Positions 1-64,000 of a stretch of DNA of 64,000 nucleotides are shown in pieces; positions within the stretch are counted from its first letter, which is position 1, and every line of letters begins with the position of its first letter. The notes beneath the pieces are model-generated. The model made no database searches and was not told the DNA's origin. It was given only the letters and a program-made list of their open reading frames with translations. This stretch comes from Leptobrachium leishanense (Eukaryota; Chordata; Amphibia; Anura; Megophryidae), in the NCBI GenBank assembly GCA_009667805.1, contig CM019063.1, positions 195,714,954-195,778,953 on the forward strand, in the 5' to 3' direction. A program made the translations under genes and the position numbers.

Positions 1-888
1 CACAAAAAAGGATTCTCCGTCAATTATGGTGGTAAGGGAGAGAGGATATCCCCAGCGATATTTAATCTGACGGTCTTGAAGAATTTGGGTGAGCGGGCGT
101 AGTGCCCTCCGGGCTTGCAAAGTGGTCCAGGAAAGGTCTGGAAAGACTTGTAGCGGGTTTCCCAAACGATCTTGAAAATTCGAATTCCTGCTCGCCATTA
201 GGATTCGTTCCTTATCCACATAATAATGAAGTCGGCAGATTATGTCCCTGGGAGCTGAGGACGGGGTTCCCTTTGCCTTCAAAGCCCTATGGGCTCGATC
301 AAATAATAACGGTGCATCAAGCGGGCGTTGCAGGAGAGGATTAATCAATGAGCGCAGTAAGGCCGGAATATCCTCCGTGGGGCCCTGAGATTCAGGGAGA
401 CCTCGAATTCGCAAATTGTTTCGCCGGCCTCGGTTGTCTACATCGTCCAGATCTCTGCGCAGCTGGGCGAAATATTTAGAATGTGCACTGACCTGCTGCT
501 CAAGAGCTAGCACTCTGTCATCATGCTGGTCCTTAGAGTCTTCAAGGCCTTGTATTCTGGATCCAAGATGGAGGACGTCCTGTGACATGTGCTCCCATCG
601 TGATTCCCATGCTGTCTCCATGCGTCTCATCAGGGCCTCCATGTCCTCTTTAGTTGGTAGGGACCTCAGAATGTCCCTGATTGAGGTTTCCTCTGTCTCC
701 GGAGGACCCGGGCTGCAGGAGGGGGAGGACGCCGGGGTGCCGTCTGACGCCGGCGCCATCTTGGAATGGCGCCGATCGCCCTGCACCGCCGCGTGGTCCG
801 GGAAAAATGAGGAGATATCCTCAGATCGGGCGGTTCTGGGGGTGCTCTGGAGCTTCCCGCCCCCCAGTCCCTTCTTTTTATGGGCCAT
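1..888 (-). CDS. LINE-1 ORF1 protein, 5' part (runs off the window edge)
   Basis: Reading leftward from the ATG at 888-886 gives 296 codons without a stop to base 1, so the 3' end lies outside the window. Residues 1-80 are Lys/Pro/Ser-rich and probably disordered. Residues about 85-150 are rich in Glu, Gln, Leu and Arg in heptad-like order, as in the ORF1p coiled coil. RRNNLRIRGLPE starts at residue 155 and matches the start of the L1 ORF1p RRM-like domain; DRAHR and PRDIICRLHYY follow, as in that family. ORF1p is the RNA-binding, trimer-forming chaperone of L1 ribonucleoprotein particles. The absence of stops and frameshifts suggests a young copy. ORF2 would lie further left. Clade within L1 is not determined. 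Confidence 0.85.
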   Translation of the reverse strand, partial: MAHKKKGLGGGKLQSTPRTARSEDISSFFPDHAAVQGDRRHSKMAPASDGTPASSPSCSPGPPETEETSIRDILRSLPTKEDMEALMRRMETAWESRWEHMSQDVLHLGSRIQGLEDSKDQHDDRVLALEQQVSAHSKYFAQLRRDLDDVDNRGRRNNLRIRGLPESQGPTEDIPALLRSLINPLLQRPLDAPLLFDRAHRALKAKGTPSSAPRDIICRLHYYVDKERILMASRNSNFQDRLGNPLQVFPDLSWTTLQARRALRPLTQILQDRQIKYRWGYPLSLTTIIDGESFFV

Positions 889-1062
889 TATGTGTCTCAG
901 CTGTGGGTATTCACCCCTTAATGTTGCTCACCGCCGGAGCTCCGAATTCAGGCTGCCGTCTTCATCGGCTGCCAAGCCACGCCCCCTCGACCTTATGATT
1001 TTTATTTTGAAACACAATTATTTTTGGTTCGGGGGCAGTTTCTATCTTCAGATTTGAAGATG
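889..1062 (-). other. probable L1 5' UTR and junction with the Penelope-like element
   Basis: Lies upstream of the ORF1 start on the minus strand. No promoter motif could be recognised, and the L1 5' end was not located precisely; it must lie before the Penelope-like similarity that begins at about 1063. Confidence 0.3.
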
Positions 1063-2292
1063 CCATGGGGACAAGGTTTGCCCCAGCTATGCCAACCTAT
1101 ATATGGATAGTTGGGAGCGAGAGCAGGTTTGGCCACTGGCGGAGGGCAGCCTTGTCCTCTGGCGCCATTTCATCAACGACATTTTTGTTATTTGGGAGGG
1201 GTCTATTGAATCACTTCAAAGGTTTATAGATTCCTTGAATGTAAATAATTTTAATTTAAAATTCACTTATAAGATCGATCAGAAAGTAATAGATTTTTTT
1301 GGATTTAACCAGTTCTGCAAATCAAGATAAATTAGATACTAAAACCTACTTTAAGTCTACAGATTGCAATTCAGCCATCGATAGAAACAGTGCCCATGCT
1401 GATTCGTGGCTTGATAATATCCCCAGAGGTCAATTTAAACGAATGAGGAGAAATTGTTCAAATTTGGAACTTTTTGATGAACAAGCACTGGTTATTAAAA
1501 ATAGTTATGTGGAGAAGGGATACGATGAAGTCAAAGTAATGGTGGATTTAGAGGAGGTTAGAAATATTGATAGGGAATCATTATTGGAAGAAAGAAGTAA
1601 AATCAATGGAAATAATCAATTCAATATAGCGTTTTGCCCTCCATTCAATCCCCAATCGTACCGTATTAAAAATATAATAAAGAAACACTGGCACATATTA
1701 CAGACAGATGAGGTTTTGAAACATCAGATTCCTGAAAAACCTAATGTCATCTTCAAGAGGGCTCAAAATTTGAAGAATACATTGGCCTCAAGTTTATTAC
1801 CAACTATGAAAACTAATACTAATGAGAGCTTGTGGAAAAAACCGACAGGCTTCAACAAATGCGGGAGGTGCAAAGCTTGTGTTAATCAAAAAAAGAAAAC
1901 CATGGAGTTTAAAAGTAATAGTAATGGGAAGACATTTAAAATAAATCAATTTATTCATTGTTCAAGTAAGGGGGTCATTTATTTGCTCCAATGCCCATGT
2001 GGGGCACAATATATCGGTCAAACGTCGAGATCTCTTCGTATACGTATTTTGGAGCACCTGGGTAATATTAGGAGAAAGAAAACTAACCATAGTGTACCTT
2101 CATTGTTATTCATGTCCAGTTTTTAATTTTGAGCATTTTGTCTGTTTAGGTATTGATTTAGTCAACCCTAATTGGAGAGGGGGTGATTCACGCCAAGATC
2201 TACTTAGGAGAGAGACAGAATGGATATTTAAAGTAGGGACCTGGAATGCAAGAGGGCTTAATATAGACCTTGATATACACCAATGTTTGTGA
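1063..2292 (+). pseudogene. Penelope-like retroelement: RT remnant plus GIY-YIG endonuclease
   Basis: The fragment begins inside the reverse transcriptase (GTRFAPA at 1068-1088, then PLE-type WRHFINDIFVIWEG near 1165). The catalytic YxDD is degraded to FIND. After a frame change in a T-run near 1300 the 1299-2126 frame holds IPRGQFKRMRRNCS, a CGRCKAC cysteine motif (about 1860) and the GIY-YIG nuclease: GVIYLL at 1971 and QYIGQTS at about 2008. A further frame change near 2100 leads to the C-terminal WRGGD and RRETEWIFKVGTW motifs and a stop at 2290-2292. Domain order RT then GIY-YIG is specific to Penelope-like elements. It is 5' truncated with at least three frameshifts (about 1087, 1300, 2100), so it is dead. 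Confidence 0.85.
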
Positions 2293-2960
2293 TTTCTGGG
2301 GGGTATCTAATTGTTTCCACTATGTGTATTTCTGTTTTGTAGCATTCCTGATGTGGAGACATTTGAGGAGGTTTCTGAGAGGTCTGTTTTATTATTTTTC
2401 CCTGTATAACAAGATCTTTCAAGATGGTGGCGTCAGGAGGACGGATACTTGACCTCCACAAGATGGCGGATGCCGGAGATCGATTGGATAAAGTCCTACG
2501 ATTTGTCACTTCCGGTTGTACCGGAAATGGAGGGAAGAAGACCATTGACCTCCACAAGATGGCGGATGACTTCCACAAGATGGCGCATGCTAGAGACTGA
2601 TTGGATAATTTCTTACGATTCGTCACTTCCGGTTGTACCGGAAATAGAGGGAAGAGGACCATAAAACTACAAGTATGGACGTGCGCTCCACCGTGGGGCG
2701 CACTGCAATCTACCAATTGGGACTCATGTGGACAATTATTTAATTATGTGTCCGCTGTATCTTTTTCTCTTTTTTTATAATTGTGTGGCTATATAACTGC
2801 ATTATTCTGAATAAACACCTTATCCCTGATGACGTCTTGCATGTAGCAGAGACAAAACGCATTGGATGGTGTTCCAACTTTTATTTTATTCATGTTATTT
2901 TAATTAAAACCAGTTTATTGGAGCCACTGCTGGTTTGATTTTCTTTCAAATAGGCCTGAT
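2293..2960 (+). repeat. Penelope-like element 3' region with an internal tandem duplication
   Basis: AT-rich sequence after the PLE stop. Two imperfect units of about 96-115 bp (2451-2546 and 2547-2663) share CCTCCACAAGATGGCGGATG, GATTGGATAA and CTTCCGGTTGTACCGGAAAT; the last contains the palindrome TTCCGG-TTGTA-CCGGAA. The hammerhead-like stretch at 2826-2862 follows. The right boundary is a guess based on loss of recognisable pattern. Confidence 0.5.
2826..2862 (+). ncRNA. degenerate hammerhead-ribozyme-like core in the PLE tail
   Basis: CTGATGA is followed by a possible stem II (GTCT pairing with AGAC around a 12-nt loop) and then AAAACGC where a working hammerhead has GAAAC. Hammerhead ribozymes are known in the repeats that bound Penelope-like elements, and the position fits. 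The missing G before AAA suggests loss of activity. Stems I and III were not folded. Confidence 0.35.
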
Positions 2961-3194
2961 TCCTGTTCCACTGACTGATTGAACGGGCCTGAGGAAGTTC
3001 TTTGGCGATATTCAGATGGTCCGGAGTTCAGGAGGCAACACAACCTATCAGGAGAGGGTAACCAAGTACCTGCTATGTGCCTGATTAATTATTTTATCTC
3101 GTGAGTGCCAATCCAGCGGGGCATAATATAGTAAATGATGTATCTGCAATCTGCACTATGTGTGTACTGATTTGTTTTGCAGATTATGCTTCGC
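2961..3194. other. no recognised feature
   Basis: Short spacer between the Penelope-like tail and the Ty3 remnant. I see no gene, tandem repeat or terminal repeat in it. Confidence 0.3.
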
Positions 3195-4448
3195 AATTCC
3201 TTTTTCTTTACATTCATGATCCTTCTTGACTGAAACTAAATTATATCCCCCACATAGGTCTAACTTCGTATAGATCTTAGCACCTTTAAGGCAATCAAAT
3301 AGTTCAGATATCAGAGGAATGGGGTAAGCATTACACACTGTTATTCTGTTAAAACCTCTGTAATCAATACAGGGTCACAGATCACCCTCTTTTTTAGACA
3401 CAAAGAAAAATTCTGCCCCAGCAGGGGAGGACGAACGGCGTATAAACCCATGGGCAAGGTTATCACGAACATATTCCTCCATTATGTCATTCTCTTTCTG
3501 AGAGAGGGGGTATACATGACCCCTTGGGGGCATGGTACCAGGCAGAAGATCTATAGCACAGTCATAAGCGTGATGAGGCAGAATCTCAGATTTCTTTTTA
3601 TCAAAGACCTTTTTAAGGTCACTATACCACTTAGGTACCTCCTTAGACAGAGGAGGTGCTGTAGCCACATTCAGACTACCTACAATAGTGCTCATCCCCA
3701 AACACTTTGACCAACATTGTGAGCTCCAAGAGCCCAATTCCCCTTCAGTCCAGTTCATGACTGGGTTGTGTTTGGCTAACCAGGGATAGCCTAGAACAAT
3801 AGGTACCGTAGGAGGCTCAATTATTTGGAATTGTATTTTTTCTCCGTGTAAGATACCTGTATAAAAAGAAAGAGGGATGGTGTCGTGGGTAACATGTGGT
3901 CTCAATAATTGTCTGCCATCTATACTCTCAATGAGGAGAGGGGTTTCTCTGTTAACTAATGGTACTTGATGTATGGCAGCAAAACCAGAATCTAGGAAGT
4001 TTCCTGCTGAACCAGAATCAATCAGTGCTTCCGTGTCAAGCTTGATATCCTCCCAAGCCACTGACACTGGAACACGATTCCTCTTTTTCTTTTTTGCCAC
4101 GAGAGACTCTGCAGTCATGCCTAGAACCTGTCTCTCAGGGGATTCTAGACATGATCGTTTCCCGTCATAAAAGACCTTTTAGGTCGTTTGGGACACTGCA
4201 ACCTAAAATGGCCTTTATCAGCACAGTAAAAACATAACCCCTCTCTGAGATGGTGTTGTCTCTCTTCACCTGAGATACTAGACGGTCCTAATTGCATAGG
4301 TTCGGGAACTGCTTGTTCCACCCTGGAAGGTGAAGAGGTATGAATCAGACGAGGGGTAGATGGGGTTACTTGGGGAGGTTTGCGAGGCTTATCACGGCCA
4401 GACCTCCTTTTTCGAATCTGGTCATCGAGCGCAATACAAAAGTCTGTA
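3195..4448 (-). pseudogene. Ty3/gypsy retrotransposon remnant (gag zinc knuckle, protease, RT start)
   Basis: On the minus strand, 4448-4145 encodes a gag C-terminus with the CCHC knuckle CFYCADKGHFRLQC. From 4118 another frame gives a pepsin-like protease (ALIDSGSAGNFLD near 4028-3990; LGYPWLAKHNP) and the RT N-terminus (HGFIRRSSSPAGAEFFFVSKK). An in-frame TGA after GDL (about 3375) looks like a CGA-to-TGA change, because the same frame then continues into RT ([22 protein letters not shown]) until it breaks off near 3200. Gag and pol are in different frames, through an indel or native frameshifting. Both ends are truncated and no LTR is seen. Order and motifs are those of chromovirus-like Metaviridae. 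Confidence 0.8.
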
Positions 4449-4829
4449 TGTACAAAACAACAACGTAGCACCAGCGAACTAAAAGTCCACTGGAAAGCAG
4501 GTATGTGAGTACTTCAAGTCCCAAATAGATATCCTTTATCTTCAAAGATAACCTCCAAGCAAACGAACAGCCGGCACTTCTGGCACCCGGCCAGCCAGCA
4601 ATGCCGCTGAATGCCCAGACCCCCCCTGAAGGCCTGCAGGTGCCGAGGATGTGACATAGGATGTGTAAATGTCCTCTGCAACTATAGCTTGATTTTATAT
4701 ATATATATATATATATACACAGTATATACTGTATATATATATGTGTAAGTAATAAATTAGTTAAGTTCACAAAATATGATCATATCTTGGTAAAGCCTTT
4801 GACAGAGTCAATGTATGCCATCTCGATAG
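4449..4829. repeat. unassigned sequence with an AT microsatellite
   Basis: Contains a (TA)n tract at about 4696-4745, split by ACACAG and ACTG. No gene seen. Ends at the hAT target duplication. Confidence 0.6.
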
Positions 4830-5424
4830 ATTCTATGCAGGGGCGTACTTAGGGCCGGCGCTGCCGCTAGGCGAGCTAGGCGGCCGCCTAGAGCGCAGCC
4901 CGCCTAGGGCACAGCGCCGGGCCTGAAAAAAATATTGTGAGTGTGTGTCCGCCACGGGCGCGGCCCGCGGTAGCAGCCGGGGGCGCCACAATCTACTCGC
5001 AGCAGGCTGCAGGCCGTGCGACTGACACGCGTAAGTGATGCACCCAGGCTCCGTCTCCGCACGCATCACATCAGCGGCCGACGTGGTGCCGCTGCCAGGC
5101 TGCATGTGTTGGTTTGGCGGCAGCACACGCGCCCCCACGTCAGGCACCGCTGGAAGGAGGAGGCGGAGACTAATCGAGGCGGAGAGTTGCGTCGGAGTGA
5201 GACAGACAAAGGAAGCTGCTCTGTCTCCTCGGCTCCTGGAGTCCTGATGCACCTGCCTGTCACTGACTGGTTTGGGTCGACTGTCTGACATCTTCAAGTC
5301 GACGACAAGTTACACGATTCGAGCAGCAGGTATGGGGGGGCGCAATTTCAAATTGGCAATATATTATATATATATATATATGAAACAGCATGATGCATCT
5401 GTCAGCTGGCACTCAGGCCCTGCA

Positions 5425-6180
5425 CTGGGCAATATATATATGCATGATGGCGCATCTGTGAGCATGATGTGGGCTGGCCTGGGCAATATATATATACGCA
5501 TGATATGAGCTGGCCTGGGCAATATATATATACGCATGATGTGGGCTGGCCTGGGCAATATATATATACGCATGATGTGAGCTGGCAGGCCTGGGCAATA
5601 TATATACGCATGATGTGAGCTGGCCTGGGCAATATATATATATACGCATGATGTGGGCTGGCCTGGGCAATATATATATACGCATGATGTGAGCTGGCCT
5701 GGGCAATATATATATACACATGATGTGGGCTGGCCTGGGCAACATATATATATACGCATGATGTGAGCTGGCCTGGGCAATATATATACGCATGATGTGG
5801 GCTGGTCTGGGCAATATATATATATACGCATGATGTGAGCTGGCCTGGGCAATATATATACGCATGATGTGGGCTGGCCTGGACAATATATATATACGCA
5901 TGATGTGGGCTGGCCTGGGCAATCTATATATATGCATGATGTGAGCTGGCAGGCCTGGGCAATATATATATACGCATGATATGGGCTGGCCTGGGCAACA
6001 TATATATACGCATGATGTGGGCTGGCAGGCCTGGGCAATATATATATACGCATGATGTGAGCTGGCCTGGGCAATATATATACGCATGATGTGGGCTGGC
6101 CTGGGCAATATATATATATACGCATGATTTGGGCTGGACTGGGCAATATATATATATATACACATGATGTGAGCTGGCCT
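5425..6180. repeat. minisatellite, about 36-bp unit, roughly 20 copies
   Basis: Unit: GCATGATGTGGGCTGGCCTG followed by GGCAATATATATATAC. Variants differ in AT-run length, in GTGAGCTGG versus GTGGGCTGG, and in an extra CAGG. The long Tyr/Ile-rich open frames on the minus strand here are by-products of the repeat, not genes. Confidence 0.95.
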
Positions 6181-6479
6181 TTTTTTTTGGGGGGGTGCAA
6201 GTAGCTGTCTTGCTTAGGGCGCAAAATAGTCTAGCACCAGCCCTGGGCGTACTGACCCATCGGGCACCGCCCGAGGGTTGGTGGAGGCCTGGTTTCATAT
6301 TCATTAATGAGCATAGCGGCACTTCTGTCATTCGCCGAGGCTGAGTGGCTGCGGCGCGCATCACTCACTCACACCGCCGCCTGCTTCCTACATTCAGAAG
6401 CACCCTGCTATGGCCCTGCCTCCTTCATCACGTGGTGCACTGCACGCAGCGACAGAAGAGAGGAGGGCATGCACATGCT

Positions 6480-6725
6480 CAGCCCAGCCAGCCCAGGCCC
6501 CAGCCAGCACACAGGTGCCAGCTTAGCCAGTCCAGGCCTCAGCCAGCTCAGGCTTCAGCCAGCTCAGCCAACCCAGGCCGCAGCCAGCTCAGCCAGCCCA
6601 GGCCCCAGCCAGCTCAGCCAGCCCAGGCCCCAGCCAGCCCAGGCCCCAGCTAGCCCAGGCCCCAGATCAGCCCAGCTCTGCCATCCCAGGCCCCATCCCA
6701 GGCCCCAGCCCAGGTCGGGCCCCAA
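6480..6725. repeat. GC-rich minisatellite (CAGCCAGCYCAGGCCC type)
   Basis: Imperfect head-to-tail units of CAGCCAGCTCAGCCAGCCCA and AGGCCC. Gives artificial Pro/Ser/Gln open frames on the plus strand. Confidence 0.9.
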
Positions 6726-6754
6726 ACAGAGATTGTGGTAAATATTAAAAAAAG

Positions 6755-7080
6755 TTTACTGTGAGTTATATTGCTGTGGATTATGTGCCCTCTCATACAC
6801 CTCAGCGTTTACTGTGCGTTATATTGATGTGGATTCTGTGCCTGCTCATACACCTCAGCATTTACTGGGAGTTATATTGATGTGGATCACTAGCGTTTAC
6901 TGTGAGTTTTATGGCTGTGGAGCTCTGTGATACGCTCATACACCCCGCTCATTACTGTGAGTTTTATTGCTGTGGAGTTCTGTGATACGTTCATACACAC
7001 TGCACATTGCTGTGAGCATTATTGCTGTGGAGCTCTGTAATGTGCAGTGTGTACAAAGTGTGTCAGTAATGTACAGTATC
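6755..7080. repeat. degenerate tandem repeat, about 60-70 bp
   Basis: Four or five diverged units containing TTACTGTGAGTTATATTG, CTGTGGA and CTCATACACCTCAGC. The same sequence family occurs inverted at 8395-8490 and inside the short hAT MITE at 63001-63265, so it is a shared internal module of these elements. Confidence 0.75.
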
Positions 7081-7396
7081 TTTTAAACCTGAAAGATGAT
7101 CGTCAGTTTCCCACAGAACCCTACTGTGCTGCGGCCGAAGCTGCCTTGAGTGTGTGACGGCTACCGCAGCAGAGCAGTGGCAGTTTGTAAATCTGGAGGG
7201 GGCACAATGGATTCCCCAATTCGCTGGGGGGCCTGAGTGGAGTTTATTAACTAGTTAGAATTATTATTTTTGAAAAATTGTGTGAATAGTATGGGTGTGG
7301 CCTACTGTGGGCGTGGCACAAGGGGCCCCACAAACACCTATTGCCCGGGGGCCCCATTAGTTGTCAGTCTGCCCCTGGTTCTATGCTAAACATTTA

Positions 7397-7590
7397 CAGG
7401 GTTATTTAGAGAGCGGTGAAAAGCAGGAGAATGACTGGAGAATGGAAAATTCTAGGTCAACATAGCCAAACCAGAAAAATTCTCCCATTCATCTCACTTT
7501 TCATTTCACTTTCCAAATCGGCTATTTTGACCTAGAATTTTCCATTCTCCAGTTATTCTCCTGCTTTTCACCACTCTCTGAATAACCCTG
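7397..7590. mobile_element. palindromic MITE, 194 bp
   Basis: CAGGGTTATTTAGAGAG at 7397 and the inverse CTCTCTGAATAACCCTG ending at 7590. The arms are complementary for about 65 bp (through AATTCTAGGTCAA), leaving a short centre. Ends match the CAGGGTTATTCA family at 21355, 51108 and 60458. No convincing target duplication. Confidence 0.75.
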
Positions 7591-8278
7591 TGATAAATGA
7601 TGATAATGTAGTGGTTGCCTCTCAGCCCAGCTGTGGCCTTGTATTTCCCACTGCAGCCCATACTTAAACAAACACAGGCAGGTTAATAGGGAGACATACA
7701 GCCTGTCAGTAGCTGTGAGGGAATCCACCCTCCCTTTCCTTCTCTGTTGTTGTGCAGTGAGTGACAGTTGTTCACAGAAGCAGCTGCCTACATAACTCCC
7801 TCCCCCGTCTCTTCATTGGCAGAGGAAGCCGACTGATCCAGGGAGGACTGGGAGAACCGCAATGAATTCTGGGACATGTAGTCCCCAACACAGATGGCCC
7901 ACTATAATTCCTGAAGGAGGAAACTACACATCACAGCAGCCCAGAGACAGAGGGGAGATCTTACAGTTTGGTGCCCCTCCCTTCCTGGGGAGACAGTATG
8001 AGCACGTGCCTGTGGATGTGAGGGGAAGAGAAGCCAGGCCCAGGAGTTTCTGAGAGACCACGAGGAGAAATAGAGAGACAGGCTGTCATCATCATCCTGT
8101 ATGGAAAATCTCGTGGCCTGTATCGCATCCATTCAGCTGAGACAGCGATCAAGCTACCAATTGCTGGAAGGAACTGCCATCCTCAGGTCAGTTGATCTTG
8201 CTAACTTGATTAGATCCTATTTACTGCCATTGCAGCTCTATCTGAAGAAGGATCACTACAGTTGTTAATCTTTGTTAC
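7591..8278 (+). other. non-repeat stretch, possibly promoter or first-exon-like; no gene shown
   Basis: One of few stretches without obvious repeat structure. GAATTCTGGGACATGTAGT at about 7865-7883, read on the minus strand, resembles the ACTACA-N2-TCCCAG element bound by ZNF143/STAF in vertebrate promoters. CAG|GTCAGT at 8184-8192 fits a splice donor. The short frames are not recognisable proteins. A first exon of an unseen gene is conceivable but unproven; an old repeat is as likely. Confidence 0.25.
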
Positions 8279-8494
8279 CCTGTGACCAGGGTAGCCGTCA
8301 GAAATGATGGGGCCCCTTACTGAACCTCAAGATAGGCCCCCCCGTAATCTTCCTCAACCTTTAACAGCCTTTCGCCCCTTTACAAAACAGCAATAAAACT
8401 CACTCTAATGTGCGGTGTGTATGAGCGTATCACAAAGCTGCACAGCAATAAAACCCACAGTAATGTGTAGTGTATATGAACAGCTGTGCCCTAA

Positions 8495-9172
8495 TGTTAC
8501 CGGAATCCACTTGGTTCACTCGGGACGAGGCCGGACCGGACACAAGCAAGGATTGTCTGAACACGAGTCTCTTCAGGAAAGGCAAGCTTTATTGTGACGT
8601 CACAGAATGCTCAGACAGGATTGAATCGCAAAGACTGAGCATCGATTACACAGTGACATGAGATTTTATACCCCAAATACATAATTAGGTACATCCCAAT
8701 TAGCCCACCTCCCAATGACACTCTCCCACCCCACGTGGGTTAATACCTCCCTTAACCTAATACAAAGACATTCCATTAATTGGCCGTAAATTGGCAAACT
8801 TTATGTTAGTTTCAGTAAATCATGATTAGTTGCTTCTCCTATTCCGGGCTGCGCCCTCCTCCCTAGCGCCTGCGATCATTTGTTGCAGCTAACACCTGGT
8901 CTGATCTCTATACTCCTTTGTCTCTCAGCGGGCCTCAGCGACCTTGGTGTATCTACTCCTCATTCTGCCCCTCCGTGCCAGGAACAGCCTAGACCTTTCT
9001 CAGACTTTAATTACTTTTTCTGCTAATCTAACACATTCCTAAATTTCTACGTATGCTCTATTCTAGTTTCAGCTAAAAAACCTGCCTAGTTATTTTCAAG
9101 TGAACCAATATTCTGAACAAGATGGCCGCCTGGCTTATAATGGCAGCCATCTTCCAGCCTATTTCCACTTCA
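8495..9172 (-). repeat. 3' LTR of the provirus
   Basis: 678 bp, nearly identical to 18202-18879. On the minus strand it runs TGAAGTGG...GGTAACA. TATAAAA lies at 8670-8664 and the poly(A) signal AATAAA at 8593-8588, about 75 nt downstream, giving a compact R region. The 5' edge of U3 has two YY1-like motifs (AAGATGGCTGCC and GGCCATCTTG) between 9155 and 9117; YY1 is known to act on gammaretroviral LTRs. Confidence 0.95.
8588..8593 (-). terminator. poly(A) signal AATAAA in the 3' LTR
   Basis: AATAAA on the minus strand, downstream of the LTR TATA box, as expected for 3' processing of the viral transcript. Confidence 0.8.
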
Positions 9173-9182
9173 TTCCCCCTTG
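9173..9182 (-). other. polypurine tract
   Basis: AAGGGGGAA on the minus strand directly abuts the first base of the 3' LTR, as required for plus-strand priming. It confirms the LTR edge and the orientation. Confidence 0.85.
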
Positions 9183-9220
9183 GCTCAAGCCTCAGGCTCT
9201 TCTCCTGAGACTTGTAGCCA

Positions 9221-10875
9221 TTACACCTCACTATTTTTATTCTCAAATTCCTCATACTTTGGGGGGCCTATTTTCGTCGGGAACATACCTTGTGGGATAA
9301 TCAGTGGTATCTTTTGTGTCTGTGCGGGTGTCAGTGCCTTCTTGCATAGCGGCCAGAGACAAAGCCCTATACGATACAGTAGTGCCCCTACGATCAAGAT
9401 CATCACCACCATCAGAATCATGGATCCAATCTGCGAAATAAATCTCAGAATGGATCCGAACCAATCTCCGATTGCTCCGAACCCACGGAGTGGATTCCAG
9501 CCTTCAGCAGCGATCCTCCTTGCTGTGTTCTGTAACTGTGCTACCTTTTCTTGGTGATCTTGGATTACCTGGTAATAGTCAGGGACGTCATGTGTAGCGT
9601 TCTTGATGAAAGTGCAACATTCAGAATGCATTGTCATCTCACACAATCCATTCAGGGCTGCACTAATCTGTTCCAGTGCCATATTGTGTATCATTTGCAC
9701 CTTTCGTATCTCTCGTACTTCCAGATTCAACAACTGAATATCCCAACTAGTCTTATTCAAAATCTCATCCATCAAACTGGCATAACTGTTCATTCTTGCC
9801 ATCAACTCTCTTCCCCATCCAGTCCATGCTGGAAGCCATGCCCATATTCGATCCGCTTTCTTGAATAGCTCTCTCTTCTGTCTTTCAAACACCAGTGGAT
9901 ACCTAGGGTGAAATGTTGTATCTGAATTAGTGTCTTCTCCCCTTACCCTCTGGATTGGGATCAATTTAGCCAAATAACACATTCCTGTCACTGTAGGTGG
10001 TACCCATGTGTAACACACTCCTTCACAGCACACCTGGTACCCTCCTTTCACTATAAATGGTGATGAGTATAGTGTTCCTTTTGTTATCGCTATCGCAAGC
10101 TGTCTCAGCCGTCTCATCATATCCACTATATCCTGCCTTCCATTGGTCGCATTCGCAATCTCCTCCTCTTGCTCTCTAGTAAATTGCCTGCATCGTATAT
10201 ATATATATAATACGCCTTCAGTCCTGTTCTGAATATATAAATATATGATGTCCAATTGAACTGACTTGAGTTACATACCCCACCCTCGTTATTTATCTCC
10301 TTATCTGGGCCTAATTGAAAACACCACTCTGGTTGGTACACTGGTCCTATTGTGGGGTGCCCGGGACTGAATGGTTCTGGTTTCTCCCTCGATGTATCGA
10401 CTGCCTGTACTGTAACATTTTCTGATGCAAACATACTCAAATTCATTGGGACAGAGGCGAATGGTATATGAATTGTCTCTGGGTGCAGTCTACTACACAC
10501 CCAACATGTGGTTTGCCCAGACTTTTTAGCATAGTCATATTTAAATTGCACAAGTAAATGTCCTTTTAGCTGGGTTCCAGATAGCGCCTCTCGTTTTTGT
10601 CTCCACATGGTACGGTTCTCCATCACCGGGTGTGTACCATTCCAGGTTTTGGTGGTGCTTGTGCACTTGGGGCATGCTCCACGTGACAGTCCATAAATCA
10701 AATGTGCAAGAAACAAAATCAGTACCAGAATTGCCCCAACTGTCAAAAACCCCATGGCAATTCTCTTCACAGTCACATATACCCAATCCCTCCCCGCCGG
10801 AATTTCAAGAACAAAAAGACATTTCCGGTTGATCACGGGTCGGGGCCGGGCCCCTAAAAATAACCCTCTCAGCAT
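9221..10875 (-). pseudogene. env: retroviral env (SU-TM), one frame break
   Basis: First part 10875-10126: a hydrophobic segment at residues about 40-65 (long leader or signal anchor), CPKC and CWVC cysteine pairs and several N-glycosylation sites. Second part, about 10230-9221: SU end, furin-type site RQKR, a TM ectodomain with an ISD-like stretch followed by CEMTMHSECC, a membrane span (MILMVVMILIVGALLYRI) and a cytoplasmic tail with PPKY, a PPxY late-domain motif. The cysteine motif is CX7CC, one residue longer than the usual gammaretroviral CX6CC. The frame breaks inside an AT dinucleotide tract (10195-10250). No clear hydrophobic fusion peptide directly follows RQKR. The product would be a membrane glycoprotein for entry; this copy is broken. 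Confidence 0.85.
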
Positions 10876-10959
10876 TCTCCATCAGTGGATAATTAGATCT
10901 CGTTGTATCCATCAGAACACCCACGGGTTGAGTATCTTGGATGCTTTCAGTCGAATCTC

Positions 10960-11609
10960 TCAGGGGCTCATGACTGTGGTCTTTGTTAGCTTTAGCCTCA
11001 GTGGATTGGTCTCGTTGGTGACGACCTTCCATACTGGTTCAGGATTGGCTGCAGCTACCTTCAGTCTGGAGTGATGTATCCACGGGACCACCTCGGCAAC
11101 CTTTACTGCTGTAGGGGTTGATAACAGGACAAAGTAAGGACCTCTCCATTTTGGGCCTAGTGGGTAATTTTTCCACTCTTTCACCCATACTGAATCACCT
11201 GGACAATATTTATGCAGTGGGGGTACAAAAAGTGAGGTATATTATCTCCCACCCAAGTATTTAATTTCTGCATTGCTTTACCCAACAGTACAACCTGATC
11301 ATTCAATTTAGTTTCCCCTAATGCCCGAAGGTCCCCCCTTAGTCCATTAATCAGAGGGGTAGGCCATCCAAACATGAGTTCGTACGGACTTAGTTTCAAT
11401 TGGGGGGTTGGCCTGCACCTAATGTGTAATAGGACTATTGGCAGCACATCCAACCAGCCTAATAACGTTTCTTGGCACAGTTTGGACATCAAAGTCTTTA
11501 GGGTGCGGTTCATTCTCTCGACTTTTCCCGAGCTTTGGGGCCTGTAAGCAGTATGTAACTTCCAGTCGGGCAAATTGCTGTAAACAGTTCTGTATAAATG
11601 CAGGGCCAT
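10960..11609 (-). pseudogene. pol: integrase, end of catalytic core and C-terminal GPY/F region
   Basis: 11609-11181 contains YRPQSSGKVERMNRTL, whose Glu (about 11519) is the third catalytic acidic residue. A frame change near 11235 leads to 11184-10960 with [10 protein letters not shown] and WIHHSRLK, the GPY/F module of gamma-type integrases. The upstream catalytic Asp codon is at 11613, so D-to-E spacing is only about 94 nt, less than the usual D-35-E interval; a small frame-shifting deletion fits. The stop at 10960 is 85 nt before the env start. Confidence 0.85.
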
Positions 11610-13122
11610 TGTCCGACCCTATTTCGAGAGGAAGTCCGTAGCGTGGTATTATTTCTTTCATCAGACTTTTCACCACTTCCACTGTCTTTTCTGTTCTCGT
11701 TGGGAAAGCTTCCACCCATTCTGTTAGGGTGCACACCATTACCAGTAGATATTTGTATCCTTTGCAGGGTGGCAACACTGTGAAATCTATTTGTAACGAT
11801 GCCATTGGAGACAGTCCGATTGGCTGCTTCCCTGGAGGTTGAGACGGGCCTGTTCTCGGATTATTCTTGGCACATGTCACGCACTGCTGGGCTATTGCTT
11901 TGCAGATTACTGACAGTCCTGGTACGTAGAAATGTGGCTCCAGTTGCTGTTCCATCATTTCTCTTCCTCCATGGGTACTTGCGTGGAGCGTTTTTACAAT
12001 CTCAGGCGCCAGTGTTGCTGGTAGAACTATTTGTCCATTCTCTAACTGGAACCATCCGTCCTCTCCATATACACCTTGTTCTTCTGATAGCCATTTCTTC
12101 TCTTTTTCTGAATACACAGGTGTCCATTCACTCAGTGGCGCCGGTAGAAGTGCAGCCACCACTGGTTTTACTTTGTATCGTGCCAATTCTCCATGGTTTC
12201 CCCAGATGAATTCTTCTTTTGGGAAATAATATCGCCAGGCAAAGAACAGCAGATCTTGTCTCTCCTGTGAATCTCTCACTGTTGGTATGAAGAAGTTCAT
12301 CGCACTTTTCTTCATTCTTGGCAGTTTGTTTTTGATAAGGATCTCCTTGAGGAAGAACCTCACCAATGGGGCTTGGTATTCTTCTGCACCCAATTCTCCC
12401 AAACTTAGCAGTATTCGTGTAATCCTCAGATTATTGTGAGGGTTGGTTGTTAGATTTTCAAAACGTGAGGCGAAATTTTCTGCTCGTTCAACTTCGGTTA
12501 CTGCTGTATCTTTATCTTCTCCATACTCCCCCATTAATTTTACGCCGAAGAATTTCAGCATCATTTTGTATGCTCGGCAGAGTCTGTGCTGAACTTCTGA
12601 GGTGTTAATCATAAGACGTGTCTCTTGAGGATTCAGAGGAGTGGAGTAGAAATTTCGACCTTGGGACTGAGTTGGGAAAAGCCATTGAATATAATCATGA
12701 TTGAGTTCTAATAGTTCGTAGTTATTGCGCCATTTGTGCAAAACAATTTCAATAAATTCACCTCCAGGTTCAAATTTTCTCCAATTCATGTAGAATTCAT
12801 AGTTTGGCATGGAAGGCTGAGCCTCTTGCTTGCAAATCAGGACTTTGGCTTGATCAGTTATTAGCAATGGTTTTGCAGCTGCTTTTGCGGCCTGGTCTGC
12901 GCGCCTGTTGCCTCTTGGGATTTCATCTTGACCCTTTTGGTGGCCACGACAGTGCATGATGCTGACAGCACTTGGTCTCCATACGGCATCCAGGAGAGCA
13001 ATTATTTCAGCTGCATACTTGATTTGCTGTCCTGAGGACGTCAGTAGGCCTCTTTCTTTGTAGAGTGCACCATGTGCATGGACAGTCATGAAGGCATATT
13101 TGGAGTCTGTGTAGATATTCAC
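11419..13122 (-). CDS. pol: pol segment: RNase H end, OGFr-like domain, integrase zinc finger and core
   Basis: 567 codons without a stop; it has no initiator of its own and is part of a polyprotein. Residues 1-84: end of RNase H (YTDSKYA, HCRGHQKG, RRADQAAK). Residues about 106-320 (12807-12163): strong resemblance to the OGFr N-terminal conserved domain, including NYEFYMNWRKFEPGGEFIE, LLELNHDYIQWLFP, NNLRITRILLSLGELG and FFAWRYYFPKEEFIWG. Residues about 335-370: usual connector. Residues 380-417: integrase HHCC finger (H380, H384, C414, C417). D446 and D504 are the first two catalytic acids. Reading of the true frame stops near residue 520. In the cell OGFr binds met-enkephalin and acts at the nucleus; its role here is unknown. 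The domain is intronless, which suggests capture through mRNA. It is the longest intact frame in the provirus. Confidence 0.9.
   Translation of the reverse strand: MNIYTDSKYAFMTVHAHGALYKERGLLTSSGQQIKYAAEIIALLDAVWRPSAVSIMHCRGHQKGQDEIPRGNRRADQAAKAAAKPLLITDQAKVLICKQEAQPSMPNYEFYMNWRKFEPGGEFIEIVLHKWRNNYELLELNHDYIQWLFPTQSQGRNFYSTPLNPQETRLMINTSEVQHRLCRAYKMMLKFFGVKLMGEYGEDKDTAVTEVERAENFASRFENLTTNPHNNLRITRILLSLGELGAEEYQAPLVRFFLKEILIKNKLPRMKKSAMNFFIPTVRDSQERQDLLFFAWRYYFPKEEFIWGNHGELARYKVKPVVAALLPAPLSEWTPVYSEKEKKWLSEEQGVYGEDGWFQLENGQIVLPATLAPEIVKTLHASTHGGREMMEQQLEPHFYVPGLSVICKAIAQQCVTCAKNNPRTGPSQPPGKQPIGLSPMASLQIDFTVLPPCKGYKYLLVMVCTLTEWVEAFPTRTEKTVEVVKSLMKEIIPRYGLPLEIGSDNGPAFIQNCLQQFARLEVTYCLQAPKLGKSRENEPHPKDFDVQTVPRNVIRLVGCAANSPITH
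12163..12807 (-). other. captured OGFr-like domain inside pol
   Basis: About 215 codons in frame with both retroviral flanks. Hallmarks of the family (Pfam OGFr_N type): WRKFEP, NHxYIQWLFP, the HNNLRITRIL block, APLVRFF and the FIWG end. Retroviruses of this class normally join RNase H to the integrase finger with only a short linker, so the block is an insertion relative to the family. Whether the donor was OGFR or OGFRL1 was not decided. Confidence 0.88.
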
Positions 13123-13129
13123 TCTTTTG

Positions 13130-14067
13130 CCTTCCGAAGAGTTGTAGGGCCCTGGTTAGGGCTGTTATTTCAGCCAGTTGTGCAGATGTATGGCCTGGTA
13201 GAGGATTTGCTTCAATAATTCTTCTGCGGAGACGACTGCATAGCCGGAGACTTTCTTCCCATCATCCATATAACTGTTACCATCAGTGAATAGTTGCAGA
13301 TCGTATTTGTCTAGGGGTATGTCTTTCAAATCTGGCCTGCTACTGAACACTTCCTCCATCACTTGGAGGCACTCATGAGCTGGATCTTCGTCACAGACAG
13401 GCAGTAAAGTAGCAGGGTTCAAGGTAGCGATAAGGTCCAAATGAACCCGTGGATTCTCACACATCATAGCTTGGTACTTTGTCATCCGGCTGTTGCTGAA
13501 CCAGTAGCCTCCTTTCACATCTAGCAGGGCCTTGACAGCATGGGGCACCTTGACATGAAGAACTTGTCCAAGTGTCAGCTTGTCTGCTTCTGCTATCAGC
13601 ATTGCTGTGGCTGCCACAGCTTTCAGGCGTGGGGGCAGGCCGCAGGCCACAGGATCAAGTTGCTTGGAGAGATAGGCCACAGGCCTCGGCCAGGAGCCCA
13701 AATTCTGAATCAATACCCCAGTAGCTGTTTGATTGTGTTCATGTACGTACAGCTGGAAGGGCTTGCTGTGATCTGGCAATCCCAGAGCTGGAGCTTCCAT
13801 TAGCAGAGTCTTCAATTTCAGAAAAGCTGCCGTTTGCTCTTCTTCCCATAGAAAAGGGTCATGCTCTCCTCCCTTGGTGGCTTGATGGAGGGGTTTAGCA
13901 ATGTCTGCGAAGTTGGGGATCCACAGACGGCAGAAGCCAGCAGCTCCCAGGAATTCACGGACTTCTTTGGTTGGGGTATTCGACATACTGTCTCCTTTCT
14001 CTCTGCCCCCAGTGCACGCTTGGTACCTGTTAATTGAAAACCTAAATATTTCACAGTCTGTTTGCAT
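13130..14067 (-). pseudogene. pol: RT connection domain and first half of RNase H
   Basis: Frame from about 13990: REFLGAAGFCRLWIP, ALGLPDHSKPFQLYV, RPVAYLSKQLDPVA and SRMTKYQAMM, the RT connection of gamma-type viruses. RNase H starts with LFTDGNSYMDDGKKVSGYAVV. Two close frame changes between about 13200 and 13130 separate this from the next pol segment. The short indels, mostly near homopolymers, could be true decay or assembly error. Confidence 0.85.
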
Positions 14068-14891
14068 ATTTGTGCTTTCTTTTTAGACACTCTGTAACCT
14101 GCTTGGCACAATAGATGTAGCAGGGCTTTAGTGGCGGAGAAACAGTCTTTTTCTGTGGGAGAAGCCAGTAATAAATCATCAACATACTGTAATAGAACAA
14201 CTTTGTGTGGCTGAGCGTTGAAGGACAGGAGGTCCTGGCTGAGCGCGCACCCAAAAATCGTGGGCGAGTTCTTGAAACCTTGAGGGAGGCGTGTCCAGGT
14301 CATTTGATGACGCGCTCCCGTGGTTGATTCCTCCCACTGAAACGCAAAAAGGGGCTGGCTTGCTGGAGCCAGGCGGATGCAAAAGAAAGCGTCTTTTAGA
14401 TCAAGCACCGTGTAATATTTTGTATCTCCGGGGATTAATACCAATAGATTGTATGGATTGGGAACCACGGGGTGTAGAGTTACTGTGGCTTCGTTAACCG
14501 CTCGTAAATCTTGGACTGGGCGGTACTCCTGTGTGCCCTCTTTCAGTACTGGCAACAGAGGTGTGTTCCACGGTGACATGCAGAATTTCAATATGCCGTG
14601 ATCTTTAAGTCTCTGCAAATGTGTCTGGATATTCTGCTTGGCTTTTTGTGGGATATGGTACTGTCTTAGAGCCACAGGCGTTGCACCCGGTTTTAAATCA
14701 ACGTACACTGGAGGGATATTTACAGCTAGTCCGGGTGGGTTTTCCTCGGCCCATACACCAGGGATGCCCAGAAGTAGTGTGTATGGGTCCGGGTCGGCCG
14801 GCGGCGTTGATGCCGTGCGCCATTCCTCTTCCCTTGGCATAATTACTGCAATTTTTACAGGTTGGATGCACTGGCTGGCTGGGCTGTCCTG
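13985..14891 (-). pseudogene. pol: reverse transcriptase fingers and palm
   Basis: Frame continues from the protease after the TGA at 14894-14892. Motifs: SPWNTPLLPV, YRPVQDLRAVNEA, VLDLKDAFFCIRL, TRLPQGFKNSPTIF and the catalytic YVDD at 14186-14175. Similarity to the gammaretroviral RT core is high throughout. The true frame is lost near 13990 and continues in the frame described for 13130-14067. Copies viral RNA into DNA. Confidence 0.9.
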
Positions 14892-15260
14892 TCATGTAGA
14901 GCTGCCACTCTCAGGCAGGTCCAATCTAGCGTGACCCCCGGGGAGAAATGTAATTTGGGCTTGCAATTTGCAAAGGATATCCCGCCCCAGGAGCTGGATG
15001 GGACATTCGGGCATATACAAAAATTCATGTTCAACATTATGCCCACCCACACTACATTTTCGTGAAGCAAGAAAGGGGTACTTAGCAGACACCCCCATTG
15101 CTCCCACGATATCAACTTCATTTCCCATTGGGGGAGCAATTTGCTGTGTTACAACAGAATATTCGGCACCGGTGTCAATCATAAAAATTTCATCTTTATT
15201 CCCCACTCTCATAGTGACCGTGGGCTCGTGATTACCGAGCGGGATGGGCCCAGGTCCGTG
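14892..15260 (-). pseudogene. pro: retroviral protease
   Basis: Begins in the same frame as nucleocapsid, after the UGA at 15263-15261. Contains the aspartic protease signature MIDTGAEYSVV, the flap region and IQLLGRDIL. A TGA at 14894-14892 separates it from RT in the same frame and may be a CGA-to-TGA change; this stop is not expected at that place and would block pol. Confidence 0.88.
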
Positions 15261-15263
15261 TCA
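15261..15263 (-). promoter_or_regulatory. in-frame UGA at the gag-pro junction (possible read-through stop)
   Basis: Nucleocapsid and protease are in one frame, separated only by TAT TGA CAC GGA. Gammaretroviruses make Gag-Pol by suppressing a stop, usually UAG, at exactly this place. UGA with a GC-rich downstream stretch would fit. No pseudoknot was folded. Confidence 0.5.
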
Positions 15264-17087
15264 ATATGTACCTTGCCCTTCAAATGACGTTCCCGCCAAC
15301 CCAACAAATCCTGCACCGGCACCATCATTTCTCTCATACCTGCCGTTTGTTACCTGGCCATTGGAAGCCTGACCTCCTGACTCCCCAGCTTCCCCCTGTA
15401 CCCCATGTTTAGCCAAAAGTCCCGGACAATTATTTTTCCAGTGACCCTCGCCCCGGCACCAAGCGCACTGATTGGGTCCTGGGGGTACCCAGGGGGCTCC
15501 CCTACCTCTGCCTCCCCGACCCCTCGCTCTCCTCTGTCTGGGGTACCTCTTCCTCCTCCATTTCCCATATATCCGACCACCCCTGTATACCCTTTTGTTC
15601 TTTATCTCCTCCGCGTTTCTTCTAAATCCCGGTTATGAAACACTTTATTAGCAATTTCAACTAATTCACTAATACCTTTTCCTAGAACCCATCTTGTCTC
15701 TGTATTTTATTCCGTATATCTCTCTGTGACTGACTCACAAAGGAGGAATTAATTAACCTCTGATTTTCCACTGCCTCAGGATCAATAGGACTGTACATCC
15801 TATATGCATCTAGAGTAACCTTTCTAGAAATGCACTCAGGGTTTCTCTGGATTCTTGCACAATATCCGCTATTTTCCCCATGTTTGTGGGTTTCTTTCCT
15901 CCCGCTTTAACACCCATTATTACCGCTGTACGGTACGTCTGCAGGTGTGCAATACCCGCAGCAGTATTGTACGGCCACTTGGGATCTGTTTTGGGGTAGT
16001 GTTCCTCTGCCCACGCTTCTGGCTGGGCTCTGGCATCTTCTACGGCTTGAGCAAGTAGAATCTTCTGCGCGCTAATATTTATTCGGGCTCTTTCCTCAGT
16101 AGTGAACATTGTCAGCATTAATTGCTGACAATCTGACCATGTGGGGTTATGTGTAAGCATAACTGACTCTATCATACTGGCCACCGCTGCGGGATTAATA
16201 GAATACAGTGGTGTGTGTGTTTTCCAGTTGAATAGATCTGTTGTCGTGAATGGGACATATGTGTATTGCACTGGCCCAGGTGCTCCGTTTTCCAATAAGG
16301 GACCTGGCACCTCCCGTAGGGGCATCTGCATTTTACTTTTACCGGGGTTGTGCTGATATAGATCTCGGGGTTTATATATATTGTTCGCTGCGCGAGTGGT
16401 AGCACCTTGCTTTCCCTCTTCACTCTCATCATCATCCTCACTGTCCTCTTGGTCTACCAATTTATATATGCTCCCATCGGGCATTTCGATCTTTCCTGGT
16501 GGGACCTCTCTGCCTCTTCCACACACTGCCCCCTCATCTTCCTCCGCAATTCCGCTCACCGGAGGGGAGGAAGCCGGCGGAGCAGTAGCAGCCGCCCGCC
16601 TCCCTCCCTCCGCCTGCGCAACAGCGGCACGCAAAGCTTCTCTAGCTGCCCCATAATATGATGGATAGGGCGGGGACAGGGAATCAATCTCCTCCGGTTG
16701 TTCTACCAACACCGGTCTTTTCTTTTTATTATTTTCTCTATTGGGGGGTACTTGCTTCTTGTTACGTCCCACCATCATTATAAAATGACTTTTATCTTTT
16801 ACACAATACTTCCATATATCTATATATGGGTACTGCTCAGGATGTCCGCATTTCCCGGTTACTTGGGAATGCACTTTCTGTATTAGCGCCGGGTCCATTG
16901 ACCCCTGCTCTGGCCAGTCTGGAACTAGCAGTGGCCACACAATTGTACACATTCCTGTTAATTTATCTTTAGTTAACTCTACACCATAATCATGTGTTGT
17001 ATATAGTACTTTAAAATTTCGCACCATATACCCTAAGGGTGTCTCACCCTTCTTTACCTTTTTGGGCTTGGATGACCCGTTACCCAT
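15261..17087 (-). pseudogene. gag: retroviral gag (MA, CA, NC) with three frame changes
   Basis: ATG at 17087. The MGNGSSK start fits N-myristoylation of matrix. A Pro/Ala/Ser and acidic region follows, then capsid: PLREVPGPLLENG, LFNWKTHTP, IESVMLTHNPTWSDCQQL and a major-homology-like QESRETLSAFLERL. The first frame ends at 15810, shortly after this motif. Frame changes near 15829, 15690 and 15630 interrupt the CA end and linker. The last part is Arg-rich and carries one CCHC knuckle, CAWCRGEGHWKNNC (about 15470-15429), before the UGA at 15263. Builds the virion core; this copy is broken. Confidence 0.9.
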
Positions 17088-18201
17088 TGTTACTCTTAAG
17101 GGCAGTAACCTTTTTACAATACAGATATTACTTTTTAGGAAAAAAAAAACCTTGAAATTTACTGTCTGGTACTTCAGTCAACAATTCATGTATATCGGAT
17201 TCGCTTCCTCCGTCAGTAGCCGGACTGCAGTCGCCTGAGCCGGAAACGTACCTTGGGAGTCCACTCTCAAGTTTGCTTTCTCGCTAGGCGAGTAGGCGCT
17301 CGATCACGCACAACACTCTCAGCAATCATTCACAACCCATACTGTACCAGATACTTTCAGCACAAAACAATACATAAACAATTCTACTCTTTCTACTAGC
17401 CGAGGGCACACCGTCCCTCCTTTTGACTCCTTATACCCAATTGATTGAACTCTATCTCTTGTCTGCTTGTGACTATGTGCACCCCGTTCTATAACTACAC
17501 TCCCATCTGCAATTCCAATTTGCCTATGAGTAATTCTACCGACCCAACACCACTTCCTCTGCAGCTACCGCTGGCCCCAATGAGCCCTCTTCACTACACG
17601 ACGTACACACTAGCACTGACTCAGGGCTCTAAGCCCGGTCACAGAAATCTCTCCTCCTTTCCTTTGTCCACGTGGTGAAGCTCTATTTACAAACACTGAC
17701 TATGACTACGCAACTCCACGCGGCTCCCCTCTCCCTCAAATTCAGAACCCAAACAATCAAAACAATCTAACTTATAGTTAGCATCCGATCCCCCGGGTCC
17801 AGACACGCGCTAGCCACTCTGGCTCCGTGCTTTCGGCGGCAGGTTCGGTATGCCAACGAAACCGTGGCCGCGGGTTTCCTTATCCAACTACGGTTGGACG
17901 TTTCCCTTTATACCGGTATTTCCATTAGACATACAAACATAGAAGACACTTTACCTATCGCCGCGCTGTTCGCTGTTTCCTCGGACTCAGGAGTGTCCCA
18001 GCTTCCCAGGCCGGGGGTCCGTTTGGGACGAGATGAGGTCCTCTGTACAGGAAATCCTGCTTGGTGCCTGCAGATGTCAGCTCACCTTCAACGGACGCCC
18101 AACCAGCAGGATCACTCGCACCTGCAGTCAACCGCTACAGTGTCCAGCAGTCGTTGCCGTGCCGGCAAGGGCCCGTATCCCGGCTATCGAGCCCCCAGAA
18201 A
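17088..18201 (-). other. proviral 5' leader
   Basis: About 1.1 kb between the 5' LTR and gag. It must hold the primer site and probably the packaging signal and splice donor, but I could not place the last two. No conserved protein. Plus-strand open frames here are fortuitous. Confidence 0.7.
18180..18197 (-). other. primer-binding site, tRNA-Pro-like
   Basis: Four bases after the LTR end the minus strand reads TGGGGGCTCGATAGCCGG. The first ten bases equal the well-known tRNA-Pro primer site; the rest departs from it and rejoins at CCGGGAT after about three extra bases. Either a variant Pro tRNA or another tRNA ending CGAGCCCCCA. Confidence 0.65.
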
Positions 18202-18879
18202 TGTTACCGGAATCCACTTGGTTCACTCGGGACGAGGCCGGACCGGACACGAGCAAGGATTGTCTGAACACGAGTCTCTTCACGAAAGGCAAACTTTATT
18301 GTGACATCACAGAATGCTCAGACAGGATTGAATCGCAAAGACTGAGCATCGATTACACAGTGACATGAGATTTTATACCCCAAATACATAATTAGGTACA
18401 TCCCAATTAGCCCACCTCCCAATGACACTCTCCCACCCCACGTGGGTTAATACCTCCCTTAACCTAATACAAAGACATTCCATTAATTGGCCGTAAATTG
18501 GCAAACTTTATGTTAGTTTCAGTAAATCATGATTAGTTGCTTCTCCTATTCCGGGCTGCGCCCTCCTCCCTAGCGCCTGCGATCATTTGTTGCAGCTAAC
18601 ACCTGGTCTGATCTCTATACTCCTTTGTCTCTCAGCGGGCCTCAGCGACCTTGGTGTATCTACTCCTCATTCTGCCCCTCCGTGCCAGGAACAGCCTAGA
18701 CCTTTCTCAGACTTTAATAACTTTTTCTGCTAATCTAACACATTCCTAAATTTCTACGTATGCTTTATTCTAGTTTCAGCTAAAAAACCTGCCTAGTTAT
18801 TTTCAAGTGAACCAATATTCTGAACAAGATGGCCGCCTGGCTTATAATGGCAGCCATCTTCCAGCCTATTTCCACTTCA
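18202..18879 (-). repeat. 5' LTR of the provirus
   Basis: 678 bp, TG...CA on the minus strand. TATA box at 18377-18371, AATAAA at 18300-18295. About six substitutions separate it from the 3' LTR and no indel. It abuts the CTGGCTGGGCC minisatellite. Confidence 0.95.
18371..18377 (-). promoter_or_regulatory. LTR TATA box
   Basis: TATAAAA on the minus strand, about 75 nt upstream of the LTR poly(A) signal; would start viral transcription leftward. Confidence 0.75.
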
Positions 18880-19720
18880 CTAGGGTCTGGCTGGGCCTTG
18901 GGGTCTGGCTGGGCCCTGGCTGGACCTTGGGGTCTGGCTGGGCCATGGCTGGACCTTGGGGTCTGGCTGGACCTTGGGGTCTGGCTTGGATCTGGCTGGA
19001 CCTTGGGGTCTGGCTTGGATCTGGCTGGACCTTGGGGTCTGGCTGGGCCCTGGCTGGACCTTGGGGTCTGGCTGGGCCTTGGGGTCTGCCTGGGCCCTAA
19101 GGGTCTGGCTGGGCCCTGGGGGTCTGGCTGGGCCCTGGGGGTCTGGCTGGACCCGGAGGGACCCTGGGGGTCTGGCTGGGCCCTGAGGGGCTGGCTGGAC
19201 CTTGGGGTCTGGCTGGGGTCTTCCTGGGCCCTGAGGGTCTGGCTGGGCCCTGAGGGTCTGGCTGGGCCCTGGGGGGTCTGGCTGGACCTTGGGGTCTGGC
19301 TGGGCCCTGGCATCTGGTTGGGCCCTGGCTGGACCTTGGGGTCTGGCTGGGCCCTAAGGGTCTGGCTGGACCTTGGGGTCTGACTGGGCCCTGGGGTCTT
19401 CCTGGGCCCTGAGGGTCTGGCTGGGCCCTGGCTGGACCTTGGGGTCTGGCTGGGCCCTGAGGGTCTGGCTGGACCTTGGGGTCTGGCTGGGCCCTGAGGG
19501 TCTGGCTGGACCTTGGGGTCTGGCTGGGCCCTGGTGGTCTGGCTGGACCTTGGTGTCTGGCTGGGCCCTGGAGGTCTGGCTGGGCCCTGGTGTCTGGCTG
19601 GGCCCTGGAGGTCTGGCTGGACCTTGGGGTCTGGCTGGGCCCTGGTGGTCTGGCTGGGCCCTGGTGGTCTGGCTGGGCCTTGGGGTCTGGCTGGTCCCTG
19701 GGGGTCTGGCTGGGCCATGG
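18880..19720. repeat. minisatellite, CTGGCTGGRCCYTGGGGT type
   Basis: About 45 units of 18-20 bp alternating CTGGCTGGACCTTGGGGT with CTGGCTGGGCCCTGAGGGT. It belongs to the hAT-like element, not to the provirus. Gives spurious Pro/Ser/Gln frames on one strand and Trp/Leu/Gly frames on the other. Confidence 0.95.
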
Positions 19721-19914
19721 CTCACCACTCCGCCGTCTTCCTTCCCTGTCCTCCTTTACTTCTCTTTTCTTTTCTTCTCTCTTCTCCTCTGCTCTCATAG
19801 AGTCTGATACCGGAGCTGAAGAAGACCTGCCGCCACTGACGACAGGGCCCCGGCGAGCCAGGCCCCTTACGGCAGCATGGGGTGTAATGCCCTGATGGCG
19901 GCCCTGCCTGTGAC

Positions 19915-20384
19915 ACTTTGTGAAGATTTCACTTTCCATCCTGTGGTTTACAAATATTGCTTCACAATAAAGGTACCCAACTACAGAATTCAAAGGACCC
20001 CAATGCTAGCATACGTGTGTGTGTGTAGAATTCCCACTGGCCAGTGGTTAGTTAGAGCCTATAAGACCTTGATAGGTTCTTAATGTCAGTTATGTTACTT
20101 TTAGCTAATTATTGAGCAGTGTTGATGTATTGTGTAGCTGACCATTTCATTCACCCATCACTCCACTGAGTGGTTGTATTATATTATTTTCAATTAACGT
20201 TGTTGTACTGTTACTCATTTTATTGCTTTTCAGGGCTTATCAGCAGCTCTAATGAAGCCCTTCTAAGAGTTTAAGCAGTGTCTTGGTGTCACTTGCATCC
20301 AGGACGGGAGAGTTGAGTGGTCACTGGTGTAGGACAGAAGGCCCGTATACTACAGCGGCCCTTACGGGGGGTAGTGCTACAAAA
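19915..20384. other. no gene recognised
   Basis: AATAAAG occurs at about 19966. Contains short simple tracts (GTGTGTGTGTGT). No recognisable protein or element ends. Confidence 0.3.
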
Positions 20385-20830
20385 ATAGAAACATAGAAAC
20401 ATAGAAAAATGTCAGCAGATAAGAACCTTTCGGCCCATCTAGTCTGCCCAATTACATGGATACTTTACCTGGATTTATCTTTTGTTTAGGATAGCCTTAT
20501 GCCTATCCCATGCCTGCTTAAATTCAATTACTGTTTTGGCCTCTACCACTTCAACTGGAAGGCTGTTCCATGTATCCACCACCCTCTCAGTAAAATAATG
20601 CTTCCTGATGTTACTTTTAAACCTTTGCCCCTCTAATCTAAGACTATGTCCTCTTGTTTTGCTACTTTGTTTCCTTTTAAATATACGCCCTTCCTTTACC
20701 TTGTGTATTCCCTTTACGTATTTAAATGTTTCTATCATATCTCCTCTGTCTCGTCTTTTTTCCAAGCTGTACATGTTAAGATCATTAAGCCTTTCCTGGA
20801 AACTTTCCTGGTAATATAATAATAGTTATT
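20385..20830 (-). pseudogene. CR1-like LINE, RT C-terminus and 3' end
   Basis: Minus-strand frame 20774-20475 encodes the C-terminal tail common to CR1/L2-like reverse transcriptases: SLEKRRDRGDMIETFKYVKG, TRGHSLRLEG and VVDTWNSLPVEVVEA. It ends with an 8-bp tandem tail (TTTCTATG)n at 20385-20412, as in CR1-type elements. Strongly 5' truncated. Another copy of the same 3' end lies on the plus strand at 55388-55532. Confidence 0.75.
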
Positions 20831-21354
20831 CCAATTAAACAATAATGGGTTTCCTGCGAATCAGTCGTGGTCCTTTGGGCCTTCTGTAGTTGGGAGGGAG
20901 GAGTAGCTGGGCTGCTGTGGCCACAGTAAATTAAAGATGGCACCAACAGCCTGTAACATAGTCTGAGTTTCTACAGCAATTTCAATTTTACCTGGCCTCC
21001 CTGGTCTGAGGCGTATAACAAAAACATTAAAACCTCCATCTGAAATAAGCTTCCTACATACAACAGAACATTAACAACAAAACTTAAAAACTTTACTCCT
21101 TGGAAATGGTGGAATCCCGCAACCCTTTGGGGTAGTTGGGTTCTAACAGTTAACCAGCTGATAAGGGTCAGTTCTTCTGAATCTTCTCCCTTCTTCTCTT
21201 TTTGTTTCGTTACATGCAAATATTATATTATTCTTTGTTTAATTCACAGCACTCTCGCAAAAACTTTTGTTTACAATATTATCATTATCAGTTCAACATA
21301 CTGTATCTTTAGACAATTTTGCACTTTCTCTTTAATGACTAGCCTGAGACGACA
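20831..21354. other. no gene recognised
   Basis: Contains an 82-codon minus-strand frame (21219-20971) without recognisable similarity. No element ends seen. Confidence 0.3.
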
Positions 21355-22211
21355 TAGGGGTTATTCAGAGAGCACCAAAATGTTCCAAAATGGTGCTCTC
21401 TCATTCCCCGCACTCTTCTGCACTTCGGGGAACCAAATTCAGCATTCACCGCAGGGTGCCCGGAGTGCAGGGAAAACCTGCCGCAATCCAGCTGAACACC
21501 TGCCGAAAACTTACTGAAAACCCGTCGGAACCGCTGCAAAAAACACACTGAACACGCCGGAAAAAGCCGGCTAGTCGCCGATCACAGCGCAGACCGGGCT
21601 GCCGGAAAGAGTCGACAAGCTGACGAACGGGGTAAAAAAAGCAATAAAAAGCAATACACTTAAAAGTTTCAAAATTGAAACACTGTCTGCAAAAAACTAC
21701 TCAACGAAAATGTCTGGAATTTACATATAAGATCCAATGAATGATAATAAAAAGGTCTGTTACAGAAAAAATAAAATAAGCTTTTAAAAATTTTGCCAAA
21801 GAAATCCCGAAAAATGCCTAAAAGATCCTAAAAAAAATCAATAAATAAAGAGAATTTTTACTGTAGATTAAAATAATAAATGGTTTATTAGATATTGGAT
21901 AAAAAACAAGAATATTTTTAACATTGAAACCTATGGGATTCACCTGAATAAACCTGACGTATGAAAACACCGAACAGAAGGGCATTTCGGTAACTTTTCT
22001 CTGCTGTTCGGTGTTCTCTGAATAGATTAACCATTGCTTCTCTATGGGGATTTTACTGCCCTCGAACAGGCACTGTACTTGCTGGCAATTCGCCAAAATG
22101 TGATGATCTGCCTGCTCTCTGAATAGCTGAATGGCCCCGAAATGTCACCGTATGGGGAAATTAACTGTTCGGTGACAGTTTGGGGCCAGATCGACTCTCT
22201 CTGAATAACCC
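21355..22211. mobile_element. MITE of the GGGTTATTCA family
   Basis: GGGGTTATTCAGAGAGCACC at about 21357 and the inverse CTCTCTGAATAACCC ending near 22210. The centre is AT-rich. The same family is at 51108-52022 and 60458-61342, and in part at 25280-26040, 33000-33150, 34700-34962 and 59249-60340. No coding capacity. Confidence 0.75.
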
Positions 22212-22297
22212 ATTTAATGTCTTACAAGGATTCTCTTTTGAAGTTTTATTATCGATAGAGTTAAACACAGATCCAATGTTATACAGTGTTTTCTGTT

Positions 22298-23355
22298 TTA
22301 ACCCCTTCCTTGCGGAGGACGTGTGGGGAACGTCCTCATTGACTCCCGCTGTACGCGGAGGACGTTTCTAGAAGTCAGACGCTGCTTTTATAGACCCTCC
22401 CGCAGTAATGACGTGATCGCGTTGGACTCGATGATGTCATTTTCAAAGCCGGGAGATCACCTGAAGGGAGGGGCGGATCCTTTCGGATCCATCTTCCTCC
22501 CGATCGTGAGGAGCTAGAAGCTCAAGACAGGCATCGCTTGGAAGGGCAGTGTCCTCAGTGTCTTTAACCCCTGAGGTGCCGGACTGCAATCCGCCATCTT
22601 AGACTCCATCGAGTGGATGCTCGCAGCGGAGCTCAGTGCTGCCGTGAGAATCCAGGGGGGTAGCGCGCGGTATCAATGCAGGCAGCTTTTTAAGCGCCTG
22701 CATTGTAATCCCATGTTAAAAAGGGGCGGTAGGGAGAAAACTGCGGGCGCAGTTTTTTTCTCCCTACCGCTCCCGTTTTAACGTCAGGAATGTAATGTGG
22801 CCCTATATGTGGTCACTGTCTATAATAAAAGTCCTATTAGCTCTGGTGGATTGGCACGGTCTAGGCTTCTACCCTTGCTGGTCCTTTTTTCTTTTTATTA
22901 ATGCAGCAATATTGTTCCCATTTCAATTATAATGTGAACAATGATGCTGCACTATGGGGGGTGTTTGCTAAAAATCACATAATTTCCCCCACAAAAAAAG
23001 TAACGAGTCCCCATTTTCTAATTTTTTTAACAAGCGCAACCCATAGAAAATATAAACGCAAAGGCTCGGATGATAAAATGTGAAAAAAAAAAACACTTTA
23101 CACGCTGTGGATGATTAAAAAAAAATATCTAATTTTATTGCATTTTTTTGTTATAATATACAGGCAGGGCATGATGTATATATATAATAATGATATATTA
23201 TGAATCTGCCAAGTCTGACGAAAAAAAAGGATATATAATATGTCTGGGTCATGTAATAAAATGTGGCTTCAAATCGCGTTTAAACATGATGAGCAAAAGC
23301 GGTAAAAATGAGCTCAGCACACAGACGTGAAAAGGCTCAGCAGTGAAGGGGTTAA
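22298..23355. mobile_element. TTAA-flanked nonautonomous element with CCCCTTC ends
   Basis: TTAACCCCTTCCTTGCGG at 22298 and AGTGAAGGGGTTAA ending at 23355. TTAA at both ends fits piggyBac-type targeting. An internal inverted repeat at about 22690-22780 carries GGTAGGGAGAAAACTGCGG. No transposase. Confidence 0.65.
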
Positions 23356-24334
23356 TATAAAAGGTGTATGCATTGTTCCTACCAATTTAATCCTATCTGC
23401 CCAGCATGGCACATGTCTACTTCCTGATGTATATTGTTTCCTTTTTGTACAATGGTGCCATTGATTTCTTTTCATTGCATTCACACAAAAAAATTGTCAG
23501 ATTAAGAAAAACTCGTTTATATGTTATGTTGAACGCTTCCTATTGAAGATCATTGGCGTCCTTTATCTAAAATATTGTGTGCTCACTTGATCCGTTATGA
23601 GTCGATGCCACTGCACTTCTGTTTGCTTACCTGTTTTCACTGCCATGGATTTGTATGCTATGCTTTGAATAAAAACAAAATTGAACTAAAAAACTGAATA
23701 ACTCAATTCACCGTTCATTTGCTTATAGTCACAAAATAATAAACATTTAAACTTTGTTCTGTAATCAGGTGAATAAATAGAGTGTTGGAGAAATAGCACT
23801 CTTATTTGTTTTGTAGCTTTGGATACAATTCCAACATTTCAACAGCAAATTGACCTTTAAACTCAAAAGCTTTGCTTTCAGTAGTAAACAGGGTTAGGTG
23901 TTTCCAGCTGGGTACATAACAAAGCATGTTTCCCTCCCCTCCTCCCTGAGTAATGTATTTAGCTAGGTAATACTTCTTGAGGATTTAACGTGTGACTATG
24001 CTTAATCCTCTTTAGAAAACAGGATTTGGCTACTTTTTTACATTTTGATAGTGATATTTGTTTATAAAAGTCAAATAAAATGACTTAGATTTATGTTACC
24101 TACGTCTATGAGTGTGAATCATCAACAGATTTTAATTTGGATTGAAGTGAATTAACAAACACTCGGCCCTATAACCTGGCCCTTGCTAAAACCGGCGCGC
24201 TAAGGGGAAAAATTATCGTTTGATAATTTCCCCTTTGCATCCCGGTTTTACCATTAGATTACGGGGCAGGCACTGAGTCCAGCGGGCCTGGCCTGTAGGG
24301 GCCGCTAGTGTCCTGGATGTTCAGGACAGCGCTA
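23356..24334. other. no gene recognised
   Basis: AT-rich, low CpG. No element ends, tandem repeats or conserved protein seen. Confidence 0.3.
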
Positions 24335-24775
24335 AGGCCCATGTCAGACGAGCGCAGTTATCACGTCCGTGTTGCCGCACATTTGTACGTCCGTGGTAGC
24401 ATACAATTATGATCAAGAGAGCTCCACACACGAAGTACACCTGCACAGAAGTGCGGAAGCACTACGGACGCGGAAAACGGACGCAGTTTAGGCAAGAGCG
24501 TAAAACTGCTAGAACGGACGTGCGGAATGCGCAACGTCTGCATAGCTTTGTGTGTGAGTGATGAACGAGGTCAGACGGACTGCATTTATACGTCCAGCAT
24601 TTTTGACGGACAAAATGGTTTTGCATTTTAATTTATTTTCCCTGCTACATCAGTCAAAAATAACGTCAGTGAAAAAAACAGACCGTGTGGCCACTACCTT
24701 GTCGCCAGTCAGAAAGTACATCCATTGTGCACGGACGCACATTCCGTACAAAATGCGCTCATCTGACATTAACCT
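24335..24775. mobile_element. palindromic MITE with GTCAGACGAGCGC ends
   Basis: AGGCCCATGTCAGACGAGCG at 24335 is inverted as TGCGCTCATCTGACATTAAC ending at 24775. CpG-rich arms. A relative lies at 59292-59619. No clear target duplication. Confidence 0.65.
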
Positions 24776-25279
24776 AGAGCGCCGTCCCATGTATCCCCTT
24801 GATAGAGTCCATAAGACTCCATGGAGGCTTCTGCTGCCGTAGCACATGACCGGCAAGATCTTGCCTCACGCAAGATCCTGTTGGTCGTCGTAGTGATCGC
24901 AGAGGGAGACAGAGGATTTTTTCCCCCAGTCTCACCCTGCTCCCAACTGCCAGTAGCGGCGGATTGGACCACCGTTCTCGCGCGGGATGAGAGGTGGGTA
25001 TGTGATTTTCGGGGGCTTACAGCTGGTGATAACTGATTCCACAGCCGTGCAATCAGTTAGCACCAACTCTAAGCTGTCCCAAACTATTTGAGTTAGCGAC
25101 AGCTGTGAGTAACTAGCCTTAGGTCTATGTGATTGCAATGCTATTTACTCTCTGCTTACATTTTGCGCTCTCCATGTTAAGCATAGGGAGCGCAACGTTA
25201 GCGATCGGGAGGTGATAACGCTAACGTTCATTTATGTGAGCGCTAGTGTTAGCTTTAAGGAGGTGATAGAGCTCTATAA
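24776..25279. other. no gene recognised
   Basis: Low-complexity fragments only (AGCGCTAACGTTAG-like words near 25190-25250 suggest an eroded MITE end). Confidence 0.3.
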
Positions 25280-26040
25280 GGGCTATTCCGTAAGTGGCAA
25301 ACTTGCCACCGAATTGCACCAAAAAGGGAATTTCGCCTTATGGTGAATTTTTGTGGCAGATCGTCTAAACAGAAATCTGTCAATTTGCCAAATACTGGCA
25401 AATTGACAGTGAAATATGGTGCAGTATGCTGCAGTTCGCCACAGTTCGGCGATCTTCGGCAGCAGCTAAATTTTCCCATAGAGAAGCAAAGGTTAATCTA
25501 TTCGGAGCCCTGATTTTAAGTGATTCAGTTCAACAGGTTTGAACAGGCGAATCCCATAGGATTTAATTCAGAAAAATATTGTAATTTTTATTTTTTTATT
25601 CAACCATTTATTCTTTTTCATTTTTAGCAAACTGTCTTTTTATTTAAGGATTTTTTTTGTTTATTTGTCGACTTTTTGGGGAAAATTTTTGATTCCCAAT
25701 TTTTTTTTAAGATGTTTTTTTTATTCTGTGACAGATAATTTTATTATTTTTTATAGGGCCTTCCTTATTATTTCTACACATTTTCATGCATTTTTATTAT
25801 TTTAAACACCATTTAAAGAATAGCAAAGTTCCGGTTCTTCTGTTCTGCAGTTAGGCAGTCAGTTTGGTGGGCTGATCGGCTGTCTTCAGCAGCGTTCGGC
25901 GGGCTGATCAGTGGCATCAGTCTTCGACGTCTCCACGTTCAGCACACTTCGGGGACCCTGCGGTGAATAGTGAATTCAAAGGGTTGGTGAACTGGAATCG
26001 CCGAAGCGCACCTGTGACAGATCGGCCACCACAATGTTTG
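25280..26040. repeat. fragment of the GGGTTATTCA MITE family
   Basis: Shares phrases with the complete copies (AATCCCATAGGATT, AAATTTTCCCATAGAGAAGC, CTGCAGTTCGCCACAGTTCGG) and the T-rich core, in the opposite orientation. Ends are not intact. Confidence 0.5.
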
Positions 26041-26614
26041 TTTGGTTTGATTTCGTTCTTATTTTGATGTATTTCATTTACCCTTTGTTTGTGTGAACGA
26101 ATTCTCCTGTTGGATTTACTGTAAACTGTTCCTAGTTTTCCATTTAATTGTGTTTTTCCCCTGCACCGATCCCGGCTGCTGGTTTGTCTGTATATCTCCT
26201 GTGCTGTTAATAACTTGTTCTCTTTTGTGTCCAGCTTGTACCAGTGTCAATTGTACAAACAAAATTTGTTATCAGTGTGTCTGTAAAGTGTACCCCGGCT
26301 TACCTAAAACTGTGGAGATCGCGAATGCTGCTGGCAGGCTGCCAAAACCCGACTCCTGTTCACCCGCCTGCAGCTCAGTCCCTCATTCCTGGATCAGGGC
26401 GCTCTTTTGGAGTTACCAGGGGACCAAAGTGTTGCTGCTCCAGCAGAATTAATCCCTACAGACCCGCAACCCTCAGCAGAGTATCAGCCTACCTCCAGGG
26501 GAAGCAGCCTGCAGACTCAAAGGATGTGGACAGAATTTCCCTGCCAGACCCCTGCTGAGAGCAGGGGTGTATCCCAGAAAAAGGCTATGGCTGGTACCAA
26601 AATGTTAGCCTATG
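26041..26614. other. no gene recognised
   Basis: A 119-codon plus-strand frame (26093-26452) is open but not recognisable. The sequence runs into the hAT target duplication; its continuation resumes at 32676. Confidence 0.3.
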
Positions 26615-26959
26615 GTCTAGCACAGGGCTCAAAATTTCAACTCCTGAGCTACTAGCCAGGCCTTAAGAGTTACTCGCCACCAGTTGCCCCACCTACCTGC
26701 CCTTAACTCCGCCCCTAAACACACCCTCTTAAATTATCTACGAAATGACACGGTTAAATGTTTTATTCAGAACAAAGTTACAAAAATAAATAACATTATA
26801 ATAACAAAGCAATGTAAACATAGGAAAATAAGTGCTTTACATCAAATGGGATGCAACAAAATATTAAGTGTAACTGCTCAACGTTTAATAAACTTAGTGC
26901 ATTATTTGGAATGCCAAACAATATGGCATAGCAATAGGAAGCCAATTTCAGAGATTTGC

Positions 26960-29052
26960 TAAAATGTGTGTTGTACAGCAGGACCAAGCCCTGTGTATCG
27001 TCCCCTTTCTGATGAAAAATACCACTTATCAATGGCCGTGTTCGGATTGTAATCTGGAAGAGGTGGTCCATTAACTGCAATCATCAACAGGTCATCCAAA
27101 GCCTCTATTGCCAGTGATGAACAATACACAGTCTTTATTCTGTTTTGGTAGCTAAAGGGGGGCTGTTGAGGCTGTTGTTGGGGGCAGTACGGTACAGAAG
27201 TTGACCAGAGGGAGTATTGTGGGGAATCTCTCTTTCTGCTGGTTCAATTTTTTCAAAGCCTCGTTGAAAGAGAGTCCACTTTGAATGGAGAGTTTCATGT
27301 CAGCCCACTCTACTTCTAAAATGTCAACTTTGTCCTCAAACTGATCATTAAAAACATGTTTTGCAATTGTGTGCAACTCATTCAATCCAAAATTGAGGAT
27401 TTGTGCTTTGTCTGGCCAGGACAGGCTGTCAAATATATTAAAAGATTTCACAATATCTGAAGTGACTGAGGAAAGCCGCAAAATTAAATATTTTTCAGCT
27501 TTAGCCAATACAACTTGGCGTATAGAATTAAATTCTCTTTCACCGGCTTGAAGGTTGGTCAGCTGCAGCCCATATAGTGTTCCGTTACCTGCAAACTTAC
27601 TTACAAATTCAAGTTCGTTTTTTCCTCTCCCTTTACAAAGATCCTGAAGAGTTTTAACGGCATGTTCTAGTTTGTTTTTTAGGTGACAGATCATAAGTAC
27701 TTTGTTCTGAAGACCTTCTGACAGAGGTTTCAGCTTGCTGTAAAAATCCAACAGGAAATACAGAAGTTTCACAAACTTCAGCTGTTTTAGGTCTTTCAGG
27801 ATACCCTTAACCTTTGCAGAATCAGTTGTTCCTTCAGTTGAGATCTGCTCAAAATGCGTCACCACGGTTTTCCAGTTTTGAAGAAAAGCACGCAAGGCGT
27901 CAACTTTGCTGCATAACCAGCGCACTGTGTGTATATCTCGAAGTTTCAAGATTTCCTCACTTAAAGATTTTGCAACTTCTTTCAGTTGCTGAAGGCGTTT
28001 GGCTGAGCCATGATAATATTTAAAAACACGCCGCACCACATCATCAAATGTTTGTAGGTATGGCACTTCCTTGCAAACAAAACATCCAAAACAGCAAGCT
28101 GCAAGCGATGAGACACACAATGTATACTGATGATCTGTGGGCAGATGTCTTTCATCTGGACGGCTAAACCAGACTTGTGACCCAGCATGCTTGCAGCCCC
28201 ATCCGTTCCCAAGCCTGCAACCCAGGGAGTGCCTCTGTAATCAAGATGCAAACTATCCAAAAAGGCCGTCAATCCTTTTAAATATCCCTGAGCTGTAGCG
28301 CTCTCGAGAGCAAATGTACCAAAAAAATCTTCTTTTATGTTTCCTTCTGAAACATAACGGACATAAACGTTTGCATGCTCCGTGGAGGTTCGATCTGTTG
28401 ATCCGTCAATCATAATGCCAACAAAAGTTGACTTTTTAATGTTTGCCACGAGACTTTCTTGGCAGAATTGGCACATCGAGTTTAGCAGCTAATGTTAATA
28501 AATCCATGAAATCTCGAAATGGCCTTTCCGATTTTGCGACATAGTAAGCAACGTTAAACATGTGTGTCATGTGCTGAAACATTGTAGCGTCCATTTTCCT
28601 GATACACACAGCTAAAGGTTGTCTTTAGCCTTTACTTTATCAACATTTTCCTTGTGCTTATTACTCTTTTTGTGCCATACAAAGGTTTCCTTTTTAAATG
28701 GAGCCTTTACGCCATCTTTCCATTTCGCATTAGAAGTTTGGGGGAACCGACTGCAAACTTTACATTTAAATGTATCCGTATCTTCTGAGAAGATAAGCCA
28801 TGAAAATTGTTCCAGCCAATGCGTATTAAAACGGCGTTTTTTAGAGGTCTTGTCGGCATCACCATCATTTTTCCTCTTCGTTGTTATGGTGGTTGTGTTG
28901 TGTGGCAAACTACAACTAGCAGCTGGATTTGCTCTTGCTTCATTCTCTTCTACTATAGGGTTTGACCGTGTCTCCACAGTCATAGACGGAGATTTTGCTT
29001 TAATGAAAAAGCTTAATTTGCTCTGCTTCATGTCTCTTGTGTGTGCTCTCAA
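26960..29052 (-). pseudogene. hAT transposase (ZNF862/KIAA1586-like group)
   Basis: Residues from 29052: basic N-terminus, then RFNTHWLEQFSWL and a zinc-binding CKVCSRF...H..KKSNKH arrangement (BED/TTF-like finger). The frame stops at 28612; the next block 28476-27982 gives GIMIDGSTDRTSTEHANVYV, GLGTDGAASMLGHKSGL and HCVSHRLQLAVLD, the catalytic region of hAT enzymes. After another frame change 28120-27152 covers RDIHTVRWLCSKVDALRAFL and the helical insertion. The C-terminal dimerisation motif follows in shifted frames to about 26960 (SSLAIEALDDLLMI). At least four indels or stops; not functional. The group is assigned by motif resemblance only. Confidence 0.8.
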
Positions 29053-29257
29053 AAACCCTTAATAATGGCCTCAAAACGGAAGTGAAAGGCCAGTTGAATA
29101 AGATGAGTTCTCTACACCTCTGCGGAGAACAAGAAAGAAGTATTAGAGTTGTCAGCATGTCAATTCATTAGCTGGCATGTGACGTGCAACTGGTTTTGGG
29201 AATACTAGTGATGCACTGATACCACCATTCTCGTGGCTCGTCACGTGGTCCCCCAGG

Positions 29258-29540
29258 CTGGGGCAATATCCATGAGCTGGGGCAATATCCATAAGCTGGG
29301 GCAAATCCATGAGCTGGGGCAGTATATCCATGTGCTGGGACAGTATATCCATGTGCTGGGGCAGTATATCCATGTGCTGGGGCAGTATCCATGAGCTGGG
29401 GCAAATCCATGAGCTGGGGCAAATCCATGTGCTGGGGCAGTATATCCATGTGCTGGGGCAGTATATCCATGTGCTGGGGCAGTATCCATGAGCTGGGGCA
29501 ATATCCATGAGCTGGGGCAAATCCATGAGCTGGGGCAAAA
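29258..29540. repeat. minisatellite, TCCATGAGCTGGGGCA type
   Basis: 18- to 20-bp units of ATATCCATGAGCTGGGGCA with GTATATCCATGTGCTGGGGC variants. The same family recurs at 30325-30465, 31250-31820 (inverted), 41566-43050 and 55195-56635 (inverted). Confidence 0.95.
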
Positions 29541-29735
29541 TCTGAAGCCCGGCCACACACTCACATCACCCTCTGCCACTGCGCTTGCTCCTGGACTCTG
29601 AATCTGAAGCCCGGCCACACACTCACATCACCCTCTGCCACCGCGCTTGCTCCTGGACTCTGAATCTGAAGCCCGGCCACACACTCACATCACCCTCTGG
29701 CACCGCGCTTGCTCAGGGACTCTGAATCTGAAGGT
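29541..29735. repeat. tandem repeat, about 63-bp unit, three copies
   Basis: Units contain AATCTGAAGCCCGGCCACAC and ACTCACATCACCCTCTGCCA. A displaced fourth copy lies at 29983-30042. Confidence 0.9.
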
Positions 29736-30139
29736 ACCGGCGATTCAACATGTCTTCTGCAATTCTACGCCACAATTTTGACTTTAATCGTACTGTTAAT
29801 ATTTTATGCTTGCATCTATCTATTAATATTTTGGCTGTTTGGTTTTTCTTGCTAAATGTATTTCCTGCTTTGTTAAAGCCATGCTGCCATATGGCTGCTC
29901 CTCCCCCTTCCCCCCTCCCAGGTCGTCAACAAATTTACTCTATACAGCCCACACGATCTGACTCTGCAAATTCTTTCTTCCACAGCCCGGCCACACACTC
30001 ACATCACCCTCTGCCACCGCGCTTGCTCCTTGACTCTGCTGTCCCACCCTCCCTCCCCATCCACCCAGTGCTGGTCTGAAATTTGTAGCTTACTTTCTAG
30101 CTGCTTCCACTTTGCAAATCACCCTAATTAACCCAAGGT

Positions 30140-30330
30140 TCTAGCCCTTCCCATGATATGTTAATCTGTATATTTTGTGTTTTGTTTTTAATAGTTTGCA
30201 TTTTATTACTTTGTATTTCTGTAACAACTGTAACCACTCAATGTTCTCGAACCCAGGACATACTTGAAAACGAGAGAAATCTCAATGTATCCTTCCTGGT
30301 AAAATCCTTTTCAAATAAATAAATAAATAT
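30140..30330 (+). repeat. L2/CR1-like LINE 3' tail
   Basis: Closely matches the 3' end of the LINE at 58980-59145, including GAAAACGAGAGAAATCTCAA and TCCTTCCTGGTAAAATCC, and ends in an AAATAAATAAAT tail. A 42-bp piece of the same tail is at 47509-47550. Confidence 0.8.
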
Positions 30331-30465
30331 CCATGAGCTGGGGCAGTATATCCATGAGCCTGGGCAAATCCATGAGCTGGGGCAGTATATCCATGTGCTG
30401 GAGCAATATCCATGTGCTGGGGCACTATCCATGAGCTGGGGCAATATCCATGAGCTGGGGCTGAG
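30325..30465. repeat. minisatellite, TCCATGAGCTGGGGCA type
   Basis: Second block of the 18- to 20-bp array, starting directly at the LINE tail, so the LINE fragment probably inserted into the array. Confidence 0.9.
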
Positions 30466-30775
30466 GCTGGGAGGACGCGGCGTTCATACAGAGTCATTAC
30501 AGCGCTGCTTTATGGAGGCTGGGAGGACGCGGCGTTCATACAGAGTCTTTACAGCGCTGCTTTATGGAGGCTGGGAGGACGCGGCGTTCATACAGAGTCA
30601 TTACAGCGCTGCTTTATGGAGGCTGGGAGGACGCAGCGTTCATACAGAGTCATTACAGCGCTGCTTTATGGAGGCCGGGAGGACGCGGCGTTCATACAGA
30701 GTCATTACAGCGCTGCTTTATGGAGGTTGGGAGGACGCGGCGTTCATACAGAGTCATTACAGCGCTGCTTTATAG
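30466..30775. repeat. minisatellite, 52-bp unit, six copies
   Basis: Unit GAGGCTGGGAGGACGCGGCG followed by TTCATACAGAGTCATTACAG and CGCTGCTTTATG. Copies are almost identical, so it expanded recently. The Trp/Arg-rich frames across it are artefacts. Confidence 0.95.
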
Positions 30776-30794
30776 CGCATGGGGGAATGTGGGG

Positions 30795-31130
30795 TTAATG
30801 GGAGCTGCCTGTGAGGAGCTGCGCACTATAACTCCCATCATCCTCAGCCAGGTTAAAGGTCTCCATGTTTAAAGTGACAGCAGGGGCTGCCAGCTCCGCG
30901 CTGCATAACGGGATAGGGGAGGAAGAGCTAGGTGTGCGGGAGCTATAGGGCTGCGGTCGTCTTATCTTTGAAGCAGAGCGGGCCGGTGCTGAGGGCTGCG
31001 GGGGCCCTGCAGGTCTCCCGCGCCGCTCAGACGGCGGCGGCAGCTGCTCCTGCCTCTCAGGCCCTAGCGCGCATCAAGAAGTTTAAACACGTGTGGACCC
31101 ATGGTGCTGGACGCTTTAATAAAGATTAAG
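30795..31130 (+). pseudogene. sdhb: captured 5' end of a succinate dehydrogenase iron-sulfur subunit gene
   Basis: From 30947 the plus strand reads AAVVLSLK, then LQVSRAAQTAAAAAP and RIKKF, closely like the mitochondrial targeting region and mature start of SDHB. The expected ATG is AGG (30947-30949). After RIKKF similarity fades (TGGACCCA and GCTGGA are possible relics of the RWDPDKAGD codons). Upstream, ACTATAACTCCCATCATCCT (30822-30841) resembles the ZNF143/STAF promoter element ACTACAACTCCCA. No intron is present where mammalian SDHB has one near codon 24, so a spliced copy is possible. Inside a hAT element this looks like gene-fragment capture. Not expected to make protein. Confidence 0.65.
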
Positions 31131-31249
31131 AACGAGATAAATACCTTGGGCCCGCTGTCCTCATGCAGGCAGTGGCGTAGCGTGGGTTGTCAGCGCCCAG
31201 GGCCAGCCAAGAATTGTGCGCCCCCCCAACCTGTGGACACGTTATCGAT

Positions 31250-31820
31250 ATTGCCGCAGCTCACACATGGATATTGCCCCAGCTCTCACATGAATATTGC
31301 CCCAGCTCTCACATGAATATTGCCCCAGCTCTCACATGGATATTGCCCCAGCTCACACATGAATATTGCCCCAGCTCACACATGGATATGCCCCAGCTCA
31401 CACATGGATATGCCCCAGCTCACACATGGATTTGCCCCAGCTCACATATGGATATGCCCCAGCTCACACATGGATATGCCCCAGCTCACACATGGATTTG
31501 CCCCAGCTCACACATGGATTTGCCCCAGCTCATGGATATGCCCCAGCTCATGGATTTGCCCCAGCTCATGGATATGCCCCAGCTCATGGATATGCCCCAG
31601 CTCATGGATTTGCCCCAGCTCATGGATTTGCCCCAGCTCATGGATTTGCCCCCACTTCTCACATGGATTTGCCCCAGCTCATGGATTTGCCCCAGCTCAT
31701 GGATTTGCCCCCAGCTCATGGATTTGCACCAGCTCATGGATTTGCCCCAGCTCATGGATTTGCCCCAGCTCTCACCTGGATATTGCCCCAGCGGCAGCCA
31801 GCTCTCACATGGATACTTGC
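31250..31820. repeat. minisatellite, TGCCCCAGCTCATGGATA type (inverted relative to 29258)
   Basis: About 30 units of 17-21 bp, with a subset reading CTCACACATGGAT. Same family as the other TCCATGAG arrays. Confidence 0.95.
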
Positions 31821-31837
31821 CCCAGCTCCGGATCCAG

Positions 31838-32115
31838 CAGGGGTTGAGGGGGCCCAGATGCCGGGCAGCGGGAGTGCCTGCCCGGTCCTGAACAGCGTGT
31901 GAGTCCGTCCGTGTTGAAGGGGAGGCGGCTGCGTGCGTGCGCAGGTCACGCGATCCGGCCAGTCAGGTGGTACAGAGACTCAGTACCACCTGATTAGCCG
32001 GACCACGTGACCGGCTGCGCCTGTACGCAGCCGCATCCCCTTCAACACGGATGGACTCACTGTTCAGGACCGGGCAGGCACTCCTGCTGCCCAGCATCTG
32101 GGTCCCCTCAACCCG
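31838..32115. repeat. inverted repeat (hairpin), about 134-bp arms
   Basis: Arms match with few differences (GTTGAAGGGGAGGCGGCTGC against GCAGCCGCATCCCCTTCAAC) around a 9-bp centre near 31977. Confidence 0.8.
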
Positions 32116-32289
32116 CGGGCCCTTGGGCGGCGCCCGAGGGTCCGGCGGGTCAGTCCAGGCCTCAAGTTTTAGGGGCGCAAATTTCTTTTGAAATTATGCG
32201 CCCCTAACAAAACTGCGCCCGGGGCCACGGCCCCCCAGCCCCCCCCACGCAACGCCACTGCATGCAGGCATACCGCTGGATGATCGTTT

Positions 32290-32445
32290 TTGGATGGCTC
32301 CCGCTGTCTCCTTCTGGCTGGCTCACGCTTTCTCCCTCTGGCTGGCTCGCGCTTTCTCCCTCTGGCTGGCTCGCACTTTCTCCCTCTGGCTGGCTCGCGC
32401 TGTCTCCCTCTGGCTGGCTCGCGCTGTCTCCCTCTGGCTGGAACG
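32290..32445. repeat. minisatellite, 24-bp unit, about six copies
   Basis: Unit TCTCCCTCTGGCTGGCTCGC followed by GCTT or GCTG. Confidence 0.9.
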
Positions 32446-32675
32446 CGTGGATGCTGCCCTGCCTGTGACGCATCACGTGGTGGATCAGGTGACCTGACGC
32501 ACGTGGAGGGGGCAGAGCCTAACACTGCCGCGCTGCCGATATGACCGCTGCGGCGGTTAAAAAATTAAAAAGCTTGAGTCACCTGCCAGCTCGGTCCTCT
32601 CCCTACTCGCACACATTGAATTTCCACTCGCCAAATGCGAGCAGGCGAGTGGAAATTTCGAGGGCTGGTCTAGCA

Positions 32676-33202
32676 GTCTGTGTGGGACAGCTAGGCACCG
32701 CAAAGTCTTAGGGGCCGGGTAAAGAACAACGGCAAGTCAGGTTTTAAGATCTTGTAACTGTATGAAAAAACTGCATGTTCCCACTCACAATACACTCTGA
32801 TTTTCCTTCAACCTACACTTCTGTCTCGACTAAGTGATTGGGGAGGGATAAAGGTCTGTTCTCAAAGAGCCTCGGTATCCTCCGATCCAGGCAGAGACAA
32901 GCAGGGGATTGATGCACTCTTAATAGCGGCATTACAGGCTCTATACAGCAGATTGGCTTATTCTGAGCAGCAGCCTTCACTGCATCCAGGGCAGACACCT
33001 CGACTGGCACGCTACCCCACAGTACTCCAAGGCAAGGACGGAGTTAACGGCGAATCTACTCCTGCAGAGTAGCGGATTTTGTCACAGCTCCAAAGTGCGC
33101 CACAAGAACAAGAAAGCACAAAACTTTCAGTGCTTTCTGAATAACCCCTTAAATAATGCAGATTGAATTTCTAGGTAGAATTTACAGACATAATCTGAAC
33201 AT
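32676..33202. other. no gene; includes a MITE end fragment
   Basis: The end CAGTGCTTTCTGAATAACCC near 33130-33150 belongs to the GGGTTATTCA family. No coding region seen. Confidence 0.35.
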
Positions 33203-33631
33203 TATAAAAGAAAGATGTGCTGGAGTTGGCGCTTTTTGTTCTATTAGTGGTTCCTTCTGCTGCACCCTGTGGCTCAGAAGTGTGGTTTCCTTACAGGGTT
33301 ACCATCCTCTGTGTCCCTCAAAATATAAAATGACTCACATAGAGCAATATTGTATATGCTGCTAGATGATCCGGCGCACCTTCTGAAGTCACTGGCTGCC
33401 TACAAATCCGGTGTCTGATGGATAAGACACCAGCAAATGTGAGTACGACATTCTTCGCCTTTGTTTGCACTCCATTTTATACTATATTGCTCTATGTGAG
33501 TCATTTTATATTTTGAGGGACACAGAGGATGGTAACCCTGAAAGGAAATCACACTTCTGAGCCACGGGGTGCAGCAGAAGGAACCACTAACAGGACAAGA
33601 AGCGCCAACTCCAGCACATCTTTCTTTTATA
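33203..33631. mobile_element. foldback element, about 150-bp arms
   Basis: TATAAAAGAAAGATGTGCTG at 33203 is repeated inverted, ending CAGCACATCTTTCTTTTATA at 33631. Arms run inward to AATATAAAATGACTCACATA with a few mismatches. Loop about 120 bp. TA at both edges could be a target duplication. Confidence 0.8.
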
Positions 33632-34699
33632 CTGACTTACAAGGTGGAAAAGGGGTATACCACCAAGTGGTCTGGAGAGGCAGCTGGCTCCACAAATACG
33701 AGATACTGTATGACTTTTAATTTTATTATTTCCTGCACTGATTGTTAAGACTTTCACAATCATTAAGACTTTTACAACCTGGAGTATATATGATAGTGGG
33801 CTGACCCAAACACTGCAGCATGACCCACCCATTTATAGCACACGCGACTGGGAATGGCACGCTGTGGCATTGGCTCCGGCCCCTCCAGCTCGACTCACCA
33901 CCCACATGATGTGTAGTGTGAGCTGCTCGGGGCCCTGGCTCAGCTGGCCTACTGCCTCATCGCCTACCTGGCCCTGCTGCACTCCATAACCGCAAGGTGG
34001 CCGCATTACTCCACTGCCTGCTGCTCCAGCAAAGACCCGCCTCCTACCAGCTCTACAAACTAGGAGAGCGGGGGCGGCCACATGCAAGAAGCTGTTGCTG
34101 CATATGGCCTTGCTCCATCCCACCTTCTCCTTCCACGAGAGGCTGCTCAGAGTGAGGGAGCAGCTCTAGCGCCTCCTCCTAGAAAATCCTGCCCGGTACA
34201 CAGCCATCCCACCTCAGTGATCTGTTTATGTATGTGACCCCCCCTCATTGCTCTGTGTATGACCATTGGGCAAAAAATTAACACAGTTAAATAGAGAAAA
34301 TAATAATAATAATTTATGTCTAAACTGAAGGCTAGCATTGATTCCTGTGGTAGGGGAGTATTAAAAAAAAGAAACTAATACTTTTTTTTCCTGATTGCAG
34401 CAATTGCAATGCCCTGGGCCTCTATGCCCTGGGCATTTTCGAGGATTCTGGGTAATTTGCCATGCCTTCCATGCATTTTGTGGCTATTTCCCTGCTTCCC
34501 GTGGACGTAAAAGGTTTGAATAAGAAAAAACATTGATTTTAATTTAATGCAAATCTCTAAATGCCTGCCAGTCCTAGTCCTACATACCTATCCCTTGTTC
34601 TGCCCTTTGTGCCTCTGACTGAACCTTGGCCAGATGGGGAAATTACATCTGTAAATGTGGTTTCAAGAAAAATGTCTGACTCTTTACAGGCAGCTGGAT
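33632..34699. other. no gene recognised
   Basis: Minus-strand frames of 60-96 codons are present but not recognisable. No repeats with clear ends. Confidence 0.3.
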
Positions 34700-34962
34700 T
34701 CTGGTTAATTACCCGTCCACCAGCTTGTTGATGTTTTTCTGTGGCTGGTCGGCGCTGTGCTCGGTGGCTCATCGGCTGCATTTGGAGGCTGTCCGATGGG
34801 TTGACGGTGCCGTTTGGCAGCCGATTCACTAAACTTCGGGGATCCTACTGTGAATGCTGAATTCACCGCAGAGTCAGAAAATCAGATTCGCTGAAGGTCG
34901 GTGAATCAGGGAGCACCGAAATGTCGGTGACATTTCTGTGCTCTATGAATAACCCTGTATAT
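34700..34962. repeat. right-end fragment of a GGGTTATTCA-family MITE
   Basis: Ends GTGCTCTATGAATAACCCTG at about 34960 and carries the family's CCGAAATGTCGGTGACATTT motif. The left end is missing. Confidence 0.55.
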
Positions 34963-35259
34963 GTGTCACAGGGTGCATCCAGTTTGTGATCTTTTACGGT
35001 CTATTCACAAAGCTCTGATATTGTGTGTATGACCTTTCCAATGATACCAAATATGACCAGGTTAAGTGTAAATCAATAAATAAATACAAAATTTCCTTTT
35101 TTTATAACGCAACAGTATTGTTCACTTTCCTATCATAAAGTCAACAATGATACAGCACTAACTCACCTTCTCATTTCCCACAATGCCAGCATGTGTGGAG
35201 GTGATGGCACAATGCATTATTATGCATTGTTTCATCAAACCCATAACCCCCACACTGCA

Positions 35260-35700
35260 GCGAGAAGCGCCTTGGGTACTTTGGAACTGTACATCTCTGT
35301 TTTTTATACTGCACAAGGTCAAGTGAGATGTCTTTAGAAAGGTCAGAGTCTGGCCTTTCCAACGATACCAAATATGACCATGTATTGTGAAAAATAGAAA
35401 AAAAAAAAGCTTTGCACGCTTCTGTAGGGCCACCCAGGGATTCGGACTCCTATTGTTCGATACCAGAGCTGATGGGCACCCCCGATCAAAATAAATTTAA
35501 TCAATCAAAAACTTTAATGATTAATCAATTAATTAATCGCTAATTTCCACAGCCCTAAAAAAAATGAAATGCAAAATTTTACTTTTTCTCCCATCATTTC
35601 TAAGGCAGGGGCATAATGTGCTTTTACTTGTAAAGCAAACAATGCTGCTACACTAACTATCCTTCTCATTTCCCAAGCCGGGATCATATGTGGAGGTAAT
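35260..35700. repeat. direct repeat copy 1 (441 bp)
   Basis: Starts GCGAGAAGCGCCTTGGGTAC and ends ATATGTGGAGGTAAT. Nearly identical to 37119-37558. Parts also recur in diverged form on both sides (35040-35259, 37560-37740), so the locus was already a low-copy tandem repeat. Confidence 0.9.
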
Positions 35701-37118
35701 ATGTGAAAGAGACAGGGGGGATAGTGCGCTTACAAATAGGGGAGGAGATCTATGGAGATCGCTATAGAAGCCTGATGGAGATATCTTCCCAATATCACCG
35801 ATTGACCATAAACAAAAACCATACAAACAGGCAGCGCGTCTTCACGTTCTCAAGGGAAATAAACACAGGGAGGAATGGAGGGAGAGGTATATACGTTGGT
35901 AAAGTGGTCACGGAATACCAGATAGGTTAACCGCTAAACCATATGGCATATACAGTCAATGATACATACATTGATGAATGGTGGCAAAAAGTTCTGTAAA
36001 GGAAAATAATTGTCTATATGTAGAGGTTCTTTCTTCTGTCTGAAGATATGTATTCAGCTGGTAGAGTGGATACCTCAAAAGGAGAAAAAGACGTAGAAAA
36101 AACGTAGTGCAACACTGTATGTTCACCATAAACAATATACATATATTGTAAAGAGATAGCAGAAAAAAAACCTCACATTCTTCGAGAGCTTCCAGCCCTC
36201 ATATGTTCGCTTTCCAGGTTGTTAATAGGCCAACTGGTTTGCCTGCAGACTCACAATTCAGAGCTCCATAAGTCGCATGGATCACCTCCGGCACCTCAGT
36301 ATTGAAGGAAAAGGCAGCAACCACCAGGAAAGTAAACCAAACGGAATGAAAATATTTTTTATTTAAAAATATATATATATTTTTTTTTAAATATTTTTTA
36401 TTTATCCCAAAGGGATCAATCTAGTGGATCAAAATAGAGGGAAACCTGGCTAAACGCGTTTCGCGCCGCTAAGGGCGTTTCTTCAGTAGCAGGTATAGTG
36501 AAAAAGAAAGGAAAAAGGACATTACCGTCCTCCTCGGGAACCCAGTTAATATAGCATGGGACATGGAGTAAAAACACCTGTCTTTGGAGTCCAATCACGG
36601 GGTTTCCGGCGCACACTGACGATGTCATAAGGAAGTGGAGGCTGCAGACACTCAGTGTGTCCCAGGAAGTTGGCACTGGAGGTCGCTGGGTCTCACAATC
36701 TCTCCATTGGTGACTCATTTTTCCTCCTTCGAATGAACATCAATCGTGAAGGGTGGCTCCCTCCTCAAATTGGACAGGCAGTGCAACTAGAATTATGTGA
36801 ATTGAGGGAACCGGACCTTCTAAGTACAAATATAGTGGGTCCATGTGTATATATAACATAAAAAACTACATTTGTTTTCTTAAAAAGCATGACATTCGAA
36901 TAAATAAAAAGTATGAAATAAAACAAGGAAATAGAAATATGTACTCTAAAAAACTCTTATGTATAACTGATAAACAGACCAATATTGGCTATTGTGTTGG
37001 GACAAGATCCACAAAAGCCAAAATATTGCTATGGACACAAAATCTGTACATTCGTATCATAACTGCAGTAGACCGAATTCCCAATACAGTCACTAATCTA
37101 GCTGCAATAACTGATAAT
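35701..37118 (-). mobile_element. Penelope-like insert (noncoding part) between direct repeats
   Basis: 1.4-kb block between the two 440-bp copies. It contains the hammerhead-like sequence described below and no convincing RT. The arrangement fits insertion of a truncated Penelope-like element with a long target duplication, or a terminal-repeat structure of that class. Confidence 0.5.
36445..36496 (-). ncRNA. candidate hammerhead ribozyme
   Basis: Minus strand reads CTACTGAAGAAACGCC then CTTAGC and GGCGCGAAACGCGTTTAG. This gives a CUGANGA core, a 4-bp stem II (CGCC/GGCG) and the GAAAC box in correct order. Both core boxes are intact, unlike 2826-2862. Such motifs are known in Penelope-like elements. 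Stems I and III and the cleavage site were not established. Confidence 0.5.
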
Positions 37119-37558
37119 GCGAGAAGCGCCTTGGGTACTTTGGAACTGTACATCTCTGTTTTTTATACTGCACAAGGTCAAGTGAGATGTCTTTAGAAAG
37201 GTCAGAGTCTGGCCTTTCCAACGATACCAAATGTGACCATGTATTGTGAAAAATAGAAAAAAAAAAGCTTTGCACGCTTCTGTAGGGCCACCCAGGGATT
37301 CGGATTCCTATTGTTCGATACCAGAGCTGATGGGCACCCCTGATCAAAATAAATTTAATCAATCAAAAACTTTAATGATTAATCAATTAATTAATCGCTA
37401 ATTTCCACAGCCCTAAAAAAAATGAAATGCAAAATTTTACTTTTTCTCCCATCATTTCTAAGGCAGGGGCATAACGTGCTTTTACTTGTAAAGCAAACAA
37501 TGCTGCTACACTAACTCTCCTTCTCATTTCCCAAGCCGGGATCATATGTGGAGGTAAT
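37119..37558. repeat. direct repeat copy 2 (440 bp)
   Basis: Second copy; a few substitutions and one A-run difference from 35260-35700. Sequence continues with ATGGCACAATG, the continuation expected of the uninterrupted locus. Confidence 0.9.
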
Positions 37559-38045
37559 GGCACAATGTTTTATTGTGCATTGATTTACCTAATACACATG
37601 CCACAATACACTGCAGCAAGGAGACCGGGGGTACTTTGGACTCTTGTATTTTCATTCTTTACACCCCACAAAGTCATCTTAGGTGTCACTGGACAGGTCT
37701 GAGTCTGGCCTTTCTAATGATACCAAAAATGACCATGCAAAACATAAAAACAAAAACAACACAAACAAATAATAAAAGTCATATTTTTTTTTTTATTTTT
37801 TTTTTTATTTGTTCCAAAGCGATGGCATCGTCCATTTGTCACGTATAAAATTAGCAATACCACTGTCACTACTCAAATATATACAGAGCCTAATTATACT
37901 AGTCTTGTTCCTACTAAACTACTGTAATTTATTCTATTTTTCTTCTGCAGTCCTTTTATTAATGTATTGTTCCCCTTTCCAGATTAGCTGTTCAGACTAA
38001 ATATTTGACTTCTATGTAACCTTAGTTTTTTTTAAGAGATTATAG
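37559..38045. other. diverged repeat unit and T-rich tract; no gene
   Basis: 37560-37740 resembles 35185-35390 weakly (TGACCATG, CTGGCCTTTC). A long T-run lies at 37785-37808. Confidence 0.4.
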
Positions 38046-38651
38046 TTAAAGGGATAATCTAGGCAACATGGCCACCTAAGCTTTTTTAGGTGGTCATGAT
38101 GCCCTGAGTATTCCCCTGCCTGTCTCCCCTCCCTCCGCTCAGCCGATCGGCTAAAAGAGCTGAGAGACACAGAGGACTTTACTCCGCCCTCCCAGCTGTC
38201 AGTCAGCAGAGCGGGATTCATATTTCCCGCTTCTGCCGACTATTGCCGAGTAGGAGACGTCATCGCGCTTTCAGCGCGTTGACGTCTCCAACTCGCCGCA
38301 ATAGCTGGAGGCAGCGGCTGAGGATTAGTGTTGCACGCATCCTCTTGTGCGCAACACTAATCAAAGAAGATGGAGCCGGGAGGAAGCCTGCTGATTGGCT
38401 GGTTTACGTGAGAGGCACGCATGTGCGCTTCTCACGTAAACCATTAGCCAAGTTAAAGATTTTCAGGACGGGAGCGGAAGAGGAGGGACATGAGTATAAA
38501 AAAAAAAAAGACGCCGTTGGAAACAAGTGGTTTTTAGGGTAAGTATTACAGAAAAAAAATAAAAAATACTCACTCAATAACTAGGTAGGGAATAGGTATA
38601 TTTTAATGTAAAAAAAAAGGGGGGGAATTTTTGCATAGAGTGTCCCTTTAA
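38046..38651. mobile_element. T2-like MITE with TTAAAGGG ends
   Basis: TTAAAGGGATAATC at 38046 and inverse GTCCCTTTAA ending at 38651. TTAA plus AAAGGR ends match the T2 MITE superfamily described in Xenopus. Internally AGGCAACATGGCCACCTAAG and an inverted GACGTC-containing segment. No coding capacity. Confidence 0.7.
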
Positions 38652-38781
38652 GTGTTTGCTTCTAGTGGTTTACAATAGCAATATTTAAAGATATAACACA
38701 CAGTTAAATAAAGGGCAACATAAAATGTGAAATTACGAAACATATTTTAAAATAAAGTTTTTTTAATGTTCATATCTTCTT

Positions 38782-39747
38782 TTACATTTTCGTTACTCCC
38801 GCCTTACCATACAGTAGTTTTTTTAACCCTCCTTTAACTTCCTGGTTTCTTAAGCTGTATATGATGGGATTCAGGAGTGGGGTCACCACACTGTACAGAA
38901 GAGATAGCATTTTGTCATTATCAGGGTTTTCACTGGCCTTCACACGTACGTAAGTGAATGCTCCTGTTCCAAAGAACAAGGTGACAGAGACAAAGTGAGA
39001 AGCACAAGTGGAGAAAACCTTCTTACGGCCTGAACTGGTACTTATGCGGAGGATGGCTGCAATAATGCGTGCATAAGAGTAAATCACAAGTGAAAATGGC
39101 AATGGAAGGACCAAAAAGGCAGTTATTGAAACAGAGATCTCATTGGCAGACACATCCGTGCATGCCAGCTTGAGCACTGGAGGTATATCACAGAAAAAAT
39201 GATTGATGACATTTGGACCACAATATGGAAGACTAAAGATGGAAGCTGTCTGACCAAGGGAAATTAGATTGCCAGAAATCCATGAAACTGCAGCTAACCT
39301 TAGGCATGTAGTTTTACTCATAACTGAAAAATACCTCAAAGGGTTACAAATGGCTACATATCGATCATAAGCCATAACAGCAAAAAGAAAGCATTCTGTG
39401 ACACCAAGGGTGAAGAAGCAGTACATCTGAGTACAGCATCCATAGAAAGAGATGGTTTTTCTTTTTGCAACAAAGGTCTGCAACAGCTTGGGTAATGTGA
39501 CAGTAATGTAGCAGATTTCAAGGAATGAGAGATTACGAAGAAAGTAGTACATAGGGGTGTGGAGAAGAGAGTCCAAGGTAGCCACCGAGATGAGTGTGAA
39601 GTTACCCAGCAGTGTGAATGTATAGATGAAGATAAACAGCATGAAGAGGAAAAGCTGAAGCTTTATGGAGAAATTGGTGAAGCCCAATAGAATAAACTCA
39701 TCAATACGGGATTGGTTTCCTGTGGTCTTGTTAGTTGCAAAGGTCAT
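38782..39747 (-). CDS. olfactory receptor, class II, OR6/OR10-like (intact)
   Basis: Single-exon 321-residue seven-transmembrane odorant receptor, acting in the cilia of olfactory neurons through G-olf. ATG at 39747 gives a typical N-terminus with N-glycosylation sites NKT and NQS. Motifs: GN at 48-49 (TM1), PMYYFL at 65-70, the Cys pair for the extracellular disulfide (C104 or C105 with C186), MAYDRYVAIC at 125-134 (TM3), SYARII at 224-229 (TM5), KVFSTCASH at 243-251 (TM6) and PLLNPIIY at 290-297 (TM7). FLEICYITVTLPK is typical of families 6 and 10. No stop or frameshift, usual length: the only intact host gene in the window. Neighbours are MITEs and a Tc1 element; no other receptor is seen. 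Confidence 0.95.
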   Translation of the reverse strand: MTFATNKTTGNQSRIDEFILLGFTNFSIKLQLFLFMLFIFIYTFTLLGNFTLISVATLDSLLHTPMYYFLRNLSFLEICYITVTLPKLLQTFVAKRKTISFYGCCTQMYCFFTLGVTECFLFAVMAYDRYVAICNPLRYFSVMSKTTCLRLAAVSWISGNLISLGQTASIFSLPYCGPNVINHFFCDIPPVLKLACTDVSANEISVSITAFLVLPLPFSLVIYSYARIIAAILRISTSSGRKKVFSTCASHFVSVTLFFGTGAFTYVRVKASENPDNDKMLSLLYSVVTPLLNPIIYSLRNQEVKGGLKKLLYGKAGVTKM

Positions 39748-39860
39748 CTATGGGCACAACAGATGTTTATACAAAGTTAGACATTTGTCCATTTTACTTG
39801 CATTAGTCTTAACAACGGCATCAAGTATCCTCACACAAGAAGAATAGCATTATATACATA

Positions 39861-40074
39861 CTAGTTGCTAAGCCTGCCCAGAGGGCAGTCTATTGTTGTT
39901 GTTGCGAGCTCAGAATTCGTGTCCACATATTTGGTTTTCAATGTCCTATCCAAGAGTATCTCCATATATAAATGTGTTTGTAACGCACCCATCGCCGTCC
40001 CATCCGCAACAGGAGGGCCGAGTAAGCAGCTGCGATGGGTGCGCACGCAGCTGACAGCGCATTACAAAGGCATT
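39861..40074. other. spacer between receptor and Tc1 element
   Basis: Contains a possible short inverted pair (TGTAACGCACCCATCGC near 39980 and GCGATGGGTGCGC near 40032). No gene. Confidence 0.4.
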
Positions 40075-41565
40075 TACAGTTGTGTTCAAAATTATTCAAC
40101 CCCCAATGCTGTAAAGGGTTTTAGGGAATTTAGTGTACATTTGTAATTTTATTCAGAATGAAATCCTACAAGGACTTTTTAAAGAACCATATGCAACTAA
40201 AATGACATCAATTGGTTTTGTAATACAGTAGTAAATGTTTCTTTTGTGAATTCTTCATTGACACAATTATTCAACCCCTTAAAGACTACCACTTTGAAGA
40301 ACAGAGGTTCATTCAAGTGTTTTCAATCAGGTATTGAAAACACCTGTGGATGTCACTGAGCAGCAATAAAGCATAATAAGCACCAATTAGGCAGCTTTAA
40401 AATGACTGTGATACTCAGCTCCTTCTAGACATTTACTGGTGTGGTTACAAACATGGTGAAGTCAAGAGAATGGTCCAGGAAGACAAGAGAAGAGGTGATT
40501 ACTCTTCACAGGAAGGGCAATGGCTATAAGAAGATTGCAAAGATGTTAAACATACCAAGAGAGACCATAGGAAGCATCATTTGCAAATTCAAGGCAAAGG
40601 GCACTGTTGAAACGCTACCTGGTCGTGGCAGAAAGAAGATGCTGACTTCGACTGCTGTGCGCTACCTGAAGCGTCGAGTGGAGAAAAGTCCCCGTGTGAC
40701 TGCTGAGGAACTGAGAAAAGATTTGTCAGATGTGGGTACTGAAGTTTCAGCTCAGACAATACGGCGCACACTGCGTAATGAAGGCCTCCATGCCAGAACT
40801 CCCTTGCTGTCTCCAAAGAATAAGAAGAGTCGACTGCAGTATGCCAAAAGTCATGTGGACAAACCACAGAAGTTTTGGGATAGTGTTCTGTGGACTGATG
40901 AAACAAAATTAGAACTGTTTGGGCCCATGGATCAACGCTATGTTTGGAGGAGGACGAACAAGGCCTATGAAGAAAAGAACACCTTCCCTACTGTGAAGCA
41001 TGGTGGGGGTCAATCATGCTTTGGGGCTGTTTTGCTTCTGCAGGTACAGGGAAGCTTCAGCGTGTGCAAGGTACCATGAATTCTCTTCAGTACCAGGAGA
41101 TATTGGATGACAATGTGATGCAGTCCGTCACAAACCTGAGGCTTGGGAGACGTTGGACCTTTCAACAGGACAATGATCCCAAGCATACCTCCAAGTCCAC
41201 TAGAGCATGGTTGCAGATTAAAGGCTGGAACATTTTGGAGTGGCCATCGCAGTCACCTGACTTAAATCCAGGGCTCGAGTCGAGCGGGAACGCGCAGGAA
41301 CGGCGTTCCCGCACTTTTCCCACAGCGGGAACGCTGCGGGAACGCAGCGTTCCCGCTGTGGCCCGAGCCAGAACGCCGCCGCCGCACATTGCCGGCGGCC
41401 GGCGTGCTTCCTGTTACAAGGGCCAGCTGACAGGAGGTGGAGCCGCTCGCCTGGCTGTTTCATAGTTCCCAGGCGAGCGGCTGCACTTCCTGTCAGCGGC
41501 CACTGAAGCAGGAAGCACGCGGCCGCTGGCAATGTGGAGCAGCAAAGGTGAGCTGGGCTGGGGGC

Positions 41566-43050
41566 AGTATCCATGAGACCAGGGGGGCAGTATCCATGAG
41601 ACCAGGGGGCATTATCCATGAGACCAGGGGGGCAGTATCCATGAGACCAGGGGGGCATTATCCATGAGACCAGGGGGGCATTATCCATGAGACCAGGGGG
41701 GCAGTATCCATGAGACCAGGGGGGCATTATCCATGAGACCAGGGGGGCAATATCCATGAGACCAGGGGGGCAATATCCATGAGACCAGGGGGGCATTATC
41801 CATGAGACCAGGGGGCATTATCCATGAGACCAGGGGGGCAATATCCATGAGACCAGGGGGGCATTATCCATGAGACCAGGGGGGCATTATCTTATCCATG
41901 AGACCAGGGGGGCATTATCCATGAGACCAGGGGGCATTATCCATGAGACCAGGGGGGCAGTATCCATGAGACCAGGGGGCAGTATCCATGAGACCAGGGG
42001 GGCAATATCCATGAGACCAGGGTGGCAATATCCATGAGACCAGGGGGGCAGTATCCATGAGACCAGGGGGGCAATATCCATGAGACCAGGGGGGCAATAT
42101 CCATGAGACCAGGGGGGCAATATCCATGAGACCAGGGGGGCATTATCCATGAGACCAGGGAGGCATTATCCATGAGACCAGGGGGCAATATCCATGAGAC
42201 CAGGGGGGCATTATCCATGAGACCAGGGGGAATTTTCCATGAGAGCTGGGGCATTATCCATGAGACCTGGGGGCAATATCCATGAGAGCTGGGGCAATAT
42301 CCATGAGAGCTGGGGCAATATCCATGAGAGCTGGGGCATTATCCATGAGAGCTGGGGCAATATCCATGAGAGCTGGGGCAATATCCATGAGAGCTGGGGC
42401 ATTATCCATGAGAGCTGGGGCATTATCCATGAGAGCTGGGGGCATTATCCATGAGAGCTGGGGGCATTATCCATGAGAGCTGGGGGCATTATCCATGAGA
42501 CCTGGGGGCATTATCCATGAGACCTGGGTGCAATATCCATGAGACCAGGGGGGCAGTATCCATGAGACCAGGGGGCAATATCCATGAGACCAGGGGGCAA
42601 TATCCATGAGACCAGGGGGGCATTATCCATGAGACCAGGGTGGCAATATCCATGAGACCAGGGGGGCAGTATCCATGAGACCAGGGGGGCAGTATCCATG
42701 AGACCAGGGGGGCATTATCCATGAGACCAGGGGGGCAGTATCCATGAGACCAGGGGGCAGTATCCATGAGACCAGGGGGGCATTATCCATGAGACCAGGG
42801 GGCAATATCCATGAGACCAGGGGGGCATTATCCATGAGACCAGGGGGAATTTTCCATGAGAGCTGGGGCATTATCCATGAGACCTGGGGGCAATATCCAT
42901 GAGAGCTGGGGCAATATCCATGAGAGCTGGGGCATTATCCATGAGAGCTGGGGCATTATCCATGAGAGCTGGGGGCATTATCCATGAGAGCTGGGGGCAT
43001 TATCCATGAGAGCTGGGGGCATTATCCATGAGAGCTGGGGGGCATTATCC
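41566..43050. repeat. minisatellite, TCCATGAGACCAGGGGGGCA type
   Basis: About 65 units of 21-24 bp. Two subtypes alternate in blocks: ATCCATGAGACCAGGGGGGC and ATCCATGAGAGCTGGGGCA. A block containing GGGGGAATTTTCCATGAGAG occurs twice (about 42226 and 42840), showing a higher-order duplication of about 610 bp. Confidence 0.95.
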
Positions 43051-43104
43051 ATATGAGCTGGGGCAATTATATCCATGTGAACTGGGGAAAATATATCCAT
43101 ATAA

Positions 43105-43612
43105 CCAGTGCTGTGTATATTATTCTTGGGGTTCAGTGCTGTGTATGTTATTCTGGAGGCTCAGTGCTGTGTATATTATCCTGGAGGCTCAGTGCTGTGT
43201 ATATTATTCTGGAGGTTCAGTGCTGTGTATATTATTCTTGGGGTTCAGTGTTGTGTATGTTATTCTGGGGGCTCAGTGCTGTGTATGTTATTCTGGGGGC
43301 TCAGCGCTGTGTATATTATTCTGGGGGCTCAGCGTTGTGTATGTTATTCTGGGGGCTCAGTGCTGTGTATATTATTCTGGGGGCTCAGTGCTGTGTATAT
43401 TATTCTGGGGGCACAATGTTGTGTATATTATTCTGGGGACACAATGTTGTGTATATTATTCTGGGGGCTCAGTGCTGTGTATATTATTCTGGGGGCTCAG
43501 TGCTGTGTATATTATTCTGGGGGCTCAGCGCTGTGTATATTATTCTGGGGGTTCAGCGCTGTGTATATTATTCTGGGGGTTCAGCACTGTGTATATTATT
43601 CTGGGGGTCTGT
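43105..43612. repeat. minisatellite, 28-bp unit, about 18 copies
   Basis: Unit GTGCTGTGTATATTATTCTG followed by GGGGCTCA. Because 28 is not a multiple of 3, all three frames stay open and give Tyr/Cys/Leu-rich artefacts. Inverted counterpart at 54752-55125. Confidence 0.95.
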
Positions 43613-44489
43613 GCCTGGAGATATATATATATATATAATGCGTTAGTCCAGTTGCCACAATCACGAGTATACCTGTACGTAGTGATACCTTTCACTGATC
43701 AGTATAGTTTCCAGTTTACACTCTTGAAAGCTTGTCTTTTAAATGTAAAGTTAACCCAATAAAAATGGTATCACCGGCACGCACTGCTATACTCGTAATA
43801 TATATATATATATATATATATAATTTTTCTTCAGGTAATGGGGGTTGTAGAATTCGTGGGTGAGTTCCCTCACTTTTTTTCCCAGGACTTGACCCCTGCT
43901 TAAATCCCATTGAGAACCTCTGGTGGGACTTAAAGAAAGCAGTTGCAGTGCGCAAGCCTAAGAATGTGACTGAACTGGAGGCTTTTGCCCATGACGAATG
44001 GGCGAAGATACCCGTAGATCGCTGCAAGACACTTGTGTCAAGCTATGCTTCACGTTTAAAAGCTGTTATAACTGTAAAATGATGTTGTACTAAGTACTAA
44101 GATTGAATGTCACTTGGGGGTTGAATAAAACTGATAATGATGTGAGCACAGAAAAGACATTTGTGGTTATTTCATTATAAATGTTATGTTATATTTGTCT
44201 GACCTACATGTGCCTCTTTGATTTAATTGTAAGCAAGATGACTGAATGATCAAAATCAATGTCAAACTGGCCAAAACACTCAATTTCAGTGGGGGTTGAA
44301 TAATTTTGAACACAACTGTACTTAAAATACCCTGTATTAGACCGGAGTTCTAATAAAATATGAACCTTTATTCTTAACTTTTAAGAAGGCTGAATATCTA
44401 CCCCCTATACACACAGAAAATAAAATATAGACACTTAACAAAAAGGGAGAAAACCAAGGAAAATAAGAAGTGACTAACATTTAACATTT

Positions 44490-45206
44490 AGGGCAATATT
44501 ACATTCTCTGCGCAAATGCACTCGCGCAGCGCAATTTTTTTAATGAACGTGATATTCGGATCCGAATGCATTTTCTCATCCGGCAAAAAATAGCGTTAGT
44601 AAAAAAAAACGCGCAAAACGAAGTGTAATACGCGTGCAGTAACATTGCGCATGTAATTCAGTGCACGGACTGTTTTTTTCACAGGATTCAGCCAATCAGA
44701 ATTAAGAACCCTAATTGACATCAATTCACCTTAATTGACTCACTAACATTTTTGCGCCTCTCAAAATAAATCTGAGTGTACAGGCTGTAGCAATAAAATA
44801 AATATGCACGAATTCACAATTTTTTTGTTTGGGGATGTGTAGAATGTGTAACTGTACTGTGCTGTCTATTTTTTTCGTGCTGGTGTATTTGGTTTCGGCC
44901 AGAACGTTCAGATCTGCAGTTAACACCAGATTTTCAAAGACGTTAAAATTATGCGCGCAAACGTCGTTCGTAGGAAGTTGCGCATCTATTGAAATACTAT
45001 CCGCGTAACGAATTTGCGCTAACAATGTTAAGTATAGGACGCGCACAGTTCATCACGCTCGCGCAAGTCCATCCATGTCAAATGATAATGCACATCGTTT
45101 GCGCGAACGTTGAAATACGACGTTCTGCGCAAATGGTTTTGTCCTCGCGCAAATGGGCATTTGCGTGCGCTCAAAACTGATGCGCGATGAATGCCATATG
45201 GCCCTT
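44490..45206. mobile_element. MITE with AGGGCMATATTACATTC ends
   Basis: AGGGCAATATTACATTC at 44490 and AATGCCATATGGCCCT ending near 45205. Subterminal regions are rich in TTGCGC and GCGCAA words. A relative is at 52274-52998 and a shortened palindromic one at 49954-50087. Confidence 0.6.
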
Positions 45207-46954
45207 AGGCTGGCTGTCCAAAGCCACCGTAGTTGGACGGACCCACTTGGTCACCCAACTACAGACAATAACATCTGCCGATCAGGGTCGTCCACTGGAA
45301 GCGTCTGTGGATGACCCAGATCAGCCAATGGACAGGCCGGCACATGAAAAAAAAACAACCCCACTGCGGGGGGGGGGGAACCCTACTGCGGCGCCGCTGC
45401 GGGGAGAAATAAAATTGCCTCTGGTGCTGAAACTCGAGTTTTAGCACCAAGGACAGCCCCCGTCCTGCGCAGCCAAAGCTGGGGAAAAAAAAAACCTTGT
45501 CGAAGGCTGCAGGTGGAGGATTAACTCCCTGTCCCTGGTGCTGAATTAGGTTTCAGCACCAGGGACAGCAATGCTGAATGCAGCCGGCTCGCAGAGAAAA
45601 AAAAAGACACGTTCGAGAGAAAAAAAAAAGACACGTTCGAAAAAAAATCGGAACTCAAAATGTCACCAAAATCCAGAAAAATACCTAAAAAATTCAGTAA
45701 CTATAAGTAATAAATAAGGCTTTTTGCTGCGGATTAAAAAAATAAATGGTTGAATAAAAAACGAATAAAAAAAAACTATTGTTTTACATTGAATCCTGAA
45801 ATTATTAGCATCACAGCTTCCAAAAAATACCAATAAAATATTAAATATCTACATTTGGCATCATGCTTGAAAAATAAAACTAAAAAAATACAGATATACC
45901 TTTTGTCTGTACTGTACAGAGAGTTTCCACAATTCTACACTTATAATCTTATCCCTGTACAATCAAGAGCGATCCCAGAGCTCTCCCTGTATTCTACCCT
46001 CTCCCTGACTGTTGTAAGGCAGCAATAAAGTTTGTTGAACTTTTGTTACAGTGAGGGTGGGACCTGCTCCTTGCAGCTTCTTTTCAATAATAGTTGGTAA
46101 CAGGAAAATGATGTCACTCAGAAGTTAGTATCTCCAACTCTCCAAACTATTTCTCTAAACTTGATTTAAAAAAGATAAGCAAACTCAACACAGAAGAAGA
46201 AGTTGATAGAGAACCCAAGTCAAATATTTAATATAGCCACAATTTAGGATTTCCCAGATCTGCAAGCTAAATGTGATTTGCCTGCATCACTTAGTTTTGC
46301 ATTCTTAAAGATAAGCACCTGTAGATACTCGAGTAAACCGCTAGATTTTGGTGACAAAAATTTACCTTAAAATTGGAGGGGTCGCGTTCTATTCGAGACA
46401 TCTGCTTCGCATGTAAAAAAAAAATTTGACTTGCTCATGGATCCCAAGTCTCCCTGACTATCGGCGGACGTCACGGTAGGTGGATCTGCCTGCTGGAGCT
46501 GGAGGTCAGAAATGACACCTCCCAGCGTGGTGGCTATTGGTGAATGATTCACTGCGCTGGTCATCTTGCTCCGCCGGCCAACTTATCGCAAGTAAGAAGA
46601 AGGGTGGCCGGTGTCTTCATACTTAGTAACAACTACAATCATTCTGGAGCAGAGCACCCTGGCCTGAGGGTTATCCGGACTGTGTTAAGAGAATCTGGAA
46701 GGATTTTAATGGTTTCTCAGTACAGTATACTTTTATAATTTTGCTCCTCGCGTTATATTCGAGTCTTGAGTATACTCACATTTCCATAATAAATCTCTAT
46801 CCATCGCGTTATATTTGTGTCGTGCTATACTTGAGTGTCTACGGTAGTTACATAGGCAAGGCCTCATGTATTTCTACAGTTTTCATAAACCGACTCTCAC
46901 TGTTATGGAAACAGGGTTCACGCCCAGAGTTTGACTCATGATCTCTGCGAGTTA
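45207..46954. other. no gene; eroded repeat fragments
   Basis: 45280-45580 contains inverted CTGGTGCTGAAACTCGAG words and a G-run at 45369. 45640-45800 resembles the AT-rich core of the GGGTTATTCA family. 46320-46850 has CGCGTTATATTCGAGT-like words repeated. No protein recognised. Confidence 0.4.
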
Positions 46955-48474
46955 TTATGTAGTTCTCTTTGACCCAATGATTGCCAAGTGAAAATTCCAG
47001 CAAATTTGAGAGAACAGTGTAAATTTATCCATTTCCTTTTCCACCTGAACTGAAATATTTTCAAGGGACCAGGGAGTGACTAAAATCGTGACCCTACTGG
47101 AAACAAGTAGGAAGGTGCAATACTGGTGATACTTGGTTTCATTGAGGCTCTCCGAATTGAATCCCTCAACTTTTCCAATGTGTTGGAGGTCTTGTGGGGA
47201 TGGGAACATACCTGCACACTTGGTGTCTTTGCACCCCTCTCCAAATTCTTTAGTCAGATGTAGCAACCCTCACATCTGAGTTTTTGGGGGTAGTCATGCA
47301 CCATATGCCAGAGGTGTGGATACTGGGAATGCTAGAGAAGGCATTGTCAAGGCAACAAGTTAGAATGTTTTTCATGGGACTTCTATGACTCTGCTTCTGC
47401 CTGCTAGGGATGGAGGACAACTACAGTTCCCACACTAGCTGATATCAGGACTATTAGAGAGGCTTTGCTGATATAGCAGTTTAGCAATCAACCTCTTGAA
47501 CACCTGTCCCTTGTATCCTTCCTGGTAAAATCCTTTATAAATAAATAAGAGAAACTCATGGGAACTGTGGGATCTTTTTCTGTTTGCCAAATGTAAATGA
47601 GAAAAAATAGCTCTGAATTGTAGAGATGCCATAGCAGAGGACTGAAGCGAACTTTAATGTTCTTGCTTGGACGAAGAGCAACATGGACCTGAAGCAGGAC
47701 GTAATGTTTCCACTGTACTGGGATTGCATTGTCCATTTATATATTATTGATCTGACATGTAGGTGTCAAATCTATACATGCTAGTATTAGGAATACCCCC
47801 TTTTTTTCTCTTCTCTACTCCTCATTCTAATTGTGTTACTTTTCATTCATATCAATAAAAAAATATTTAAAAAAAAAAGCAAATTAGATTTTGCATGCAG
47901 ATTCTCATGTATGATTGTCTATGGAAGTGAAAGAGTTAAAAGAAGACTTTACAGATTCCTTCTTCCTTTCCTAAATATATGTGCTTTGCCTTTACTTATT
48001 AAGTCCCTTGTCCAGTTCCTTGTTCTGCTGTGCCCCTTTATGTGACTCAGAGACAGAAGAAGTCAGCACAGGGGCTTACATGGTAAACTAGCACACGTGT
48101 TTTGGTTAAGAGGGAAAAGTCTGTGTACTTGTAATACTAAAAGGTAGGAAATATATATTGCAGGTAAAATAGGATAATGCTTAATCTACTGAATTGATTG
48201 CAGTAGAATGAAAAAAAAACCAAAAAAAAGCCACTGAACTGTATCCTAGAACTTTCACCAAATGAAAACCTTCCTCAAACTGAAAATGACGGACTTGCAA
48301 CTGTGTAATAATCTGACTTGTATATAATATAGAGAGATTGATAGCTAAATTAGAATTATTAAAGTTTAACATAGATCGACAGGTAATTATTGTATAATTT
48401 AACATAAATAGATATTGATACATAGATAATAACTGTATTGTTTGATATAGACAGGTAGATAATTATTGTATCAT
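46955..48474. other. no gene recognised; one LINE tail scrap
   Basis: A 103-codon minus-strand frame (47266-46955) is open but not recognisable. 47509-47550 is a 3' scrap of the L2/CR1-like LINE (TCCTTCCTGGTAAAATCCTT). ACTACAGTTCCCACACTAG lies at 47421. Confidence 0.4.
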
Positions 48475-48721
48475 TTAACCTTTTACCGCCACGGGCATAC
48501 TATGCCGTCCCCGCAGCGGATGGGCAGTGACGCTGTGTGGTGGCATAGCATGTTTTGCTGACTTCAATGGGTCTCTGTGCTCCTGCAGCCAATGGCGCCT
48601 GCAGTCAGTGACGCGCATCAGCTGCGTAGGCAGGCCAGAGGAGGGGTCTGCCACAGCAGCCGGCCAGTGGGGATTGTTAGTACGCCCCCCTGCGAGGCAC
48701 AATCCCACGGTAAGGGGTTAA
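48475..48721. mobile_element. TTAA-flanked MITE, about 247 bp
   Basis: TTAACCTTTTACCGCC at 48475 and GGTAAGGGGTTAA ending at 48721. TTAA ends suggest piggyBac-like mobilisation. It interrupts a GATA-type simple repeat. Confidence 0.65.
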
Positions 48722-49590
48722 GATAGATAGATAAATATATAGATAATTATTTTATCGTCTAACATAGATGGATACATAATTGTCGTATAGTTTAAGGTAG
48801 ACAGCTTAGATAAATAGATATAGATGATACATAGATAATGATTGTATAGTTTAAGATAGATAGACAGCTATGGATAGATAGATAAATAATGGGTAAATAA
48901 CTATTTTATCGTTTAACATAGATGAGTGTTGAAGAGTTTAAGATAAGATAGGCAGAAAGTTAATTATTGTATAGTTTAAAATAGATAGACACTTATATAT
49001 AGACAGATATAGATGATAGACACTTATATATAGACAGATATAGATGATAGACACCTATAGATAGACACTTATATATAGACAGATATAGATGATAGACACT
49101 TATATATAGACAGATATAGATGATAGACACCTATAGATAGACACTTATATATAGACAGATATAGATGATAGACACTTATATATAGACAGATATAGATGAT
49201 AGACACCTATAGATAGACACTTATATATAGACAGATATAGATGATAGACACTTATATATAGACAGATATAGATGATAGACAACTATAGATAGACACTTAT
49301 ATATAGACAGATATAGATGATAGACACTTATATATAGACAGATATAGATGATAGACACCTATAGATAGACACTTATATATAGACAGATATAGATGATAGA
49401 CACTTATATATAGACAGATATAGATGATAGACACCTATAGATAGATAGACACTTATATATAGACAGATATTGTATAGTTTAAGATAGACCGCTATAGATA
49501 AATAGATATGTAATTAATTATTGTATAGTTTAAGACTGATAGATAGACAGATATAGATGATAGACTGATAATTGTTGAATAGTTAAACTT
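48722..49590. repeat. GATA-type simple repeat and derived minisatellite
   Basis: ATAGATAGATA tracts, and from 48985 to 49470 an ordered array of GATAGACACTTATATATAGA and CAGATATAGAT with CACCTATAGATAGACAC spacers. The higher-order period is about 113 bp. Confidence 0.9.
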
Positions 49591-49661
49591 CATACCAACA
49601 AAATAATTAGCAGTGTATAATTGTGGAAAATTGATAAAGGAATTGTATTTATCTAATTAGC

Positions 49662-50436
49662 CTAACCCCTTAATGCCGGAAGATGTACCAGGTACGTCCT
49701 ATGAAAAAAGTTGCTTAATGACCGAGGACATCGGTATCAAGGCACTCATCTGAAAGTACGCTGAATGCCTTGAGGAGTCGAGGCACTCAGCTAAATTATG
49801 ATAAAAAAATAAAGTAAAAAAAATAAAATTAAAAAAAGCCCCCTTGACCCTTAATTCCTAATAAATTTTGGAAAAAATGCTCTGGAAATAGCAAAGTGCT
49901 AATTGCACGTATTGTCATATAAGTTGCAAAAAAAGCAAAGACATGTAAAGATTGAGGGCCATATTACAAAGTTGGTGCTAACTTAACCAGAACAGTTGTA
50001 AACTTAAAACCTCCATAGGCTATAATGGCTCTGGGAAGTTTACAACAGCTCTGGTTAAGTTAGCACCAAGTATGTAATATGGCCCTGAGTATTTCTAAAC
50101 TCAGGACAAAATTTAGAAACTATTTAGCCAGGGTTTTTTTTTTTTGACAGTTGTAGATGCGTAAGATTTTGGGGGTCAAAGTTTGAAAAAGGTTTCTTTT
50201 TTATTTTTTCATAATATTTCATAAGTTTTTTTATAGTAAAGTATATGATATGATTAAAATAATTATATCTTTAGAAAGTCCATTTAATGGAGAGAAAAAA
50301 AAAATATAATATGTATGGCTACAGTAAATAAATCCAAGGAAAATTAAAGCTAAACACAAACGGTGGGAAATGTAAAACCAGCCGTGGGTACTTTCAGACA
50401 GACAATGGTAAAACAGTCCGGTCACTTAGGGGTTAA
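49662..50436. mobile_element. TTAA-type element with CCCCTTAATGCCGG end
   Basis: CTAACCCCTTAATGCCGG at 49662 and CCGGTCACTTAGGGGTTAA ending at 50436. The left TTAA has become CTAA. Contains the nested palindrome at 49954-50087. Confidence 0.6.
49954..50087. mobile_element. short palindromic MITE, about 133 bp
   Basis: AGGGCCATATTACA to TGTAATATGGCCCT. The arms include TTGGTGCTAACTTAACCAGA, inverted. A diverged relative is at about 50745-50870. Confidence 0.75.
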
Positions 50437-51104
50437 GGAAGGCTATTTTTCTGCTTTCACCATCTTGGTCAAAAAGCAAAAATCCTGGTATAGTTTACAA
50501 GAGATAATGTTAAATGCAATCTATCTTATTTATTTTGCAAAGTTATCAGCAGTAAATGAGCTCGGAAAATGGCACATAATGTGCTTAAACAATTGGCCCC
50601 AATATCCATTAGGAACCAGTCTGATATATACAAGATTAAATTATATTTGTTGTGTTATGTGATATGTTGTGCTAACTCTTCCAGAGTTGAGCATTGGTTT
50701 ATTTATAGCTCCAGGATTACATGTCTCTATGTGTATCTAATCCAAGTCACTTGTACACTCAACCAGAGCTGTTGTAAATTTACCAACTTCATAGACTTGA
50801 ATGACTCTGGTAAATAGAATACAGTTCTGGCTAAATTTACACTAGATTCAGAATGGAGCCCAGAGTGTTCACCTGATATTAGGGGATTTAGCTATAGATT
50901 AAAGCTTTATGATTCACGAACGGCTTGAGGAACATCATGTACACTGTAGAGATATCTATTTGCAGCAACAAAGGGTCTATTTACTCATGCGTTGTTTTTT
51001 TCTATTAATTTAGATAAGGCAGTCTGTTTTTTGCAATGTGATGCTGTCCCCACACCTTTATGTTCTCCTGGACGCAATCAGCAATAACATATGGAGAAAA
51101 AAGC
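50437..51104. other. no gene recognised
   Basis: AT-rich; the eroded palindrome near 50745-50870 is the only structure seen. Confidence 0.35.
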
Positions 51105-52025
51105 TTACAGGGTAATTCAAAGAGAATCGAAAAGTCACTGCACCTTCGGTGACTTTTCGTTCTCTTCAATTCGGTTCGTTTTGCCAATCCCATTTCGGCG
51201 ACCCTGCGATGTATTCAGCAAGCACCACAGGGTCCCCGAATTGCAGGGAAAGGCTGCTGCAAACCTTCCGGAAACTAACCGCAAAACCTGGCGAATGCAC
51301 ACTGAAACCCGCAAAAAACATCTGGATTAACCTGCCGAAAGCGCCGGAAAAAGCCGAGCAGGAGCCGATCACACGCAGCGCAGCCGCCGGAAAAAGCCGA
51401 CACCGCAGACGAAGGAGGTGAATATATTAGAAAAACAGTTTGCTTGTATGTTTGAAAAGTGAAACACTGTTTGCAAAGAAACTACTGAGAAAAAATGTCT
51501 GAAATTTACATATGAGGTCCAGGGAATGATAATAAAAAGGGCTGTTACAGAAAAAATAAGTAAAGTTAAAAAGAAAATAAAAAAAATTAAATCGGATTTG
51601 TTTTTTAAAAACAAATCCCTAAAAATGCTTAAAATATCCTAAACAAATCTATAAATAAAGAGACCTTTTACTGCAGAATATTATAATGAACGGTTTATTA
51701 GATATTGAATTAAAATGGGAATATTTTTAACATTGAAGCCTATGGGATTCTCCTGAATAAACCTGCCGAATGAAACCACCGAATGGCAGGGCATTTCGGG
51801 AACCTTTCACTGCTGGTTTGTGTTCTCTGAATAGCCGAAAGCATTGCTTCTCTATGGGGATTCACTGCCCTCGAACAGGCACTTTATGTGCAGGCAATTC
51901 GCCAAGATTTGGTGAACTGCCTGCTCTCCGGATAGCCGAATGGAGAAGAAAGGTAACCGAATGCTGATTTTCAGCATTCGGTTCCCTTTCGGCAGCCATT
52001 CAGATCTCTTTGAATAACCCTGTTA
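51105..52025. mobile_element. GGGTTATTCA-family MITE, complete copy
   Basis: CAGGGTAATTCAAAGAGA at 51108 and inverse TCTCTTTGAATAACCCTG ending at 52022, flanked by TTA at 51105-51107 and 52023-52025. A 3-bp TTA duplication would fit PIF/Harbinger. Subterminal CACCTTCGGTGACTTTTCG is a small hairpin. Noncoding. Confidence 0.8.
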
Positions 52026-52273
52026 GACAGTATGATGTTGATTGTTATAATAATGTCACTATTGGTAATTGAGAAATGATAGCATTTGTAAACATGAAAT
52101 CATTTTACAGTGCCATTTCATAAAAAGGCATTTAAGAACCGCTTACAGTGATCTGGGAAGGGATATTAGAGACTATAAAAATTCCAGAATGTCTGGTTTG
52201 TACCTGCAGTCCCATTTTCTAGCATATGGTATGCAGACTTGAAATTTATATTAGCCGTACAGTGCTGCTCATT

Positions 52274-52998
52274 TAGGGCTATATTACATTCTTCACGCAA
52301 AAAGCCTTGCGCAAAGCAAAAATCTTTGCGCCAAGCGTTAAACTTTTGCGCGTGCAAATCACCGCTGGAATTACAATCCTCCGACCAATTGCGCTCGCAA
52401 ACAGGCCGCGCCCAAATGCACGCGCAGTACCGTCTTGCGCAAAAATCTTTGTGCGAGCAGTCTTTTTTTGAGATTCAGCCAATCAGAATTAAGAACCACA
52501 CCTGTCTCACGTTAACAAATTGCGTCTGCCACTGTCAATCAGAGCATATATGCTGCAGCAATAATACATGCACACACAACTTCATCCATTGTATTGGTTT
52601 GGTATGATTTGAATGGGTCACTGTGCTTTGGTGCATTCCTTTTTATGGGCTTGGATATTTGGGGTTAGCCAGGTTGTTCAAATTTGCAATTAGCATCAGC
52701 TTTTAGGAGTTGCTAAAATTATGCGCGCAAAGGCTATGCGGTAATTACCGCAAAATAGATTGTAATACCATACTCGTACCAGCGCACATTCGCATTTGCA
52801 CTCACAATGTTAATTATAGGACGCACAAAGTACAGTAAGCTCGCGCAGGCTTCGCGCAGGTTCACCCACGGTAGACTATTGCGTGCGGTTGTTGCGCTGA
52901 CTATGTAATACGGGATTAGGCGAAAATGGTTTTACCCCGCGCGTTAATGTTTTTTTGTGCCGGTGCAAACGTTTGCATGAAGATTAAAATTTAGCCTT
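52274..52998. mobile_element. MITE with AGGGCTATATTACATTC end
   Basis: Starts AGGGCTATATTACATTCTTC at 52274; ends near AAAATTTAGCCT at about 52997. Rich in TTGCGC words like 44490-45206. Confidence 0.55.
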
Positions 52999-53412
52999 AA
53001 TGTATAATCTGTCAAAATAGCAACATTCTATATTCAATAGTAAACAAAATATTTCACTGTATGGACAATGTGTTCCATGCTGTATTTTTAAACTCTGTGG
53101 GGTTACACTGAGAATGTGTCCAGCTCGGTAAATTAAACTTCTGTCATTTTAATACGTGTGACACATTTAATAGCTGTGAACCTGTACTCATCATGGTCAA
53201 GTGAGAAAATGATCACACTCACAAGGCAAAAATAAGTGTCATGTCATTGTGTTTGTAGAACCCAAGAATTATTAATTATGTTAATTATTTTTAATCATTG
53301 GGTCAATCATTGTGTTATTGTTTATGTAAAACAGAACAGAACATTAGCAGTAATTAATCACAAAACAATCCAATAGGACAATAAATGGATCTGAACATAT
53401 TTCCAATTTCAA
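52999..53412. other. no gene; possibly the LINE 5' UTR
   Basis: AT-rich, no open frame of note. The LINE 5' end was not located. Confidence 0.35.
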
Positions 53413-54457
53413 ATGCAAAGAGTGTTAAAATCCAGCCCTCCTACCCCCACACAAAGATTTAAAACTCTGCAACCACATTATTATCAAAAGAAAACTCTGT
53501 CCAAATTCCTATTTATTCTGCTACTTTCCCTGGCAAGCAATGTGGAAACTAACCCTGGTCCTATAGCTGACACAACCTTTAGTCTCCCCACTAATAAAGG
53601 CCTCTCATTTGTGCACTGTAACATCCGAAGTTTACTCCCTAAATTGGATGAGCTTCAGGCTTGGTGTTGCTATTACAAACCCAAAATCATTGTGCTCACA
53701 GAGTCATGGTTAACCCCAAAAGTACCAGACTCTGCCATATCAATACAGGGGTATTCATGTTATAGAAAAGACAGAGCAAAGAGAGGAGGGGGAATTGTTA
53801 TTTATGTTGAGGAGTCCATAAAGTTCACCCCCTTACAGACTTCTACCTCTCCTGTCACCTTTGATTTCCTCTCTGGTATAATTGAGATCCCATTCAGTAA
53901 ATCAATCATTGTTGCTGGGTTCTATCGTCCACCGAGCTCTCCAGTGCACTCCCTCTCTGACATATCTCAAATCCTTAATAACCTACTTGCCCAAAACCAA
54001 AAAAGTGAACTGCTGGTACTCGGCGATTTTAATACAGATTGGCTAAATCCTAAAAACAATAAACACTGCTCGCTGTTTAAAACTTTGCAGCTAACTCAAT
54101 TAATCTCCTCCCCCACTCGCATTAATATGAAAAGCCCTAACCATACCTTGTTGGACTGGATTCTCTCCTCATCTCCTGATAGAATACAGGAGGCAGGTGT
54201 TCTTGCTAATAGCTTTAGTGACCATTGTCTAGTCTACTGCGTGCGCAAAATTAAGGCCTTGAAATCTCCCCCAAAGGTAATAACCACCAGGTCTTTCAAT
54301 AAATTTATTCTTGAATCCTTCCTAAGTGATCTCAAACAGCTTCCCTGGTACAGGCTAAACCTAATCCCAGACCTAGACTGTGCAGTTGAATACTTTCAGT
54401 CTGAGCTCCTGCAAGTCTGGAATTCCCATGCCCCGCTGCGTAAAGTGCGAGTAAAAG
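53413..54457 (+). pseudogene. LINE ORF2 N-terminus: 2A-like leader and AP endonuclease
   Basis: Residues 31-42 are hydrophobic (KFLFILLLSL), followed by the 2A-like NVETNPGP (43-50). The AP-type endonuclease follows: FVHCNIRSLLPKLDEL, ESW (Glu), YRKDRAKRGGGIVIYV, VAGFYRPPSS, LVLGDFNTDW, TLLDWIL and FSDHCLVYC (the final His). All catalytic motifs of the APE fold are visible and the frame is open for 349 codons up to the hAT insertion. It nicks target DNA to prime reverse transcription. The coding frame continues at 56939 once the insert and duplication are ignored. Confidence 0.85.
53539..53562 (+). other. 2A-like ribosome-skipping motif
   Basis: Encodes NVETNPGP. The 2A consensus is D-V/I-E-x-N-P-G-P; here the Asp is Asn. 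A hydrophobic stretch stands directly before it, as in 2A-like sequences reported at the N-terminus of some APE-type LINE ORF2 proteins. Confidence 0.65.
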
Positions 54458-54751
54458 CAGGGGTCAAGTCCTGGGAAAAAAAGTGAGGGAACTCACCCAC
54501 GAATTCCACAACCCCTATTACCTGAAGAAAATATATATATATATATATATCACGAGTACAGCAGTGCGTGCCGGTGATACCATTTTTATTGGGTTAACTT
54601 TACATTTAAAAGACAAGCTTTCAAGAGTGTAAACTGGAAACTATACTGATCAGTGAAAGGTATCACTACGTACAGGTATACTCGTGATTGTGGCAACTGG
54701 ACTAACGCATTATATATATATATATATATATATATATAATCTATCCAGGCA

Positions 54752-55125
54752 CAGACCCCCAGAATAATATACACAGCGCTGAACCCCCAGAATAATATAC
54801 ACAGTGCTGAACCCCCACTGTGCCCCAGAATAACATACACAACACTGAGCCCCCAGAATAACATACACAGCACTGAGCCCCCAGAATAACATACACAACA
54901 CTGAACCCCCAGAATAACATACACAGCACTGAGCCCCCAGAATAACATACACAGCGCTGAGCCCCCAGAATAATATACACAGCACTGAGCCTCCAGGATA
55001 ATATACACAGCACTGAGCCTCCAGGATAATATACACAGCACTGAACCCCCAGAATAATATACACAGCACTGAGCCCCCAGAATAACATACACAGCACTGA
55101 ACCCCAAGAATAACATACACAGCAC
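54752..55125. repeat. minisatellite, 28-bp unit (inverted), about 13 copies
   Basis: Unit TGAGCCCCCAGAATAATATA followed by CACAGCAC, the inverse of 43105-43612. AT dinucleotide runs flank it (54530-54550 and 54711-54738). Confidence 0.95.
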
Positions 55126-55387
55126 TGGTTATATGGATATATTTTCCCCAGTTCACATGGATATAATTGCCCCCAGTTCACTTGGATATAATTGCCCCCA
55201 GTTCACTTGGATATAATTGCCCCAGCTCATATGGATAATGCCCCCCCAGGTCTCATGGATAATGCCCCCAGCTCTCATGGATATGCCCCCAGCTCTCATG
55301 GATATGCCCCAGGTCTCATGGATAATGCCCCCAGCTCTCATGGATATGCCCCAGGTCTCATGGATACTGCCCCCATGGTCTCATGGT

Positions 55388-55532
55388 AATTGAATTTAAG
55401 CAGGCATGGGATAGGCATAAGGCTATCCTAAACAAAAGATAAATCCAGGTAAAGTATCCATGTAATTGGGCAGACTAGATGGGCCGGAGGGTTCTTATCT
55501 GCCGACATTTTTCTATGTTTCTATGTTTCTAT
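55388..55532 (+). repeat. CR1-like LINE 3' end nested in the minisatellite
   Basis: Matches the inverse of 20385-20530 (TTTAAGCAGGCATGGGATAG, GGGCAGACTAGATGGGCC) and ends with (TTTCTATG)n. Short 5'-truncated insertion. Confidence 0.85.
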
Positions 55533-56037
55533 ATTGCCCCTGGTCTCATGGATATTGCCCCCTGGTCTCATGGATATGCCCCAGGTCTCATGGATATTGC
55601 CCCCTGGTCTCATGGATATGCCCCAGGTCTCATGGATATTGCCCCCAGGTCTCATGGATATGCCCCAGGTCTCATGGATATTGCCCCCTGGTCTCATGGA
55701 TATGCCCCAGCTCTCATGGATATGCCCCAGCTCTCATGGATATTGCCCCCTGGTCTCATGGATATTGCCCCCTGGTCTCATGGATATGCCCCAGCTCTCA
55801 TGGATATGCCCCAGCTCTCATGGATAATGCCCCAGCTCTCATGGATATTGCCCCCTGGTCTCATGGATATGTCCCCAGCTCTCATGGATATGCCCCAGGT
55901 CTCATGGATATTGCCCCCAGGTCTCATGGATATGCCCCAGGTCTCATGGATACTGCCCCAGGTCTCATGGATACTGCCCCAGGTCTCATGGATACTGCCC
56001 CCTGGTCTCATGGATAATGCCCCAGGTCTCATGGATA

Positions 56038-56192
56038 TTATTATTATTATTCTTTATTTATAAAGCGCCAGCATATTCCGCAGCGCTGTACAATAAGCAC
56101 AGTATAGACAGGGTTACAATACATTGAACAACATTTGACAAACAGTACAGGAGGAGATGAGGGCCCTATTCCCGTAGGAACTCACAATCTGG
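56038..56192 (+). repeat. interspersed repeat fragment nested in the minisatellite
   Basis: ATT-repeat start, then TTTATTTATAAAGCGCCAGC and ATATTCCGCAGCGCTGTACA, a phrase I recognise as a common vertebrate interspersed repeat. Family not assigned; a LINE tail or SINE is likely. Confidence 0.6.
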
Positions 56193-56930
56193 GATATGCC
56201 CCAGGTCTCATGGATATTGCCCCCTGGTCTCAAGGATATGCCCCAGGTCTCATGGATACTGCCCCAGGTCTCATGGATACTGCCCCAGGTCTCATGGATA
56301 CTGCCCCAGGTCTCATGGATATTGCCCCCTGGTCTCATGGATATGCCCCAGGTCTCATGGATATTGCCCCCTGGTCTCATGGATATGCCCCAGGTCTCAT
56401 GGATATTGCCCCCTGGTCTCATGGATATTGCCCCCTGGTCTCATGGATATGCCCCAGGTCTCATGGATATTGCCCCCTGGTCTCATGGATATTGCCCCCT
56501 GGTCTCATGGATATGCCCCAGGTCTCATGGATATTTCCCCCTGGTCTCATGGATATGCCCCCCCCCAGGTCTCATGGATATTGCCCCCCCAGGTCTCATG
56601 GATATTGCCCCCCCAGGTCTCATGGATATTGCCCCCCAGCTCACCTTTGCTGCTGCTTCTGCTCCACATTGCCAGCGGCCGCGTGCTTCCTGCTTCAGCG
56701 GCTGCTGACAGGAAGTGCAGCCGCTCGCCTGGGATCTATGAAACAGCCAGGTGAGCGGCTCCACCTCCTGTCACCGGCCGTTGTAACAGGAAGCACGCGG
56801 CCGCCGGCAATGTGCGGCGGCGGCGTTCGGGCTCGGGCCACAGCGGGAACGCTGCGTTCCCGCAGCGTTCCTGCTGTGGGAGAAGTGCGGGAACGCCGTT
56901 CCTGCGCGTTCCCGGTCGACTCGAGCCCTG

Positions 56931-58954
56931 AGTTAAAGGGACTCATCTCCCCTGGGTTACAGCTGATCTTACACTAATGTACCAGCTTAGAGATTCACGG
57001 TGGTCAAATTTCAAGAGTACTGGTTCCATGAACGATCACTACGAATACCGAAAATGCCGGAATGAATGCACAAAACAAACAAAAATGACCAAAGCCCATT
57101 ACTTCAATGAAAATCTAAACAATAACATATCAAACCCTAGAAACTTTTGGAGAACCATAAGTAACATACAAGCACCCCCAGTCCACTCCCAGCCAGCTGC
57201 TGTCAAAGTAAACAACCAAACCCTGCAACACCCCCTAGATGTAGCAAATGCCTTTAATGATATTTTGTTGGATGTGCCACCACTTTGATTGCCAAGCTAG
57301 GAAATGACATGCAATCAGAGAGGCCTCATGCAGGTCAGGCCCCCCCAACTGTGCAAAGTCCCTGTATCAGACAGGAATTCAGTTTTAGACCAGTGCCTGT
57401 CAGTGTTGTTACTAAACTTCTCCGTAAGCAAAAAATGAAATACCAGTCTGGACCTGATCAAATACCAGCAATGCTGCTGAAAATCAGTGCGCCTGCAATT
57501 GCAAATCCTGTTGCAACCCTAATAAATGAGTCACTGGCGACTGGATACATACCCAAGCTCTGGAAGACTGCAAGAGTGGTACCTATCCATAAAAGTGTTG
57601 ACAGTACTTTGGTATCCAACTACCGTCCGATATCGTTGCTCCCTGTAATGTCAAAAGTCTTGGAAAAATGTGTCTACACACAATTACGTGATTATTATCA
57701 ATATTGGAACTACTTAACCCCGGATCAATCAGGCTTTCGTCCAAATCACTCAACTACAACCGCCCTTCTAAAAGTCTGCAATGATATCCAGGCTGGGATG
57801 GAACAAGGAAACCTAACTGGAGCCATCTTCCTTGATTTTGCCAAGGCCTTTGACACAGTAGACCATGGCATCTTGTTAGAAAAACTTAAAAACTCTGGCA
57901 TTGGTGATCGCACGCTAACCTGGTTTCAATCATATGTATCCGACCGATCACAATATGTGTCAATTTCTGGCAGCTCCTCCCTCCCGCTCCCAGTCACTTG
58001 CGGTGTACCCCAAGGCTCAATACTAGGCCCCCTGCTATTCACAATATTCATAAATGATCTGCCCAACGTCTGCAAAGCCTCAACTGTACATATGTACGCA
58101 GACGACACTGTGATCTATACCAGCAAACCAAATCTCCCGCAGCTGGAGGCCGTGCTGCAAGAACAATTCACAGGAGGTAGAAAAGTGGATCAAAAACAAC
58201 AAACTTTTTTTAAATACTGACAAAACTGTAACGATGCTCTTTGGAACAGCACCTAAACTACACAAATTGCAAAATCCCCATCTATGTGTTGGGACAAAAT
58301 CAAATGGCACGCTGACCACAGTCACATCTCTCAAATATCTAGGTATGTGGTTGGACCCTAATCTATCCTTTGGCCCCCACATCGAAAAACTCTCATCTAA
58401 ACTTTACCCCAAACTAGGTGCCCTGTACAGAAACAAATCCTGCCTGAGTCCCACGGTAAGAAAGCAGATTGTACAGCAAATGCTTATGCCGCTATTGATT
58501 ACGGAGATGTAGTGTATGCAGCCGCCCCGCAAACACACCTTCATAAACTTACTACATTGTATAACTCATTCTACCGCTTTGCGCTACAATGTAACTACAT
58601 GACCCACCATTGTGACATGTTAAAGAGCTAAACTGGCCATCGCTGGAATCCAGACGCACCCTTCACCTTTCCAGCCTGGTGTTTAAGAGCATCTCTGGGA
58701 AGCTGCCACCCTACCTGAATAGACTGCTTCCCCCAGCAGCTCCCTCATCCTATAACCTCGGATCCAGGACCAGCACCTTACTTGCTATACCACAATACAA
58801 AAAGACAGTGGCTCGGTCCTCATTTTCCTACAGAGCACCACAATTATGGAATAACCTCCCAGACACCATCAAATCTTCCCCCAGTCTTAAGTCACTCAAA
58901 AGCTCCTTACTAACATACCTCAATACAGAATGCACCTGTAAACATGTAACCTAG
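56931..58954 (+). pseudogene. LINE reverse transcriptase and C-terminus
   Basis: RT blocks: KYQSGPDQIPAMLLK, KTARVVPIHKS, NYRPISLLPVMSKVLEKC, QSGFRPNHSTTTALL, AIFLDFAKAFDTVDHGILL, GVPQGSILGPLLFTIFINDL and the catalytic YADD. After frame changes at about 57280 and 58170 come SLKYLGMWLDPNLSFG and, after another near 58500, the C-terminal RAPQLWNNLPDTIKSSPSLK. At least three indels make it inactive. The first residues after the hAT duplication are in frame with the endonuclease part. Confidence 0.88.
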
Positions 58955-59248
58955 TGACTATATTTCCTACATATTTTTCTGTTAATCTGTATATTTGTGT
59001 TTTTTTTTTAATATCTTGCATTGTATTACTTTGTATTTCTGTAACTGTAACACTTCAATGTTCTTGAACCCAGGACATGCTTGAAAACGAGAGAAATCTC
59101 AATGTATCCTTCCTGGTAAAATCCTTTATAAATAAATAAATAAAATTATTTTTTCCAGTGCATTTACTTTTCTTTACACACTGCAGGTACATGATTTCCC
59201 TGGAGAATCACCATGTTCCAGCAAGAGTGCAGTCTGTAAAGAAGTTAT

Positions 59249-60340
59249 TCAAAGAGCACCAAAATTTCAGGGAGATTTTGGTGTTCCTTTTAGGCTGGGG
59301 TCAGCCGAGCGTTTTTACAAGTGGACGTTCCTTCTACTCTGACGCCCGTCTGGCCACCTCGCTGGCGCAGTTAGTGCACTCACTGCTGCAAGGCTCGATC
59401 CTCCTATGGAGGATCACGCTTTGCGACTCCGCCGAATGCTCGTCGTAGAGCTTCGACGGGAGGCTTTTTAAACGGAAGCAGCACACCTGCTGTAGCGCGC
59501 TCAATTCTTGTGCGCGCTACAGCGTGTGGCTGGCCCCGTTGCAGCGTCACAATGCTGCGACGGATGCCGGGAGGCAGGTCAGTACGGGAGCACATACTGC
59601 GCTCGTCTGACACCAGCCTTTTTCGGAGCACTTTGGCGATTTCAGACTCTGCCGTGGTTTCACCGCAAAGCCCCTGAAGTGTGCCGAACAAGGAGTCACT
59701 GAAAACTGGCGAACCTCACCGCAGACCTCCGATCAGCCCGCAAAACACGACCGAACTGACAGCGGAACACCGCTGAACTGCAGAAAAAAACAAAACGTAA
59801 CTCTATTTTTTTAAAAGGTGTCTAAACCAATTCAAATCCATGGAAATGTGTGCAAATAATGAAAAATGTCCGATAACAAATAATAAAAAGGTCTGTTACA
59901 GACATTTTATAAAACGCCATTAAAATAAATGGGAAACCAACACTTTTGCCTAAAAAAATTTCTAAAAAATAAATAAAAAGGCTTTTTGCTGAAACTGAAA
60001 AGAATAAACAGTTGAATAAGAAAATAATAAAAAAAGGTAATATTTTTTTAACATTGAATCCTATAGGATTTGCCTTTTTAAACCTGTGGAACTGAACCAC
60101 TGAAAAGCTGGGCATTTCAACAACATTTCACTGCTGTTCGGCGTTCTCTGAATAGATTAACAATTACTTTTCTACTTTCTACTTTTCCTGACGCTGAAGA
60201 TTTCCGAATTGCAGCAAACTGCACCATATTTCGCTGTCAATTTGCCAGTATTTGGTGAATTGCCAGCTCTCTAAATTAGTCTCTAAATTACTGCCACAAA
60301 ATTGCACCGTACTGTGAAATTCACCATTCGGTGCAATTGG
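59249..60340. repeat. GGGTTATTCA-family MITE, eroded, with nested MITE
   Basis: Starts AGTTATTCAAAGAGCACC; contains the family's AT-rich core (59800-60060) and ATGGGATT-like words. Its left arm is split by the element at 59292-59619. Right end not intact. Confidence 0.5.
59292..59619. mobile_element. palindromic MITE with GTCAG-CGAGCG ends, 328 bp
   Basis: AGGCTGGGGTCAGCCGAGCG at 59292 and the inverse CGCTCGTCTGACACCAGCCT ending at 59619. Long, CpG-rich complementary arms. Relative of 24335-24775. Confidence 0.7.
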
Positions 60341-60454
60341 GTATTGTATTTAGAATTTATTACATTTAACATTCTTGTCAAATTTATTTTGTATAACCAG
60401 TGCCCTTATTTATTTGTTTTGTAGTACTTTAAACATGTATTATTTACAAAAGAC

Positions 60455-61345
60455 TGTCAGGGTTATTCAAAGAGAATCGAAAAGCCACCGCATGTTCGGT
60501 GACTTTTCGTTCTCTTAAATTCGGCTTGATTCAGCGACCCTGCGGTGTATTCAGCAAGCACCACAGGGCTGTCATAGTGCAGGGAAAAGCCGCCGAAAAC
60601 CTGCCGAACACACACTGCAGAACCCAGGCGAATGCACACCGAAACCGGCAAAAACATCTGGATTAACCCCGCCGAAGACGCCGGAGAAACCCGAGCAGGA
60701 GCCAATCAGAGTGCAGAGCAGCTGTCGGAAAAACCCGACACCGCAGACGAATGGAGTGAAAAAATAAAACAGTACGCTTGAATGTTTGAAAAGTGAAAAG
60801 TTGTTTGCAAACAAACTACTGAGCGAAAATGTCTGAAATTTACAAATGAGGTCCAATGAATGATAATAAAAAGAGCTGTTACAGAAAAAAAAGTTTAATT
60901 TTTTTTTAAAAAAAAAAACCATTTGGCAAAAAAATCCCGAAAAATGCTTATAAGATCCTAAAAAAATCTATAAATAAAGAGACTTTTTACTGCAGAATAT
61001 TATAATGAATGGTTTATTAGATATTGAATTAAAACGGGAATATGTTTAACATTGAAGCCTATGGGATTCGCCTGAATAAACCTGTCGAATGAAGCAACCA
61101 AATGGCAGGGGATTTCGGCAACTTTTCACTGCTGGTTTTTGTTCTCTTAATAGACGAAGCTATGGGGATTTCACTGCCCTCGAACAAGTGCCGAACAGGC
61201 ATCGTATGTGCTGGCAATTCGCCAATATTTGGCGAATTGCCTGCTCTCTGAATAGCCGAATGGCCAAGAAAGGTAACCGAACGCTGATTTTCAGCGTTTG
61301 GTTACCTTTCGGCAGCCATTCGGATCTCTTTGAATAACTCTGTGT
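60455..61345. mobile_element. GGGTTATTCA-family MITE, complete copy
   Basis: CAGGGTTATTCAAAGAGA at 60458 and TCTCTTTGAATAACTCTG ending at 61342, flanked by TGT on both sides. Very similar to 51108-52022 over its length. Confidence 0.8.
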
Positions 61346-62992
61346 TTTTTCTGTAAACATTCTGAAATACTTTTAATGGTTTATTGTATGTTTATTTGTG
61401 CTCAAAGCAGCTACTGTATAATATATAAAAACTTGACTTCACATCCCATGCCCTGTCTGCCTACTGTATTAAATATATAATTCTGGACATTATCACACGT
61501 AGCAGGTACTGCAAGATATGTATGCGATATTTTATGCACTGACAAAATTTGAGAAGGGCCTTCTTCACCTCTTGTTTCTGTGTCTTAAATTCGTTTTCTT
61601 ATCATTCTTATTTGTTTTGTTCTACCCATTGTTGTTTATGTTGGCACTATATAAATAAAAAATAATTGAAATTACTTATAGCACAGTAACAGTACTTACA
61701 GCATATCACATTTATCTCAAATTACTCTATGTGCATACTGTATAGAATATGTATTTGATAGGTGAAAGATGTTTATATACACATAAAACATAGAAGAAGT
61801 CTGCTAGCTACTTGCAATTGGAAGAGTTTTTTGCTACAGTGTGTGCTGCAAGGGGCTGCTGTAGAAATCTATTTTACATTCTCTTTTGTTGATAATATAA
61901 ATGCATACTTCTATCTGAAATTCTTTTTCGTTACAGGGAATTTATTCAAATCAATGGCTTGAAATCCACTAGAAAATCATTTGCCTGTCTTTCTTTTATT
62001 TCTCTGTTAGATCCTGATCGAAATTCTGTTTAAGGTTTTTGTGAAGGCAGTTGCACTCTTAGTTTGTGTCAATCCAGTAGTTGACCATCCTCATTTACCC
62101 TTGGTCTGGTGGTAGCTATTTATGTCTGCTTTGTTATAAATATCATAATTTAGAATTTAATCCTGGCTTTATGCATCAAACATAACTGAAATATCCAGAT
62201 TCATCTTTTCAAATTCTTTTCTCGGTAATGCCTCAATTCATTCCATCAAGCGCTCGCACGTACCTCTGTCGTGGTGCCAGTGGGAATAAGAATTCAACTA
62301 CAACATGTGGACGTTTTATAAGGCGTTTAAGGCCCCTACATGCACAGTTTCTCCACCCACTGGGATGGATGTTTTCCCATGACACCTCATTAAACTTTTT
62401 GATATAACCGCTCTTTCAACAAACTTTCTGTTCAGATCACTTCGAATAACTTTTATATCTTTTTTTCTTTTAACAAGCCTTCTTTGCATGCAGTTATAAG
62501 CTGCTCTTGAACTAATGATCCTAATAAAGTTTAATGTTTTATTTTGTTTATTATAGTTTTCACATTTTACTTTTTTCTGCCTAGAATTAGATTTAATTTT
62601 TATATGGAATATTAAATAAAACTATCATCAACAATGTGATTGTACTAATAAACTGAAATAATAGATGACATAATTGGACAAAAATATCGTAATATGCCTT
62701 TAAAAATCAGACTTGAGAAAGTCTCCAGGGGGAAGTGCAACATATTCTGCAGTTGCATCAGATACACCTATGTGGTTTAAGCTGGAATCTAAAAATTTGA
62801 GTGGCTTCTGCATACCTGTGGCATATATCGAATATACTTTTGGAAAATACCGAATATGAGCTTGAATGTACGGGATACGAATTTACTTCCTGAATTGGCG
62901 CACACAGTGAAAACTGGGGTCTCTTAATATATTAGAAGGGATGATGTAGAAAGACATTTGAAAGATTATCCTGTTTATCAAAAGGATGGACA
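61346..62992. other. no gene recognised
   Basis: AT-rich, few CpG. A phrase GGCACTATATAAATAAAAAA at about 61645 looks like a LINE tail. No open frame of interest. Confidence 0.35.
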
Positions 62993-63273
62993 TGTGGGAG
63001 CAGGGCCGACAAAGACACTATGCTACCTGGGTCCAAGGATGAAATGCTGCCCCTCCCCAAGAAAAACAAACAAACATGCAGTGTGTATAAGTGTATCAGA
63101 GTTCCACCACAATAAAACTCATACACACTGCGCATTACTGTGAGTTTATCACAGATCTCCACAGCAATAAAACTCACAGTAATGTGGGGCGTGCCTAACT
63201 GAGGTCCAAAATGCTGCCCCTGGCAAAGTGCTGCCTGGCATGATGGCACCATCAGTCCGGCCCTTTGTGGGAG
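62993..63273. mobile_element. short hAT MITE, 265 bp
   Basis: CAGGGCCGACA at 63001 to CGGCCCTT ending at 63265, with a perfect 8-bp duplication TGTGGGAG at 62993-63000 and 63266-63273. Internal ACTGTGAGTTTATCACAG and CAATAAAACTCACAGTAATG match modules at 8395-8490 and 6755-7080. Confidence 0.8.
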
Positions 63274-64000
63274 GCTGCTGCTACCTCCCTCCTCTATATT
63301 CATGACAGTAAAAGAACAATCATTCAAAATTATTTTTAGACTAGAAGCCCCATTCAAAAGGCAGCTAAAATGTGATACAGGTGGTTTACAGAATTACTAC
63401 TCCTGGTAATCAGCAATCACTAGGATTACCTCTAGTGTTGCAGTAGAAATGCTAGGCATTTTTTGACAATCATCACAAGTGAACTATACTTCAGAGTCCA
63501 TATTATTCTTTTAGTTGTTCTCATAGGAATACCACTAGATCTCAAAAACAAGATCTTATCAATTTACAGTTCTCATAGAAACACAGCGAGGATCTATTTG
63601 AACTCTGTCCTTCCAGTGCCATCAAAAGAAGACATTAAATAGGAAAGAAAATTCTTGGCGCATAATAGTGAGTATAGGTGCAGAACAAATAGATTTTTAA
63701 TATATTGGACAGCGATTTCACAAGTGAAGTGGTGTATTTATGTGAACCCTGAGGTAATTACTTCTGGGCTTGGAATAACTATACCTTATGACATATTTGA
63801 CAACTTTGAGAACTTGTGGATTCAATGCCATATTATACTATAGAGTATGATGTAAGAATTTTCCTCCTTTTGGCATGAGAGGAAAAATAAACATTTGATA
63901 AGGTCTGTTTTCTCTAGAATGTTCATCTTAATCCTTGAAACTGTCTAATGACAAATCTACTGTAGATGGAGGTCTAAATAGAAAGCATGTTTATATGCAA
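63274..64000. other. no gene recognised
   Basis: No element ends or conserved protein seen up to the window edge. Confidence 0.35.

What the first reader, a model, noticed from the sequence alone, without database searches (positions are those of the whole stretch)
12163..12807. Retroviral pol carrying an opioid growth factor receptor domain between RNase H and integrase
One uninterrupted frame (13122-11419, minus) runs from the RNase H end through about 215 residues with OGFr hallmarks (WRKFEP, NHDYIQWLFP, NNLRITRILLSLGELG, FIWG) into the integrase HHCC finger and core. Both joins are in frame, the block is intronless and the provirus has intact LTR edges. Gamma-type pol normally has only a short linker here. 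OGFr-family proteins are host regulators, so a captured copy inside a polyprotein could alter virion function, integrase behaviour or host signalling; the role is unknown. I recall no described retrovirus like it.
Basis: partly seen in the sequence, partly recalled or inferred. Interest (0 to 1): 0.96.

Follow-up and report, generated by a model that had tools for sequence, protein, structure and literature searches.

The report
Frog retrovirus carrying stolen OGFR domain
An endogenous retrovirus in the genome of a frog, likely a Leptobrachium moustache toad, has the core domain of the host protein OGFR, a known brake on cell growth, built in frame into its replication polyprotein; it was likely copied from the frog's own messenger RNA and is predicted to travel in virus particles and would then weaken that brake in newly infected cells.

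Summary
In the minus-strand frame 13122-11419 Pfam finds RNase H, OGFr_N (E 7e-71), then integrase zinc finger and core. The join is no chimera: among the 120 proteins listed, 35 clusters of Leptobrachium leishanense (standing for 101 members) carry a proviral-type OGFr domain, 23 of 35 with an RNase H or integrase domain annotated beside it. Nine OGFr-less pols have 53-81 residues between an RNase H motif and the integrase histidine; four OGFr pols have 275-309. The 28 proviral rows tested form one clade (100/100), grouped with Leptobrachium's own OGFR (98/90; some alternatives not rejected). One divergent copy keeps 37 more residues matching a Pelobates OGFR splice form, pointing to spliced mRNA. 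Inner branches avoid changes at host-conserved columns (27 of 256; about 80 expected), so viruses likely used the domain. It sits where non-primate lentiviruses carry dUTPase (PMC4531489). Likely mechanism, untested: a Gag-Pol-delivered domain that interferes with the OGFR growth brake. Six paper searches gave no earlier report. The window copy is defective; DNA of other copies, hence dN/dS, was unreachable.

The parts
18202..18879 (-). 5' LTR (TG...CA), 6 of 678 differences from the 3' LTR; flank CTAG at 18880-18883
18180..18197 (-). primer-binding-site region, begins TGGGGGCTCG, tRNA-Pro-like in its first 10 bases (tRNA-Pro PBS recalled)
15810..17087 (-). gag ORF: Gag_MA (E 1.1e-10) and Gag_p30 (1.4e-37)
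14892..15212 (-). protease ORF, RVP (E 2.3e-12)
13818..14840 (-). reverse transcriptase ORF, RVT_1 (E 2.2e-30)
13165..14067 (-). RT connection and first part of RNase H (RT_RNaseH_2, RT_RNaseH), same frame as the OGFr ORF, ended by an in-frame stop
12871..13122 (-). end of RNase H (Pfam match residues 1-83; ends ADQAAKAAAK at residue 84)
12811..12870 (-). N-side junction, predicted disordered; holds KVLICKQE (12823-12846), kept in form in 18 of 24 proviral rows that show the start of the domain; possible protease site (inferred)
12172..12810 (-). captured OGFR domain (MPNYEFY...ARYK, residues 105-317), Pfam OGFr_N, all-helical predicted fold
12022..12171 (-). return to the ordinary pol linker (AALLPAPLSEWTPVYSEKEKKW), alignable with OGFr-less relatives; possible protease site AALL/PAPL (inferred)
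11854..12021 (-). integrase HHCC zinc finger (Integrase_H2C2)
11566..11808 (-). integrase core (rve), match ends at residue 519
11181..11609 (-). later integrase part in another frame (weak rve_3, E 0.012)
9221..10875 (-). env region, two overlapping ORFs, no Pfam envelope match
8495..9172 (-). 3' LTR; flank TTAG at 8491-8494

Best explanation
This is a gamma-type endogenous retrovirus, likely of Leptobrachium frogs, whose pol frame holds the conserved domain of OGFR between RNase H and integrase; the domain was most likely captured once from a spliced frog OGFR mRNA, and it is predicted to be packaged as part of Gag-Pol and would act in newly infected cells by competing with host OGFR, the p16/p21 growth brake. 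Steps shown: the domain and the in-frame joins; many annotated copies in several subfamilies; one clade of all proviral domains tested; a grouping with frog OGFR; one copy with the upstream residues of a specific splice form; constraint on inner branches at host-conserved columns. Steps inferred: packaging, because Gag-Pol products are packaged; release by protease at the N-side KVL(I/L)CKQ(E/D) motif and the C-side LLPxP(L/I) linker; action as a protein-binding competitor that lacks the rest of OGFR; benefit from more cells in cycle, because gammaretroviruses need dividing cells (recalled).
For: Domain order and E-values. 35 proviral-type clusters standing for 101 members, 47-93% identical to the query over the aligned part (counted by eye; single members not inspected). 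Insert seen by alignment of 5 OGFr proteins with 9 OGFr-less pols. 28 rows one clade 100/100, with Leptobrachium OGFR 98/90; an amniote donor gets p-AU 0.04. In the quick integrase tree the Leptobrachium pols form one clade (SH-aLRT 99) next to a Pelobates pol (97), among OGFr-less pols. P0039 upstream 37 residues, ungapped: 15 identities to Pelobates OGFR isoform X2, 0 of 20000 shuffles reach that, against 2 to isoform X1 and 1 to P0043, whose models have a membrane-like exon in between. Constraint: 27 of 256 inner-branch changes at columns 95% or more conserved in 39 tetrapod host rows, permutation mean 79.9, lowest of 10000 was 44. Confident separate helical module with a disordered N-side linker. 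OGFR slows G1-S through CDK inhibitors, p16 among them (passages of PMC8363427) and p21 (abstract of PMC2253554). dUTPase occupies the same pol site in lentiviruses and is a proteolytic product there (passages of PMC4531489).
Against: Nothing here tests the function. Sister position to Leptobrachium OGFR is not secure: holding the proviral rows with Pelobates OGFR gives p-AU 0.07, and holding four host pelobatoid OGFRs together gives 0.34. One subfamily (P0024, P0027, P0040, P0041) has a changed end of the domain, so the C-terminal part is not kept everywhere. The domain is less identical than RNase H in each pair where both were compared (for example 54-59% against 66-75% with P0040/P0041), and against integrase it is more identical in 4 of 10 pairs and less in 6. 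6 of 24 rows lack the N-side motif, two of them at gene-model breaks, and the C-side motif was found in 20 of 36 rows, the others mostly not covering it or changed. Net charge varies from -8 to +3 among five copies. The splice-form match rests on one gene model, P0039, of 24 rows showing the domain start; a similar short segment is in P0040 and P0041 only. Constraint was measured on proteins, not by dN/dS, and terminal branches show it too (57 of 337, expected 105).
Confidence: 0.4

Rival explanations
1. The domain is a virion adaptor for trafficking: it stays on RT or in the pre-integration complex and links it to nuclear import factors or chromatin, so it serves integration and not the cell cycle.
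Against: The structural matches are at noise level and mixed with retromer, PP2A and designed proteins. OGFR nuclear signals, as recalled, lie outside this domain.
Confidence: 0.22
2. Antiviral decoy: OGFR belongs to a host response to infection and the virus delivers the domain to blunt it.
For: OGFR phosphorylation on S55 rose 2.2-fold in SARS-CoV-2-positive nasopharyngeal samples beside an interferon signature (passages). Some frogs and fish have host proteins with two or more OGFr domains.
Against: The paper shows correlation only and not OGFR as an antiviral effector. By titles and starts of abstracts, none of the 20 papers listed (of 43) shows OGFR restricting a retrovirus.
Confidence: 0.15
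3. Structural role only: like the dUTPase-related segment of bovine immunodeficiency virus, the domain is needed for Gag-Pol processing or replication and has no tie to host OGFR signalling.
For: Same pol site as lentiviral dUTPase. The BIV segment is needed for replication without detectable enzyme activity (abstract of PMC4261571). Constraint on the fold would follow too.
Against: Does not by itself explain why an OGFR domain was taken; I cannot separate constraint on the fold from constraint on partner binding with these data.
Confidence: 0.15
4. Neutral passenger: an accidental capture carried along by copies amplified in the genome.
For: The window copy is broken in pol, and many of the 35 listed clusters are partial proteins.
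Against: Inner-branch changes avoid host-conserved columns (27 of 256 against about 80 expected), more than terminal changes do (57 of 337; Fisher p 0.03). The domain is recognisable between subfamilies down to 54% identity.
Confidence: 0.08

Closest known systems
Non-primate lentivirus pol with dUTPase (PMC4531489, passages)
   Same: An additional domain encoded in pol between RNase H and integrase, there a proteolytic product of Gag-Pol
   Different: There an enzyme of about 130 residues; here a helical domain of about 213 residues from a host growth regulator, in a gamma-type virus
Retroviruses with transduced host genes (v-onc viruses, walleye dermal sarcoma virus rv-cyclin; recalled)
   Same: Host coding sequence captured, here with a trace of a spliced mRNA form
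   Different: Those usually replace viral genes or sit in accessory frames and some are defective (recalled); here the piece lies in frame inside pol, with RNase H and integrase kept, in a family with several subfamilies
Host OGFR (P0043, P0108 of Leptobrachium; P0058 of Pelobates)
   Same: OGFr_N domain, about half of residues identical (49-52% to the query)
   Different: The window copy has no N-terminal acidic region and no C-terminal tail and is part of a viral polyprotein; P0039 alone keeps a longer upstream piece
Marseillevirus LCMAC202 OGFr protein (BFVD A0A481YX38)
   Same: Viral protein with this predicted fold (E 1.8e-6)
   Different: Separate 186-residue protein of a giant DNA virus, 17% identity, not fused to retroviral enzymes
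OGFr-less gamma-type pols of lizards and caecilians and of unnamed source (P0123, P0124, P0126, P0145), and a Pelobates pol (P0131)
   Same: Pol relatives, with the same kind of linker after the insertion point
   Different: No OGFr domain in the first four, which cover the junction; P0131's model skips the junction, so it is not informative there

Membership tests
OGFr_N domain (PF04664) | Profile match above the curated cut-off | tested here: met
   238.4 bits against cut-off 22, profile 4-204 of 208
OGFR, whole receptor | Domain plus N-terminal region and C-terminal tail or repeats (PF04680 in some hosts) | tested here: not met
   Frame returns to pol linker after the domain; no PF04680 match
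OGFR, whole receptor | Binding of Met-enkephalin and growth inhibition | not testable with these tools
   needs expression
Gamma-type (class I) retrovirus | Gag_MA and Gag_p30; pol among gamma-type pols | tested here: met
   Gag_MA, Gag_p30, RVP, RVT_1, RNase H, H2C2, rve; integrase nested among gamma-type pols (quick tree)
Gamma-type (class I) retrovirus | 4-base target duplication, tRNA-Pro-like primer site | tested here: inconclusive
   CTAG/TTAG, 3 of 4; first 10 PBS bases Pro-like (Pro sequence recalled)
Gamma-type (class I) retrovirus | Gamma-type env | tested here: inconclusive
   env-region ORFs have no Pfam envelope match
Lentiviral dUTPase cassette | Cassette between RNase H and integrase | tested here: met
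Lentiviral dUTPase cassette | dUTPase domain | tested here: not met
   Only OGFr_N matched between RNase H and integrase
Transduced host gene | Viral copies nest in the host gene family near the host's own gene | tested here: met
   28 rows one clade, with Leptobrachium OGFR 98/90; the exact sister is not secure by AU tests
Transduced host gene | Trace of spliced mRNA | tested here: inconclusive
   One row, P0039, matches splice form X2 upstream of the domain, strongly, but it is a gene model whose DNA was not seen

The most novel reading that the evidence does not exclude
A retrovirus lineage turned a stolen host growth-brake receptor domain into a working part of its Gag-Pol, delivered with every particle from the same pol slot where lentiviruses put dUTPase, and used it through several subfamilies to unlock resting frog cells for integration. 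That slot would then be a general cargo site of retroviral pol, and OGFR a target that retroviruses gain from disabling.
Probability: 0.3. Interest if true: 0.93.

Novelty: new variant of a known kind. Interest (0 to 1): 0.86.

Why it matters
Host gene capture by retroviruses is known mostly from oncogene viruses (recalled). Here a named host regulator sits in frame inside pol, is found in several subfamilies and shows sequence constraint. If the domain works as proposed, it is a natural inhibitor or mimic of OGFR, a growth regulator for which I found no related solved structure. It would show that the RNase H-integrase gap is a cargo site beyond dUTPase. L. leishanense is also named among threatened species with invading ERVs (figure legend in PMC10435555), though I did not test whether this family is among those.

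Tried and rejected

Rows dropped: for the OGFr tree 90 domain stretches (window included) were cut out and 73 used; 17 partial stretches were left out, among them stretches of 8 of the 35 proviral clusters, which I call proviral by identity and neighbouring domains only. For the integrase tree 124 proteins were given and 122 used; P0010 and P0027 fell out, so 6 of 8 OGFr pols are in it. The Pelobates pol P0131 cannot say whether its family has the insert, because its model skips the junction. P0122 groups with the OGFr pols but does not cover the junction. The window's integrase stretch in the pair comparison runs past the lost frame, which lowers its identities.

Full report
What is there. 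The minus-strand frame 13122-11419 is open for 567 residues. Pfam gives the C-terminal part of RNase H (residues 1-83), OGFr_N (103-310, E 7.3e-71, 238 bits against a cut-off of 22), the integrase zinc finger (368-423) and the integrase core (439-519), in that order. The provirus around it has LTRs at 8495-9172 and 18202-18879 with 6 differences in 678 positions, TG...CA ends, flanks CTAG and TTAG, and a primer-site region beginning TGGGGGCTCG. Gag_MA, Gag_p30, protease and RT are found in order. This copy is defective: two stops lie just upstream in the OGFr frame, the RT and RNase H ORFs are in different frames, and the integrase match in this frame ends at residue 519.

It is not a chimera. 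A protein search with residues 60-440 found 1140 proteins, 120 listed. Among the listed rows I count 37 from Leptobrachium leishanense. Two of them are host OGFR (P0043, P0108, 71% and 70% identical to Pelobates OGFR). The other 35 clusters, standing for 101 member sequences, I call proviral: 27 of them by the tree, 8 partial ones by identity and neighbouring domains. 23 of 35 have an RNase H or integrase-type domain annotated beside OGFr_N, and 4 (P0003, P0006, P0007, P0011) have RNase H, OGFr_N and integrase zinc finger together (counted by eye). P0003 alone stands for 49 members, which I did not inspect singly. The window is therefore from Leptobrachium or a close relative (inferred from up to 95% domain identity).

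The insert. Aligning the stretch from RNase H to the integrase core for 5 OGFr proteins and 9 OGFr-less pols shows one block between the RNase H end (ADQAAKAAAK) and the linker (AALLPAPLSEWTPVYSEKEKKW); P0123, without OGFr, continues from one to the other almost directly. The distance from the GN..AD motif to the first integrase histidine is 309, 307, 309 and 275 in P0001, P0003, P0007 and P0011 (P0011 lacks part of the linker) and 53-81 in the nine OGFr-less pols. In a search with the integrase part of P0003 (266 proteins, 120 listed) OGFr_N is annotated in 4 listed rows, all Leptobrachium, and in none of the 115 listed rows of other or unnamed organisms; the fifth Leptobrachium row, P0122, does not cover the junction.

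Where the domain came from. In a tree of 73 domain stretches (17 of 90 dropped as partial) the 28 proviral rows form one clade (100/100), which groups with the two Leptobrachium host OGFRs (98/90). AU tests do not firmly settle the nearest host: proviral rows with Pelobates OGFR p = 0.07, four host pelobatoid OGFRs held together p = 0.34; proviral rows with amniote OGFR p = 0.04. A clade of the host OGFRs with all proviral rows but P0039 is rejected (p 0.0002), so P0039 belongs with the rest. The pol agrees: by integrase, the Leptobrachium pols form one clade (SH-aLRT 99) next to a Pelobates fuscus pol (97) (122 of 124 rows; quick tree).

Spliced mRNA. P0039 branches first in the proviral clade, runs into the pol linker behind the domain and keeps 37 residues in front of it. 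They align without gaps to Pelobates OGFR isoform X2 with 15 identities (0 of 20000 shuffles reach this, best 11), while isoform X1 and the Leptobrachium host model P0043, which have a membrane-like exon in between, give 2 and 1. I infer that a spliced OGFR mRNA of the X2 kind was captured. The caveats: P0039 is a gene model and its DNA was not seen, and of 24 rows showing the domain start it is alone in this, with only a short similar segment in P0040 and P0041.

Constraint. Changes on inner branches of the proviral clade fall on columns conserved in at least 95% of 39 tetrapod host rows in 27 of 256 cases; 79.9 are expected by permutation and the lowest of 10000 was 44. Terminal changes do so in 57 of 337 cases (expected 105), and the difference between inner and terminal is modest (Fisher p 0.03). 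In pairs with P0040 or P0041 (against the other subfamilies) the domain is 54-59% identical where RNase H is 66-75%; in the other pairs it is 72-91% where RNase H is 84-93%, so it is less identical than RNase H in each pair. Against integrase it is more identical in 4 of 10 pairs and less in 6. One subfamily (P0024, P0027, P0040, P0041) has altered the C-terminal end. This supports use of the domain by replicating viruses, at protein level only.

How it likely works. Shown elsewhere: dUTPase of non-primate lentiviruses lies in the same pol site and is a proteolytic product of Gag-Pol (passages of PMC4531489), and the BIV segment there is needed for replication though it has no detectable activity (abstract of PMC4261571). 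OGFR restrains G1-S through CDK inhibitors, p12 and p16 (passages of PMC8363427) and p21 (abstract of PMC2253554). Inferred: the domain is made with Gag-Pol, packaged, freed or left on RT, and competes in the new cell with host OGFR, as a binding domain without the rest of the receptor. Gammaretroviruses depend on cell division for integration (recalled), so this would help them. I give this about 0.3 by itself, and 0.4 for the whole account, because the identity and capture parts are much firmer. Trafficking, antiviral decoy and purely structural roles remain open; a neutral passenger is disfavoured.

Novelty. Capture of host genes and an extra domain at this pol site are both known kinds. 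An OGFR domain inside a retroviral pol I found in no paper of the library searched (listings). PMC10435555 names L. leishanense among threatened species with invading ERVs and has no mention of OGFr or opioid in its main text (supplements not seen).

Noticed in passing
window 35399-35700 and 37257-37558: Direct repeats of about 300 bases, 99% alike, 1858 bases apart: possibly LTRs of a small non-autonomous element or a duplication.
   Followed up: partly
window 42994-43719 and 54816-55173: A 28-base tandem array and an inverted copy of the same repeat about 11 kb away, up to 94% complementary.
   Followed up: no
window 18851-19757, 5416-6158, 41491-42870, 48905-49588: Minisatellite-like arrays with units of about 18/19/11, 36, 23 and 31/14 bases; the first overlaps or adjoins the 5' end of the provirus.
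   Followed up: no
window 9221-10875: The env region has ORFs without a Pfam envelope match; P0122 of Leptobrachium shows integrase followed by an env-like protein with C-x7-CC spacing (motif meaning recalled).
   Followed up: partly
P0030, P0033 (poison frogs); P0029, P0035, P0037, P0042, P0238 (fish): Host proteins with two or three OGFr stretches in tandem, seen in two dendrobatid frogs and in several fish.
   Followed up: partly
P0041: Between RNase H and the domain this divergent copy has three similar short repeats (RGYP, GGYP, NGNP) that resemble the host DLRKYRNGYP segment; they may be remains of the captured N-terminal part.
   Followed up: no
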